From Bacteroidota bacterium (GTDB lineage: Bacteria > Bacteroidota > Ignavibacteria > Kryptoniales > JAKASW01): a stretch of 64,000 nt of DNA. The translations under genes were made by a program, and so were the position numbers. The DNA lies in contig JAMCQL010000060.1 in the NCBI GenBank assembly GCA_023381615.1, positions 1 through 64,000 on the forward strand, read 5' to 3'. The notes under the pieces were generated by a model, which was not told the DNA's origin, ran no database searches, and worked only from the letters and a program-made list of their open reading frames with translations. Shown here piece after piece: positions 1 to 64,000 of the stretch; position 1 is the stretch's first letter; the number at the start of each line of letters is the position of its first letter.

Positions 1-90
1 TCCAGAAATACTGTATTTCCCGCACTCGATCTCCTCTACTACCTTTCGTCTGAATGCCTCGCTGTATCGTATACATCTCGTTCTCTCCAT
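1..90 (-). CDS. IS3-like transposase OrfA N-terminus (partial, runs off window)
   Basis: Reverse complement from ATG at 90 reads MERTRCIRYSEAFRRKVVEEIECGKYSISG, resembling the N-terminal HTH of IS3/IS911-type OrfA; preceded by a GGAG-like RBS. Not in the ORF track because it is truncated by the window edge. Confidence 0.6.
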   Translation of the reverse strand, partial: MERTRCIRYSEAFRRKVVEEIECGKYSISG

Positions 91-371
91 AGGTTATTAA
101 CTCCTTATGTGGATAACTCCTCCACATTCTTTGAAGTGTCAACCTATTTCAGGACAAGACATGAATGGCCGTACGGATTCACCGCGCTTGTCAGTAGTAT
201 GAGCAATAAATTTAAGTACGATTGTTATGCAGACGGGGTATACAAGTTCTCATTTTGGATTAATCTGCCGCTGACGGGATGCCCGGCCTCATCTACATGG
301 CAAATAGATTGGGCTGCCGGCACTGTAACGCGTATCAATTGACACCGTGAGAAAGGAAAGGGCATGCTGTT

Positions 372-689
372 ATGAAAAGAATCTACTGTTTCGCATTTTT
401 CGTTTCTTTACTATGCATAGGTAAGACGGGCTTGATGGCGCAAACGCCAATCTTGCAAACACAAGCGCCGGTTATCAACCAGACTTATGTTTACGACAGC
501 TTATCTACCGCTACCTTTGGTGCGAACGTTACTTTTAACGGCTCGGTAAATCCCAACGGACTGCAGTGTTCAGTCTATTTTGAATACGGACCAACAAAGG
601 ATTATCATAAGGGAAATTGTACAACGACGTTTCGGAACTGGCAATTCATAGTCGGGAGGTCTGAAACAGTCGAGCAATATCAGACCTAA
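372..689 (+). CDS. Short secreted protein, possibly truncated (signal peptide plus VNPNGL..VYFEYG motif)
   Basis: N-terminal hydrophobic signal peptide ending near GLMAQ; FNGSVNPNGLQCSVYFEYGPT resembles Ig/Fn-like surface-protein repeats; ends abruptly at 105 aa. Confidence 0.45.
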   Translation: MKRIYCFAFFVSLLCIGKTGLMAQTPILQTQAPVINQTYVYDSLSTATFGANVTFNGSVNPNGLQCSVYFEYGPTKDYHKGNCTTTFRNWQFIVGRSETVEQYQT

Positions 690-852
690 TGGATTTTCAC
701 TGCGGATAGTAGTATCGTTTTTTATACAGGGTTGGCCATCTCAAACTCAAAAAATTGCATTCGGCCATTGAGAGGTTGATAGAAATTATCAGAAAATAAA
801 TAGCAGCTTCTGATTGCTGCGATGTCAAACAACAAGGGTATTCAACGTTTGC

Positions 853-1890
853 TTACACTTGGGAGAAGCTTGGGGATGACGGTGACAAACTCTCCTGAGC
901 AGACTGGTTCTCCATGAATTCCTGTCCCGAAGAGATCCATTCGGAAAACGCCTTCTTTATTTCGGGGAGTGTTTCAAGCCTGACAAGTTTTGATCTCAAT
1001 GCCGATCCGTTCCTGATGCCGTGGAAATATCCGTGATAATATTTCCTGAACTCCATCAAACCGCGCCGTTCGCCTTTTAATTCGATCTCCATTTCTAAAT
1101 GACGAAGGCACGTATCGATTCGCTCTTGGAAAGTTTGCGCGGGTGGAAGCGTGCCGTGTTGCATTAGAAATTTTATGTCCTTGAAGATCCACGGGTTGCT
1201 GATTGCACCTCTGGCAACCATGACGCCATCGCATTTCGTGTATTCGAACATTTCGATTGCGTCTTCGGCAATCTTAATGTCGCCGTTCCCGATGATCGGC
1301 AATTCCGAGACTTCCTTGACCCGTCTTATCCAATCCCAGTTTGCCTCACCGTCGTGGTGCTGGTCTCTCGTCCGTGCATGGATGGTAAGTGCCGATAGTC
1401 CCGCATCAGCACAGATTTTTGCTACTTCGAAAATGGTTATCGAGTTTGAGTCCCAGCCGAGACGAGTTTTTAGAGTGACAGGAATTGACACGGCATTCTT
1501 CACCGACCGAATGATCGATTCCATTTGCTTTAGGTCTTTCAGAAGTCCAGCACCGGCGCCTCGCGACGCAACTTTTGGCACCCAGCAGCCAGCATTGATG
1601 TCTATGAAATCCGGTCCGGAATCCTCGGCAATTTTCGCCGCCTCTGCCATCACATTCGGATCGCCGCCAAAGATTTGTATCCCGACAGGACGCTCTTTCT
1701 CGTTCGTCAGAAGTTTATTGACACTCTTGCGGGCGGAGCGGATTAGTCCCTCGGAGCTTACGAACTCGGTGTAAACAATGTCGGCGCCAAACTCTTTGCA
1801 GATGAGACGGAAGCCGAGATCGGTCACATCCTCCATCGGAGCGAGCGCAACGGGCTTCTCTAATTCGTATTTACCGAGTTTGATCTTCAC
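853..1890 (-). CDS. dusB: tRNA-dihydrouridine synthase (Dus family)
   Basis: 345 aa with APMEDVTDLGFR, INAGCWVPKV and GNGDI motifs typical of Dus. Confidence 0.9.
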   Translation of the reverse strand: MKIKLGKYELEKPVALAPMEDVTDLGFRLICKEFGADIVYTEFVSSEGLIRSARKSVNKLLTNEKERPVGIQIFGGDPNVMAEAAKIAEDSGPDFIDINAGCWVPKVASRGAGAGLLKDLKQMESIIRSVKNAVSIPVTLKTRLGWDSNSITIFEVAKICADAGLSALTIHARTRDQHHDGEANWDWIRRVKEVSELPIIGNGDIKIAEDAIEMFEYTKCDGVMVARGAISNPWIFKDIKFLMQHGTLPPAQTFQERIDTCLRHLEMEIELKGERRGLMEFRKYYHGYFHGIRNGSALRSKLVRLETLPEIKKAFSEWISSGQEFMENQSAQESLSPSSPSFSQV

Positions 1891-1957
1891 GCCTCAATTT
1901 GGTTTGAAAAATTCACTCTTACAAGTATTCTATCTGGACAACGAGTCCGGAAAAGCA

Positions 1958-2058
1958 ATAGCACACAGATTACACTGATGACACGAATTCGCACGGATTA
2001 TTTTATGTGTTTTGTCTTGGTCCGTATAGATCCGCGTTATCTGTGTCATCCGCGGTCT
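1958..2058. repeat. Degenerate palindromic intergenic repeat (CACAGATTACAC/ATCTGTGTCATCCGCGG type)
   Basis: ACACAGATTACACTGATGACACGAATTCGCACGGATT on the left arm and TAGATCCGCGTTATCTGTGTCATCCGCGG as the degenerate inverted right arm. Confidence 0.5.
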
Positions 2059-2067
2059 ATTCTAACG

Positions 2068-2949
2068 TTATGGCACAATCTTGTTCAGCGGGTACTCAAT
2101 GATTCCTTCCGCGCCGTTTCGTTTGAGCTCCGGTACAAGAATCCGGACAATCCGTTCTTCAATTATCGTTTCGATTGCGACCCACTCGTCATCGGAAAGG
2201 GGAGAGACTGTTGGTTTCCTCAGCGCCGGAATTATTCCGATTATTTTCGGGAGATCGGCTTTTTTAATGTTCATCTTCAAACCAACTTTTCCCTCGGCGG
2301 TGATTGCCGCTTTGAGCAGCAGCGCGATCGTGTCGATCTTTTCTCTTTTCCACCTGTCCTGGTAGGCGTCTTTATTTGCAATGAGTCGCGTCGAAGATTC
2401 AAGAACCGTGTCGATTATTCTGAGATGATTCGCACGTATGGAATTGCCCGTCTCGGTTACTTCAACAATCGCATCAGCAAGCTCCGGAACTTTGACTTCT
2501 GTTGCGCCCCACGAAAATTCTACAGAAGCTCTGACGTTATGTTTTTCTAGATATTTCCTTGTGATATTTATGACTTCGGTAGAAATTCTTTTTCCGTTTA
2601 AGTCAAAGACGGTTTTGAAAGGGGAGTCTTCCTGAACGGCGAGCACCCATTTCACAGGGCGCATACTCTGTTTCGCGTACACAAGCTCGGCAACTTCAAC
2701 GACGTCGCTGCTTGTTTCTATGATCCAATCCTTGCCGGTTAATCCCGCATCGAAAGTCCCAAGCTCGACATATCGCGCCATCTCTTGCGCGCGGACGAGC
2801 ATCAATTTTATTTCTTCATCATCGACGTTCGGGAAGTAACTTCTCGATGACACCGAGATATTGTATCCGGCTTTTTGGAACAATGAAAATGTTGATTCCT
2901 GCAAACTTCCTTTTGGCAAACCGAGTTTGAGGACTTTATCGTTAGGCAT
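2068..2949 (-). CDS. hisG: ATP phosphoribosyltransferase, long form
   Basis: [34 protein letters not shown]; 293 aa consistent with long-form HisG including a C-terminal regulatory domain. Confidence 0.93.
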
Positions 2950-3000
2950 TTTGTGCTGCTCCTCTTTGAAAACTTTTATTTATTCGGGAAATGGCGAGCG

Positions 3001-3915
3001 CTACTTTCTTTTAATGAACTCTACGCTGTCGGGCTGAATGGAAATGACCTGTAAGGTCGGCGGGGCCGCGACGTCAGGTTGGAAATGTGTGGCAGTGGAA
3101 TGGATGAGATTATTGTAGTTTACGGTTACGCTCAAAGAATCTGCGGTCATCTCAGACACCGTCTTGATTCCGCCTCTGACTGTTACATCGACCGTCGGCG
3201 GAAGAAGTAATATCTGAACTGAATCGGTGTTGTTCAGAATTCTGACGGGGATATTCCTGTAAGTGTTCTCGGTGATTTGCTGAACGTTTATCGCGGCGTT
3301 TACGCGTCGAATATCAAGTTTTATTATTCCATCGAGCGTGTCAGCAAGCGGGATCGCCGCGTTTATTTCATTGTTGACGTCCTTAAATTTCCTAGACTTT
3401 GTATACCAAACGTTGATGCTGCTGACAAGTCTTCTCGCGCCGGAAATTGTGACCGAATCCGGCGAAATCTCAGGCGAACCTACGAGCGTAAAATTCTTGC
3501 GCGGCTCTACTTCAATTCTTGGCACAATTGGCACCCGCTTAGTGATGATCGTGTCTACTGTTATCACAACTGTGTCGGGAGTGAAGCTCAGCACCTCCGC
3601 AGATGAACCGAGGTCGAGCGAATAACCGAGGTCACGGCTCGTCAGAATAATTCTTCTCCTCTCGAAATTTGACGCATCCAAATCGATGCTTGATGATGTT
3701 GAGAAATAAGCGGTAGCAAGCTGCCAGCCGGTTCCTCGGGCACGAACGAGTATGGTACGCGGGATCGGACTTGCGAGTGCGAGACCGTTGGGAAGGTCGT
3801 TGACTCTGAAAGGAACACGAATCGTTACAGAATATTCATTGTTCATAGATACGGACAGCCAAACGAGGATTGAAAGTATCAGAGAGGCGATTATTACGTG
3901 AGTTTTCTTTTCCAT
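3001..3915 (-). CDS. YbbR-like (CdaR-type) domain protein
   Basis: N-terminal TM helix followed by repeated YbbR-like segments (PVRILNNTDSVQILLLPPTVDVTVRGG). Confidence 0.7.
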   Translation of the reverse strand: MEKKTHVIIASLILSILVWLSVSMNNEYSVTIRVPFRVNDLPNGLALASPIPRTILVRARGTGWQLATAYFSTSSSIDLDASNFERRRIILTSRDLGYSLDLGSSAEVLSFTPDTVVITVDTIITKRVPIVPRIEVEPRKNFTLVGSPEISPDSVTISGARRLVSSINVWYTKSRKFKDVNNEINAAIPLADTLDGIIKLDIRRVNAAINVQQITENTYRNIPVRILNNTDSVQILLLPPTVDVTVRGGIKTVSEMTADSLSVTVNYNNLIHSTATHFQPDVAAPPTLQVISIQPDSVEFIKRK

Positions 3916-4215
3916 TCCCGATCAAAAAGTGACTTGACTTTCCGGATTTTATTTGGAGGCGGTGCTTGCCGCAAAAAATTATTGAAAATATTTGGATTCA
4001 ACATTCAAACGCGTCCGTAGAAGACCAGCTTCACCTGAGATTGGTCTCTCGCTTTTGTTCTTTCACATGAAAATTTAAACCCGCAGTCGTTAATTTCCAA
4101 AGGAGTGAAGTTAGTCGAGACCACGTGACAATTTAGTTGAGTTGCAGCAAGAAAAATCCCCATTTTTCAAGAAAATAATTGCTATTTGTCCAACCGATTG
4201 GTAACTTTTCGACGA

Positions 4216-4833
4216 ATGAAACTCGCGGTATTTGTGTCTGGCAAGGGCACAAACCTTCTTAACATTATCAAAAAACACGAAGAGGGATTTCTTAAGTCGG
4301 AAGTCGGATTGGTGATTTCCAATCATGATTGTGAAGCAATTGAGAGTTCGACACGTGCCGGCATTCAGACCAAGGTTGCAGATCCAAAAAGCTTTGCGAG
4401 CGAAGTCGAATTTGGAAATTCAATTCTAGATGCTCTAAAAAAGAGTGAAGTCGATTTTGTAGTGCTTGCAGGTTTTCTCAAGAAGGTCCCAGAAGTCGTC
4501 GTCAAGAATTTTGAAAATAGAGTTATCAACATACATCCGGCGCTCCTTCCTTCTTTCGGGGGAAAAGGAATGTACGGAATGAAAGTTCATCAGGCAGTCA
4601 TAGACGCCGGATGCAAGGTCAGCGGCGCGACAGTTCATATTGTTGATGCCGAATATGACCACGGTCCGATTGTGCTTCAGAGATGTGTGCCGGTGAGCGG
4701 CGATGACACGCCGGAAAGTCTTGCCTCCAAAATCCATCAACTTGAATACGAACTTTTGCCTGAAGCGATAAAACTATTTGAGGAGAATCGAGTGAAGGTG
4801 GAAGGAAGAAAGGCGCGGTTTTTTCTTTCGTGA
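4216..4833 (+). CDS. purN: Phosphoribosylglycinamide formyltransferase
   Basis: MKLAVFVSGKGTNLLNII..., VINIHPALLPSFGGKGMYG, GATVHIVDAEYDHGPI. ORF track start is 4186; 4216 is the likelier start by homology. Confidence 0.92.
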   Translation: MKLAVFVSGKGTNLLNIIKKHEEGFLKSEVGLVISNHDCEAIESSTRAGIQTKVADPKSFASEVEFGNSILDALKKSEVDFVVLAGFLKKVPEVVVKNFENRVINIHPALLPSFGGKGMYGMKVHQAVIDAGCKVSGATVHIVDAEYDHGPIVLQRCVPVSGDDTPESLASKIHQLEYELLPEAIKLFEENRVKVEGRKARFFLS

Positions 4834-6356
4834 AAGTAAAACGTGTACTGATTAGTGTTACAGATAAAACGGGGCTTGTTGAATTTGCGAACGTCCTGGC
4901 GAAAAAAGGCGCGGAGATTTTTAGTACCGGTGGAACCCTGAAAGTTCTTCAAGGTGCCAGCATAAACGCGAAGAGCATCAGCGACGTTACAAATTTCCCT
5001 GAAATTCTCGACGGAAGAGTGAAGACGCTTCACCCTGCGGTCTTTGCCGGAATACTTGCAAAACGCGATATGAAGAGCCATCTCGACCAACTCGACAAAC
5101 TCAAACTCTCTCTCTTCGACATGGTTGTCGTGAATCTCTATCGGTTCGAGGAAACAGTTGCTTCAGGTGCAGGTCTTGAGACGATCGTCGAGAATATTGA
5201 CATCGGTGGACCATCGCTCATAAGGGCGGCAGCGAAAAATTATGAAGGCTGCGCCGTTGTTGTAGAGCCGTCTCAGTACAATGAAGTTGCGGCTGAGATC
5301 AATAACAAAGGAGAAGTCAGCCTCGACTTGATGAAGAGACTTGCTGCCAAAGCTTTTGAGAAAGTGGCAGAGTACGATGTAGCAATCGCCGGATTTTATA
5401 TGGAGAAATTCGGCGATGGTCGTTCGCTCGGCGATTCGATCTTCGTCGCCGAACACAAAGATATGGATCTGCGTTACGGCGAGAATCCCCATCAATCAGC
5501 AGGTTATTACGGAAGCTTCGAAAAATATTTCGAGAAGCTTCACGGCAAAGAATTGTCATACAACAACCTTGTGGACATTGACGCGGCTCAAAGGCTTGTC
5601 CATGAATTTGACGAACCGACTGCCGTGATCATAAAGCACACAAATCCGTGCGGCGTTGCGGCAGCTCAAGATGTTTTCAAAGCTTACACGAAGGCTTTGA
5701 GAACCGATTCTAAAAGCGCGTTTGGCGGGATAGTCGCTTTCAATAGAAAAGTTGATGGGATGCTTGCCGAACAACTGAACCAGATTTTTTTAGAAGTTGT
5801 TATTGCGCCGGAATTTTCCCACGAAGCCCTTGAATTGCTGAAGAAGAAAAAAGACAGAAGGTTGATGCTCAGCAAGAGCAAGCTGCCTGACGATATTCAA
5901 ATGCGTTCCTCCTGCGGCGGAGTACTCGCACAGACGGCGGATAATATCGTTCTGAATGACAACGATTTGAGAGTCGTTACGAGCCGTAAGCCTTCCGAGT
6001 CAGAGTTGCGGGATTTGAAATTTGCTTACATAGTTTGCAAGCACGTTAAGTCAAACGCTATTGTCTTTGTCAAAGACGGCATGACGCTCGGTTCAGGCGC
6101 CGGACAGATGTCGAGAATTGACTCCGTTAAAATTGCCCGTATGAAAGCGGATGAGGCCGGTCTCGATTTGAAAGGAAGTGTTGTCGCCTCGGACGCTTTC
6201 TTCCCGTTTGCAGATAATGTGGAAGAAATAGCGAAAGCGGGCGCGGCGGCGATAATTCAGCCCGGCGGTTCGGTAAGGGATTCTGAATCGATCGAAGCCG
6301 CGGACAAGCTCAACATTGCAATGGTTTTCACAGGTATAAGACATTTTAAACATTAA
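4830..6356 (+). CDS. purH: Bifunctional AICAR formyltransferase/IMP cyclohydrolase
   Basis: VLISVTDKTGLVEFA, FSTGGTLKVL, IKHTNPCGVA, GAGQMSRIDS; GTG start overlaps the end of purN. Confidence 0.96.
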   Translation: MKVKRVLISVTDKTGLVEFANVLAKKGAEIFSTGGTLKVLQGASINAKSISDVTNFPEILDGRVKTLHPAVFAGILAKRDMKSHLDQLDKLKLSLFDMVVVNLYRFEETVASGAGLETIVENIDIGGPSLIRAAAKNYEGCAVVVEPSQYNEVAAEINNKGEVSLDLMKRLAAKAFEKVAEYDVAIAGFYMEKFGDGRSLGDSIFVAEHKDMDLRYGENPHQSAGYYGSFEKYFEKLHGKELSYNNLVDIDAAQRLVHEFDEPTAVIIKHTNPCGVAAAQDVFKAYTKALRTDSKSAFGGIVAFNRKVDGMLAEQLNQIFLEVVIAPEFSHEALELLKKKKDRRLMLSKSKLPDDIQMRSSCGGVLAQTADNIVLNDNDLRVVTSRKPSESELRDLKFAYIVCKHVKSNAIVFVKDGMTLGSGAGQMSRIDSVKIARMKADEAGLDLKGSVVASDAFFPFADNVEEIAKAGAAAIIQPGGSVRDSESIEAADKLNIAMVFTGIRHFKH

Positions 6357-6368
6357 AAGAGTAGAGTA

Positions 6369-7394
6369 ATGGGATTCTTCGGAATTTTATCGAACGATCT
6401 GGCAATCGATCTCGGGACAGCAAACACTCTGATCTGGATGCGATCCAAAGGTGTGGTTCTGAGAGAGCCTTCTATCGTAGCATTTGATAAAAACACAAAA
6501 CGCATTGTCGCAATCGGACATGAAGCACGAGAAATGCTCGGGAGAACTCACAGGGATATTCAAGTTATCCGCCCGATGCGCGACGGTGTTATTGCGGATT
6601 TTGAAATTGCCGAGGGGATGCTTCGTGCTTTCATAAAAAAAGTTCATGCAGGGATGCTTCCAAGCAGGAGAATTGTAATAAGCGTTCCAAGTGGAATCAC
6701 AGAAGTTGAGAAGCGCGCGGTGCGTGATGCGTCGGAACATGCCGGCGCAAAGGAAGTGCACTTGATCGCAGAACCGATGGCGGCAGCAATCGGAATTGGA
6801 CTCGACGTCGACGCGCCTGTGGGAAACATGGTTATCGATGTTGGCGGCGGTACGACAGAAATTGCAGTGATCGCACTTTCCGGGATTGTAAATGAAGAAT
6901 CAATTCGCATCGCCGGCGACGAGATGAACAACGCGATCATACAATTCTTCAAAAAGAACCACAACATTTTGATCGGCGAGCGGACTGCGGAAGCGATAAA
7001 GTGCGAGGTCGGCTCGGCAATGCCGTTGAAGGAAGAGATAACAATCGCAGTCAAAGGCCGCGATCTCGTGGCAGGAATTCCGAAGACGACGGAAGTTAGT
7101 TCGGCTGAAATCCGCGAGGCGCTGAACGAGCCAGTGGGTGCGATAGTTGACGCGGTGAAAATTTCACTCGAACGGACTCCTCCGGAACTTTCCGCGGATA
7201 TTCTCGATCGCGGAATAATGTTGTCCGGCGGCGGAGCTCTTCTCAAAGGGCTGGATGAGCGAATAAGAATGGAAACAAACCTCTCTGTGCATGTGGCGGA
7301 AGACCCTCTTACTGCGGTTGTGCGCGGTGTCGGTAAAGTACTCGACAAAATGAACGAATATTCTAAGGTGCTGATCAAGAGCAGGCGATACTGA
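6369..7394 (+). CDS. mreB: Rod shape-determining protein MreB
   Basis: DLAIDLGTANTLIW, VIDVGGGTTEIAVI, LSGGGALLKGLD. Confidence 0.97.
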   Translation: MGFFGILSNDLAIDLGTANTLIWMRSKGVVLREPSIVAFDKNTKRIVAIGHEAREMLGRTHRDIQVIRPMRDGVIADFEIAEGMLRAFIKKVHAGMLPSRRIVISVPSGITEVEKRAVRDASEHAGAKEVHLIAEPMAAAIGIGLDVDAPVGNMVIDVGGGTTEIAVIALSGIVNEESIRIAGDEMNNAIIQFFKKNHNILIGERTAEAIKCEVGSAMPLKEEITIAVKGRDLVAGIPKTTEVSSAEIREALNEPVGAIVDAVKISLERTPPELSADILDRGIMLSGGGALLKGLDERIRMETNLSVHVAEDPLTAVVRGVGKVLDKMNEYSKVLIKSRRY

Positions 7395-7405
7395 CAGGAA
7401 TCCGA

Positions 7406-8245
7406 ATGTTTAAATGGATTTCTGAATTTTTTAGTCTGGCGAAAAACTATATCGTTTTCGCGCTGCTTCTCTCGTTGTCTCTCTTCATGATCTCGACCAA
7501 CAACAACGTTCACACTCGCGGTTTGCAGGTTATCGGTTTAGTTACCACTTCTTATCTTGAAGCAGGCGTGAACGACGTTCTGAGTTATTTCTCTTTGGCT
7601 TCAAAGAACAAAGAGCTTCAGGAAGAAAATGCGCATCTCATAGACATGACTGCGAGAATTCGCCGCGCTCTAATCGAGAACCAACAGCTTAGATCGATGC
7701 TCGCGCTGAAAAGCCAAAGCACAACGGTGCTTATCCCTGCGAACGTTATCGGTCGCACATCCGAGGGGGGGAAGTATTTCGTCACGCTCGATGCGGGCTC
7801 GAATGATGGTGTGCACATCAGTGACCCTGTAATTACCGGAAGCGGCTTGGTCGGAATTGTAATCGCTGTGAGCAGCGACTTTTCACTGGTTAGAACTCTG
7901 TTAGACAGCGACAGCAGGATCGCCGCGCGATTAGTCAATGCGTCTGCGGACGGACTGATTGTTGCGGGCGGATTCGGTGAACTCGCTATGAAAAATGTCT
8001 CACGAAGATACTCGGTCAAGACTGGGGACATCGTTGAAACGTCTACATTGAGCAGCCTCGTCCCGCCGGGAATAGTAATCGGCGTGGTTTCTAAAGCGAC
8101 AGAAGAGACAGGTGATATTTTTAAACACATTGAAGTCCAACCCGCGGTTGATTTCACTTCTATCTCCGCGGCGTTCGTCATGCAATACAGCCGTCCGGCT
8201 GAAGCTGTCAAGCTCGAAACAAAGAACCTTCCGAAGCACAAATGA
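7406..8245 (+). CDS. mreC: Rod shape-determining protein MreC
   Basis: N-terminal TM, coiled coil, VTLDAGSNDGVHISDPVITGSGLVG core; position after mreB. Confidence 0.93.
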   Translation: MFKWISEFFSLAKNYIVFALLLSLSLFMISTNNNVHTRGLQVIGLVTTSYLEAGVNDVLSYFSLASKNKELQEENAHLIDMTARIRRALIENQQLRSMLALKSQSTTVLIPANVIGRTSEGGKYFVTLDAGSNDGVHISDPVITGSGLVGIVIAVSSDFSLVRTLLDSDSRIAARLVNASADGLIVAGGFGELAMKNVSRRYSVKTGDIVETSTLSSLVPPGIVIGVVSKATEETGDIFKHIEVQPAVDFTSISAAFVMQYSRPAEAVKLETKNLPKHK

Positions 8246-8730
8246 CAAAGCGGCTGATCGGTTACGTCGTCCTTGGCGTCGCTGCTATTTTGGTCCAAAA
8301 ATTCTTGGACGACTTCGCTTCGATAAATTTGGTTTCGCCTCAGGTCGTAATTCTGTTCGTAATTTTCCTTGCGCTTCGCGAAGGGCAGCTCTTTGGAATG
8401 GGCGGAGGGTTTGTCGTCGGTTTATTGCACGATTTGCTGACGACACATTTTCTCGGTTACACCTCTTTCGTGGGAGTGATAGCGGGATTTATTGCCGGAT
8501 TCTTCTACAAGGAAAGCGACGCAGAACTGGCGGGAAAAACATTTAATTTTGCCTGGATCTCCGCGATTACACTCTTCTTCTCTGAACTTCTTGCACTACC
8601 AATAATCGCCGCCGGCGAATTGAATTATTTCTACGTTTTCTTGAAATTCACTCTTGGAACGACTGTCTATACTTCGGTATTTGCTATGATAATTGTTTTC
8701 GTAAACGGGAAGAAAAGCCGCTATGTTTGA
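8242..8730 (+). CDS. mreD: Rod shape-determining protein MreD
   Basis: Small multi-TM protein in the canonical mreBCD position. Confidence 0.85.
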   Translation: MTKRLIGYVVLGVAAILVQKFLDDFASINLVSPQVVILFVIFLALREGQLFGMGGGFVVGLLHDLLTTHFLGYTSFVGVIAGFIAGFFYKESDAELAGKTFNFAWISAITLFFSELLALPIIAAGELNYFYVFLKFTLGTTVYTSVFAMIIVFVNGKKSRYV

Positions 8731-10534
8731 TGTCGATTTTGGCTCGCGCGCAAGATCGGTGATGATGAGGGGTGTGGTTGTCTTAGCTCTGCTGGCAATC
8801 ATGATAAAGTTAGGCGACATGCAGTTGATGAATGAAGTGGTTTACGGGAAGAAGTCCGAACAGATCACGACAAGGGTGTTTGTTCAGCAGCCGCTTCGGG
8901 GAGAAATCTTCGACCGCAACGGGAATGTTATGGTGGAAAACGATCCGGCTTACGAAGTCTCCATTATTCCACACGAGTTTAGGGAAAGCCAAATACCTGC
9001 GCTTGCATCGCTTCTCCAGACGGACAGCTCAGACATCATGAAACGAATTCAGATAGGAGAAAACATATCTCCGTACTTTCCCGTCAGATTGAAGCGCGAT
9101 ATTTCTTTCGCGACGCTGTCTTCGATTGAGGAACATCTCAAGGAATTCGCCGGAGTGTATTTTGATATCGAGCCGAAAAGAGTTTACGTTGGAAAAGCGC
9201 GGGCGGCGCATATTCTTGGATTTACAAAAGAGATTTCTGAGCAGCAGCTTGCGACATTGGGAGACTATTATAAGCCGGGCGACATCGTGGGATATACGGG
9301 ACTCGAAGCAAGCTATGAGACGATTCTTCGCGGTCAAAAGGGACTGAAGTACCTGGCGGTGAATGCGCGAGGACAAGTTGTCGGGAGCTATGACGACGGC
9401 AAGATTGATGTTCCTGCGCAGGACGGTTCCGATCTGTATCTTACGATCGATGAAGGCTTGCAGGCATTAGCGGAGTCTCTTCTCGTCGGCAGGCGCGGCG
9501 CTGTAGTTGCTCTAGACCCTAACAACGGCGAAGTCCTGGCAATGGCGAGCGCTCCGGACTTTGATCCGTCGGTTTTTTCGGGTTACACTTCAAAAACGGA
9601 ATGGAATGATCTGAGCAATAATCCCGACCATCCTCTTTTCAACCGTGCAACATTGGCAGCGCTTCCGCCGGGTTCCACATTCAAAATGGTGCTCGCGAGC
9701 GCGGCGCTCGAGGGCGGAGTTGTCGATGACAACTGGACGATTCATTGCACGGGATCATTTTACTATGGCGGAAGGATTTTTAAAGATCATGAAGTGCATG
9801 GAACTGTAAACATTATTCAAGCCATTGAAAAGTCTTGTAACGTATTCTTTTACAACTTGATTCTTAAAGTCGGGTTCGATGCGTGGACAAAATACGGTCA
9901 GCTTTTCGGGTTTGGACAAAAGACCGGTATCGATTTGAAAGAAGAAAGCCCCGGTATCATGCCGTCTAGAGATTACTTCAATCAAATTTTCGGCAAGAAC
10001 AGGTGGACGAACGGTTATTTGGTAAGTTTGGCAATCGGGCAAGGTGAGGTCAGCGCAACACCCTTGCAAATGGCTGCGTACACAACGGCGCTTGCGAATT
10101 ACGGCAAATATTTTCAGCCTCATCTCGTCAGATATATGCGTGACCGAAAAACAGGCAAGATCTATTACACGCAATACAGCGAGCGCACGATTCCTGTGAG
10201 TAAAGAAGTATTCGATCAAATTCGAGAAGGAATGTATTTGGTCGTCAACGGTCCCGGCGGAACGGGGCATGGAGCGCAAATTCCGGGAATTATCGTTGCC
10301 GGAAAAACAGGAACTGCCCAGAACCCGCGAGGCAAGGATCACGCATGGTTCATAGCTTTCGCGCCGTTCGACCATCCAAAAATTGCTCTGGCAGTTCTCG
10401 TGGAGAATGCGGGATTCGGCGGATCGGTGTCCGCACCAATAGCAAAGAAACTCATTGAGTATTATCTGAACAAACAGGGTGTCCAGCAGCAGGAAGAACC
10501 GAAGGGGATCGTGGCGACCGCCGCGCTGCGCTGA
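8723..10534 (+). CDS. mrdA: Penicillin-binding protein 2
   Basis: LRGEIFDRNGNVMVEN, PPGSTFKMV (SxxK), SCNVFFYN, AGKTGTAQN (KTG). Confidence 0.95.
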   Translation: MFDVDFGSRARSVMMRGVVVLALLAIMIKLGDMQLMNEVVYGKKSEQITTRVFVQQPLRGEIFDRNGNVMVENDPAYEVSIIPHEFRESQIPALASLLQTDSSDIMKRIQIGENISPYFPVRLKRDISFATLSSIEEHLKEFAGVYFDIEPKRVYVGKARAAHILGFTKEISEQQLATLGDYYKPGDIVGYTGLEASYETILRGQKGLKYLAVNARGQVVGSYDDGKIDVPAQDGSDLYLTIDEGLQALAESLLVGRRGAVVALDPNNGEVLAMASAPDFDPSVFSGYTSKTEWNDLSNNPDHPLFNRATLAALPPGSTFKMVLASAALEGGVVDDNWTIHCTGSFYYGGRIFKDHEVHGTVNIIQAIEKSCNVFFYNLILKVGFDAWTKYGQLFGFGQKTGIDLKEESPGIMPSRDYFNQIFGKNRWTNGYLVSLAIGQGEVSATPLQMAAYTTALANYGKYFQPHLVRYMRDRKTGKIYYTQYSERTIPVSKEVFDQIREGMYLVVNGPGGTGHGAQIPGIIVAGKTGTAQNPRGKDHAWFIAFAPFDHPKIALAVLVENAGFGGSVSAPIAKKLIEYYLNKQGVQQQEEPKGIVATAALR

Positions 10535-11754
10535 TGTTTGATTTCTTCAAAGACTCGTTCGATTATAAAACTTTCTTTCTCGCCGTAATATTAGGATGCA
10601 TCGGAGCGCTTGCGGTCAACAGCGCTACTTACAATTCCGGGATGCACGATTTCTTTGTGAGAGATGTTGTGTGGCAGGTGAGCGGAATTATCATCGCGTT
10701 CATCATCATGTTTTCCTCGAACAGATTTCTGCAGGGCGGCGCGTACTTTTTTTATGCGATCACGATTCTGCTCTTGCTATTCGTACTTGTCGCAGGCAAA
10801 CGCGTCGCAAGCCATACAAGCTGGTTGGGTCTTCTTGGCGTTGGCGGACAGCCTTCCGAACTTGCAAAGGTCGCCTCGATTCTGGCGCTTTCCAAGTTTC
10901 TTTCTGAGAAAGGAAACGAACGGACTGAGTGGCAAATAATCGGCATTTCAGCGGGAATTGTCGGCTTGCCGATGATCCTCACCATGCTTCAGCCCGACCT
11001 CGGCACAACGATAGTTTACCTTGCGATCTTTTTCCCGATTCTATTCTGGGCTGGTTTGCAGCCGATAGTCATTGTTGCTTTGATCGCACCGATCGCGATC
11101 GTCTTCGCTGAATTTACCGGTACGGTTACACTTCTCTTGACGGTGCTTGTCTTCGGCATCCTCTTTTTCTTGTTAAGCAGAAAAAAACTTTTCGCCGTTA
11201 CACTGAGTTTTGTTGCGGTATCATTCGGATTGTTCATGGAATATTTTTACAGGAAGCTTCTTCAACCGCATCAACAGAAGCGCATACAAATATTTCTGAA
11301 TCCTAATCTTGATCCGCAGGGAGCGGGTTACAATGCGCTTCAGGCGCGTGTCGCTATCGGCAGCGGCGGATTATTTGGGAAGGGTTATCTTCACGGCGCG
11401 CAGACACAGCTTCGTTTTGTTCCAGCGCGCTGGACAGATTTCATATTCACCGTCATAGGTGAAGAGTTCGGCTTTTTCGGCGCCGCGGTTACGCTGCTCG
11501 CCTTCGGCGCGCTCTTTTTCAGAGGCGTGAGGATCGCTGAACTTGTGAAAACAAAATTTGCAAGTCTTGCTTCAATCGGGATCACTTCGGTTCTGCTTTT
11601 TCACGTTTTCATAAATATTGGAATGAACATAAACCTCGCACCTATCGTCGGAATTCCGCTTCCGTTCATCAGCTACGGCGGCTCCTCCATATTGTCCGAT
11701 TGGATGATGGTTGGGATTCTTCTAAATTTCTATGCACACAGGAAGGAACATTAA
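10534..11754 (+). CDS. rodA: Rod shape-determining protein RodA (SEDS glycosyltransferase)
   Basis: Multi-TM; LGVGGQPSELAK, TMLQPDLGT, FGKGYLHGAQTQLRFVPARWTDFIFTVIGEEFGF, PLPFISYGGSS. Confidence 0.95.
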   Translation: MFDFFKDSFDYKTFFLAVILGCIGALAVNSATYNSGMHDFFVRDVVWQVSGIIIAFIIMFSSNRFLQGGAYFFYAITILLLLFVLVAGKRVASHTSWLGLLGVGGQPSELAKVASILALSKFLSEKGNERTEWQIIGISAGIVGLPMILTMLQPDLGTTIVYLAIFFPILFWAGLQPIVIVALIAPIAIVFAEFTGTVTLLLTVLVFGILFFLLSRKKLFAVTLSFVAVSFGLFMEYFYRKLLQPHQQKRIQIFLNPNLDPQGAGYNALQARVAIGSGGLFGKGYLHGAQTQLRFVPARWTDFIFTVIGEEFGFFGAAVTLLAFGALFFRGVRIAELVKTKFASLASIGITSVLLFHVFINIGMNINLAPIVGIPLPFISYGGSSILSDWMMVGILLNFYAHRKEH

Positions 11755-11757
11755 AGG

Positions 11758-12315
11758 ATGATTCTCACCGACAAGCGCATTCTCGAGGAAATAGAAAAAG
11801 GAAATATTGTCATTGAGCCTTTCGATAGAAAATTCCTTGGGTCGAACTCCTACGACGTTCATCTCGCGGATATAATGTCAATTTACAAAGACGATATACT
11901 CGATGCGCGGAAGCACAACAAACTGAATTCTTTCAAGATAAATGACGACGGCTTTTTGCTCCTGCCCGGCAGACTTTATCTCGCAGTGACTCAGGAATAT
12001 ACGGAGACGCATACCTTTGTGCCCTTCCTCGAGGGAAAGTCGAGTATCGGAAGACTCGGAATCGACATTCACTCGACCGCGGGGAAAGGCGATATAGGTT
12101 ATTGCAATACATGGACTCTCGAGATAAGTGTGAAACAGCCGGTCAGGATTTATCCAGGGATGCCGATAGGACAGCTCATCTATTTCGAAGTCAGCGGAGA
12201 AGTTCTCGTGCCTTACAACAAAAAGAAGACGGCAAAGTACAACCGTAGGACAAAACGTCCGGTGGAATCTATGATGTGGAAAAATTTCGGTAACAAAGTT
12301 CTTAATTCGAAATGA
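11758..12315 (+). CDS. dcd: dCTP deaminase
   Basis: EPFDRKFLGSNSYDVHLAD, EGKSSIGRLGIDIHSTAGKGDIGY. Confidence 0.93.
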   Translation: MILTDKRILEEIEKGNIVIEPFDRKFLGSNSYDVHLADIMSIYKDDILDARKHNKLNSFKINDDGFLLLPGRLYLAVTQEYTETHTFVPFLEGKSSIGRLGIDIHSTAGKGDIGYCNTWTLEISVKQPVRIYPGMPIGQLIYFEVSGEVLVPYNKKKTAKYNRRTKRPVESMMWKNFGNKVLNSK

Positions 12316-13106
12316 GTTTCAAGAAACTTTCAGCTTCAATTGAAAAACGTGCGAGCAATCTTTGCATCGGGCTTGATCCGTCTGTAGAAAAAATTCCGGA
12401 GTTTTTATCGGAGTATGAAGATGCCGTTCTCGAATTCAACACGAGAATAATTGAAGCGACGGAGGATGTCGTCTGTGCTTACAAATTGAATACGGCATTC
12501 TACGAAGTTCTCGGAGAAAAAGGCTGGTCAACTTTCGGAGAAACGATTGCGAGGATTCCTGACGATGTTTACGTCATCGCGGACTGCAAGCGCAGTGACG
12601 TTGGGAATAGTGCAAAACATTATGCCCAGACGTTCTTCGACTATTTTGGAGTCGACGCCGTGACTGTGAATCCTTACATGGGCTACGATTCTCTCGAGCC
12701 GTTTTTGAATTACAAGGACAAGGACATCTTTGCGCTTGTCGTCACATCGAACCAGGGTGCAAAAGACTTTCAGCTCCGTGAGTTCGGCGGCAAGAAATTT
12801 TATGAGCTTGTGCTTGAGAAACTTTCCGAATGGAACAAAGACGGAAACATCGGCGCTGTGGTTGGCGCGACCAAAGCCGAGCAGTTGTCGGCAATAAGAA
12901 ACAGTTATCCTCAAATACCGCTTCTTGTTCCCGGGATCGGAGCGCAAGGAGGTTCCATCGAGGATGTCGCGCAAGTTGCGAACAGCAGCGGCGCGCCGGT
13001 GATAATCAACGTCGGCCGCGATATAATTTTTGCGGGATATGACGAAAACTTTGCAGAAAAAGTCAGGGAAAAGGCGTTTTATTATAACGCTTTGCTGAAG
13101 CGGTGA
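12312..13106 (+). CDS. pyrF: Orotidine-5'-phosphate decarboxylase (type 2)
   Basis: SNLCIGLDPSVEKIP, VIADCKRSDVGNSAKHYA, VNPYMGYDSLEPF, VPGIGAQGG. Confidence 0.95.
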   Translation: MSFKKLSASIEKRASNLCIGLDPSVEKIPEFLSEYEDAVLEFNTRIIEATEDVVCAYKLNTAFYEVLGEKGWSTFGETIARIPDDVYVIADCKRSDVGNSAKHYAQTFFDYFGVDAVTVNPYMGYDSLEPFLNYKDKDIFALVVTSNQGAKDFQLREFGGKKFYELVLEKLSEWNKDGNIGAVVGATKAEQLSAIRNSYPQIPLLVPGIGAQGGSIEDVAQVANSSGAPVIINVGRDIIFAGYDENFAEKVREKAFYYNALLKR

Positions 13107-13609
13107 TGAAATTTTTTCTCAAAAAAGTCTTAAAGTGGTCGGCGTTTCTCCTGCTCACCGTATTGTTTTTTGCGCTGCCGGTATTCCTGCAGAAGGAAGA
13201 TGGCAAGAATGACTTTTTGCAGAAGATGGCGGAGAGACAAACGGCGCAGAAACAGGAAGTGTCAGAACTTTATTTTGAGTTTGAGCCGGCTTCGGTAAAA
13301 GAAAAAATCTTTGGTGACTCGACAGCGTTAAAGATGTTGGTCAAGTCTGACACTTCAGAAAAATCTGTTTATCTGTACGTAAATGGCGAGAAGCAGGATA
13401 TGGCAGTTGTTTCGGACAGCATGCAGATTTTATTTCCAAGAGTGTACCTGAAGCAGGGAACAAACGAGATAACGGCCGTCTTTCAAAAATCTACCGGAGA
13501 AACTTTAGCAGTCAGAAGAGTGACGATCTTTTCATCTGAGCCGAAGGCTCATCTCCCCCAGAGGCGGATGCGCCTGGGGAACAAGCCTCAGGCCGAAAAA
13601 AAAATGTAA
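13103..13609 (+). CDS. Membrane-anchored hypothetical protein with a hairpin-derived C-terminal tail
   Basis: Single N-terminal TM; overlaps pyrF stop; the last ~25 codons coincide with palindromic DNA. Confidence 0.65.
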   Translation: MMKFFLKKVLKWSAFLLLTVLFFALPVFLQKEDGKNDFLQKMAERQTAQKQEVSELYFEFEPASVKEKIFGDSTALKMLVKSDTSEKSVYLYVNGEKQDMAVVSDSMQILFPRVYLKQGTNEITAVFQKSTGETLAVRRVTIFSSEPKAHLPQRRMRLGNKPQAEKKM

Positions 13610-13610
13610 A

Positions 13611-15086
13611 ATGTCCTCAAATCTCTCGGAGTCTCAGCTCAAGGAGCTTTTCAAGAATCGGAAATTCGATCCGTCGCTGAGATCTGTGTCGGGGAAGCGG
13701 GTGGAAATTATCCAGACCGGAGAAGCCAACTCGGACACGGGTCCGGATTTCAAACATGCATTGGTAAAGATCGACGGCGTTACAATGCGCGGTGACGTTG
13801 AATTGCACAGGAAGAGCTCGGATTGGTATTCGCATAACCACCACTCCGACCGAAATTATAATTCGGTCGTTCTTCACGTCGTTGTGGAATGCGACGGAAC
13901 TCACGACTGTGCCACGGAGTCGGGGAGAAGAATAGAGACACTGGAGCTGTCGAAATTTCTTTCCGCTGAGGCGACCAAATTTCTGACGGGTTTGAATTCC
14001 GAAGAGCGGATCATTGCTTTGAAATGTGCGGATGAAAATTCTCAGGTATCTTTTAAAGAGAAGATGGATTACCTGAACTTCCTCGGCGAAAAGCGATTTA
14101 TGCACAAGGTGAATAAGTTTGAAGAACGACTGAAGGACATCATCGACGAGAATCGTCCGGTTGTCTTCGAAGCGAAACAGAAGTATTTCAGAGATTTTTC
14201 GGAACTCTTGATCGAACATAAGACGTACGAAAAGTCGGAGCTGCAGGGGGAAGCTTACTGGGATCAGCTTTTGTACGAGGGAATTTTCGAGGGGCTTGGC
14301 TACAGCAAGAACACCGCAGCTTTTAGAAAACTTGCCCGAAATGTTTCTCTTTCATTTCTGAGCGAGCACTCGAACGGCGACAGATCGACAGTTGAAGCGA
14401 TACTTTTTGGCGCCGCTAATCTCTTGCCGCAAGATGTGCACGGCTTTGATGAAGAATCAAAGATATACTGTGAAAAGTTAGATTCGATCTGGCTGCAGGC
14501 AAGAAAGAAATATAAGCATGAATACGTCGATGGATCTGAGTGGTTTTTCTTCAAACTCCGTCCGCAAAACTTCCCGTCGCTGAGAATAGCCGGCGCGAGC
14601 TATATGCTGACTAATAAGCGAAGCGAATTTTCAGCTAAAGAGTTGATTAGCTCAGCCGCTTCCAAGGACGACCGCGGATTGCTATTGACATGGAGAAAGT
14701 TTCTAGTTGTTCCGTCGCAAGATTATTGGACGCGGCATTTTGTTTTCGGAGCAGCTGCCGTCACAAAAGTGAAGATGCTTATTGGTGCCGGACGCGCGGA
14801 AGAAATAATAATAAACACCGTTCTGCCGTTGACATATTTACGCGGAAAAATTTTCGACCAGCCCGCTTTGCAAGAACAATCGCTGAGAATCTACAGCGAC
14901 CATCGTCCGACCACCGACAACAACATCACCTTGCTGGTAAAAGAGAGCTTCTTTGGGGGAGATAACGTGTTCAGTACAGTTTTGGCCCAGCAAGGCGCAC
15001 TTCACCTTTACCGCACGCTTTGTTCCGAGAGGCGATGTGCAAGGTGCAAAATTGGAAAGGCCATTTACGGGAAGCCAGCTGCCTGA
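13611..15086 (+). CDS. DUF2851 family protein
   Basis: GEANSDTGPDFKHALVKIDGVTMRGDVELHRKSSDWYSHNHHSDRNYNSVVLHVV matches the DUF2851 pattern; C-terminal Cys-rich CSERRCARCKIG. Confidence 0.8.
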   Translation: MSSNLSESQLKELFKNRKFDPSLRSVSGKRVEIIQTGEANSDTGPDFKHALVKIDGVTMRGDVELHRKSSDWYSHNHHSDRNYNSVVLHVVVECDGTHDCATESGRRIETLELSKFLSAEATKFLTGLNSEERIIALKCADENSQVSFKEKMDYLNFLGEKRFMHKVNKFEERLKDIIDENRPVVFEAKQKYFRDFSELLIEHKTYEKSELQGEAYWDQLLYEGIFEGLGYSKNTAAFRKLARNVSLSFLSEHSNGDRSTVEAILFGAANLLPQDVHGFDEESKIYCEKLDSIWLQARKKYKHEYVDGSEWFFFKLRPQNFPSLRIAGASYMLTNKRSEFSAKELISSAASKDDRGLLLTWRKFLVVPSQDYWTRHFVFGAAAVTKVKMLIGAGRAEEIIINTVLPLTYLRGKIFDQPALQEQSLRIYSDHRPTTDNNITLLVKESFFGGDNVFSTVLAQQGALHLYRTLCSERRCARCKIGKAIYGKPAA

Positions 15087-15115
15087 CTTTCCTTGCCAAC
15101 CCTGTCGAGTTCAAG

Positions 15116-15223
15116 ACCTTGTCAAGGTTCCTTTCCATCCTTGACAAGGTTAGCAAGAGACAGAGTTGCATCTGCGATCAAGAACCTTGTCAAGGTCAAG
15201 AGCATTTCAACCTTGACAAGGTT
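15116..15223. repeat. Cluster of four CCTTG[A/T]CAAGG palindromes
   Basis: ACCTTGTCAAGGTT 15116-15129; CCTTGACAAGG 15139-15149; AACCTTGTCAAGGT 15183-15196; AACCTTGACAAGGTT 15209-15223, between convergent genes. Confidence 0.85.
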
Positions 15224-15239
15224 TAACGGGTTTGTCCCG

Positions 15240-15995
15240 CTACTTGTTCTTAATGTTCTGAAGGAGTTTTGCTGCTTCGGTCTTCAAAGAATCGTCCTCC
15301 TGATCGCGTATCGGGATAGTCGGGATCGCTTGCAGTTGTTCCTTCGCCTTTTGGTATTCGTCTTCTCTGACATAAGCCTTTGCGAGACCGTATCGGAACA
15401 TCACAAAATTCGGATCGAGTGAAATGGCTTTCTGGTAAAACTTTATCGCATCCTTTAGGTTCCCCCATGCTAAACCAAGGGGCCAACGAAACAACATCGG
15501 CTTCTCGGCAAGCTTAGCGTATGTCCTCCCCAAAATGTAGTAAGCAATTGCATTGTTGGGATCGAGTGCGATGGCACGCTCGCAATCATCGCGAACCTGT
15601 TTTACTATCGGGGCAACGCTGAACACTCCTTTGAAGAGCGCAATTTTCCCGTTTGTTGCCGCACGATATGTGTAAGCCATCGAGCTTTTGGGATTCGCCG
15701 TAACGGCGCTGTCGGCATAGTCATACGCCACCTTGTAGGTCGCAAGTTGAGCATCCTTTTGCTGGTTTGTCACAATTGGCATATAATCAGCGATGTGCAT
15801 CTCGACCCGGGACAATCTCCACAAGACTTCGGCATTATTCGGATAGTCTTTGTTTGCACTCAGCAAGACCTCGTAAGCCCCTTTGTTGTCAAACTTGTTG
15901 AAGAGGTCGTCGCTTTGTTTGAGCATCTCTTGAAGGCTTGGATTTGAAAAGGCAGTCAACCACATCATTGCAATCGCTAATGCAGCAGATTTCAT
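15240..15995 (-). CDS. Tetratricopeptide repeat protein, secreted
   Basis: Signal peptide; NNAEVLWRLSRVEMHIADY, NNAIAYYILGRTYAKLAEK, NFVMFRYGLAKAYVREDEYQKAKEQL TPR-like repeats. Confidence 0.7.
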   Translation of the reverse strand: MKSAALAIAMMWLTAFSNPSLQEMLKQSDDLFNKFDNKGAYEVLLSANKDYPNNAEVLWRLSRVEMHIADYMPIVTNQQKDAQLATYKVAYDYADSAVTANPKSSMAYTYRAATNGKIALFKGVFSVAPIVKQVRDDCERAIALDPNNAIAYYILGRTYAKLAEKPMLFRWPLGLAWGNLKDAIKFYQKAISLDPNFVMFRYGLAKAYVREDEYQKAKEQLQAIPTIPIRDQEDDSLKTEAAKLLQNIKNK

Positions 15996-16022
15996 TTGGA
16001 CCTCCGTTTTGTTTGGTGAGAA

Positions 16023-16625
16023 TCAGTCGCCGAGCTGAAGCCGCCTGATTTCATCGCGAAGCCTGGCAGCCCTTTCGTAATCCTCTCGGCTAATAGCGTC
16101 AGTCAATTCTTTCTGAAGTTGTTCCATCTTCGATTCTTTGGTGAACGCAGGCGAGCGCTCGCGATTCTTTTTTGGTCGCTCGGTATTCGATTCGATTTGC
16201 TGTTCGCCTTCGTCCGCTTCCGGAACGGCAGCGGCTTCATCCATCACCGTTTCCGAAACATAAATAGGAACGCCAAATCTTATTGCGATTGCAATCGCAT
16301 CGCTCGGCCTTGCATCTATTTCGCGGCTTACAGCATTTGCTTCGACATTGAGACGCGCGAAGAAAGTGCCTTCGCGCAATTCACTGATTATGACGTCTGA
16401 AAGAGTGGTGCCGAGGGTATCGAGAACATTTTTTACGAGGTCATGCGTGAGAGGTCTCGGCGGTTTTATTCCTTCGAGTTCGAGCGCGATCGCCTGCGCC
16501 TCGAATTGCCCGATGATTATCGGAAGCCGCCGTTCGCCTTCTGTTTCCTTCAATATCAATGCGTAGGCTCCGGGACTCGATGGACTCGGTGAAAGTCCGA
16601 GTATGTCTACCATTACCTTATCCAA
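16023..16625 (-). CDS. Bifunctional nuclease family (DUF151) protein with C-terminal UVR motif
   Basis: LKETEGERRLPIIIGQFEAQAIALELEGIKPPRPLTHDLV, ARPSDAIAIAIRFGVPIYV; C-terminal ELTDAISREDYERAARLRDEIRRL. Confidence 0.88.
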   Translation of the reverse strand: MDKVMVDILGLSPSPSSPGAYALILKETEGERRLPIIIGQFEAQAIALELEGIKPPRPLTHDLVKNVLDTLGTTLSDVIISELREGTFFARLNVEANAVSREIDARPSDAIAIAIRFGVPIYVSETVMDEAAAVPEADEGEQQIESNTERPKKNRERSPAFTKESKMEQLQKELTDAISREDYERAARLRDEIRRLQLGD

Positions 16626-16664
16626 TTATCTCTCTCTTCCTTCACCGTCAATTTGCAGAATCAC

Positions 16665-17645
16665 TTAATCTTTTCCAAGAGCCTTTTTCATCTGCGCCGT
16701 CAATTCCGGGACTACTTCGAATGCGTCGCCGACAATTCCGTAATCGGCAATTTGAAAGATCGGAGCATCTTTGTCTTTGTTGATCGCGACAATGTACTTC
16801 GACGAGGACATTCCCGCCAGATGCTGTATCGCGCCGGAAATTGCAACCGCGACGTAAAGCGACGGAGAAACCGTCTTTCCTGTTTGGCCGACCTGATCAT
16901 CGTGAGGTCTCCAGCCCGCGTCGACGACCGCTCTCGATGCACCGACAGCCGCGCCGAACACATCCGCAAGTTCTTCGATCATCTTGAAATTTTCAGGTGC
17001 GCCCAATCCTCTTCCGCCGGAGACAATTATGTCAGCTTCCGTGAGGTCGGGGCGTCCCGCTTTAGCAATCGAGACTGCCGTAACTTTGGAAGAAAAATCC
17101 GAATCTTGAAGATTCAGCGATAGTTTTTCTACCGACGCAGGCAAACCGTTTGCGCTGCCGGGACTGAAGACATTTGGTCTCAATGTGAACACTTTTTTGG
17201 GAGAATTCACTTTCAAATCTATTAAGGCTTTGCCTGCATAAACTGGTCTTGTCGCCAGAATGGAACCGCCTTCTCCTCTTAACGCAATGCAATCGGCGGC
17301 AAGTCCGGCTTTCAATTTAGCGGCGACTCTTGCGCCGAGGTCTTTGCCCATTGCGCTTGCCGGCAAGAGTATGACATCTAGCGACAAAGATTCCGCCGCG
17401 TTAGCGAGAACTTTTCCGTAAGCCGTGGAGGAGTAAAGAGCAAGTCTGTCGTCGTCTGCGGCATAGACTTTTTGAATTCCGTAGCCGCCTAATTCCGGCG
17501 CGATTTTCTCGACACCTTTTCCAATTACGACCGCGACCGCTTCCGCTCCCAATTGTCCTGCGAGCTGCGCTGCGGCATGCGCTACTTCGAATGCAACTTT
17601 TTTGAATTTACCATCGTGTTGTTCTGCAAATGCAAGAATTTTCAT
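16665..17645 (-). CDS. etfA: Electron transfer flavoprotein subunit alpha
   Basis: [72 protein letters not shown]. Confidence 0.96.
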
Positions 17646-17661
17646 TTTAACGCCTCAAATT

Positions 17662-18414
17662 TTAGATGACTTTTGCTTCTTCGTGAAGGAGTCTGACGAG
17701 TTCAGGAACCGCAGTTTTGTCGGTGCCGAGAATTTTTCCCGCTTGTTTGGCAGGCGGCTTTCGCATCTCAGTTACTTCGACAAGCGAATCTACGGCAGAC
17801 GGCGTAACTTCTTGAATTGGTTTTGATTTTGCAGCCATTATTCCTTTCAACGAAGGATAGCGCGGTTCGTTCAAACCCTTTTGCGCGGTAATGACGCAAG
17901 GAATTGTCATCTCGACGGTTTCTTTACCGCCTTCGATTTCTCTTTCACAGACAACTTTTTTCGCGCCTTCATCGACATCTAATTTTACGACAACGGATGC
18001 AGACGGCAGTCCGAGCATTTCGGCTACCATAGTTCCGATTGCAGAATCATCATAGTCGATCGACTGCTTACCGAAGAAAATCATGTCGGCGCCGGAATCT
18101 TTGAGCGCAGAAGCGATCATTGACGCGACGGAATAAGAATCTCCGACACTATCGGTTTTCACAAGGATTCCTTTGTCGCCGCCCATCGCGAGAGCTTTTC
18201 GGAGCACTTCTTTGTTTGAATCTCTGCCGACTGACACGTAAGTAACTTCGCCGCCGTTTTTGTCTTTTAGTTGCAGAGCGGCTTCAACTGCAAATTCATC
18301 ATAGGGATTAAGGATAAGATTGATCTCGGAGCGATCAATGGTTTTACCGTCTTGACCGACTTTGACTCTTGTTTCTGTGTCCGGGACTTGGTTGACGCAA
18401 ACGAAAAGTTTCAT
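17662..18414 (-). CDS. etfB: Electron transfer flavoprotein subunit beta
   Basis: MKLFVCVNQVPDTETRVKV, INPYDEFAVEAALQLKD-type motif; adjacent to etfA. Confidence 0.95.
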   Translation of the reverse strand: MKLFVCVNQVPDTETRVKVGQDGKTIDRSEINLILNPYDEFAVEAALQLKDKNGGEVTYVSVGRDSNKEVLRKALAMGGDKGILVKTDSVGDSYSVASMIASALKDSGADMIFFGKQSIDYDDSAIGTMVAEMLGLPSASVVVKLDVDEGAKKVVCEREIEGGKETVEMTIPCVITAQKGLNEPRYPSLKGIMAAKSKPIQEVTPSAVDSLVEVTEMRKPPAKQAGKILGTDKTAVPELVRLLHEEAKVI

Positions 18415-18558
18415 TTGTCACCTCATTCAAGGATTTAGTGATAAAATTTTAAAAATTTAGTGCCACAAGCGAAGAACTTCAAGGGGAAGAGAAAGTAAAT
18501 GACGCGAGTGAGACTGAAATAACAAGGCAACTCGAGAGTATAGGTTCGTGAGCTGAGG

Positions 18559-18585
18559 TGACCGTCACTTCAAAAGTGACGGTCA
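18559..18585. terminator. Perfect 12-bp stem hairpin (possible terminator)
   Basis: TGACCGTCACTT-CAA-AAGTGACGGTCA followed on + by TTTCTT; lies between the S8/T9SS locus and etfB. Confidence 0.5.
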
Positions 18586-18675
18586 TTTCTTGAATCTCAA
18601 ATAGCGGCTATGCGTTTCTTAGTTTACCACAACCCCCGCGAGAGAGCGGCGGCATTTTCCGATCAAGCGGCAAGA

Positions 18676-20995
18676 TCACTTCATCAGGATCATTCTCTTT
18701 ACCTGCACGAAGCTGCCGGCAGACAACTTGTAAATATAAACGCCACTTGAGACATTCCTCGCGTTCCATGTTACCGAATGATAACCGGCATCCATTTCTT
18801 CGTCGGCAAGTCTTGCGACCTCTCTGCCAAGCATGTCATAGACAGCGAGTTTCACATGAGATGGCTTGGATAAGCTGAATCGTATTTGAGTGGAAGGATT
18901 AAATGGGTTGGGATAATTCTGTTCAATTGTGACGCATATCCGCCCGGCAATTACACAGCTCACTTTGGAGGAACCTCCGCAGCTTGCCCGCAAGTGTCCG
19001 GTGCAGCAGCACTGATGCTGACCATAAACCCCAATCTGGCACCCTCACAGGTAAAAACCATAGTACAAAACACCGCTGGTTACATCTGCACGTAGATCAA
19101 GATAGCCGTCAGAACTATGCATTGTGGTAGAATAGGAATTAGTGGTACTCAACGGTCCGATCCATTGTCCACCAGTCGAATTAGCTCTTAGGAACCATGC
19201 ATAGGTGTAGCTGTCTGTGCTCCCTGTTGCCGACACCGTCCATGTCCCCTGCTGATTGATCGCAAGCTCTCTAGGTCCGGAAATTGGAGCCATCAACGGT
19301 CTTGCGATATACACAGCCGTTCCAGCGTTCAATCGGCCGTAACCAAAATCGGTGTCGTAACCGGACGCGCCCATGTCAGCAGCAGTGTTTTGTACTATGG
19401 TTTTTACCTGTGAGGGTGCCAGATTGGGGTTTATGGTCAGCATCAGTGCTGCTGCACCGGACACTTGCGGGCAAGCTGCGGAGGTTCCTCCAAAGTGAGC
19501 TGTGTAATTGCCGGGCGGATATGCGTCACCTCCCGGAGCACCCCATGTGTAATGGGTGTAGTACGTCGGTGCTCCCGTTCCGTAATTACCGTCGTTCCAG
19601 CCCGGTTGTCCGCCAATGTCTGTTGACCAGACGTCTCCCCTGAGCTGAACACTTCCATCTGGTTGTAAATAACCAAGATCACCACTTGGCGTGACTACCG
19701 ATAATTGCGTCCCTGTCCCCCGAGGACTGTAGTATTGAATGTTGTTCGATTTGTCTGTCGCGCCCACTGCTATAACTCCCGGAACCGTGGCTGGAAAAGT
19801 TACGAAGCCATAATTTCCGTTGTTACGATTGGCACTGTTGCTTGCAGCAAAAACGACGACTGAGCCTCTGCCTCCCCTGCCTTGAGTTAGTGCCCGATTG
19901 ATCGCAGCGGCAATGTTATCATACCATATTCCCTGGGGATAGATTCCCCAACTATTGCTCAGAACGTCGGCTCCATGTTGCCAAGCAAAATCAATGGCGT
20001 TAGTAAAGCCATTATTTGTGGTCCCCTGTCCGTAGCTGTTAAATACTCGCAAGAACATTATTCTGCAGTTTGGGGCTACGCCCGATATTCCTGTGCTATT
20101 ATTCTGAGTCGCGCCGACTACACCTGCACATGCCATTCCATGGGCTTCATTCCCACCTGCGCTTGGATCCGAGTCGATATCGTAATAATCGTAACCGGCA
20201 ACAATCCTACTGGAAGGAATATCTTCCTGAGCCATCCCACCTTCATCGATGACTGCAATGGTTATTGACGATGACCCTGTTGTGATGTCCCATGCGGGCG
20301 TCACATTGATGTCTGCGCCATTTACTCCACCAGTCTGACCTGTGTTACGAAGATAATACTGGTTTGAGAAATAGGTGTCGTTCGGGATGCTCAAGAGACG
20401 AACATCAGTTAGGAAATCAGGAAGGGAATACACTACACGAGGATATTCGTGGTACAGATTTGCCATGTCGAGCACCGACAAGTCTGATGAATGTGTGACT
20501 CTCAAAGTATTAGAGATTCGGTGAAGCCGTGCTGGTGTCAACGACCTCGACATGGTGCACTGCATTCAAAGAACCGATTTCAGTCCAGTCAACCAGCGGC
20601 GAAAACTGAACAACAAATCGATCACTTATCTGGACTTTCGTTTGTCCGCCCACGAGAAAGACGGGGTTGACTATGTCAACTTCTGTTTTTGTCTTAAGTC
20701 GGGCAACAAGTTGCTTAATATCTGTTTTTGGCTTCAATTTGTAATTGAAGAAACCCCCGCATGCCGCAGGGCCGAGCGGAGAGGGTTCTTGAAGTGACGA
20801 TTCCGCCGACATCAGGGACTGTATCTCTGAAGAGGTTACGCCGGGCTTGAACTTGAGCGTTATTTCCTGGTCTGATGGAGTTAGGGCAATTTTCTCGCCG
20901 TGTGAGTAGTAGAAGTAATTCTGTGCGTAAACCGCCGATGAAGAAGATATAACAGCCAAGAAAAGAAAAGCCAAAAAAAAGATGCACTTTTTCAT
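18676..20995 (-). pseudogene. Subtilisin-like (S8) secreted protease with T9SS C-terminal sorting domain, disrupted by a frameshift and an internal inverted duplication
   Basis: 20510-20995 (-): signal peptide and propeptide-like part. 19045-20565 (-), shifted frame: AVIDEGG (Asp), EAHGMACAGVVG (His), HFGGTSAACPQVSGAAALML (Ser). 18676-18993 (-): VTIEQNYPNPFNPSTQIRFSL...GVYIYKLSAGSFVQVKRMILMK sorting domain. Confidence 0.85.
18929..19529. repeat. 150-bp inverted repeat pair (18929-19078 and 19380-19529), 149/150 matching by eye, 301-bp loop
   Basis: Plus strand GTGACGCATATCCGCCCGGCAATTACACAGCTC...CATAGTACAAAACACCGCTG is the reverse complement of 19380-19529, with one mismatch at 19074/19384. 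Confidence 0.93.
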
Positions 20996-21059
20996 GATTT
21001 CTCCTTTTCAATTAATTGTGTAACCGGCCAAATAATATTACTCTAACCGAAAATGAAAA

Positions 21060-21140
21060 TGGCGCCACCTGAAACAGGCGGACCGTCTTGTAAAAACCTG
21101 GCCGGGTTTTCAAGGAGTGTCTGATTGCCCAAGGGCGCCA
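21060..21140 (-). promoter_or_regulatory. Structured intergenic element upstream of the S8 protease gene (unassigned)
   Basis: Minus-strand TGGCGCC...GGCGCCA closing ends enclose CTTGAAAACC/GGTTTTTACAAG and CCGCCTG-TTT-CAGGTGG stems. Confidence 0.35.
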
Positions 21141-21215
21141 GTTCTGTATCATGGCGGCGAATGGTTATGTAAAAATGATACTATCATGTTTGGCTACTTG
21201 CTCAGACTTCTCACC

Positions 21216-22301
21216 TCACCTTAGACCTAAGGCAAGAGACTGTATCCTGACGTTACGCGGTTCGAATTTTATCACGTCAACCGCACTGTTAGCAGCAAGA
21301 TCAATTACAAAGATGTCTAAAAAATTGCCGCTAACATACGCTTTTCCACCATCGGCACTAATAACTATTCTGTCAGTCATAGTATTAGCTTGCCCGCTAG
21401 CATTGTTAACATCTATGAAGCCAATGGGGGAATTTGTGCTTGTTTGGAAGATTCTTATCTTTCCGCTTGGCACGGGCTCCAGTAAGAAAGGTTTTCCTGG
21501 ATCTGTCAGATATAAATATTGGCCGTTCATGCCTAATGCGAGCGAGCCGAGAGTGCTTTCATTGTATGCCGGTATCTCTCCAACAATTGAATCACGAGCA
21601 ACGTCGATAACGGGACCATTTGCGAAGTAAATATATTTGCCGTCCTGAGAGATCACCATATTGATGAGCGGAAAGCCAACGGAGTTATAGTACCGAATAA
21701 TCTTCTTGCTCTGGTAGTCATAAGCAAAAAGATGACTTCGGTTTGTCCATGAATAGAAAATCTTTCTCACCGGATCAAAAACCAATGACTCATAGTTGTG
21801 TCCAGTATCCAGAATGTTTAAGGTATCAAAGAATGAGATCGCATCAGTTACCGTGTCAATTGTTCCTACTTGTCGCACAGTATCATAAGGCGTGGATGCG
21901 ATGATGATTGGAGTCCCATTCGGTTCGAGGTAGATATCTGCTGCCTTTGCTAGAATTTGTTTCTTGGATTTTGTAACGGGGTCCACAGAATACACAGCGC
22001 CTGGCCAATTAACAGGTCCTTGCCTTGTGGTAACGTAGAGTTTCTTACCACTCTTCGTAGCCGTTACATCCCATACCGATCCAAACCCATGAAGTGTATC
22101 GACAACACTGTCGTCATCTGTATCGATTACGTAGACTTGATCATATCCGCAATTGCCCGCGTATAGATAGTAGGATTGTGTCGGCTGGATTATTGGCCCA
22201 GTTCCATTGTCCTTGCAGCTTGCCAAAAGGAGACTCAATACCCCGAAGAGGCATGACATTCCCCTAAAGGATTTCGTTGCGTCGAAGAGAGAGGTCTTCA
22301 T
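21216..22301 (-). CDS. YncE/YVTN-like beta-propeller lipoprotein
   Basis: Lipobox-like LLLASCKDNGTGP; repeated blades (VYVIDTDDDSVVDTL..., YFANGPVIDVARDSIVGEI..., ISADGGKAYVSGNFLDIFVIDLAANSAVDVI). Confidence 0.75.
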   Translation of the reverse strand: MKTSLFDATKSFRGMSCLFGVLSLLLASCKDNGTGPIIQPTQSYYLYAGNCGYDQVYVIDTDDDSVVDTLHGFGSVWDVTATKSGKKLYVTTRQGPVNWPGAVYSVDPVTKSKKQILAKAADIYLEPNGTPIIIASTPYDTVRQVGTIDTVTDAISFFDTLNILDTGHNYESLVFDPVRKIFYSWTNRSHLFAYDYQSKKIIRYYNSVGFPLINMVISQDGKYIYFANGPVIDVARDSIVGEIPAYNESTLGSLALGMNGQYLYLTDPGKPFLLEPVPSGKIRIFQTSTNSPIGFIDVNNASGQANTMTDRIVISADGGKAYVSGNFLDIFVIDLAANSAVDVIKFEPRNVRIQSLALGLR

Positions 22302-22774
22302 TTCTTTCCCCTTTCTTTCAATCCTAGCACTTATCGAGAGGCACTGACATCTCCATATGTCTTCAAGCTCAACTCCGTCCCTCGGGTTTACCGTGTTTGA
22401 GGATCAGATTTGCATTATCTGGAAATCAATTCCTGCTGGGAAAAGCGATGTGCATAAGCCGCGGCTCGATGCTTATAGAGTTCCATCGTGGCCGGCAAGA
22501 AGCATTAATACCCATTCATCAGTCTCGCTTGAGAGGCGCAATATTTCTCTGATGAAAGACTAACGTTGGTCATTCTAACCTGCACTAGGCACGCCCGCAT
22601 TCCTGCAAACAGTAAAGACGCTCCCATCTTTCTCCTTGTAGTCCCTCGATTCTAGTCTTCGAGGCGACGAGCTAGTTACAGACACCGTGAGAGCTATTGA
22701 AAAAGCCACCTTATGCCCTTGGCACCTGACGAGAGGAATATAAAACGGGGATGCAGTCTTGTCAAGTCATCGAG

Positions 22775-23034
22775 TCACTTCATCAGGATCATTCTCTTTA
22801 CCTGCACGAAGCTGCCGGCAGACAACTTGTAGATGTACACTCCGCTTGCCATACCGTTCGCGCTCCACGTAACACCATGGTAACCAGCGGGCATTTGTTC
22901 ATCTGCGAGCCTCGCTACTTCTCTGCCGAGCATGTCGTAGATAAGGAGTTTAACATAAGCTGGCCTGAAGAGTTTGAAGCGGATCTCGGTTGTTGGGTTG
23001 AATGGGTTGGGATAATTCTGTTCAATTGTGACGC
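22775..23034 (-). pseudogene. Orphan T9SS C-terminal sorting domain (gene remnant)
   Basis: Minus strand reads VTIEQNYPNPFNPTTEIRFKLFRPAYVKLLIYDMLGREVARLADEQMPAGYHGVTWSANGMASGVYIYKLSAGSFVQVKRMILMK*; no protein body upstream. Confidence 0.8.
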
Positions 23035-23040
23035 GGTAAT

Positions 23041-23152
23041 GTAATGCCTCACTTATGGTTTCTCGCCAAGCCGCAAAGCGAACCGCTCGTCAACATTTCT
23101 TTGCGTTCTTGGCGCCTTTGCGAGAGAAATAACCCCGTCAGTAAGGCATTAC
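23041..23152. repeat. MITE-like imperfect palindrome with GTAATGCCT/AGGCATTAC ends and CGCAAAG-type core
   Basis: GTAATGCCT (23041-23049) and AGGCATTAC (23144-23152) inverted ends; further imperfect pairing (TTTCTCGCCAAG / CTTTGCGAGAGAAAT). Confidence 0.5.
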
Positions 23153-23211
23153 TTTGACTTTTCTCCTGATTTATTGCTTAAAAACATATCTTTAGGTATA
23201 TTTTTTATACA

Positions 23212-24270
23212 ATGTCTGAGGACGATGGACATAGTGCTTACGAACTATTCGAGAAGAGACTTAAAAAGTCCCTGAGGGTTGATACTCGCCATTCAGTTCT
23301 AGATTTCAAACCCGTCAAGAACTATCTCTATATTTTTACCGATTCAATTTCAAATGCTGTTCATATTTCGCAGGTTTACGCGAAAGGATCACTGGATTTC
23401 AGGATAAAAGTTGTCCTTCTGCCTGACAAGAGCGTCGGTAAACATGCAAAGGGAATTTGTCATGTCGGCGTTGTGCCTGTCAGAAGGTCGGACAACTCTT
23501 CGAGCGAACAAATCACTCAGGTCTTGTATGGCGAAACTTTCGATACTCTTCAGCTTACCGATAGTTGGGCGAGAATTAAATTGCATGCGGACGGTTACAT
23601 TGGCTGGGTGTCGCTAAATCAGATTACACTTTTTGATAAAAATGTGTTTTTCGAATTTCAATCCCTGCCGAAAGTTTACGTTGTCGAAAAAGTTTTGAAC
23701 CTTTTCGAGAAACCGAACAGAAACTCACCTGCTCTCCGCGAGGCAGTCTACGGGACCGCTCTCAGCGTTGTCGGACGGCGCGGGAATTTCTTGGAGGTTA
23801 AACTTCCCGATGGTTTAATTGCTTATGCTGAAAGATCAGGAGTTAAGAATTCTCCTCCCGTCAAAGACTTCTCGTTGAAAGGATTGTTCAACACAGCACA
23901 AAGTTTTCAGGGAACTTCCTACGTCTGGGGCGGAAGAAGCGCGAAGGGTTTTGATTGCTCCGGATTTGTCCAGACGGTTTTCAGATACAACGGCATCGAA
24001 TTGCCGCGCGATTCGTCTGTTCAGTTTTCGGCGGGCAAGCCTGTCGGAAAGAATTTGAAGAATCTTAAAGCGGGAGATTTATTGTTTTTTTCTTATGATG
24101 GCAAGAAGATTTCTCATGTTGCGCTTTACATGGGGAACAATAAAAAATTCATCCATTCTTCGGGATTTGTCAGAGTCAACAGCTTTGATCCGAAAAGGAG
24201 AGATTTCAACAAAAAACTGTTATCTTCTTTTGTTGGCGCTTGCAGAATAATCGATGAAAGGAAGGTGTAG
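23212..24270 (+). CDS. SH3-domain NlpC/P60 family cell-wall hydrolase
   Basis: SH3-like repeats then SYVWGGRSAKGFDCSGFVQTVFRYNGIELPRDSSVQ and ISHVALYMGNNKKFIHSSG. Confidence 0.88.
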   Translation: MSEDDGHSAYELFEKRLKKSLRVDTRHSVLDFKPVKNYLYIFTDSISNAVHISQVYAKGSLDFRIKVVLLPDKSVGKHAKGICHVGVVPVRRSDNSSSEQITQVLYGETFDTLQLTDSWARIKLHADGYIGWVSLNQITLFDKNVFFEFQSLPKVYVVEKVLNLFEKPNRNSPALREAVYGTALSVVGRRGNFLEVKLPDGLIAYAERSGVKNSPPVKDFSLKGLFNTAQSFQGTSYVWGGRSAKGFDCSGFVQTVFRYNGIELPRDSSVQFSAGKPVGKNLKNLKAGDLLFFSYDGKKISHVALYMGNNKKFIHSSGFVRVNSFDPKRRDFNKKLLSSFVGACRIIDERKV

Positions 24271-24824
24271 TAGTCTTCAGCTATCATGAACATCAGATCG
24301 AAAGAGACGATCACGACAGGACTTACGGAAAGGTATTACTTTTAAATCAAAACTACGAACCGCTGACAATTTGCAGCTGGAAAAAAGCGGTCATCCTTCT
24401 TTATTTGGGGAAAGCCGAGTTAATCGAAAGATATGACGGCAGAGTACTGAGGTCTGTCTCGACTTCTTTACCGATGCCGAGTATCCTGAGGCTCTCGGTT
24501 TTCTATAGAGTCCCACATAAGCGGGTGATTCTCTCCCGGAAAAATATTTTGCGGCGCGATGGCAACCGATGCCAGTATTGCGGACGAGGAGATCTGCCTC
24601 TTACTATCGATCACATAATTCCGAAGACTCGCGGCGGAGAAGAGACGTGGGAAAACCTCACTTGCGCCTGCATGCGCTGCAATAACAAGAAGGGAGACCG
24701 GACTCCTGAAGAAGCGGGAATGAAATTGCTCTCCGTCCCTCGCAGACCGAACCACGTGACTTTCATCAGACATTTCGTCGGAAGAATCGACGAAAAGTGG
24801 AAGCCGTACCTTTTTATGAAGTAG
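24258..24824 (+). CDS. HNH endonuclease (start codon uncertain)
   Basis: KVLLLNQNYEPLTICSWKKAVILLYLGKAELIERYDG...RDGNRCQYCGRGDLPLTIDHIIPKTRGGEETWENLTCACMRCNNKKGDR. Listed start is the open frame after TGA; the ORF track starts at an internal TTG, 24405. Confidence 0.8.
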   Translation, partial: KEGVVVFSYHEHQIERDDHDRTYGKVLLLNQNYEPLTICSWKKAVILLYLGKAELIERYDGRVLRSVSTSLPMPSILRLSVFYRVPHKRVILSRKNILRRDGNRCQYCGRGDLPLTIDHIIPKTRGGEETWENLTCACMRCNNKKGDRTPEEAGMKLLSVPRRPNHVTFIRHFVGRIDEKWKPYLFMK

Positions 24825-24849
24825 AAATATTTCGTAAATTAGGCGCACA

Positions 24850-25854
24850 ATGCCTAATCCGAAGGATCCTGTGGACAAGAAAATTATTCTGAGTGGGATG
24901 CGCCCAACAGGTAAACTGCACCTCGGTCACTGGACCGGCGCACTTGAGAATTGGGTCGCACTTCAAAATGATGGTGGTTATTCTAATTTCCATCTCATCG
25001 CTGATTATCATGCTCTGACGACGAATCTCGACACGTCTCATATTTATGAATACTCGATAGACATGGTGCTTGATTGGCTTGCGGCAGGAATCGATCCCGA
25101 GCATAGTCCTGTTTTCAGACAGTCTCAAGTAAAAGAGCACACGGAATTGCATCTGATTTTTTCGATGCTGATTACGAAATCGAGGCTCGAAAGAAATCCG
25201 ACGTTGAAGGAGCAAGTGCGCGACCTGGATCTCGGACCAATCAGCTACGGTTATCTCGGTTATCCTGTGCTGCAAGCTGCCGACATACTTTTATACAAAG
25301 GAGAAATTGTTCCTGTCGGAGATGACCAGTTGTCTCACATCGAGATAACCCGTGAGATTGCGCGCGACTTCAATCGCCAGTACGGCAATGTTTTTCCTGA
25401 GCCGGAACCGAAGCTTACAAAGTTCGCCCGCTTGCCGGGACTTGACGGAAAAAAGATGAGCAAGTCGTTGAACAACGCGATTCTTCTTTCCGATTCGCCT
25501 GAAGACGTTAAGAAGAAAATGAAAAAAGCGGTAACCGACCCGCAAAAGATACGCAAAGGCGATCCGGGAAGACCGGATGTTTGTCTGGTCTTCACGTATC
25601 ATAAGAAATTCAATGCCGCGGAAGAGCAGGAAATAAGGCGCGGCTGCGAGAGCGGTCAACTCGGATGTGTAGATTGTAAAATGCGAGCCGCAGAAAGAAT
25701 AAACGAGTTCCTCGATCCGTTCAGGGAGCGCCGCAAGCATTACGAAGGCAAGCCCGAAGAGGTGAAGAAAATTTTGAAGAACGGAGAAGAGCATGCGAGA
25801 ACCGTGGCGCAGCGCACCATGAATGAAGTTCACCAAACGATGAAGATTGGATGA
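24850..25854 (+). CDS. trpS: Tryptophanyl-tRNA synthetase
   Basis: SGMRPTGKLHLGHWTGALENW, GLDGKKMSKSLNNAI (KMSKS). Confidence 0.96.
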   Translation: MPNPKDPVDKKIILSGMRPTGKLHLGHWTGALENWVALQNDGGYSNFHLIADYHALTTNLDTSHIYEYSIDMVLDWLAAGIDPEHSPVFRQSQVKEHTELHLIFSMLITKSRLERNPTLKEQVRDLDLGPISYGYLGYPVLQAADILLYKGEIVPVGDDQLSHIEITREIARDFNRQYGNVFPEPEPKLTKFARLPGLDGKKMSKSLNNAILLSDSPEDVKKKMKKAVTDPQKIRKGDPGRPDVCLVFTYHKKFNAAEEQEIRRGCESGQLGCVDCKMRAAERINEFLDPFRERRKHYEGKPEEVKKILKNGEEHARTVAQRTMNEVHQTMKIG

Positions 25855-26606
25855 CGTACAGAGTAAAGTTAAACGACTTCGAAGGTCCTCTCGATCTTCT
25901 GCTGTTCTTCATCAAGCGCGATCAGCTTGACATTTATGACATTCCCATAGCCCGCATTACGCAGGAGTTTCTCGATTACGTGCGGTACATCCAGATGCTC
26001 GACCTGGAAATTGCCGGCGACTTCATCGTGATGGCGGCGACGCTGATGCAAATAAAAGTAAGAATGCTTCTGCCGCATGAAGAAGGAATCGAAGACCTGA
26101 TCGAAGAAGATCCAAGAAGGGGACTTGCCGACAGGCTTGCGGAGTATGCGCGGTTCAAAGAGGCTGCACGGAACTTCGGATATCTCGAAGAAGAAGGGAG
26201 CAAACTTTTTTATCGCACTTACTTTAAGCAGGACGAGAGACAGTATGTTTCACCTGAAGATGATCAGCTAAAGAACGTAACCCTGATCGATCTGATTACG
26301 GCATTCAAGCGCGCGATGGACAAATTAGAAGCCACACCTTACCACAATGTCCAAAGATCGAACGTCACCATTGACGAACAAATGGACTTCTTGATAAGTT
26401 CGTTGCAAGAGAAAACGGCGCTGCATTTTTTGGAATTGGCTGCAAAAATTCACGAACGCGTGAGACTTGTCGTAACATTCGTGGCATTGCTCGAGCTCAT
26501 AAAAAGAAACGTGCTGCGAGTTCAAACCAGCGGCGGGTTCAATGATTTTATAATTTCAAAATATGAAGAGGTAGAGGAGGATAATGTCGGAGCAGCACTC
26601 TCCTGA
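25851..26606 (+). CDS. scpA: Segregation and condensation protein A
   Basis: FEGPLDLLLFFIKRDQLDIYDIPIARITQEFLDYV. Confidence 0.94.
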   Translation: MTYRVKLNDFEGPLDLLLFFIKRDQLDIYDIPIARITQEFLDYVRYIQMLDLEIAGDFIVMAATLMQIKVRMLLPHEEGIEDLIEEDPRRGLADRLAEYARFKEAARNFGYLEEEGSKLFYRTYFKQDERQYVSPEDDQLKNVTLIDLITAFKRAMDKLEATPYHNVQRSNVTIDEQMDFLISSLQEKTALHFLELAAKIHERVRLVVTFVALLELIKRNVLRVQTSGGFNDFIISKYEEVEEDNVGAALS

Positions 26607-27651
26607 AGAAAATAAAGACTTTGAAGGAAACGAGATTCCGCAACAGCCTGGCGATAACCAGCAGCTTCCCGAAGAAAATATAACTCAACCGGCGGAAGAA
26701 GAAACGGCTTCATCTCAAATTGAGAATGAAGAAAAGGCCGCAGAGAATTCAAATGTGGAAAGCGAGAACGAAACTTCAGCGGTTGAAGAAAAGAGCGGAA
26801 CGGACTTGACTCCGGAACCGGAGTTAGTGAACGAGAACAGAAGCAAAGAAGCGGCGGATGAAAATGCTCGGAATCCCGAGGAGCAGGTTGATTCCACGCT
26901 CGACGGATTGGAAGAGATAGTCAAGCCTGATGATGAAAGTGAGAATGAAGAAACCCTTCTAAAAGAGGAAGTCGTTGACGATTTGGCGCATATAATTGAG
27001 TCGATAATCTTTGCATCCGACGAACCGCTCACAATCGGCACAATAAAATCCGTTCTGGATGCCGCCCACACATTCGGGCGAGTCAACGCCGATATGATAA
27101 CTGCGCGCATTCATGCGTTGAACGTGAAATACGAATCCGACGGAAATGGATTTTACATAATCGAAATCGCAAATGGTTTTCAGTTTGCCACGCGCAAGGA
27201 CATGGCTCAGTGGGTGTCTTTCCTTTTTAAAGAGAGGTCGAGGCGAAGACTTTCTCATTCAGCGCTTGAGACAGCTGCGATCATTGCTTACAAGCAGCCG
27301 ATAACGAAACCGGAAATTGAATCGATCCGCGGCGTGAATGTCGATTATGTTCTTCACAGTCTGCTCGAAAAGGAAATTGTAACAGTTGTCGGCCGAGCCG
27401 AGACTGTCGGTAGACCGCTGCTGTATGGAACGACGCAAAGATTCCTGAAAATTTTCGGGCTTAAAAATCTTGAGGACTTGCCGAAGCTGCGTGAGATAGA
27501 AGAAATCATAAAAGAGATTAAGAGCAAAGGCGCGGAAGAGTCGATCCAGCTTGAGATAACGGCGTTCAGTGAACTGCCGGCCGCGGAAGTTAAAACCGAA
27601 AACGAAGTTAAACCGGAGGTCCCGTCAGATAATGCCACAGAACAAGCCTAA
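26584..27651 (+). CDS. scpB: Segregation and condensation protein B with long acidic N-terminal extension
   Basis: IIESIIFASDEPLT..., ALETAAIIAYKQPITKPEIESIRGVNVDYVLHSLLEKEIVTVVGRAETVGRPLLYGTT; ~130 aa acidic N-terminus. Confidence 0.93.
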   Translation: MSEQHSPEENKDFEGNEIPQQPGDNQQLPEENITQPAEEETASSQIENEEKAAENSNVESENETSAVEEKSGTDLTPEPELVNENRSKEAADENARNPEEQVDSTLDGLEEIVKPDDESENEETLLKEEVVDDLAHIIESIIFASDEPLTIGTIKSVLDAAHTFGRVNADMITARIHALNVKYESDGNGFYIIEIANGFQFATRKDMAQWVSFLFKERSRRRLSHSALETAAIIAYKQPITKPEIESIRGVNVDYVLHSLLEKEIVTVVGRAETVGRPLLYGTTQRFLKIFGLKNLEDLPKLREIEEIIKEIKSKGAEESIQLEITAFSELPAAEVKTENEVKPEVPSDNATEQA

Positions 27652-28387
27652 TCCCGGCAGCGCATTAATTAGAATCAATAAGTATCTTTCATCTTCAGGA
27701 GTTGCTTCGCGGCGAAAAGCGGATGAGTTGATTTCTGCGGGAAGAGTGAAGATAAACGGACAAGTTGTCAAAGAGCTTGGCACGAAGATCAATCCGCGCA
27801 AAGATAAAGTATTGGTCGACGGCAGAGGTGTCAGACTCGAAACGCACTTAGTTTACATTTTGCTGAATAAGCCGAAGGATGCCGTAACGACTTCGCGTGA
27901 CGAAAAAGGAAGGCGGAGCGTACTTGATCTCGTAAAAGTGAGGGAGCGTGTTTATCCGGTAGGAAGGCTCGACCGCAACACGACGGGCGCTCTGCTGCTA
28001 ACCAACGACGGCGAACTTGCAAATCGCCTGATGCATCCGCGGCATTTGGTGCTGAAAGTTTACAAGGCAACTCTCGACAGGCCGATAAGAGAGCGGGAAC
28101 TCGCAAAGCTGAAAAAAGGCGTGATGATCGATGGCTCGGTGACGGTTCCGGATGAACTCTATGTCCTGCCGGAAAGCGGAGCAACCGAAATCGGTATTGC
28201 CGTCCATGAAGGGAAGCATCATCTTATCAAACGGATTTTTGAGTCGCTGGAAATTCGGGTTCTTCAGCTTGACAGGTATTCATACGCCGGGTTGAATCAT
28301 CATGGACTTCAGCGAGGAGAATGGCGTAATATTTCAAAGAAAGAGATTGCCGCTCTGCGGAAACTTGTTGAATTGCCAGATTCTTAA
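27632..28387 (+). CDS. rluB: RsuA/RluB-family pseudouridine synthase
   Basis: RINKYLSSSGVASRRKADELI (S4), VGRLDRNTTGALLLTNDGELANRLMHP. Confidence 0.92.
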   Translation: MPQNKPNPGSALIRINKYLSSSGVASRRKADELISAGRVKINGQVVKELGTKINPRKDKVLVDGRGVRLETHLVYILLNKPKDAVTTSRDEKGRRSVLDLVKVRERVYPVGRLDRNTTGALLLTNDGELANRLMHPRHLVLKVYKATLDRPIRERELAKLKKGVMIDGSVTVPDELYVLPESGATEIGIAVHEGKHHLIKRIFESLEIRVLQLDRYSYAGLNHHGLQRGEWRNISKKEIAALRKLVELPDS

Positions 28388-29865
28388 TGAAGAGCAAGGT
28401 TCTATTCTGGGTAACTTTTTTCATAGTCAGTGTTTCATCCGCTCAAGAAACCAGGTCGCTCCGCGAACTAAGAGCGGACCTGGAGTCTTTCGTTTTCGAC
28501 ACTACTTTCTCAAACGCCTTCATCGGAATCGAAGTAAAAAGTTTGAAGACCGGAGAGGTTATTTTCAGACACAATGCCGAAAAAGATTTCGTTCCGGCAT
28601 CTAATATGAAATTGCTTACAACTTCGACAGCGTTATCCGTCCTTGGGCCCTCTTACACTTACCAAACGCGATTGATGGCTGATGGGTATATTCTGAGTGA
28701 CACATTATTCGGGGATTTGTATATCGTGGGAAGCGGCGACCCGACAATTTCCGGCCGATTCACAAATGGCGATGCAATAAAGACTTTTAAAGATTGGGCA
28801 GACACGTTGAAGCTGCTCGACATCAAAGTCATAAAAGGAAATGTGATTGGCGATGATAGATGCTTTGACAACGTGCCGGTCGGCGGCGGCTGGGGCCTCG
28901 ACTGGCATGAGGATGTTTACTGGTACGCTGCGTACATCAGCGGTTTGACTTTCAACGACAATTGTGTTGACCTGACGATCAAACCCGGACAAATCGGCAA
29001 GCCGGTGAATTTCACTGTGGATCCTAACACGCACTACGCTTCTTTCGTGAATACATCTGTGACCGTCAATGATACGGTGAGCACGCTCGATTTCTATCGT
29101 GATCTCGCCACAAGTAGAATTTATATATACGGAAAATTTCCGGCTTCGCTCGACAGCATGAAAGTCTCACTTACGATTTACGACCCCCCAAAGTACGCGG
29201 CGACAGTTTTGAAAGAGTCGTTGGATTCCGACAGTATTACTGTGGTTGGCGCCGCCGATGATGTGCGCGATTACCAACGCACGCACAGGATCCCGCCATA
29301 CTCGCTGATGTGGGAAGTAGCCAGCTACACTTCTCCTCCGCTTTCGGAAATCGTCAAAGTGATAAACAAACGAAGTCAGAATCTTTATGCCGAGCAGGTC
29401 TTCAGGACACTCGGAAAAGAAAAGTACGGACTCGGTTCTTACAGCAACGCTCATCAAGTGGAAACAAAATTCCTGAGCACAATCGGAATCGATACGAACA
29501 AAACTGAAATTCTCGACGGCTCAGGTTTGTCGTGCTGGGATCTTGTGAGCCCCGATGCTATTGTTAAGATTTTAACTGCGATGTACAAAAGCAGCGCGTG
29601 GCAATATTTTTACGATTCGCTTCCGATTGCGGGGGTCGACGGCACACTCGAATTCAGGATGCGGGACACGAAGGCGCAAGGAAATGTACACGGCAAGACA
29701 GGTTTCGTGGAGAATGTTCGTTCGCTCTCGGGATACTTGATAACTGCCGACGGCGAGCCGATGGCATTTTCAATTTTTGTAAATCATTACACGGTTCCGA
29801 CGAATGCTGTGAACAATCTGCAGGATATAATTTGTACTCGCCTTTGCAACTTCTCGCGTAAATGA
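28387..29865 (+). CDS. dacB: D-alanyl-D-alanine carboxypeptidase/endopeptidase (PBP4/DacB)
   Basis: FVPASNMKLLTTSTALSVLG (SxxK), DGSGLSCWDLVSP (SxN-like region), VHGKTGFVENVRSLSGYL (KTG). Confidence 0.92.
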   Translation: MKSKVLFWVTFFIVSVSSAQETRSLRELRADLESFVFDTTFSNAFIGIEVKSLKTGEVIFRHNAEKDFVPASNMKLLTTSTALSVLGPSYTYQTRLMADGYILSDTLFGDLYIVGSGDPTISGRFTNGDAIKTFKDWADTLKLLDIKVIKGNVIGDDRCFDNVPVGGGWGLDWHEDVYWYAAYISGLTFNDNCVDLTIKPGQIGKPVNFTVDPNTHYASFVNTSVTVNDTVSTLDFYRDLATSRIYIYGKFPASLDSMKVSLTIYDPPKYAATVLKESLDSDSITVVGAADDVRDYQRTHRIPPYSLMWEVASYTSPPLSEIVKVINKRSQNLYAEQVFRTLGKEKYGLGSYSNAHQVETKFLSTIGIDTNKTEILDGSGLSCWDLVSPDAIVKILTAMYKSSAWQYFYDSLPIAGVDGTLEFRMRDTKAQGNVHGKTGFVENVRSLSGYLITADGEPMAFSIFVNHYTVPTNAVNNLQDIICTRLCNFSRK

Positions 29866-30584
29866 GAGGCATCTCGTGGTTTATATCGATCTGCACCGGT
29901 AATGGTTTGACGCTCACGGAAAAACAGGCGGAAAAGTTTGAGCAATACCGGCAGCTTCTTCTCTTCCGGAACCAACAACTAAATCTCATCTCCCGGAAAG
30001 ACGAAGAAAATTTCTATTCTAACCACGCATTGAATTCCATTTCATTCCTATTCAAAAAGAAGTTGAAAGCGGACGCAGAAATTATTGACCTTGGGACTGG
30101 CGGCGGTTTGCCGGGAATACCCATAAAAATCTTGTATCCGAATTTAAAATTGGTCATGCTCGATTCGATTGCCAAGAAAACCGGCGCTTTGTCGGAAATT
30201 GTAAATGAAATGGCGCTGGAAAATGCCAGAGTTGTAACCGGCAGGGCAGAAGAACTTGCAAAAACACGTGAATTTGAAGCACGTTTTGATTATGTTATTA
30301 GCCGTGCCGCAGGAAAACTTGATGATGTGGTGAAATGGTCGCGAAGATTTCTTGGAGAATTTGAGTCGTACGGCAGCGAGACAGTCCCATCGGGGACATT
30401 GATAGTTTTGAAGGGCGGCAAGTTTGAGGACGAACTGAAACATACTAAGAGCTCGGAGTTCGTTGATGCGGTTGAGGTGGATGAAATTACTTTCAACGGG
30501 ATGGACGAAATTGATAACAAAGAAAAGAAATTGGTTTTGGTAAAATATAAAGACGCAACCCAGCCGATCAGGAGGAAGAATTGA
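29862..30584 (+). CDS. rsmG: 16S rRNA (guanine527-N7)-methyltransferase
   Basis: [52 protein letters not shown]. Confidence 0.93.
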
Positions 30585-32119
30585 GCGAACACGAGGAATA
30601 TCTTTCCCAAGGGGAATCATTCGAACAAGAGCAAAATGAACTGACTAAGAGAAGGCTTGAAGAACTTGAAGAGTTGAAAAAAGGAAATATAAATCCTTAT
30701 ACCTACAGCTTCGAGGTTAGCAATTATTCTTCCGAAATCCTGAAGTCGTTCAAAGATGATGTTCCTTTCGAGAACGTGGCAATTGCCGGCAGAATAATGT
30801 CGCTGAGAAGAATGGGAAAGGCATCGTTCTGTCATGTGCAAGATTCGAGGGGACGAATTCAGGTTTACATAAGGCGGGATGATCTTAGCGAGGCATATGA
30901 TCAGTTCAAATTAATGGACATCGGAGACATCGTTGGCGTCAAAGGTTTCGTGTTCCGCACCAAGACGGGTGAAGTCTCGATTCATGCGAAGCATCTTGAG
31001 CTGTTGTCGAAATCAATAAGGTCGCTTCCCATTGTCAAAGAGAAAGTCGATGAACAGGGCAACAAAGTTGTCTATGATCCATTTGCCGACAAAGAGCTTC
31101 GATATAGACAGCGATATGTTGACCTTGTGGTGAACCCGGAAGTGCGCGATGTGTTTGTGAAGCGTGCGAAGGTTGTCAGCTCGGTCCGTAAATTCCTGGA
31201 TGATAAAGGATATTTAGAAGTTGAGACTCCGATTCTCCAGCCGCTTTACGGCGGAGCATCTGCCCGGCCTTTCGTAACACATCATAATGCCTTAGACATT
31301 GAACTTTACCTGCGCATTTCGGATGAATTGTATTTGAAGCGGCTTATCGTCGGAGGGTTCGAAGGGGTTTATGAAATCGGCAAAGACTTCCGCAACGAGG
31401 GAATGGATAAGTCGCATAATCCCGAATTTACGATGATGGAATTATATGTCGCTTACAAGGATTACGACTGGATGATGAGTCTGGTGGAGGAACTCGTCCA
31501 TTTTGTTTGCGTGAGCGTTACAGGCGGTTCAAGAGTAAAAGTGGGAGAAAATGAAATTGATTTTACTCCGCCGTGGAAGAGAGTAACAATGCTTGACTCG
31601 ATCCGCGAGTTTACAGCCGAAGACCTTAACGGGAAATCGGAATTGGAATTAGCTAATGCGGCGAAGAGGCTTCATGTCGAAGTCGAGCCCTCCATGGGCG
31701 CGGGAAAAATCATTGATGCGATCTTCTCGGAGCGAGTGGAAGCAAAATTAATCCAGCCGACTTTCATCACCGATTATCCCATTGAGATGTCTCCGCTTGC
31801 GAAGCGCCACCGTTCGAAGCAAGGCTTGGTCGAGAGATTCGAACTCATGTGCAACGGACAGGAACTCGCGAATGCGTTCAGCGAGCTGAACGATCCGCTC
31901 GACCAGCGCTCACGTTTTGAAGATCAGGCGCGGCTGCGGGCGCGCGGCGACGAGGAGGCGATGGTCATTGACGAAGATTTCCTTCGAGCGCTCGAGTACG
32001 GAATGCCTCCAACCGCCGGCCTTGGAATAGGTATAGACAGGCTGACAATGCTTTTGACAAACCAAGAGTCTATCCGGGATGTGATTTTCTTCCCGCAAAT
32101 GAAACCGGAAAAACAATAA
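30581..32119 (+). CDS. lysS: Lysyl-tRNA synthetase (class II)
   Basis: [82 protein letters not shown]. Confidence 0.97.
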
Positions 32120-32134
32120 TCTGAGAGTATCTGG

Positions 32135-34255
32135 ATGAAAACGATCAATCTTGTCCTCGGCATTCATAATCATCAACCGATTGGGAACTTCGATCATGTT
32201 TTGGAGGATGCCTATCAGAAATCCTACAAGCCATTTTTAGATATTTTAAAAAGGTATCCCAAAATCAAAGTCTCGCAGCATTATACCGGTTTTCTTTTCG
32301 AATGGCTGAGGAAGAACCATCCGGAAATTTTCACGGAATTGAGAGCCTTTGTGAAATCCGGGCAAGTGCATTTGATGACAGGTGGTTTCTACGAACCGAT
32401 CCTTGCGATCATTCCCAACAAAGACAAATTGGGACAGATACGCAAGCTGAACGATTACATAAAAAAGAATTTTAATTTCAAGCCCACCGGTATGTGGCTC
32501 GCCGAGCGGGTATGGGAACAGCACATCGTGAAGCCGATCGCCGAAGCGGGAGTGCATTCCGTTGTCATAGACGACACGCATTTTAAATACGTCGGATTGA
32601 AAGACGAAGACTTGCTCGGCTACTACGTCACCGAAGAACAGGGAAAGACGGTAAATATTTTTCCAATCAGCAAAATGCTGAGGTACACGATTCCGTTTCA
32701 GCCTGTAGAGAAAACGATCGAGTACTTGCGTTCAATCTCAAGTGAAGACGGATCGAGAATCGCCGTCTACGCGGACGACGGAGAAAAATTTGGCGTCTGG
32801 CCGAACACTTACAAGCACGTTTATCTGGATGGATGGCTCGAAAAGTTTTTCGCGGCGCTTGAAGAGAATTCTGATTGGATAAGGATCGTCCATTTCTCCG
32901 AAGTGATGGAGAAGGTAAAACCGATCGGCCGGGTTTATTTGCAGAATGCTTCTTACGCAGAGATGCTCCATTGGGCTTTGCCGCCGGAATTGTTCCTGAA
33001 GTACGAAGAGTTTGAGCACAAGTTGAAGGGTGCGAGGCTCTTCGATCATTATGAGGAATTCGTTCGCGGCGGATACTGGAGAAACTTTCTTGCAAAGTAT
33101 CCTGAGTCGAACAACATCCACAAGAAAATGATCAGGCTTTCCGAACGGGCGCACGCGCTGGAACACAAAGGCATTAAAGTCGACCGGGTTCTCGACAGGG
33201 TATGGGCATCGCAATGTAACGATCCGTACTGGCATGGGATTTTCGGCGGGCTATACCTGCCGAATCTCCGTTATCCCGTGTACAAAAGTTTGATCCATGC
33301 AGAAGTCGAGCTTGACAAATTAGAACGCAAGCCCAAGCTTGTCGTTACGCATGAAGATTTTGACAGGGACGGCTCGGAAGAAGTTCTCGTCGAATCAAAT
33401 ATTCTCGACGCGTATTTCAGACCCGAAGAAGGAGCTGCACTCTTCGAGCTGGATTATAAACCCATACCGTTTAATCTTCTCGACATTTTGAGCCGCCGCC
33501 CGGAGGGATATCACAACAAACTAAAACATCCGGTAACCGCCGAGTCGAACGGCGACGGAATTCAGAGCATACATGATCTGGTGGTGTCGAAAGAATCTGG
33601 TTTGGAAAAACTTCTGAATTACGATTGGTACAGACGCGGGTCCTTCATAGACCACTTCATCGGAGCGACCACGTTGGAGGAATTTGCCGCCGCGAAGTAT
33701 CCCGAGCTTGGCGATTTTGTGAAGCAGCCTTACACGAGAAAAATTTCTCAGAAGAAAGATAAAGCCAATGTGCAATTTTCGCGCGACGGTTTGGTAAAGG
33801 TGAACGGGAATGTTCACATGCGAGTTACTAAAACCTTTGAGTTTGCTGCAAGCTCAGGGACGATAAGATGTAAGTACAATATTGAAAATTTAAGTTCGCA
33901 ACCTGTCGAAGCGGACTTCGGAATCGAGTTCAACTTCGGTCTCATGGCAGGAGATGCGCATGACAGATATTACAAAATCAACGGCTCAAAGCCGGCCGAT
34001 TCGCGATTGAGAAGCGCTGGTTCGACAGACGAAGTCAGAACTGTCTCCCTCACTGATGAGTGGCAAGGTTTGCTGGTGAAGGTTGAAGTCGATAAGCCGC
34101 TGACATTGTGGAGATTCCCGATTGAGACGGTCTCGCTTTCCGAAGCAGGTTTTGAGAGAGTTTACCAAAGCTCCGTCGTATTCCTTCATTCCATAGTGAA
34201 AATCGACAAAGAGTATGTCCTCAAATTTAGGCTTACAGTTGGTAAATCGAAATAG
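32135..34255 (+). CDS. Glycoside hydrolase family 57 alpha-amylase/4-alpha-glucanotransferase-like
   Basis: LGIHNHQPIGNFDHVLEDAY, GMWLAERVWE, ECT-like YADDGEKFGVWP; C-terminal DUF1925/DUF1926-like region. Confidence 0.9.
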   Translation: MKTINLVLGIHNHQPIGNFDHVLEDAYQKSYKPFLDILKRYPKIKVSQHYTGFLFEWLRKNHPEIFTELRAFVKSGQVHLMTGGFYEPILAIIPNKDKLGQIRKLNDYIKKNFNFKPTGMWLAERVWEQHIVKPIAEAGVHSVVIDDTHFKYVGLKDEDLLGYYVTEEQGKTVNIFPISKMLRYTIPFQPVEKTIEYLRSISSEDGSRIAVYADDGEKFGVWPNTYKHVYLDGWLEKFFAALEENSDWIRIVHFSEVMEKVKPIGRVYLQNASYAEMLHWALPPELFLKYEEFEHKLKGARLFDHYEEFVRGGYWRNFLAKYPESNNIHKKMIRLSERAHALEHKGIKVDRVLDRVWASQCNDPYWHGIFGGLYLPNLRYPVYKSLIHAEVELDKLERKPKLVVTHEDFDRDGSEEVLVESNILDAYFRPEEGAALFELDYKPIPFNLLDILSRRPEGYHNKLKHPVTAESNGDGIQSIHDLVVSKESGLEKLLNYDWYRRGSFIDHFIGATTLEEFAAAKYPELGDFVKQPYTRKISQKKDKANVQFSRDGLVKVNGNVHMRVTKTFEFAASSGTIRCKYNIENLSSQPVEADFGIEFNFGLMAGDAHDRYYKINGSKPADSRLRSAGSTDEVRTVSLTDEWQGLLVKVEVDKPLTLWRFPIETVSLSEAGFERVYQSSVVFLHSIVKIDKEYVLKFRLTVGKSK

Positions 34256-34459
34256 AATTAGGCGGTTTGCGGATTGTTATTCAAAAAATCATTCATAGCT
34301 TTGGGTGTAATACTCACTCCTTGTTGGGTCGACTGGGGTATTTTATATTCAATTGGTCGGATTTAGAGTAGGTTCGGCGAATTTTGTACGAACTTCAGTG
34401 AACACTAGCGAGAAGTTATTTGTTGATAAGGCGAGAGTAATTCTTGAAAGGAAAATCAA

Positions 34460-36073
34460 ATGAAGTTGTTTAAGAACAAAATTTCTACTGCCGTTGCAAT
34501 GTTTCTGGTGGTTGTGGGGATACTGATAGGCACCCAAATACAGAATGTGTTGAGTGATGATAATATTTATGAGCAGTTGGAGAAATTCAAAGATGTACTC
34601 AGCCTTGCCGACAAGTATTATGTCGATAATGTAGATACGCAGAAGTTGGTAGATGCAGCAATCAACGGTTTGCTCGGACAACTTGATCCACATTCCGTTT
34701 ACATTCCAAGAAAAGAAGTTCAACAGATTGCCGAAGATTTTCGCGGCTCGTTCGATGGAATAGGAATTGAGTACGACGTTGTCAATGACACACTTCTTGT
34801 CGTTTCACCGATCGCCGGCGGCCCAAGCGAAATGGTCGGCATACAGGCGGGGGATAAGATTGTAGAGATAGACGGCAAGTCCGCGATTGGGATTACCCGC
34901 GATGAGGTAATGAAGAAGCTCCGCGGTCCGAAAGGGACGAAAGTGGATGTCACTGTGGTTCGCGCTGGTGTTGATAAACCGCTGGCATTCGAAATTACAC
35001 GCGACAAGATACCTCTTTATTCCGTTACAGCTTCCTTTATGGCGAACAAAGAAGTCGGCTATGTTTATGTAAACAGGTTTGCCGAGACAACCAGCAAGGA
35101 GCTCGAAGCGGCACTGGAGAAATTAAAATCACAGGGGATGAAAGAACTCGTTCTCGATCTGCGCGGCAATCCGGGCGGACTCTTGAACCAGGCGGTCGAT
35201 GTTGCCAGCGAATTCATTCCTAAAGGAAAGACCATAGTCTATACAAAGGGCAGAATTCCGGAGGCGAACGAAATTTTCACTTCCAGCGGCGGAAACTACA
35301 CCAAGATTCCGTTGATCGTTCTGATAAATGGCGGCTCTGCATCTGCGAGCGAAATAGTTTCCGGCGCGATTCAAGATTTGGATAGAGGATTGATCGTCGG
35401 CGAGACAAGTTTTGGCAAAGGACTTGTTCAAAGACAATTCAGCTTGAACGACGGCTCGGCTGTGAGAATCACGATCGCCCGCTACTACACACCGAGCGGA
35501 CGCTTGATTCAACGGCCTTACGGAAAAGATCGCATGAAATATTTCACGGCGCCAGAGCGGATCGACAGCACGGAGAAATCCGGTGCTAACCTGACGCACA
35601 CGCTCGAAAGCGATTCGACACGGCCCGTCTACAAGACAGCATCCGGCAGAACGGTTTACGGAGGCGGAGGAATTACTCCGGATTATATTGTGAAAATGGC
35701 GAAGATCCCCGATTTCATTTATGAATTTCAAATTAAGGGAATCATTCTCGCGTACGTAGACGGTCACTTCAGCCAGTCTCAGGATAAACTGAAGAAAGAA
35801 TATGGAAGCGCGGAGAAGTTTAACGAGAATTTCCAGGTCAGCGATAAGATACTGAGCGAAGTTCTCGCTCAGGCTGGAAAAGCCGGAATTAAGGTCAGCA
35901 AGAAAGAATACGAAGACAATAACAAATATATAGCGATGCTCGTGAAGGCGCAGATCGCTCGGAACATTTGGGGAAGCGAAGGGTGGTACAGGGTCGTTCT
36001 GACTTTTGACAACCAGTTCCAAAAAGCATTAACGCTTTTTCCTGAGGCTAAACAAATTGCCGGACTAAATTAA
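34460..36073 (+). CDS. ctpA: S41 family C-terminal processing peptidase
   Basis: PDZ segment, LDLRGNPGGLLNQAVDVASEF, NGGSASASEIVSGAIQD (Ser), GETSFGKGLVQ (Lys). Confidence 0.93.
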   Translation: MKLFKNKISTAVAMFLVVVGILIGTQIQNVLSDDNIYEQLEKFKDVLSLADKYYVDNVDTQKLVDAAINGLLGQLDPHSVYIPRKEVQQIAEDFRGSFDGIGIEYDVVNDTLLVVSPIAGGPSEMVGIQAGDKIVEIDGKSAIGITRDEVMKKLRGPKGTKVDVTVVRAGVDKPLAFEITRDKIPLYSVTASFMANKEVGYVYVNRFAETTSKELEAALEKLKSQGMKELVLDLRGNPGGLLNQAVDVASEFIPKGKTIVYTKGRIPEANEIFTSSGGNYTKIPLIVLINGGSASASEIVSGAIQDLDRGLIVGETSFGKGLVQRQFSLNDGSAVRITIARYYTPSGRLIQRPYGKDRMKYFTAPERIDSTEKSGANLTHTLESDSTRPVYKTASGRTVYGGGGITPDYIVKMAKIPDFIYEFQIKGIILAYVDGHFSQSQDKLKKEYGSAEKFNENFQVSDKILSEVLAQAGKAGIKVSKKEYEDNNKYIAMLVKAQIARNIWGSEGWYRVVLTFDNQFQKALTLFPEAKQIAGLN

Positions 36074-36117
36074 TGACCAAATATCGTTGTCAATTCGGAT
36101 TTTAGTCGGACATAGAG

Positions 36118-36466
36118 ACCCACTGCCTAAGGCAGTGGTAATGGACGAATGGCTTTGGCTGTGTCGAACTCACCCCTTCACTCCCCCTCTCTTTGCGAAA
36201 GAGAGGGGGATGGGGGGTGAGTTAGGATGCAGGACTACATGAAGGAAATCCAGCTCATCGTTTTCTACGAAGCCACCATCTTTGCCGGTTTATTGACCCC
36301 TACTGTCCTCTCGACAAAGTCGGGAGGAGACATCTCCCTCTTGAGAACAAGGGGGAGAAAAAGAGGGGGTTGTCCGACCCGAAGGGTTTCTTCGGGAAGG
36401 ATCTCCGCTTACGGAGCCTACGGCCTGCGGAAAAGAAAGCCATCGCCTATGGCGGTGGTCGTTTAG
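36118..36466. repeat. Intergenic array of unrelated palindromes
   Basis: CACTGCC-TAA-GGCAGTG (36121-36137); TCCCCCTCTCTTT-GCG-AAAGAGAGGGGGA (36182-36210) within CTCACCCC...GGGGTGAG; CCCGAAG..CTTCGGG; further G/C-rich pairs to ~36466. Confidence 0.7.
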
Positions 36467-36733
36467 CGTATAGTACAATTGCGCAAAACTTCCAGATTAT
36501 GATCCCTTTGGAGCGATCTGCAGCCGAGAGCTTATTTTGCAACAATGATCTGCGCAATGAGTGCGACGTGTGTCATAGTTTACAATCTGTTTGCTTACGA
36601 AATTGACAAAGCTTGATGGAAGTGTCTTTGTACGACGACGCGATTTGTGAGCAGCGATGTGAGGTCACCTTAGAACCTTTTTGAACCAAAAATAACTTTG
36701 AGCGGTCATTTAATTGGATAATGAGAATTACTT

Positions 36734-37633
36734 ATGAACGATGACAAGAAAACTCCTTTTAGAAGAATCATGAAAATCTCTCTGCTAGCCTTTTCGGTAA
36801 TAGCCGCTTTGCTTTTCGTGCTCAGGTCGGTTTATGCGATTTCATTGTTCGAAGGTCTGACAAAAGAAATGCAAGCTTCCGGCTGGGTTAGCGCAGGCGG
36901 GGATTTGCTGATGCAGCCGAACGAAGAGTTGACATACGAAGCGAGTTATCTTTTTGTAAAATTCGGAACCGTGAAGTTACAGATTGTTGGCAAGACTAAC
37001 TACGATAACACTCCAGCCTATCGAGTCCGAGCTTACATAGATTCATACAGCGGCATTCCGTTTGTAAATCTTCATGCGGTTTACGAGGCTGTGGCGGACG
37101 CGAAAACTTTCTTTTGCCTGCTCTCGACGAACAGCCAGAAGGAAGGAGATAGTTGGGTCTTTACAAGTTACAGATTTGACTTTGCTAAGAAGATGATTTT
37201 CATAGAGCAGTGGAAAGAGGGAAAGCTTCTTAAGCAATTCAGTATTCCATTGGGCAAGGGTTATACTGACGGTTTGAGCTTTTTCTATTATCTCCGTGCA
37301 GCCGTGCAAAATGCAAATGGGAAGGAAACAAATCTGAGCGTTCCGATTATTGTCGCTGACAGTACTCGTTCGTCGGTTGTTCTAACCATCAATGAAGAAC
37401 GTGAGCCATGTAAAGTTACGGCGTACAATTTCCCGATTGATTCTTACCGGATGTCCGGCTACATCAACTTTAAAGGTTTCTTCGGAGTTACTGGGGATTT
37501 CGTTGGATGGATAAGCACGGATTCGGCAGCGGTTCCGTTGAAAGCTGATGTGAAAGTCATACTCGGAAGTATCGTCGTGAAATTGAAAGAGGTGAAACGA
37601 AACAACTGGATCCCGCCAAGGAGCAAGAGTTGA
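36734..37633 (+). CDS. DUF3108 domain-containing protein
   Basis: QPNEELTYEASYLFVKFGTVKLQIV..., DGLSFFYYLRA; N-terminal TM. Confidence 0.7.
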   Translation: MNDDKKTPFRRIMKISLLAFSVIAALLFVLRSVYAISLFEGLTKEMQASGWVSAGGDLLMQPNEELTYEASYLFVKFGTVKLQIVGKTNYDNTPAYRVRAYIDSYSGIPFVNLHAVYEAVADAKTFFCLLSTNSQKEGDSWVFTSYRFDFAKKMIFIEQWKEGKLLKQFSIPLGKGYTDGLSFFYYLRAAVQNANGKETNLSVPIIVADSTRSSVVLTINEEREPCKVTAYNFPIDSYRMSGYINFKGFFGVTGDFVGWISTDSAAVPLKADVKVILGSIVVKLKEVKRNNWIPPRSKS

Positions 37634-38148
37634 TGATTCTGAATTATCTTGGCAAGACCCCAAAGTTGGATGAAAGCGTATTTCTTGCCGAGGGAACGCA
37701 AGTTATCGGCGATGTTACCATTGGTAAAGATTCGAGCATCTGGTTCAATGTCGTCGTTCGCGGGGATGTGAATTATATAAGAATTGGGGAACGCACAAAC
37801 GTCCAGGATAACACTGTGATCCACGTTACGTACGAAAAATCTCCGACTGTTATAGCTTCCAATGTGACAATAGGACATGCTGCGATTATACACGGTTGCA
37901 CAATTGAGGATTTTTGCTTGATCGGAATGGGCGCAATACTTCTCGACGGAAGTAAAATCGGAGACCACAGTCTTGTCGCGGCAGGTTCTCTTGTTCGCGA
38001 AGGATTTGTCGTACCTCCGAAAAGTTTGGCAGCAGGTGTACCCGCAAGAGTTGTGAGGAAATTGAAAGGCGATGAAATAAAACGGTTGGAAGATTCCGCT
38101 CAGCATTATGTTGATTACGCTTTAAATTATAGAAAATCGTTCACCTGA
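37633..38148 (+). CDS. Gamma carbonic anhydrase family protein
   Basis: Left-handed beta-helix hexapeptides; FNVVVRGDVNYIRIGERTNVQDNTVIHV, IGHAAIIHGCTIEDFCLIGMGAILLDG. Confidence 0.92.
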   Translation: MILNYLGKTPKLDESVFLAEGTQVIGDVTIGKDSSIWFNVVVRGDVNYIRIGERTNVQDNTVIHVTYEKSPTVIASNVTIGHAAIIHGCTIEDFCLIGMGAILLDGSKIGDHSLVAAGSLVREGFVVPPKSLAAGVPARVVRKLKGDEIKRLEDSAQHYVDYALNYRKSFT

Positions 38149-38163
38149 AATGAAGGGGCTTAA

Positions 38164-39060
38164 ATGAAAATCAAGTTCTGGGGAGTCCGAGGCTCCATTG
38201 CAACGCCCGGCGAATCCACGGTGCGTTATGGCGGCAACACATCATGCACTGAGCTGCATCTTGATGACGGCAGCTTGATAATACTCGATGCAGGAACAGG
38301 CATAAGAAACCTGGGCAACGAACTGGCGAACAGTGGTGAAAAAGTTCAAGCATGTATTTTGATCACTCATCCTCATTGGGATCACATTCAAGGTTTTCCT
38401 TTTTTCAGACCGGCATTCATGGCGGGAAACCAAATAACGATAGTCGGGCCCGAAGCGAAAGGAGTGGCGCTTGACAAATTGATCGCGGAACAAATGAACA
38501 AGATTTATTTTCCCGTGAGACTTTCGGAGCTTCAGGCTAAGATAAAGTTCATGCCTTTGAAGGAAGATACGATCGAAGTTTACGGCGCAAAAGTGCAGAC
38601 GATTTTTGTCAATCATCCCGGATTCACGCTCGGTTACAAGATAACCTGCAACAACAAGACGCTTGTTTACATCAGCGATGATGAGCCGTATAGCCGGGAA
38701 AGCGCACGCCTCTTCACCAACAGCGAGCCTGAGGTACTGAAACTCTTTGAGAATTACCCCGGCAATCCTAATCAGCGGATCGTTGACTTTGTGAAAGGCG
38801 CCGATGTACTCATACATGACTCGACGTATACGCCTGAGCAATACCAGGAGCATATTGGCTGGGGACATTCACATTATCTTTTTACTCTCCAGCTTGCCGA
38901 AGAGGCGAAAGTGAAAAACGTTTTTCTCTTCCATTACGATCCGTCTTTGGATGACGACACTATCGACGAAATTATCGGGAAATGCGAGCGTGAAATGAAA
39001 AGAAAGAAATATTCTCTCAAGTTGTGCGCCGCTAAAGAGGGATTAGAATTTCAATTCTGA
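38164..39060 (+). CDS. MBL-fold metallo-hydrolase
   Basis: MKIKFWGVRGSIATPGESTVRYGGNTSC, LITHPHWDHIQGFPFF (HxHxDH-like). Confidence 0.9.
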   Translation: MKIKFWGVRGSIATPGESTVRYGGNTSCTELHLDDGSLIILDAGTGIRNLGNELANSGEKVQACILITHPHWDHIQGFPFFRPAFMAGNQITIVGPEAKGVALDKLIAEQMNKIYFPVRLSELQAKIKFMPLKEDTIEVYGAKVQTIFVNHPGFTLGYKITCNNKTLVYISDDEPYSRESARLFTNSEPEVLKLFENYPGNPNQRIVDFVKGADVLIHDSTYTPEQYQEHIGWGHSHYLFTLQLAEEAKVKNVFLFHYDPSLDDDTIDEIIGKCEREMKRKKYSLKLCAAKEGLEFQF

Positions 39061-39230
39061 AGCTAAGCCAAATTTTGTTTTTCTTCGTCTGATTTGTGTG
39101 TACGACCGAGTGGAGGCAATTGAGTGTCCACCTATCGGTCTCTTCAACTCACAAAATCACGGGACTTTGAAATCTTGAATTTAATTGCAAACATTGGTAT
39201 GTTTTTGCAGAACGAGGATCTTTGAAGGCG

Positions 39231-42200
39231 ATGAAAAAGACAATATTCCTGACAATTCTTTTTATCACGGGTGCGAGCTTTGCGCAGAGCGACGATTTTG
39301 GAAAAAATAAAGTGCAGTACCGCTCCTTCAATTGGTATTTTATCCAATCCAAACATTTCGACGTCTATTTTTACCCTCAGGAATATTATTTGGCGGAATT
39401 CGCGGCGGAGACCGCCGAGTCCGCTTACTCATCTATAAGCAGGCATATCCACTACGATATTACCAACCGCATTCCGATAATCGTTTACGATTCGCATAAC
39501 GACTGGCAGCAAACAAACGTGGTTTCCGAATATCTTGAAGAAGGCGTCGGCGGAGTCACCGAAATGTTCAAGAACAGAGTCGTTGTGCCGTTCGAAGGCT
39601 CGTATCAATTATTCCGACATGTTATTCATCATGAGCTTGTGCACGCCGTGTTGAACGACATGTTTTACGGCGGATCGGTGCAGTCTATGATTGCGAATAA
39701 CGTTACACTCCAGCTCCCAATGTGGTTCAACGAGGGTCTGGCGGAGTATGAATCACTGAGATGGAATACCCAGTCGGACATGTACATGTTGGATGCGACT
39801 GTGAACGAATATCTTGTTCCAATTGACAGGCTTTATGGCTATTTCGCTTATCGCGGCGGACAATCCGTATGGTGGTACATCGCGAACAAGTATGGTGATG
39901 AGAAGATCGCGGAAATCTTAAGCCGCATCAGGAGCACGCGCAGCGTGGAGCAGGGTTTTAAGAGTGCATTGGGAATAAGCATCAAAGAATTATCGAAGCG
40001 CTGGGAGCACGAACAGAAAGTGCTTTACTGGCCGGAAGTCGCAATCAGAAAACGCCCCGAAGATTTTGCCAAACGCTTGACCGACCACAAAGAGATTGGC
40101 GACTTCTATAATACAAGCCCGGCGATTTCTCCGCAGGGAGACAAGATTGCTTTTGTTTCCGACCGCGACGATTACTTCGGCATCTACCTCATGAGTGCAA
40201 CGGATGGGAAGGTCATCAAGAAGTTGATCGACGGACAGGCGACGAAGAACTTTGAGGAGCTTCATCTGCTGACACCGGGACTTAGCTGGTCTCCGGACGG
40301 AAAAAAGGTTGTGATCGCCGTGAAAAGCGGTTCGCACGATGCGATATTCCTGATAAATGTTCAGACCGACGATATGCAGAAAATTGAATTCGACAACCTC
40401 AACGGAGTGTTTTCCGTTTCATGGTCGCCGGACGGCAACAGACTTGCGTTCGTCGGCGATAAAGCCCAGCAATCCGACATCTATATTTACGATTTGAAAA
40501 ACAAAGTCCTCGCGAATCTCACCGATGACATCTTCAGCGATTCCGATCCGACATGGTCGCCTGACGGGACGAAGATATATTTTGTAAGCGACAGAGGAAA
40601 CTATCTCAGCAAAAGAGAGCTTCCCAAAAACTTCAAGATATGGAATTACAATTTCAATCAGGCGCACATTTACTCCGTTGATGTCGCGTCAGGGATGATA
40701 GAGAAGATCACAAATTCCGAAATCGGGGAAGACACGTACCCGGTCGCGGCTCCCGACGGAAAACATCTTTATTACGTTTCCGACAAGACGGGAATCGCCA
40801 ATCTTTATTACATGGATTTGACGACAGGCAAAAGCCAGCCGATGACCAACTCGATCAGCGGAATCTATCAATTCTCCATTTCGAAGGACGGATCGAAATT
40901 GGCATTCTCAAGTCTCGACAATGGCGGATTTGATATTTTTGTTCTGAGAGCGCCGAGTGACCACTTGTTGACAAACGACCATGTCCCGCTTACGGTGTTC
41001 ATGAAACAAAAGGTGAGCGAGCTTGAAGCGTCAAAGAAAGCTGAGGAAGCCAACCAAAAGGCGGAAGCTGCCCGCTCATCAACGGTCGATTCCACTCAAG
41101 TAAGAGATCTTTACGGCAAAGACATTCAAGTTGATTTGAGTAATTACGTCTTCGGGAAGAACGCAAATAGCGACAGCTTGTTCACCGTTCCTAACTTCAA
41201 CGATAATTTTAATGTAAAGGGAAATGTCGACAGCGCCGGCAACTTCCTTGCTCAAAAGTATAAAGTGAATTTCACTCCAGATATCATCTACGGTAATGCC
41301 GGCTACAATACTTTCTTTGGCGTGCAGGGAAGCACCATCATGGCGTTCAGCGACATGCTCGGTAATCATCAGATTTTCCTTCTTACAGATTTGATGGTCG
41401 ATCTCAAGAATAGCGATTATGCATTCGCATACAGTTATCTGCCTTCGCGAATCAACTACACGATTTACGGCTCGCACATCGCTCGGTTTCTTTATCTTAG
41501 TTCTCCTTACAGCGGGTACTTTGATCTCTACCGGTTCCAGACCTACGGAATTTCTCTCGGCGCCTCGTATCCTTTAGATAGATTCAATCGATTGGAAACC
41601 GGTTTCAGCTGGATGAGCCTCACGCGGGAAAATCTTGATGAGACATACGAGCCTGTGCAAAATAGGACTTTGTTTGTGCCGTCGCTTCGCTACGTGCATG
41701 ACAATTCTCTCTTCGGATATATCGCGCCAATAAACGGCTCGCGCTATTATGCCTATCTTTACGGAACTCCGAAAGTCGGCAGTCAGGGAATAAGTTTTAT
41801 AACCGGCATGGTTGACTATCGCGACTACATCAGGTTGTTCGGCACATTTTATACTTTCGCATGGCGAGTATTCGCGGGAACTTCAACCGGGTCAAATCCG
41901 CAGAAGTTTTTCATCGGAGGAGAGGACAACTGGATCAATGCGCAGTTCGACGGCGGCTTCATTCCTATCAGAAACGCGGAAGACCTCGAATTCCTGACCC
42001 CGGTTGTTCCGATGCGCGGTTACGATTACAACGCTAGATTTGGAAACAACTTTGCTTTGGTGAATATGGAATTCAGGTTCCCGATGTTTGGGTTCCTCGC
42101 CGCCGGGCCCATTCCGCTTTTCCAAACTTTCTTCGGTGCGGCGTTCGTCGATGTCGGTTCGGCGTGGGGATTCGATTGGAACAACAATTACGTGAAGTTC

Positions 42201-42380
42201 CAGGCATTTGACCACGACCTCAATGGGAACCTCGAGACGCGGGACTTACTTGTCGGCACAGGAGTCGGAACGAGATTTGTGATACTCTACTTCCTTGTGA
42301 AGCTTGATGTAGCTTGGAGTTTCAATCTCCAAAACTTCTCTCCGCCGAAATATTATTTCTCGCTCGGGTATGATTTTTAA
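39231..42380 (+). CDS. Secreted gluzincin-like protease domain fused to TolB/WD40-type propeller and Omp85/BamA-like beta-barrel
   Basis: HHELVHAVLND (HExxH) with downstream NEGLAEYES; repeated WSPDGKKV/SWSPDGNRLAFVGD/TWSPDGTKIYFVSD blades; C-terminal strand-rich region ending in ..YYFSLGYDF. Confidence 0.8.
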   Translation: MKKTIFLTILFITGASFAQSDDFGKNKVQYRSFNWYFIQSKHFDVYFYPQEYYLAEFAAETAESAYSSISRHIHYDITNRIPIIVYDSHNDWQQTNVVSEYLEEGVGGVTEMFKNRVVVPFEGSYQLFRHVIHHELVHAVLNDMFYGGSVQSMIANNVTLQLPMWFNEGLAEYESLRWNTQSDMYMLDATVNEYLVPIDRLYGYFAYRGGQSVWWYIANKYGDEKIAEILSRIRSTRSVEQGFKSALGISIKELSKRWEHEQKVLYWPEVAIRKRPEDFAKRLTDHKEIGDFYNTSPAISPQGDKIAFVSDRDDYFGIYLMSATDGKVIKKLIDGQATKNFEELHLLTPGLSWSPDGKKVVIAVKSGSHDAIFLINVQTDDMQKIEFDNLNGVFSVSWSPDGNRLAFVGDKAQQSDIYIYDLKNKVLANLTDDIFSDSDPTWSPDGTKIYFVSDRGNYLSKRELPKNFKIWNYNFNQAHIYSVDVASGMIEKITNSEIGEDTYPVAAPDGKHLYYVSDKTGIANLYYMDLTTGKSQPMTNSISGIYQFSISKDGSKLAFSSLDNGGFDIFVLRAPSDHLLTNDHVPLTVFMKQKVSELEASKKAEEANQKAEAARSSTVDSTQVRDLYGKDIQVDLSNYVFGKNANSDSLFTVPNFNDNFNVKGNVDSAGNFLAQKYKVNFTPDIIYGNAGYNTFFGVQGSTIMAFSDMLGNHQIFLLTDLMVDLKNSDYAFAYSYLPSRINYTIYGSHIARFLYLSSPYSGYFDLYRFQTYGISLGASYPLDRFNRLETGFSWMSLTRENLDETYEPVQNRTLFVPSLRYVHDNSLFGYIAPINGSRYYAYLYGTPKVGSQGISFITGMVDYRDYIRLFGTFYTFAWRVFAGTSTGSNPQKFFIGGEDNWINAQFDGGFIPIRNAEDLEFLTPVVPMRGYDYNARFGNNFALVNMEFRFPMFGFLAAGPIPLFQTFFGAAFVDVGSAWGFDWNNNYVKFQAFDHDLNGNLETRDLLVGTGVGTRFVILYFLVKLDVAWSFNLQNFSPPKYYFSLGYDF

Positions 42381-42442
42381 ATAACGTTTTTCCCAATTCT
42401 GTGAGAAGAAATGCTTCATCACAAAAACAAGGAGGATCAATC

Positions 42443-42643
42443 ATGAAGCTTATTACAATTGCCCTTTTGCTGACTGTGGCGCTTGTGGGTGCTTCGGCGT
42501 TCGCACAAGTGTCGAGCGGTAACTGTCACGGCAATTGACTTGTGCCCTGTTTTTTCGCCGGGCACATCGACTCCGGTTGTGAGCCTATCTTTCAGCTCAA
42601 TCACTCTACTTCCCAACGATTGCCAGCCTTTTCTCATACATTA
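42443..42643 (+). pseudogene. Frameshifted small secreted protein
   Basis: MKLITIALLLTVALVGASAFAQVSSGNCHGN* (42443-42538). A one-base shift restores VTAIDLCPVFSPGTSTPVVSLSFSSITLLPNDCQPFLIH*. Confidence 0.55.
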
Positions 42644-42702
42644 GTCTGGATGCTTTCAGGTCATCGTTGGTCAATCTCAAGAGTATTTCAACCAGTTCAC
42701 TG

Positions 42703-45700
42703 TCATCCACCGCTCTTTCCCTCCACAATCTTTATCTCTTCCTCCGTCAGCCCGTACAATTCGTACACGAGCGCATCAATCTTCTTGTCTGTGGCGGTGA
42801 TTTGGCGCTCGATTGGCTCACGCTCGCTGTCGAATTGCTTTGATTGCAGTTCTTTATGAAGTGAGAGCATGCGTTCGACGAGATTCACAAGGTCGTCGTG
42901 CATCTTCTTCTCTGCTGGATTGTTGAACTCGATATTCGGAATGGGAATACGATCTGTAACCACGGAGTCGAAATGCATAGTCCGAATTGCTTTGGCAAAA
43001 ATAAATCGATAGACAAACCAGTTGATTAGAGTAGACGATAAGATTCCGAGAACGAATTTATGAGAAAATGGCTCTTTGCACCAAAGTTGGTTTATTGTAT
43101 CAACAATGAGATAATTATTTCGTTCATTTTCAGGTATGATCGTCCCAATAATCTGAATGTGATCCGTTGGATTCTGAATGTGTGCAACAATATTTTGAAC
43201 AAGCAGAGAATTTTCGTGAACGAATGCATTCTCAGGCATTTCAATGACTTCACTCTTAGGCAAATAACCTTTTGGTTTTCTGTCGACTGCAAAACGGCCG
43301 AGTTGTTTTCCACCAAGGACTAAAATTCTTCCAGTTTTACCTAATGAGTTTTGGAACATTCCTCCTCGGCGGTTTACGGCAATATTCCCGAGCATTAGTT
43401 TTGTCGAAGTAATTTTTATGCCGATTTTTATTTCGGGTTCATCTAAACCGTTTATGAGAAAGCCAAATTGACTACACGCTTCCTTCCGAACAATCGCATT
43501 TAACCGGAAATCTTTTTCTTCGCGAGTTAGCGAGAGGTAGTTGCTCCGCTTTGCATCTTTTTGTGCAGCAAGTATTACTTGCTCAAGTTTTACTTCCTTC
43601 CAGACTTTTGAGACATCTACTATTGCTTCAATATCATCTAAAAGGAATTGCCGGACCCTTTCCCAATTAGAGGCATAGGTGAACGGCTTGGGAATAATGA
43701 ATCCAATCCGTCCATTCGATTTCAAAACTTTTCGTGCCTGCTTCATCATTAAGGCGGCGGTATCAGTTGTTCCCAATGCGAATTTCTTTTCAAGGTAATT
43801 TCTTTGCTCATCGAGCAATTCTGCCCCGTATGGCGGATTTCCAATTACAACATCGAATCCTTGAACCCCTTCTGCCCTGCGGACATCTCCCCATATAGGA
43901 GGAGACTGAGTGGGGGTTCTGAGAATTTCCGGAAACTCCGCCTCCCAATCAAACGGATTCACTTTATGCCGTATCTCTTCATCGAACAACTCGCCTTGTG
44001 CCATGAAGTCCGTTCCGATAAGAGAGTTACCGCATTTGATGTTGTTGGTGAGCGACGGAAGGTAAACCTCTTTAAGCGCGAGCGTCATTTGTGGGTTGAG
44101 CGTTCCGGCGTTCTCACCTTCAAGCACTTTCAGGTATAGCGACATTTGCGTTACTTCCACCGCCTGACGGTCTATGTCAACGCCGTAAATGTTGTTGACT
44201 AAAATATCCCGCTTCTTCCTCGCTGAAAGATGCAGGTTGCCGTTCGCATCTTTGTATGCATCCGGCACGTGCTGAACGGTTTGTATATCTTTCGGGTGCT
44301 GTGTGTACCACTCAATATGATAGTCGATTAGTTTTTGGAAGGCGCCGAGGAGGAACGATCCGCTGCCGCATGCGATGTCGATGATTTTTAATTTTGCGAC
44401 TTGCTTAGGCGAGAGCTTGAGCTTGTGCGAATTGCCCCTTCCCCTATCAGGGGAAGTGAGCACCTCTGGCGCCATGCCGCTTTGCGGCAGTTGGGGTAAG
44501 GTTTGCTTGTTGGCAACCTCACCTTGTCCCTTCTCCTTCGGCAAGCTCAGGACAGGCTCTAAAAGGGGAGGGGAACCCGTTTCTTTGTACAGCAGCTTTC
44601 CGAGTGTATTATCCACGATATAATTGACAATGTACTGCGGTGTGTAATAAACGCCTCCCGCTTTCCGAACCTCCGGCTTCTCCTCAATCCGTGTTGTCTT
44701 GGCGGTAAGATGAATTGTTTTGCCCAAAAACCTTTCGTAGATGCTCCCTAAGATCTCGACACCGATTTCATTGAAATGATATGGCGAGAACGGATAGTTG
44801 AGATTTTGGAGAATTTTGATCAGCACCTCGTCGCCTACTTCCAACTCTTCGCACTCGTGGGGAGAAAAGAGCAGTCCGTTATACAGTGAACGTCTTTGCT
44901 TGAAGAGATTAGTGAGCAGCGAATATAGAGAGATGCCGGGACGATCTTTCCACATTTGCAGAATGGCAAGGAGTGTGTTCTCCACTTCTATCTCGCGGTC
45001 TTCGCACACACGGAAGAATACGATGCGGTCAAGAATACGCTGGACGGATTCGTTGAGCGTGTAATCATTCAGCATTCGGCGGTTTTTCGGATGTTTGGCA
45101 ATATCGCGCGCCAGCTCTTCGCGCCACTTGGAAAGATCTTCGAGAAATGTTTTATCCAACTCAAAATCACCCGTGCGCTTTTGCAGCAGCTTGCTGGCGA
45201 GCGTGTCGAGCGAGCCGGCTTGGACAGCATCACGGGAGAACGTATCGAATAGGCGGTCGAACTCGTCAAGATAATGTTGATAGACAAGATCAAAATCCTT
45301 GATGATGCCTATTTTGGGTTTTCCATATTCGGGTTTATGTGTGCAATCGAAGACACGGAACTGTTCAAAGTCGGTGAGGATTGAAACCGGCACACGACCG
45401 GAAAAACCATACCGTTTCACCTGAAAGATTGCATCCTGGCTTTTCGATAGATCAACAAACGGCTTTTTGGCTTCGACAAAGAATTTTGTTTGTCCGTTGA
45501 TGCGGAAACGGTAATCCGGTTTCTTGATCGCTTCTTTTGCGCTCGACTTGTATGCATCCTCTGCGATATAATCCAGAATAGTCGCGTAATCTTTATATTT
45601 CGGGTCAAGCGTATCTTCAGATTCAAAAAGCTGTTGTTGTTCCAGTACCGCTTTTTCAACCGACGTTTTCACGCGTCCTTCGGGAACGACTTCCTGCAGA

Positions 45701-45876
45701 AAGAGTGGCTGCATGGCGCGGTTATGAACATCCCAACCTAATGCCTCAAAGAACGGGTCTATGAGCTGCTGACGTGCCTGCGTTTCGTTGAATGCGGGTG
45801 ATTTAAGTTGGTAGATGTTTTCATTGAAGAAAGTAATGAGCTTTTCGATTTGTGCCCTAGCATCCTGTCTCTTCAT
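42703..45876 (-). CDS. Eco57I-like/type IIG restriction enzyme-adenine methyltransferase
   Basis: N-terminal PD-(D/E)XK-like PDYRFRINGQTKFFVEAKKP; IIDIACGSGSFLLGAF (motif I), VVIGNPPYGAELL (NPPY motif IV); TaqI-like C-terminal specificity-type region. Confidence 0.88.
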   Translation of the reverse strand: MKRQDARAQIEKLITFFNENIYQLKSPAFNETQARQQLIDPFFEALGWDVHNRAMQPLFLQEVVPEGRVKTSVEKAVLEQQQLFESEDTLDPKYKDYATILDYIAEDAYKSSAKEAIKKPDYRFRINGQTKFFVEAKKPFVDLSKSQDAIFQVKRYGFSGRVPVSILTDFEQFRVFDCTHKPEYGKPKIGIIKDFDLVYQHYLDEFDRLFDTFSRDAVQAGSLDTLASKLLQKRTGDFELDKTFLEDLSKWREELARDIAKHPKNRRMLNDYTLNESVQRILDRIVFFRVCEDREIEVENTLLAILQMWKDRPGISLYSLLTNLFKQRRSLYNGLLFSPHECEELEVGDEVLIKILQNLNYPFSPYHFNEIGVEILGSIYERFLGKTIHLTAKTTRIEEKPEVRKAGGVYYTPQYIVNYIVDNTLGKLLYKETGSPPLLEPVLSLPKEKGQGEVANKQTLPQLPQSGMAPEVLTSPDRGRGNSHKLKLSPKQVAKLKIIDIACGSGSFLLGAFQKLIDYHIEWYTQHPKDIQTVQHVPDAYKDANGNLHLSARKKRDILVNNIYGVDIDRQAVEVTQMSLYLKVLEGENAGTLNPQMTLALKEVYLPSLTNNIKCGNSLIGTDFMAQGELFDEEIRHKVNPFDWEAEFPEILRTPTQSPPIWGDVRRAEGVQGFDVVIGNPPYGAELLDEQRNYLEKKFALGTTDTAALMMKQARKVLKSNGRIGFIIPKPFTYASNWERVRQFLLDDIEAIVDVSKVWKEVKLEQVILAAQKDAKRSNYLSLTREEKDFRLNAIVRKEACSQFGFLINGLDEPEIKIGIKITSTKLMLGNIAVNRRGGMFQNSLGKTGRILVLGGKQLGRFAVDRKPKGYLPKSEVIEMPENAFVHENSLLVQNIVAHIQNPTDHIQIIGTIIPENERNNYLIVDTINQLWCKEPFSHKFVLGILSSTLINWFVYRFIFAKAIRTMHFDSVVTDRIPIPNIEFNNPAEKKMHDDLVNLVERMLSLHKELQSKQFDSEREPIERQITATDKKIDALVYELYGLTEEEIKIVEGKSGG
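44434..44576. repeat. Palindromic repeat lodged in frame inside the restriction-methyltransferase gene
   Basis: CTTCCCCT-ATC-AGGGGAAG (44438-44456), GCCGC-TTT-GCGGC (44476-44488), CTTCGGCAAGCTCAGGACAGG word, right-end GGGGAGGGGAA (44565-44575) versus left-end CCCCTTCCCC. Confidence 0.75.
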
Positions 45877-45993
45877 GCCGTTGGTATTGCCTCTTGGCGG
45901 ATTGTGTTCGTCCGGCGTTTCCTTTGCCGTACCATTTTATGTGAATATAGATGGGGATTGTTGAAAAGTCGAAAAGGAGGAAGGTCGGGAGAG

Positions 45994-46032
45994 CGCAACC
46001 TGAAGAGCCTGCCCCGCCTTAGCGGGGTTGCG
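45994..46032. repeat. Nested hairpin upstream of the restriction-methyltransferase gene
   Basis: CGCAACC (45994-46000) ... GGTTGCG (46026-46032) enclosing CCCCGC-CTTA-GCGGGG. Confidence 0.65.
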
Positions 46033-46093
46033 GCTACCGTTATCCTCAGACTGTTCAAGGAGCTTGAGGGATTGGTAACAAGTGCAAAAAGAA

Positions 46094-47476
46094 CTACGCT
46101 TCTTTTGCCATTCGTGCCCGGCTCTTTCGCCAGTAGAGGTAAGCAGGCAAACCAAGCAGAACTAATCCCAAACCGAAAAGTGAATCGCGCGGATCGGTAA
46201 TGATCGTGTTGTAAACAAACCACACCGCCACGATAACAAAAACTGCCGGGACGAACGGATAGCCGATTGTTTTGTAAGGCCGCGGAGCATCTGGACGTTT
46301 CTTTCTAAGAATAAAAATTCCAAAAGTACCCAGAGCGTAGAAAAGCCATGAGGCGAAAATAACGTAAGTAAAAAGCTGATCGTAAGTGCCTGTAAGTGTC
46401 AGAACAGACGCCCAGAATCCCTGAACGATTAGAGAGAAATAAGGCGTTTTGTATTTAGGATGGACCAGAGAAATCCGTTTGAAGAACAGCCGGTCATTTG
46501 CCATCGCGAAGTAAACTCGCGCTGTCGTCATTGTGGTCGCGTTCACCGTGCCGAAGGTTGATATCATGACCACAACTGCAATCAGAGCCGCACCGTTGTT
46601 TCCGAAGAATTGTGAGATCGCGTCGGCCGCAACGAGGTTCGAGTGGGCGATGCGCTGAACGGGGAGGATATACATGTAAGCGAGGTTCGTAAACACGTAG
46701 ATCAGGATCACGGCGATTGTTCCGGTGATAAGCGCAATTGGAATATTTCTCTTTGCATCTTTCACTTCGCCCGCGAGATAGGTAACGCTGTTCCAGCCAT
46801 CGTATGCCCAGAGAACTGAGACAAGGGCGATTCCGAATGCGCTCAAAAGGGAAGCACTCTGGAACGTGCCAAAGAACGGGGTGTAAATGTGTGAGCCTTG
46901 CGTGCCGAAGACAAAGCAGCTCACGACTATTCCTGCGATTGCCAAGACTTTCAGTGAAGTGAAAAGTTGTTGAATGAATCCGCCGAATTGAACTCCGAAA
47001 TAATTCACAGTCGTTATAAAAGTAATCACGCCGATTGCTACGAGCTTAATTCCGACTTCGGGCATTATGAATAAGCCGAAGTTGATCTGGAGATTGTTCA
47101 GTGCCGGGAAAAAGAAGCCGAGGTATTTTGCAAATGCGACCGCAATCGCTGCGATAGAACCGGTCTGATAAACTATAAATGTGGTCCAACCGTAAAGAAA
47201 GGCAATGAAGTCGTTGTAGATTTCTCTGAAGTAAACGTACTGTCCGCCGGCGGCGGGGATCATCCCGGCAATTTCGGCGCTCGTCAGCGCACCGGCCAGT
47301 GAAAGCAACCCGCCGAAAATCCAGACCGCAATGATCCAGCCTGCATCGCCGAGCGTCATTGCGATTTTTTGTGGGACGAGAAAAATTCCCGAGCCGATAA
47401 TTGAGCCGATGACGACAGCAATCGCTGTCCAAAGGCCGAGTCGTTTGGCAAGTTTAGGTTGTTCTGCTTCGCTCAT
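46094..47476 (-). CDS. APC-family amino acid permease
   Basis: LGLWTAIAVVIGSIIGSGIFLVPQKIA and ~12 hydrophobic helices. Confidence 0.92.
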   Translation of the reverse strand: MSEAEQPKLAKRLGLWTAIAVVIGSIIGSGIFLVPQKIAMTLGDAGWIIAVWIFGGLLSLAGALTSAEIAGMIPAAGGQYVYFREIYNDFIAFLYGWTTFIVYQTGSIAAIAVAFAKYLGFFFPALNNLQINFGLFIMPEVGIKLVAIGVITFITTVNYFGVQFGGFIQQLFTSLKVLAIAGIVVSCFVFGTQGSHIYTPFFGTFQSASLLSAFGIALVSVLWAYDGWNSVTYLAGEVKDAKRNIPIALITGTIAVILIYVFTNLAYMYILPVQRIAHSNLVAADAISQFFGNNGAALIAVVVMISTFGTVNATTMTTARVYFAMANDRLFFKRISLVHPKYKTPYFSLIVQGFWASVLTLTGTYDQLFTYVIFASWLFYALGTFGIFILRKKRPDAPRPYKTIGYPFVPAVFVIVAVWFVYNTIITDPRDSLFGLGLVLLGLPAYLYWRKSRARMAKEA

Positions 47477-47758
47477 GTGGTTCTTCCTTTAAATGAAAAA
47501 GATGTAAAAGCGTTTCTCGCGAAGGGCGCAAAGGAGGACAATGTTTTCGCCAAGAGCGCAAAAAATAGATGGAACGTTATCTTGTCGGCGGGCTTTTTGA
47601 AAAACGCAACCAACTTCGACTTGGCTCACTCCTCCTTTTTGTTTTGAGAATATAGATTGAGTGGCGGCAAAAGGCAACAAATGTTGCCGACACCCAACAC
47701 CATGCCATACTTTGATTTTTACGTCCATGTTATTTAGATTTTTTAAAATGAGATTGAC

Positions 47759-48115
47759 ATGTTGACTAATTACATCCCGATTTTTCTCCTTCTCGCCGTA
47801 GCGGCTCTTCTCGGCATCGTTATGGCTAACATCAATCGTTTTCTTGGTCCGCGTCGCCCAACTTCCGAAAAACTATCAACTTATGAAAGCGGAATGGAGC
47901 CGATTAGAACAGCCCGCGAAAGATTCACTGTGCGGTTTTATCTCATCGCCATTCTTTTCATCTTGTTCGATGTGGAAATTGTTTTCATGTACCCGTGGGC
48001 GGTGAACTTTATGTCGCTAGGATGGTTTGGATTTATAGAGATGTTGATATTCGTTGTCATACTTTTGATTGGATATTATTACGCGATTAAGAAAGGAGCT
48101 TTGCAGTGGCAGTAA
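47759..48115 (+). CDS. nuoA: NADH-quinone oxidoreductase subunit A
   Basis: [40 protein letters not shown]. Confidence 0.95.
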
Positions 48116-48615
48116 ATAGATCGAATGAGAATGAAGGTTTCATAACTACTCGTGTCGATGCTTTGTTTAATTGGTCGCTGAAGAATTCTCTTTGGCCGAT
48201 GCCTCTCGGACTTTCATGCTGTGCAATCGAGATGATGGCTTTTGCCGGTCCGCGCTTCGATGTAAGCCGTTTTGGGGCGGAAGTTTTCCGAATGTCTCCG
48301 CGTCAAAGCGACCTCATGATTGTTGCCGGAACGGTTACATATAAAATGGCGAAAGTTGTTCGAAAAATTTACGATCAGATGCCGGATCCCAAGTGGGTGA
48401 TTTCAATGGGCGTTTGCGCTTCGAGCGGTGGAATGTATCGTTCTTATTCCGTCGTCCAGGGAATCGACCAGTTCGTTCCTGTCGATGTGTATGTTGCAGG
48501 ATGTCCTCCGCGTCCGGATTCACTCATAAAGGCGCTGATGGAAATTCAGAAGAAAATTCAGAACGGTGGAGTGAACTCGCCGGAACGTCAACTTGAAAAA
48601 GTATTTGTGGAATAA
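48106..48615 (+). CDS. nuoB: NADH-quinone oxidoreductase subunit B
   Basis: [54 protein letters not shown]. Confidence 0.96.
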
Positions 48616-48621
48616 TCCGAG

Positions 48622-49173
48622 ATGAAAGAAAAAATCGAAGAGAAACTTCGCGCAGCTTTCGGCGATGGCATCGTTTCCGTCGTCGATTTCAAAGGGGAAT
48701 TGGCAGTCGAAGTGAAGAGAGATCGCATCGTCGAGGTTTGTAAGTTTTTGAAAGAGGATCCGGAATTAGATTTTAGCTATCTCTCCGATGTTTGCGGCGC
48801 AGACATGATGAATTTTGAAGACGCCTCGTCCCGCAAAGCGTATCTTGCCATCGAGCATGAGCACCGTCCGGAGCAGGTTCCGATTGAGGAAAGATTTCTC
48901 GTGGTTTATCAATTGACGTCTTTCAAGAATAAAGCGAAACTCAGACTCAAAGTAAAAGTTGACGGAGATAATCCGGTTTGTCCAAGCGTCACTTCCGTTC
49001 ATAAAGCGGCAGATTGGTACGAGCGGGAATCCTATGACATGTACGGGATTACTTTTGAAGGACATCCCGATTTAAGAAGAATATATATGCCTGAGGAATT
49101 TGAGTACAGCCCTCTTCGAAAAGACTTTCCGTTGATGGGCATCCCCGGGTCAATTCCTCTTCCGAGAAAATAA
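48622..49173 (+). CDS. nuoC: NADH-quinone oxidoreductase subunit C
   Basis: DWYERESYDMYGITFEGHPDLRRIYMPEEFEYSPLRKDFPLMG. Confidence 0.95.
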   Translation: MKEKIEEKLRAAFGDGIVSVVDFKGELAVEVKRDRIVEVCKFLKEDPELDFSYLSDVCGADMMNFEDASSRKAYLAIEHEHRPEQVPIEERFLVVYQLTSFKNKAKLRLKVKVDGDNPVCPSVTSVHKAADWYERESYDMYGITFEGHPDLRRIYMPEEFEYSPLRKDFPLMGIPGSIPLPRK

Positions 49174-49246
49174 AGGTTTTTAGCTCCAATTATGAATTGT
49201 GGATTTTGAATTGAGAATCAAAAATTGAAAATTAAGAATTAAAATA

Positions 49247-50521
49247 ATGGCTACTTTGTCAGAAGAAAAACAAAACGTTTCGTCCACAGGATCCTTTGGA
49301 CAGATACTGAAAGCTCTTGAAGATAAAGATACGAATGTGATCATGGAGGATCCTCTTGAAAATTATATGGTTCTCAACATGGGTCCACAGCATCCGGCTA
49401 CTCACGGAGTACTTCGTCTGCTCATAAAGTTGGATGGGGAAACGGTGGTTGATTGCCTTCCGGATTTGGGTTACCTCCACCGCGGCTACGAAAAGATTGC
49501 CGAGGCAAGTACTTACTTCGAATTCATTCCGCACACCGACCGGCTCGATTATATTTCCCCGCTTGCCAATAACGTTGCTTATGTGCTTGCTGTCGAAAAA
49601 ATCGCCGGCGTAGAAGCGCCTCCACGCGCACAGTATATCAGAGTCATGGCGGCGGAGCTTGCACGAATCTCTTCGCACCTCATGGCCATCGGATCGATGG
49701 CGTTGGATGTCGGCGCGATAACGGTTTTCCTGTGGGCTTTCCGTGAGCGCGAAAAGCTGTACGATGTTTTTGATTTGTTGACAGGAGTCCGCTTCACAAC
49801 GAGCTATACGAGGATCGGCGGTGTAGCTCAGGACATAACTGATGAGACAAAGCAAGCGATAAAAAAATTCCTCGATGAGTTTCCGAAGAATCTCGATGAG
49901 ATGAAGCGAATGCTGAACCGAAACAGAATTTTTCTCGGCAGGACGGTCGGCATTGGAGTGATTGATGGAAAGACCGCCGTCGAAATCGGTTTCAGCGGTC
50001 CTAACTTGCGTGCGTCCGGGGTCGATTACGATGTTCGCACTTTCTCGCCGTATTTGGTTTACGATCAGCTCTCGTTCGATGTGATAACGGAGAAGAACGG
50101 AGATTGCTTCTCACGTTATATGGTGAGAATGCGTGAGATGGAAGAAAGCGTGAAGCTTGTCCTGCAAGCTCTTGAAAAAATTCCGCAAGGCCCGATCAAA
50201 GTAGATATGCCAAAACAGGTTCTTCCGAAAAAAGAACGCGTTTATACAAAGATGGAAGAACTCATCCATGACTTCGTAATAGTCAACGATGGAGTTCATC
50301 CGCCGGTCGGCGATTGTTATGTCGCGACCGAGGGATCTAAAGGAGAATTAGGATTTTACATCATAAGCGACGGAAGCGGTCAGCCGTGGCGCTTGAAAAT
50401 ACGTTCGCCTTCATTCTGCAATTTGCAGGCGCTTCCGATTTTATTAAAAGGCCAGATGATTTCCGATATCGTTGCAATCATCGGAAGTATTGATCCTATT
50501 ATGGGCGAAGCTGATAAATAA
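49247..50521 (+). CDS. nuoD: NADH-quinone oxidoreductase subunit D
   Basis: NMGPQHPATHGVLRLLIKLDGE, LGYLHRGYEKIAE, IGSIDPIMGEADK. Confidence 0.96.
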   Translation: MATLSEEKQNVSSTGSFGQILKALEDKDTNVIMEDPLENYMVLNMGPQHPATHGVLRLLIKLDGETVVDCLPDLGYLHRGYEKIAEASTYFEFIPHTDRLDYISPLANNVAYVLAVEKIAGVEAPPRAQYIRVMAAELARISSHLMAIGSMALDVGAITVFLWAFREREKLYDVFDLLTGVRFTTSYTRIGGVAQDITDETKQAIKKFLDEFPKNLDEMKRMLNRNRIFLGRTVGIGVIDGKTAVEIGFSGPNLRASGVDYDVRTFSPYLVYDQLSFDVITEKNGDCFSRYMVRMREMEESVKLVLQALEKIPQGPIKVDMPKQVLPKKERVYTKMEELIHDFVIVNDGVHPPVGDCYVATEGSKGELGFYIISDGSGQPWRLKIRSPSFCNLQALPILLKGQMISDIVAIIGSIDPIMGEADK

Positions 50522-50539
50522 AACTTCAGAGAAAGAGTA

Positions 50540-51019
50540 ATGTTCACAGAAGAAAATCTGCGTAAAGTCGAAGAACTCAAAAAGCGTTATCTGAAACCTC
50601 AGGCGGCGCTTCTGCAAGTGTTGTGGATAGCGCAGGAACAATTTGGCTGGATCTCCGAAGAAGTGATGCGCTATGTCGCGGATCTCCTCGGACTTCCGTT
50701 CAATCAAGTTCTTGGAGTGGTAACATTTTACACGATGTACAACAGAGAACCTGTCGGCAAGTACCACGTTCAGGTCTGTGCGAATGTCTCCTGTATGCTC
50801 CTCGGCTCCGACAACATTGTCGAACATCTTGAGAGGAAGTTAGGCGTGAAAATCGGAGAAACGACACCGGATAAAATGTTCACTCTGAGCGAAGTCGAAT
50901 GTTTGGGTTCCTGCGGAACGGCGCCAATGATGCAGGTAAACGACGATTACTACGAAAATCTAACGTCCGAAAAAATTGATCGCTTATTAGAAGAATTTAA
51001 AAAGCAGGCAAATCAATAA
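50540..51019 (+). CDS. nuoE: NADH-quinone oxidoreductase subunit E
   Basis: [31 protein letters not shown] 2Fe-2S ligands. Confidence 0.94.
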
Positions 51020-52371
51020 TGTCTGAAACGACCACGACGACGACGAAATTATTTGCACAAGGCGGTGAAACCGCTTTCCCGAAAATTGTTCTTCCGGAAA
51101 TTCCGAATCTTGATAAGATCGAGGTATACGAAAGCCGCGGAGGTTACGTGCCTCTGAAGAAGGCTCTTGCGATGCCGCCGGACGCGGTCACGGAAGAAGT
51201 GAAGAAATCGAATTTGCGTGGACGCGGCGGTGCCGCTTTCCCGACAGGCTTGAAGTGGACTTTCATGCCGAAGTCCCGCGAAGTCCCGCTTGCGGGATCC
51301 CAAACAGCGGGACAGACGGAGAAGCCAAAGTATCTTGCCGTGAACGCGGATGAAAGCGAGCCCGGCTCGTTCAAGGACCGCCAGATTCTCGAATACAATC
51401 CTCATCAGTTGATCGAAGGAATTTTGATCGCGTCGTATGCAATGGGAGTTAAGACCGCCTACATCTACATACGCGGCGAGTATGTAAAATGGACCAGGCT
51501 TCTTCAGAAAGCGATCGACGAAGCGTATGCCCACGGATATATCGGCGAGAATATCCTAGGTTCGAATTTTTCCACGAACATTTACGTCCATCGCGGAGCA
51601 GGCGCTTATATCTGCGGCGAAGAATCTGCGTTGATGGAGTCGATTGAGGGCAAGCGCGGTTATCCGAGAGTAAAGCCGCCTTTCCCGGCGCAAAACGGTC
51701 TCTGGGGAAATCCGACGACCATCAACAATGTCGAAACTATAACAAACGTTCCGGCGATTTTGTCTAACGGCGGAGAATGGTTTGCAAAGATTGGCGCTCC
51801 GAAGCATCCGGGCACGCTCCTGTTTGGCGTCAGCGGGCACGTGAATAAACCGGGTGTCTACGAACTTCCAAGCGGCACCTTGCTGACAGATATCATTTAC
51901 AATTATGCCGGCGGTGTACCGGGCAACAAAAAAATTAAGATGATCATCCCCGGCGGGAGCTCGATGCCGCCGCTCAGAGGGGATCAGTTGGATGGCGTTC
52001 GCATGGATGCTGAGTCGCTCAAGATCGTCGGCAGCGCGATTGGAACCGGCGGTATAATCGTCATTGATGAAGATACGGATCTGATAAAAGTTCTTTTGCG
52101 AATCACAAAATTCTATTGGCACGAATCGTGCGGACAATGTACTCCTTGCCGCGAAGGCACGGGATGGATGCGCAAAATTTTACAGCGGATGTATGAAGGG
52201 GCAGGTAAGCCTGAAGATCTCGACTTGCTCGTTCGTGTCGCCAATAATATTGAAGGCAACACGGTTTGCGCGCTTGGAGATGCCGCAGCGTGGCCCGTGA
52301 AATTTACGATCCAACGATTCAGAAAAGAGCTCGAAGAAGAAATTCTCCTGCAAGCCAAGAATGCAGCTTAA
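51019..52371 (+). CDS. nuoF: NADH-quinone oxidoreductase subunit F
   Basis: [50 protein letters not shown]. Confidence 0.96.
51274..51318. repeat. 45-nt palindromic insert in frame within nuoF
   Basis: TCCCGCGAAGTCCCGCTTGCGGGATCCCAAACAGCGGGACAGACG: TCCCGC-TT-GCGGGA and GTCCCGC...GCGGGAC; encodes [15 protein letters not shown] between FMPK and [16 protein letters not shown]. Confidence 0.75.
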
Positions 52372-52499
52372 TTTCCTTTTATGCCGGTGAAAATTTTGCG
52401 CTGCAGTTTGCGCATTTCATAAAAGTTTGAGTGCAAATTTAAGTAACCTGCAAGTCCGGATAACTCTTTTCGACTCGTTCTCATTAGTAGGGAGCTGGT

Positions 52500-52952
52500 G
52501 TGGATAAACTCTCAGTGAAAATTTTCAGGATTTCCAAAGCATTCGACGATCTTCCGCTTCCGGCTTATATGACCGACGGCTCGGCCGGAATGGATGTTTG
52601 CGCGGCAGTGAGCGAGCCGGTCGTAATTAATCCGATGGCAGCGGCGCTGGTTCCCACAAATTTGAAAATTGAATTGCCTGTGGGAGTTGAGGCGCAGATA
52701 AGACCTCGAAGTGGTCTCGCAATTCGGAACAAGATTTTCCTTTTGAATTCGCCCGGCACGATCGATTCGGATTACCGCGGGGAAATAAAGATCATCATGT
52801 TCAACATCGGAGCGGAACCTTTCGTGATCAATCGCGGCGACAGAATAGCTCAGATGGTCATCTCGGATTATGAGAGAGTAAAATGGGAAGAGTCCAATTC
52901 GCTCGGCGACACGGCGCGCGGTGAAGGCGGATTCGGCTCGACGGGAAAATAA
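52500..52952 (+). CDS. dut: dUTP diphosphatase
   Basis: [64 protein letters not shown]. Confidence 0.96.
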
Positions 52953-53746
52953 TGACTGTACTTGCATATCATAAAGTCGACAATAAGTTTGAGCTTGGCT
53001 TGACCAATGTGAAGCCGAAATCTTTTTATCGGCAAGTTTCAGAATTGATGCGATATGGATACGAGATTACTGATTCCGCAGAAGTTGCAGCGGCAACGCC
53101 CCAAAATGTCTGTCTGACTTTCGATGACGGTTACGATTGCTTCTATCGCAACGCTGTTCCTTTCCTGATTTCATTTAGAGTCAAAGCGAGTGTATTTGTA
53201 ATCACCGACTTCATTGGGAAAACGAACAAATGGGATCTCCGGCTGTCATACCAGCCGTTCATTCACATGGATGCAAGTCAGCTTAAAGAAATCTCGAAAC
53301 TTGGTTTTGAAGTCGGGAGCCATTCGCGTTCACATAAAGACTTGACAAGGCTCGATCCGAATTTGGCGAAAAGCGAACTCTCTGACTCCAAGAAATTTCT
53401 TGAGGACCTGCTTGGCAAGGAGGTTAGTTCGATTTCATTTCCGTACGGAAGGCATAACGCAGTCGTTGCCGATTTGGCGCGCGAGGCAGGATATACGAAA
53501 CTGTTCGGGTTAGGATCGGCTGTTCATGACGGAGTCATCGGAAGAATACCGGTTTACAGGATTGACAGCCCGGCTGCTGTGAGACGAAAAGTTTCGATGA
53601 ACAAATTTGAAATTTTCAAAAGTGATTTTGTTCATTCCTTTGCAAATGTTTCTGCGTTAATTTCTGTTCGGCGTGCCGAAAAAATAGTACAAAACGAAAG
53701 AGTGGATGAACATGACGTTGCAGCAAGAAGAGCTGAAATCAGGTGA
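52952..53746 (+). CDS. Polysaccharide deacetylase family protein
   Basis: VCLTFDDGYDCFYRNAVPFL, EVGSHSRSHKDLT, SISFPYGRHN. Confidence 0.9.
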   Translation: MTVLAYHKVDNKFELGLTNVKPKSFYRQVSELMRYGYEITDSAEVAAATPQNVCLTFDDGYDCFYRNAVPFLISFRVKASVFVITDFIGKTNKWDLRLSYQPFIHMDASQLKEISKLGFEVGSHSRSHKDLTRLDPNLAKSELSDSKKFLEDLLGKEVSSISFPYGRHNAVVADLAREAGYTKLFGLGSAVHDGVIGRIPVYRIDSPAAVRRKVSMNKFEIFKSDFVHSFANVSALISVRRAEKIVQNERVDEHDVAARRAEIR

Positions 53747-54965
53747 AAAGCAAGATTCAGAGGTGAACTCGTTAGCCCTCCTGCTAAGAAGACGGGAGTG
53801 GCTAATTTTGATCCTTGCTTTGTTATTGATGATTGTCTTGGGGTACACCGTCCGCCAAGTTTTTGGACCGATTTTTGTCTATGCGATTTTTTTAGTCGCG
53901 ACGTACCCGCTGAGGCGTGAGTCGGTAGTTCGGCATATGATTCTTGTTGCGACACTTGTCTTCGGTTTCTGGTTCTTTATTGAAGTGGCAGGCGCTGTCC
54001 TGCCGTTTGTTGTCGCGTTCGTTGTAAGTTTTATTTTTTCGCCGGTTGTGGAGCTGCTCGCACATAAGAAAATTCCGCGGGCGTTGTCCATTATTGGAAT
54101 TCTTCTCGTTCTCCTGGGTGCTATCGTCACTTTATCTGTCGTGCTGCTTCCTATGGTGTTTCAGCAATTCCAAAATTTCTTGACATCGATTCCCACATTG
54201 ACGACCGAGGTCAGCAATTCACTCAACAGTCTCGTCAACCGGGGATTCCTTGGGTTCACTCCGGAGAATCAGAACTTGCAGCAGGCGGTTATCTCGGAAA
54301 TTTCATCGAGGATCGAAGATGTAACCCGTGCGATTCCAAACGGCATTCTGAATTTCGTGGCGCAATCTGCTTCCGCCTTGACCAAGATGCTGAACCTCGT
54401 GTTGGTGCCGTTCTTGAGTTTTTACATCATGAAAGATTTCGAGCTGATAAAATACAGGGTGAAGATGCTTTTTCCGCGGCGGTACCGCCAACGCGCGTCC
54501 GATATTTACGCAATCATCGATCGCGTTTTGGGAAGCTATTTGCGCGGAGCGCTGACCATCGCCTTTATTAACTCGGTAGTAATTTCTTCTCTTATGTCGA
54601 TCTGGGGTATTAAATATCCGTTGGTGATCGGACTTATCTCCGGTCTGCTGGATATGATTCCGTATTTCGGAATCATTGTCAGTATGTCTGTCGCCGTTCT
54701 GATAGCTCTTTTCGGCGACAATCCAGGTTTTCAGGTGATCATGGTTCTCGTTTCCTTCCTCGGAATGAATTTGACAGAAACAACAATTCTCTATCCTAAG
54801 ATCGTCGGTTCGAAGATCGGAGTTCATCCGGTACTGCTTATTTTAGCTTTGCTGATTTTTGGATACTTCATGGGATTCCTCGGATTATTGATCGCCGTTC
54901 CGACAACCGCGATCATCATCGGACTCAGGAAATATTACGAACAAAATCTCAGACTGTCCCATTGA
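53706..54965 (+). CDS. AI-2E family transporter
   Basis: Multi-TM; AVISEISSRIEDV..., PFLSFYIMKDFELIKYRVKMLFPRRYRQRASDIYAIIDRVLGSYLRGALTIAFINSV. Confidence 0.88.
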   Translation: MNMTLQQEELKSGEKQDSEVNSLALLLRRREWLILILALLLMIVLGYTVRQVFGPIFVYAIFLVATYPLRRESVVRHMILVATLVFGFWFFIEVAGAVLPFVVAFVVSFIFSPVVELLAHKKIPRALSIIGILLVLLGAIVTLSVVLLPMVFQQFQNFLTSIPTLTTEVSNSLNSLVNRGFLGFTPENQNLQQAVISEISSRIEDVTRAIPNGILNFVAQSASALTKMLNLVLVPFLSFYIMKDFELIKYRVKMLFPRRYRQRASDIYAIIDRVLGSYLRGALTIAFINSVVISSLMSIWGIKYPLVIGLISGLLDMIPYFGIIVSMSVAVLIALFGDNPGFQVIMVLVSFLGMNLTETTILYPKIVGSKIGVHPVLLILALLIFGYFMGFLGLLIAVPTTAIIIGLRKYYEQNLRLSH

Positions 54966-55645
54966 GCTCGACGCTTTACATCGTATCGACTCCAATCGGA
55001 AACTACGATGACATCACATTGCGGGCGTTGAACATTTTGAAAGAAGTCGACTTCATAATTTGCGAGGAGTTTAAGATGGGGAACAGGCTTCTTCGTTATT
55101 ATGGATTAGACAAGCCGCTTGAGGCTTTGAATGAGCACAACGAGGCGAGAGACGCTGAGGTAACCGTCGAGCGCATTAAGGACGGTGCAGACGCCGCCAT
55201 AATTTCCGATGCTGGCACTCCTGTATTTGCTGATCCGGGCGCAAAGCTAATTCATCTCGCTTTGAAGAAGGGTGTCAAAGTTGTTCCTGTGCCCGGCGCA
55301 TCTTCAATACTTGCGGCACTTGTAGTCTGTGATTTTGACATTGGTATATTTCATTATGCCGGTTTTTTGCCGCGCAAGAAAGAGGAACGCCTGCAGGCTA
55401 TAAAAAATCTTTCAACACTCGGATGTGTATCAGTCATAATGGAAGCGCCGTATAGATTCAAACCGCTGATCGAAGATTGCCTCGCGACTTTTGGAAAGGA
55501 TCGGCGTGCTGTAGTTGCGGTGGACCTGACAATGCCGAGCGAAAGAATAATCCGCGGGACGTTAGGCGAAATTGATAAAGAATTTAGCGACACACCTTTC
55601 AAAGCAGAATTTGTTCTGATAGTCGATGCTCCAAAGAAAAATTAA
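54962..55645 (+). CDS. rsmI: 16S rRNA (cytidine1402-2'-O)-methyltransferase
   Basis: LYIVSTPIGNYDDITLRALNILKEVDFIICEE, ISDAGTPVFADPGAKLI, VPVPGASSILAAL; TTG start. Confidence 0.93.
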   Translation: MSSTLYIVSTPIGNYDDITLRALNILKEVDFIICEEFKMGNRLLRYYGLDKPLEALNEHNEARDAEVTVERIKDGADAAIISDAGTPVFADPGAKLIHLALKKGVKVVPVPGASSILAALVVCDFDIGIFHYAGFLPRKKEERLQAIKNLSTLGCVSVIMEAPYRFKPLIEDCLATFGKDRRAVVAVDLTMPSERIIRGTLGEIDKEFSDTPFKAEFVLIVDAPKKN

Positions 55646-55946
55646 ATTCTTGCTTCTCCTTGCGTTCTTAATTCCGGCTTGCTCGCAGAAGCCGCCGATT
55701 TCGCAGAAAGAGTTTGTGGAATTTTACGTTCAGCTTCATCTGATCGATGCACAGTATTCGAAGGAACCGATGCTTGAAAAAGCTAAGGTCGATTCTCTGA
55801 TGCGTGCTTTCAATATTGATGACAGTCTTGTTAACTCGGCTTTGTCGTGGTACGGAAAGGAGCCGGAACGCTGGAAAATTTTCTTTGCGGATGTCCAAAA
55901 AAGGTTGGAGCAGATCAGGAAGGAGTACCTGAAACCGAAGCGCTGA
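55626..55946 (+). CDS. DUF4296-like small lipoprotein
   Basis: Lipobox LIPACSQK; FVEFYVQLHLIDAQYSKEP...ALSWYGKEPERW. Confidence 0.65.
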   Translation: MLQRKIKFLLLLAFLIPACSQKPPISQKEFVEFYVQLHLIDAQYSKEPMLEKAKVDSLMRAFNIDDSLVNSALSWYGKEPERWKIFFADVQKRLEQIRKEYLKPKR

Positions 55947-58527
55947 GAAGTTTAGAGACAAGCACAACTTCGGCTAATTCACAATCGCCGGCAGCCTTTC
56001 GAGCGGCAACAACGTCCTTGGTTTTCGCAAGCTCCGATTTGATCAAAGCAAATTTATCTTTTTCGATAAGACTGTGAAGATCGATGTTGAAACCTCGTTC
56101 TTTCAGGTTCTCAAGAATCTCAATCACATTTTGCAGAGACGTAGAGAGCACCGCTGCAATTTCCACGGCGGTCAATTTCTCAAGAAAAAGCTCGTAGACC
56201 TTTCTCTCCATCTCCGACAATCCAACATCTTTCGCCGGCGCGAAGTCCAGACAAACCTGCAGCATTCGTTGGGCAATCGTGTTCGAATTCATCCCGTTTT
56301 GCGGCAGGTAATTCCGGATTTCGTCCTTATCCGCCGGACGTTCATTCGCTACCCTTATCAGATTTTCATCGGAGCAGACGAGGAACGGCGGGACTCGAAG
56401 TTCGCTTGCCAGTATTCGTCTTTCCTCGCGAAGAGCTTTGTAAAGAGCTTTCCTGAAAATAAAAGTTCTCTGCGCGGACTTAGAGAAACCGGTCTTCAAA
56501 TAATTCTCGCCTTCTTCGGTGATCGACACCGTCGGGTAGATCGCCCTGCTTTTGGACAAGTACTTCCGGGAGAGAAGGAAATCAAATGCGGAGTAAACGA
56601 TCTGAACCGGAATTTCCTTGAATGTCCCGGAGAATTTTTGACGCAATTCCACAGGTAGCTTTTTATCGTGACTCGAGTCGAGCAAAATCTTGCAGTATGT
56701 GGTCCTGCCATATTTGCCGTGCATTTCCTTCACAAGCGACAGGATTTTCTGGTGAATTTCCTGGGGGCTTTGGAAATTTTCTTGGTGTGAGCTCTCCTTG
56801 ATGTAAGACTGCCCGAGGGTACAGTTGTCGCAATTGCCGCATCCATTGTCAATTTCTTCCGCGCCGAAGTAGTCGAGTATAAAATTCGACCGGCATGAGG
56901 TCGTCTTCGCGTAATCGACCACTTTGCTTAGACGCTGATGAGCCTTCTCGCGCAATCGCAGGATTTGTTGGAAGTCGATTTGCAGTCTGTCGGCATCTTG
57001 CCGCTTAGTCAGCATTTTGAAACTTATTCCCTCGGAAGGCGGCTTGTATTCCACAATGCCCGAGCGTTGAAGGATCGAGAGAGTGCGGCTCACAGTCGAA
57101 GCAGAGAGGTTGGACTTACGTGCAATTTCTTCAAGCGTCACCGGCTGAGCATTTGAAAAAATGGCTGTGCCGTAAAGTCTCAGCAGAGTTTCAAGTATTG
57201 ATTTCGTGTCGTGCGAAGAAGTGCGCTGTATCGCCCGCTTGAAACTCTCTATGTCGACTTTCGATTGCACGTAGGCGTTTGCGGAAATGCTTGGAATAAA
57301 CTGTATGAATCCGTTTTGTGACAGGATTCGAAAGACGGAATCGACTGTGCGTGTGTTCAGCTTTATGAGCTCCGCGATCTTCTGTGTTGAGACTGTTAGA
57401 TATTCCGGGGCGGTCTGTCCGACCGGTATTGAAAGAGAATCGAAAATGGAATTATAGGCTTTGACGAATTCTTCCCGGTCAGGATAGAGCGTGTTTATGA
57501 AATATTCTTGAACGGACAAATCTCTTTTGTGGAATAACAAGAGGCATTCGGCAAGATTGCCGTCTCTGCCGGCCCTGCCAGCCTCTTGATAATAAGCTTC
57601 GAATGTTCCGGGGATTTCGTAATGAATCACATATCTGACATTCGGCTTGTTGATCCCCATTCCGAAAGCATTCGTAGCAACCATGACGCGGTCGGCATTC
57701 AAGAATGCCATTTGAGAATTCGTTCTTTCGGTTTCACTCAGCCCTGCATGATATCGTAGAGCTTTTATTCCTTTGGAGTTGAGTAAATCATGGATCTCAT
57801 CGACGCTTTTGCGTGTGGCTGCGTAGATAATCCCTGAGCCTTTATGTCTGTTTAAGTATTTTAGTATCGACTCTGTTTTGCTGGTTTCAAATAAAACCTG
57901 TAATGAAAGATTTTCGCGGGAGAAACCTCGTATGTAGACGCGCGGACTTCTCATCTTTAGTTGTGCCACGATATCGTCTTGAACGTCCGGAGTTGCAGTC
58001 GCTGTCAATGCGAGAATTGTCGGCTTCCCGATACTTTCGGCGAAGTCTGAAATACGGGTATAATGCGGGCGGAAATCATGGCCCCATTGGCTGATGCAGT
58101 GCGCTTCATCTATTGCAAGAAGAGAAATTTTTGTGTTCGAAAGAGCTTCGGTGAATCTTTTGCTTTCCAAGCGCTCGGGAGCAACATATAGGAGCTTCAC
58201 TTTTCTTGATTTTACAAGTTGAAGGCGTTCTTGTATTTCGCCCAGTTCGAGCGAACTGTCGAGCTGGGTTGCCACTACGCCGTTTCTATTCACCTGCGCC
58301 ACTTGATCTCTCATCAGACTGATGAGCGGAGTGACGACAATTGTAAGCCCATCGGAAAGAAGGGCAGGGAGTTGGTAACAAATTGATTTTCCGCCGCCGG
58401 TCGGCATTACGGCGAGCGTATCAAATCCGTTCATCACGGAATTAATTATCTCGATCTGTCCCGGACGGAATTCCTTCAATCCGAAAAACTTCTCAAGTGC
58501 CTTCTGCAAACGCTCCGAGGGAATCAT
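55915..58527 (-). CDS. recQ: RecQ-family ATP-dependent DNA helicase
   Basis: MPTGGGKSICYQLPAL, LLAIDEAHCISQWGHDFRPHY, ATNAFGMGINKPNVRYVIHYEIPGTFEAYYQEAGRAGRDG; HRDC-like C-terminus. Confidence 0.95.
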   Translation of the reverse strand: MIPSERLQKALEKFFGLKEFRPGQIEIINSVMNGFDTLAVMPTGGGKSICYQLPALLSDGLTIVVTPLISLMRDQVAQVNRNGVVATQLDSSLELGEIQERLQLVKSRKVKLLYVAPERLESKRFTEALSNTKISLLAIDEAHCISQWGHDFRPHYTRISDFAESIGKPTILALTATATPDVQDDIVAQLKMRSPRVYIRGFSRENLSLQVLFETSKTESILKYLNRHKGSGIIYAATRKSVDEIHDLLNSKGIKALRYHAGLSETERTNSQMAFLNADRVMVATNAFGMGINKPNVRYVIHYEIPGTFEAYYQEAGRAGRDGNLAECLLLFHKRDLSVQEYFINTLYPDREEFVKAYNSIFDSLSIPVGQTAPEYLTVSTQKIAELIKLNTRTVDSVFRILSQNGFIQFIPSISANAYVQSKVDIESFKRAIQRTSSHDTKSILETLLRLYGTAIFSNAQPVTLEEIARKSNLSASTVSRTLSILQRSGIVEYKPPSEGISFKMLTKRQDADRLQIDFQQILRLREKAHQRLSKVVDYAKTTSCRSNFILDYFGAEEIDNGCGNCDNCTLGQSYIKESSHQENFQSPQEIHQKILSLVKEMHGKYGRTTYCKILLDSSHDKKLPVELRQKFSGTFKEIPVQIVYSAFDFLLSRKYLSKSRAIYPTVSITEEGENYLKTGFSKSAQRTFIFRKALYKALREERRILASELRVPPFLVCSDENLIRVANERPADKDEIRNYLPQNGMNSNTIAQRMLQVCLDFAPAKDVGLSEMERKVYELFLEKLTAVEIAAVLSTSLQNVIEILENLKERGFNIDLHSLIEKDKFALIKSELAKTKDVVAARKAAGDCELAEVVLVSKLLSASVSGTPS

Positions 58528-58745
58528 TGATGAAATTTAACTACGGCAGTCTAAATACTGAAGAATTATGAGAGCAGATTGGATTTTAATTTCACTCGGC
58601 TCGCCGCGCATCCTTTCTGAAAGTGCAGTGTATATTGACGGCTTGAACTTTTATGCCTAATTTCTAAGGAGCTTCTGAAGGAATCTCTTGTTTTGCCGGC
58701 AGGTGTGCGGTAATCAAAGCACAAATTTCACAATAGGGAGGAGAT

Positions 58746-59201
58746 ATGTTCTCGACTGTCAGATATTTTATCAAGACCAGTATAGTATTTCTCATCTTCG
58801 GAGTCCTCACGGGCTTTTACATGATGTTCATGCAGGACGTAATGAAAATAGGATACGGGTATAGTCTTATATCGGCGCACACGCATTTGATCTTGGTTGG
58901 GTCAGTTATGATGATGATTATGGGAGTTGCTCTTTGGTTCTTTCCAAGGCCCGAAAAGGACGACTCGAAATATAATCCCGATTTGATAAAAGTGACATAC
59001 TATGTAATGACCATCAGTACGGTTCTGAGATTCATTTCGGAATTTGCGCTTGCTTACGTCGAGTTGTCGGCGCTTCTATACCTCGATGTTGTTGCATCCT
59101 TCGGACAGATAGCAGCCATGCTTCTTTTCTTTTACTCAATCTGGGGACGGGTAAGGCCGATAGGAAGCGCGCTGAGAGAAGCACAGGGAGAGAAATTTTG
59201 A
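58746..59201 (+). CDS. Small heme-copper oxidase subunit I-like membrane protein
   Basis: FLIFGVLTGFYMMFMQDVMKIGYGYSLISAHTHLILVGSVMMMIMGVALWFFPRP, cbb3/NorB-like helices with His. Confidence 0.6.
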   Translation: MFSTVRYFIKTSIVFLIFGVLTGFYMMFMQDVMKIGYGYSLISAHTHLILVGSVMMMIMGVALWFFPRPEKDDSKYNPDLIKVTYYVMTISTVLRFISEFALAYVELSALLYLDVVASFGQIAAMLLFFYSIWGRVRPIGSALREAQGEKF

Positions 59202-59273
59202 ATTCGTCGGAATCCATGATAAACTGATGTATAGTGTTACTTTCGACGCGTCTTCCATCAGGCGTCTTCGGAG

Positions 59274-60728
59274 TCAGAATCTTACTGTGAAGACCGTTTC
59301 CACATTTGGCTCAGAATGTACCCCGATAGTCGCCCGGTGTAGACTGAGTATCTGCCGCGAGAGGCTTAGGCCGATTCCGGAGCCATTCTCCTTCGTCGTA
59401 AAAAAGGGTATGAATATTTTGTCCTGAATCTCAGGCGGTATTCCAGTGCCGTTGTCAGTCACTTGAACCAAAATGCCTCCGCGATTATCAATTTTGCCTG
59501 TGAGTCTAATTCGGGGAGCAGGGGAATTAGACAATGCCGTAAGGGAATTTACAATTAAGTTTATTAGAACTTGTTCTATCAAATCAGGATCAGCAGTCAC
59601 CTCCAGGTCGCTCGGTTCCACGGAGTAAGAAAAATCTATTTCCCGTTCAAGGAATTGTTCCGAAAATAGTTTTTCTATCCTTTGGAACAAGCTGAATACT
59701 TTCACCAACTGGAAATTTGGAACTGGTATGCGCGTGAGATTCCGATAATCGTCCACAAAGTGCAGCAAGCCTTCGCTTCTTTTTGATATTGTGTCCAAAG
59801 CGCCTTTGACGTCTTGTAGAATGGAAAACGGAACAGGGAACACGGATGATCGAGAAGTGCCGAAGCTTTCCTCCGACTTTTCATGGCTCGTTTCCGTTTT
59901 CCGTTCTCCCTTTTCCGTCGTCCCTTTTTCCATATCAATTCTATCCCTTTCTTCATCCATTGATCCACCCAATAACGAATTTGCTGTTGAAGACAGAGAG
60001 ATAATTGGAGTCATAGAATTCATGATTTCATGAGTTAGAACTCGAATCAGATTCTGCCATGCTTCCATTTCTCGCTCTTCCAATTCACTCTGTATATTGG
60101 TTATCGAAACGAGCGTGTAATGGCTTTCCCTCAGCTTGAATTCGGTTGCGTAAATTGAAAGTTGGGAAAGTTCGTTACCGTCCGATATCTTGACCAGTAC
60201 CTTCTCACCAGCCTTTATCTTGTTCAATGTTTCTACCAACGGTTTGCTTATGACGGAAAGTTCGGCGGCGTTTTTGAGACCGTTTATCTTAAAGAGTTTC
60301 TTCGCCGCAGTATTCATCAATTCAACTGTTCCGTCGGATGTGAATGCCAGAAGTCCAATGCCCACATGCTGAACGACGGTCTGCAGGTAGCGGTAGTGTT
60401 CTTCTTTTTCTGCACGCGTCTTTTTGAACTGTTCGATTACTTCTGAGAAGGCGTTGTTCAGGTCCTCAAACGAGGAGCCCTTGATATTGCTTCTGAAGCT
60501 TTGAGAAAAATCGGAATACTTAATTGAATCGAAGAATCTTGCGATGTCTCTGTTGGTCTTTTGTACGTAGTGAATCAGAGAATATATCTGGGCAATTATT
60601 AGGAGAGCGACAATGAAAGGGGTAGCGATGAATGTGGTTTTGGTCAGGAGATAAATGAGCAGAAAAACTGTCAGGCAGAGGACTACGGTTCTTGCGAACA
60701 CCGCGACGCTGAATCTCTTAAAGATCAT
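59274..60728 (-). CDS. NtrY-like sensor histidine kinase
   Basis: NLIRVLTHEIMNSMTPIISLSSTAN (H-box), QVLINLIVNSLTAL (N-box), VTDNGTGIPPEIQDKIFIPFFTTKENGSGIGLSLSRQI. Confidence 0.92.
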   Translation of the reverse strand: MIFKRFSVAVFARTVVLCLTVFLLIYLLTKTTFIATPFIVALLIIAQIYSLIHYVQKTNRDIARFFDSIKYSDFSQSFRSNIKGSSFEDLNNAFSEVIEQFKKTRAEKEEHYRYLQTVVQHVGIGLLAFTSDGTVELMNTAAKKLFKINGLKNAAELSVISKPLVETLNKIKAGEKVLVKISDGNELSQLSIYATEFKLRESHYTLVSITNIQSELEEREMEAWQNLIRVLTHEIMNSMTPIISLSSTANSLLGGSMDEERDRIDMEKGTTEKGERKTETSHEKSEESFGTSRSSVFPVPFSILQDVKGALDTISKRSEGLLHFVDDYRNLTRIPVPNFQLVKVFSLFQRIEKLFSEQFLEREIDFSYSVEPSDLEVTADPDLIEQVLINLIVNSLTALSNSPAPRIRLTGKIDNRGGILVQVTDNGTGIPPEIQDKIFIPFFTTKENGSGIGLSLSRQILSLHRATIGVHSEPNVETVFTVRF

Positions 60729-60848
60729 GGCAAGAGATTCATCTCAAATTGTGTAAACGGTTCAGCTGCCATTGTGTTTGAATTGGATTTCGGAGTCTAT
60801 CAGGCAGTCGCCGGTTGCATATGTACGCGGTAAACTTCCTGCTCCCAT

Positions 60849-61544
60849 CTACTTGAGACCGTTTGGTCTTCCGTAAAAAATGTCCTCGGAAATTGCCGCG
60901 AATTCCTCTTTTATATTCGAGTAGTCAAGTCCTTCTATCCAGTTGATCGAAATGAGGTACTCAAAGGGGAACGAGCGAAACAAATTGGAAACTTCCCCAG
61001 GGTCCACTGATGCTTCTTTGTATCGCGCTTCATTCAATATGTCGTCCCAGTTGAAATCGAACTTCCTGGATAGCGCCCAAACATCAACGTAATCCTTAGC
61101 CTCAAATCTGAAAAGTGCAGCGACCTTGTTGGAGAGAATGTTTCTCCAGGCATCCAATTTCCCGAGAGTGTTGTCAATCTCGAATTCTCCGAAATGGTAT
61201 CGTACGTCGTTGACTAGGTCAACTTTCAACTCAGTTCCATATCCTGCGACGAAGAATCTTGCATAATGCGCCGTTACGACAATATTGGTCTGGAGCATCT
61301 CAAGTTCTGAAGGCGTCCTTTTGTCGGAGACATGAGTAATAAGCTGGTCTACATACATCGAGTATTTGTCATCCGAGTTCACGAACAGGTCGATGTCGTC
61401 GGAGAACCTATGGTGCAAGTAGTGTCTGCTAAGGGCGGTACCGCCAGTCAGATAGAACGGAAGCCCTAAGTCTCTTACGATTTTCAGGACTCCATCCTGA
61501 AGGGGATACAACTTCTCCGTGTAGAATTCCGCGGATGATTTCAT
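60849..61544 (-). CDS. AbiEii/AbiGii-type nucleotidyltransferase family protein
   Basis: LGLPFYLTGGTALSRHYLHHRFSDDIDLFVNS (GG..S...DxD nucleotidyltransferase signature). Confidence 0.82.
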   Translation of the reverse strand: MKSSAEFYTEKLYPLQDGVLKIVRDLGLPFYLTGGTALSRHYLHHRFSDDIDLFVNSDDKYSMYVDQLITHVSDKRTPSELEMLQTNIVVTAHYARFFVAGYGTELKVDLVNDVRYHFGEFEIDNTLGKLDAWRNILSNKVAALFRFEAKDYVDVWALSRKFDFNWDDILNEARYKEASVDPGEVSNLFRSFPFEYLISINWIEGLDYSNIKEEFAAISEDIFYGRPNGLK

Positions 61545-61800
61545 ATCTCTCTCTCAGCTCCCACGGCCAGAGCATCTGGACAACCTCCGGCGTTAGATTT
61601 TCTCGAAGATAATCAGTTCCAAATACATGTAGCAATTGATACCATGATAGCGTCTTGCAGAATCTGGCGAGACACCTTTCTTTGTTGAACCAGCCAATCG
61701 GTTCTTTTTTCCCAATTGCAACCAGGTACAGATCGTAGGGGTCAATGTTATAATCCCAGACCGTGCCCTTGAGCATCTTCCTTATTTCACTTTCTATCAT
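61429..61800 (-). CDS. Small partner protein overlapping the AbiEii-like gene (hypothetical)
   Basis: MIESEIRKMLKGTVWDYNIDPYDLYLVAIGKKEPIGWFNKERCLARFCKTLSWYQLLHVFG...; 116-nt overlap with the downstream gene. Confidence 0.7.
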   Translation of the reverse strand: MIESEIRKMLKGTVWDYNIDPYDLYLVAIGKKEPIGWFNKERCLARFCKTLSWYQLLHVFGTDYLRENLTPEVVQMLWPWELRERYEIIRGILHGEVVSPSGWSPENRKRLRASVLSDWRYRP

Positions 61801-62023
61801 ATATTAAGTTAGCGCATCATTGGCTTCAGCTCAAGTATCACCGGTAAAGCTGAGTCTTCTAAAGACCATGGCTCGCACCGAGCCCACTGAACACACGGAA
61901 CGCGCGAAAGCTAATTGCTTTTCAAGGGTAATATAAGTCTGAGCCATTTAATTCTTTCGTGTATTTAGTGTGTTTGGAGGGCTGTAAACGAATCGGAAGG
62001 CCTTCGATTTTCAACCAAAACTC

Positions 62024-63388
62024 CTAAAGGCCATACTTCTCCAGACGCCGATATAGCGACGCTCGTGTTATTCCCAATTCTTTGGCGGCTTTGGTGAGAT
62101 TCCCGCCGTGCTTACTCACCGCTTTTATGATTAGCATCTTTTCCGCTTGTTCTAGTTGAAAACTGTTGATGCCTAAGTTCTCTTCCTTTGAATCGTGAGA
62201 AGAGAAATAGAAGTCGCCTAGCTGAAGCGTTTCCGTTTCACTCATGATGACTACTCGCTCAATTGTATGCTGCAGTTCTCTAACATTGCCGGGCCAATGA
62301 TAATTTTGTAGCTTACTCAAAGCTTGCGCGCTAATCTTCTTCGATGGCTTATTGTATTTCTTGCAATACATTTGGAGGAAATGATCCGACAGCAGGGGGA
62401 TATCTTCCGCTCTTTCCCTGAGTGGTGGGAGCTTAATTTCAACTGTATTGATTCTATAAAGAAGATCTTGTCTGAATCTGTTCTCAGATGTCAATTCTTC
62501 CAGGGGAAGATTTGTTGCGCAGATTAGGCGGATGTCTATCGGCTTAGGAACGCTCGAGCCCAGTCGGGTCACTTGCCTATTTTGGATGGCGGCTAAAAGT
62601 TTCACTTGAAGATTGGGAGTCAGGTTGGCTATCTCATCGAGGAACAAAGTCCCGCCGGATGCGATTTCGAACCGGCCAGGTCTATCTTCCTTCGCGTCTG
62701 TGAATGCACCCTTGACGTATCCGAAAAGCTCGCTCTCAAAGAGATTCTCGCTTAGCGCGCCCACGTCAACGCTTAAAAAGATCTGCTTGTTCCTGTGAGA
62801 TTGCCTGTGAATCGCGCGCGCTACGAGTTCCTTGCCGGTCCCGTTTTCGCCGAGAATCAGCACGTTGGCGTCCGTTTTGGCAACCTTCTGAATTGTAGCG
62901 AAGACTCTCTTCATCCCTTCGGACGCACCGATGATTTCCTGGAACTGGCTGTCAAGATCGTTTGTGAGCTGTTTCTGTTTGGAGCGGAGGTCTTCGATTT
63001 CTTGTTTCGATTCGCTGAGCTTCATCGCTGAGGAAACAGTCGCCAGAAGCTTCTCGTTCTGCCATGGCTTCAGCACAAAGTCTGTCGCCCCTTCTTTGAT
63101 GGCTTTGACTGCCATCTCGATGTTTCCGTAGGCGGTTATCAAAACCACTACGGCAGTCGGATCAAGCGCGAGGATTTTCTTCAGCCAGTTGAAACCCTCT
63201 GTGCCTGTTGTTGCGTCTCCTGAAAAGTTCATGTCGAGGAGGATGACATCGTAGTGCTCGTCCTTAAGAATGGAGGGTATCTGAGCCGGGTCTTTCTCTA
63301 TGCGGACGATAGAGTAGTGTTGTTTGAGAAGGAGACGTGCGGAATAGAGAATATCCTCGTCGTCGTCGATGATAAGGAGCTTGTTCAT
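62024..63388 (-). CDS. Sigma-54-dependent NtrC/NtrX-family response regulator
   Basis: [10 protein letters not shown] receiver, [48 protein letters not shown]-terminal Fis-type [27 protein letters not shown]. Confidence 0.95.
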
Positions 63389-63521
63389 CGTTCAATTCTC
63401 AATGTCCAATGATCATTGATCAATACTCATTGGCCATCATCTAATTTGATTCCGATAATTGACAGTTAATCGAGATGGAGAATGCAACGCAGTTTTCATG
63501 TGCGTGATGGCAAGTCAATTG

Positions 63522-63860
63522 CTATTTCCCGATTATTTCATTAAGGCCTTCAATTACTACGTCCAATTCTTCTTCCTTCAAGCGGCCAATTTTCTGCCCG
63601 AGTCTGGCGACCGATAAAGTCCTGATTTGGCTGATTTTCACCCAAGACTTTTTAGGAAGATTCTTTGAGCTGATTTCCAAAGTCAAAGGGAAAGCCGCCT
63701 TTTGTTCTTTGCTGGTCAGCGCCATGGCGATTACTGTACCTGAATTATCGTTGAAAATCTCGTGGCTCAAGACCACAACCGGGCGCCGTCCTGCTTGTTC
63801 TTTCCCGACAGTCGGGTCGAGATTAGCCCAAACTATATCGCCTCTCAGTATTCGGGCCAC
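63522..63860 (-). CDS. MazF/PemK-family toxin
   Basis: RGDIVWANLDPTVGKEQAGRRPVVVLSHEIFN, SWVKISQIRTLSVARLGQKIGRL. Confidence 0.92.
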   Translation of the reverse strand: MARILRGDIVWANLDPTVGKEQAGRRPVVVLSHEIFNDNSGTVIAMALTSKEQKAAFPLTLEISSKNLPKKSWVKISQIRTLSVARLGQKIGRLKEEELDVVIEGLNEIIGK

Positions 63861-64000
63861 TCGGAAAAATCTCCGGCTGATCCCTCTTCCGATAAACTCT
63901 GTTCCTCAGATTTTCTCAGCTTGGCAGATTCTCTTGCAACGCGAGACTTATCCATCTTTGTGATTTTCTCCTCAACCGCCAATTGGATCACCTTGCTTCT
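63845..64000 (-). CDS. Cognate MazE-like antitoxin, C-terminal part (partial, runs off window)
   Basis: Reverse complement reads ...RSKVIQLAVEEKITKMDKSRVARESAKLRKSEEQSLSEEGSAGDFSEWPEY*; 16-nt overlap with the GTG start of mazF. Confidence 0.7.
   Translation of the reverse strand, partial: RSKVIQLAVEEKITKMDKSRVARESAKLRKSEEQSLSEEGSAGDFSEWPEY

Follow-up and report, generated by a model that had tools for sequence, protein, structure and literature searches.

The S8 protease gene and its inverted repeat

The window, by which we mean the whole 64-kb stretch of DNA that was analyzed, carries a subtilase gene on the minus strand that runs from position 20995 down to an inverted block (Table 1). The encoded protein reads through DVTSG, enters the block and stops inside it. 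Peptidase_S8 (PF00082) and a T9SS sorting domain (PF18962) were both found, on separate ORFs, and the genome encodes the T9SS translocon protein SprA (PF14349), which makes a T9SS plausible. The gene also contains a frameshift at about 20508-20513, which separates the pro-region from the S8 domain; the evidence is a 42% identical homologue from another family, which is a single 793-aa ORF and matches the window in two frames. This frameshift is independent of the inverted block.

Table 1. Coordinates of the features at the protease locus, numbered along the window
Feature	Position	Strand	Remarks
N-terminal part of the protease (signal peptide, pro-region), other frame	20510..20995	-	Two tblastn pieces, frames 1 and 2
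Main S8 protease ORF	19045..20565	-	PF00082; cut by the stop inside the inverted copy
Source arm	19380..19529	-	Catalytic-Ser segment GGTSAACPQVSG... of the S8 protease, native place; PF00082 E=8.5e-43
Loop, 301 bp	19079..19379	-	Last part of the S8 domain, then an Ig-like domain with DVTSG at its end; matches same-genus L017-L019
Inverted copy	18929..19078	+	150 bp, exact core 18929-19073; at the position of the relatives' linker to the T9SS tail
First junction	19071..19078	-	Native AGC-GGT (S-G of DVTSG) overlaps the block, 1 mismatch
Second junction	18929..18935	-	GCGTCAC common to block end and tail start
T9SS C-terminal sorting tail VTIEQNYPNPFNP...	18676..18935	-	PF18962 Por_Secre_tail E=9.5e-11; phase 0 with the protease frame
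Orphan T9SS tail, no gene body	22775..23034	-	GCGTCAC start shared with the protease tail

The source of the block is the stretch of the same gene that encodes the GTSAA catalytic-Ser motif of the PF00082 subtilase. By direct comparison, positions 18929-19073 are the exact reverse complement of 19385-19529, a core of 145 bp, and the full arms reach 150 bp with a sole mismatch (19074 C vs 19384 A) and four further matches past it. The near-perfect reverse complementarity of the original prediction is thus confirmed, as is the loop length. Past 19079 the similarity of the arms decays (165 bp at 96%). An inverted-repeat scan found this pair alone, with no second long inverted repeat within the 64-kb window; chance-level inverted repeats in this genome reach at most 18-24 bp, and the protease pair lies far beyond them.

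Long perfect arms around a short loop could recombine, and the fold predicted for the arm pair is strong (-255 kcal/mol vs -88 for shuffles). Recombination between the arms of a functional invertible switch would flip the 301-bp loop and provide alternative protease C-termini, and the original prediction had proposed that the pair could drive such an inversion. However, the inverted arm contains a stop as written, and the flipped loop gives NTAGYICT followed by a stop, seven codons after the first arm, so that neither orientation yields a full product. Moreover, one arm is the coding catalytic segment, the frameshift lies upstream, and no such arrangement is present at this locus in the congeners of the genus where it could be read. 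A useful inversion is unsupported, and on the frame analysis of the flipped loop we rejected the switch, which we regard as most improbable.

The replaced linker, its junctions and the locus in relatives

Three genes from the same genus (L017, L018 and L019) share the Ig-like domain and the tail, and in these genes 45-47 residues (135-141 nt) extend from DVTSG G to QNYPNPFNP. The window has 150 nt at the linker position, in phase. Judged from these sequences, the inverted block apparently stands in place of the linker of about 135-141 nt between the Ig-like domain and the T9SS tail and is not an insertion. The original prediction described a copy spliced in front of the tail, with the protein resuming exactly at the tail; the stop in the copy holds and the tail is in phase, but the protein does not simply resume there, and the splicing has to be reworded as replacement of the linker seen in the same-genus genes.

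Short homology flanks both junctions, CAGC[G/A]GT at the first and GCGTCAC at the second. DVTSG is conserved in L017-L019, and its codons in the window, GAT GTA ACC AGC GGT, lie at 19086-19072. The mismatch at 19074 falls in the native GGT codon of this motif, and the copy is therefore effectively 100% identical to its source. On the simplest reading, the mismatched base would be the native base of an imperfect overlap, and the copied part would carry no mutation. The junction homologies are those of the sequence as assembled; the nearest protease homologues are 42-45% identical.

These junctions bear on a possible but tentative account, the main rival to the one that we favor below, namely a recent two-step template switch in vivo, in effect a quasipalindrome-type mutation of very large size. 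After DVTSG, the nascent strand would stall, pair by fold-back with the end of the catalytic-Ser segment, to which it is weakly complementary, copy about 140 nt of it backwards and return to the normal template at GCGTCAC, which would replace the linker and kill the gene. Each junction shows short inverted homology in the orientation required, and weak pairing that extends past the first junction (10/15 positions; empirical chance 0.001) slightly favors a fold-back. Departure and return would occur in the order known from quasipalindrome template switching in E. coli (PMC7202029), and since the gene was already frameshifted, its loss would be tolerated. The joint homology fits chimeric DNA and a real template switch alike.

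The same final order of parts, again with short homologies at the joints, would also result from a remodelled inverted duplication of the tandem-inversion-duplication type, in which a subsequent deletion left one inverted fragment before the tail. Tandem-inversion-duplications of this type, with short homologies at their joints, are known in Salmonella. This course of events requires more steps than a single template switch would, no other duplicated sequence is left at the locus, and both the near-equal length of the replacement and a second 150-bp block in the same assembly (see below) would go unexplained. We consider it improbable.

A genome scan with EtfB placed the genus among MAGs of Candidatus Kryptoniota/Bacteroidetes, and comparison with congeners placed the locus in a variable interval. 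The segment 18415-23211 of the window (4.8 kb, from etfB to the conserved gene at 23212) is missing in the congener loci where the interval is readable, and in one congener (G009; L083) two unrelated T9SS-tail genes occupy the same interval; the contig of another (G008) stops too early for the etfB interval to be read. These arrangements suggest that genes for secreted proteins are gained and lost at 18415-23211. With the segment missing or different in the readable congeners, these provide no intact protease orthologue at the locus for comparison, and none that is close was found elsewhere among 391 genomes of the class, where the best homologues (the 42-45% identical ones) belong to another family. 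A query with the protease against named genomes likewise returned no relatives, in a set that may omit this genome's own record. For the same reasons, namely the lack of an orthologue at the locus and the distance of the best homologues, a functional fused protein in relatives was rejected.

The tail itself has a partial counterpart within the window. The word GCGTCAC, which the original prediction had correctly placed at both 18929-18935 and 23028-23034, opens the protease tail and the orphan tail, and the identity between the two extends over 34 bp at the 5′ end; they are also identical over 57 bp at the 3′ end, with 67% identity between. The two tails thus have a common 5′ breakpoint at this word. 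Adjoining the orphan tail, positions 23035-23160 form an imperfect hairpin-like intergenic sequence (CGCAAAGGCGCCAAGAACGCAAAG ... GCGAGAAACC).

A second inverted block and the state of the assembly

The same assembly contains another block of this kind in a NiFe-hydrogenase operon (L143; G000:C4:87540-88677), where 7540-7689 and 8528-8677 form an exact 150-bp inverted pair with a loop of 838. The block consists of the N-terminal segment of the small-subunit gene, inverted, and stands between the small and the large subunits, which were assigned by profile (PF14720/PF01058 for the small and PF00374 for the large subunit). Two congeners carry a normal large-subunit start at the position of the block (M-T-K/R-RIVVDP...VRGFEII). 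The large subunit is 80-82% identical to that of the congeners and the remainder of its gene is pristine (PF00374 E=3.6e-240); its native N-terminus is absent from the bin, paralogues excepted. The words shared at the joints are GGCTTCGAG, located within the conserved GFE, and up to ATCCAGAATAATG, located where the native stop and start lie; by hand count about 131 nt replace about 117 nt between the shared words. Extended pairing past the joint, as seen at the protease block, was not found at the hydrogenase block. The hydrogenase annotation at L143 should be treated with care.

Inverted repeats were surveyed in about 1.78 Mb (window included) of the 3.37-Mb genome. Besides the protease block and the hydrogenase block, the survey returned chance matches (24 bp at most), pairs of repeat elements (50-58 bp, loops above 1 kb) and a 125-bp pair that spans a run of Ns. 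Apart from the two blocks and the 125-bp pair across Ns, these 1.78 Mb held no inverted repeat of at least 25 bp with a loop below 1 kb, and no decayed examples resembling the two blocks were seen in them. In relatives, of which 0.65 Mb was scanned, nothing comparable to either block was found.

Several properties of the assembly are relevant to the origin of the blocks. An overlap of exactly 127 bp recurs many times among the contig ends and indicates a de Bruijn assembly with K=127; the assembler was presumably SPAdes, to judge from contigs ordered by size and a 10-N gap. Both blocks are longer than this K, and 150 matches a common Illumina read length. The assembly also contains an orientation mistake: at C40:1-890 (L062 1-1015, G000:C40), an 880-bp piece is placed backwards before the 10-N gap. 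The piece that follows the gap opens with 125 bp whose reverse complement forms the first 125 bp of the misplaced piece, so that the two should overlap in the other orientation. The misoriented piece is the start of a gene resembling a TonB-dependent receptor. Separately, positions 1-161 of the window are a repeat that also occurs at the ends of several further contigs from the genome.

Origin of the blocks

After weighing these data, we think it probable that the inverted block is absent from the cell's chromosome as written and represents a library or assembly artefact. The original prediction had put template switching or fold-back replication first and an amplification or assembly chimera second; the junction homology suits both, and what favors the chimera is that the same assembly holds another block, of exactly 150 bp. 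We propose a putative course for such an artefact. About 120-140 bp of native sequence would have been lost at two places, the protease linker and the start of the NiFe-hydrogenase large subunit, and each would have been filled with 150 bp taken from 0.3-0.8 kb upstream, inserted backwards and joined at either end through short chance homologies. Such a substitution could have arisen if fold-back chimeric molecules from library making or amplification prevailed at a poorly covered spot, or if a read-length piece was used in the wrong orientation to close the gap during local assembly or scaffolding. We infer a read length of 150, low coverage at both spots and the step behind the error.

Several findings speak for an artefact. 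The same structure recurs in unrelated genes of one assembly at a technical length; native sequence is missing at both sites, that is, the hydrogenase N-terminus and the linker of the same-genus tail genes; and the replacement is near-constant in length (150 vs 135-141 nt in the protease and about 131 vs about 117 nt in the hydrogenase). Together with the orientation mistake elsewhere in the assembly, two perfect blocks of read-like length, missing native sequence and the absence of shorter, longer or decayed examples from the surveyed sequence favor a technical cause. Published work describes comparable errors. Draft MAGs are known to contain local assembly errors, for example, 13 in a 1.13-Mb genome (PMC7111523). 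Inverted chimeras joined at short complementarity are the dominant artefact of MDA, where most chimeras are inverted and local, with priming over 2-21 bp (PMC1855051), and library artefact reads with inverted segments have been described as well (PMC10908179).

Other observations speak against an artefact. An assembler with K=127 normally makes no joins over 7-13 bp, and reads that carry the junctions may therefore exist. Both blocks have homology at either end, of the kind used in a real template switch, and an independent frameshift is expected of a protease gene that is truly decaying. Moreover, the figure of 150 counts matching flank bases, with an exact core of 145 in the window, and the events number two in a survey of about half of the genome.

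The in vivo template switch draws some support from the hydrogenase block, since a similar event there would show recurrence of the process. However, known events are far smaller, with a median copied tract of 12 and a maximum of 128 in great apes (PMC7954356), and spacers were searched up to 70 bp in yeast (PMC8604942), against a tract of 145-150 bp and a spacer of 301 bp here. A natural process should also leave many shorter and some decayed examples, of which the survey showed none; two events with one read-like length and zero divergence are unlikely, and the hydrogenase block is without extended pairing. That both 150-bp blocks are real is, in our view, unlikely; fold-back switching in vivo in this Kryptoniota population would then produce tracts of about 150 nt with loops of 300-840 nt, well above known quasipalindrome mutations, and would only recently have knocked out a NiFe hydrogenase as well as a secreted protease. 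If real, the block would represent an unusually large bacterial template-switch mutation and, with its counterpart, evidence of a recurrent process. If it is an artefact, as we favor, it would be a recognizable error signature, one that goes unnoticed while it disrupts genes of a public draft genome (in this case those for a protease and a catalytic hydrogenase subunit) and that could mislead claims on metabolism or secretion.

None of the systems known to us from the literature matches the blocks in full, and the exact artefact pattern, an inverted read-length block that replaces native sequence, was not found in the literature searched. Local assembly errors in MAGs resemble it as short stretches of wrong consensus inside a contig that corrupt a coding gene and are expected in uncurated drafts, but the present one is an inverted read-length copy of nearby sequence, a pattern not among the errors described in the portion of that source on which we rely (PMC7111523). 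In MDA chimeras, nearby segments are joined in inverted orientation, with a deletion between them and priming at 2-21 bp of complementarity, although these have one junction, whereas the sequence here returns to its original orientation after 150 bp (PMC1855051). Chimeric library reads explained by the PDSM model contain a reverse-complemented stretch bounded by short inverted repeats; they are low-frequency reads from human libraries, in contrast to the consensus sequence here (PMC10908179). Among processes in living cells, quasipalindrome template switching in E. coli and yeast generates a perfect inverted repeat through two switches at short inverted homologies (PMC7202029, PMC8604942), but the yeast quasipalindromes have arms of about 7-16 bp and spacers searched up to 70 bp, compared with 150-bp arms and a 301-bp spacer (PMC8604942). 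In Nematomorpha mitochondria, coding palindromes form perfect inverted repeats within protein genes, with arms of up to 142 bp; both of their arms encode conserved regions of functional proteins, whereas the copy in the protease gene destroys the frame (PMC6649704).
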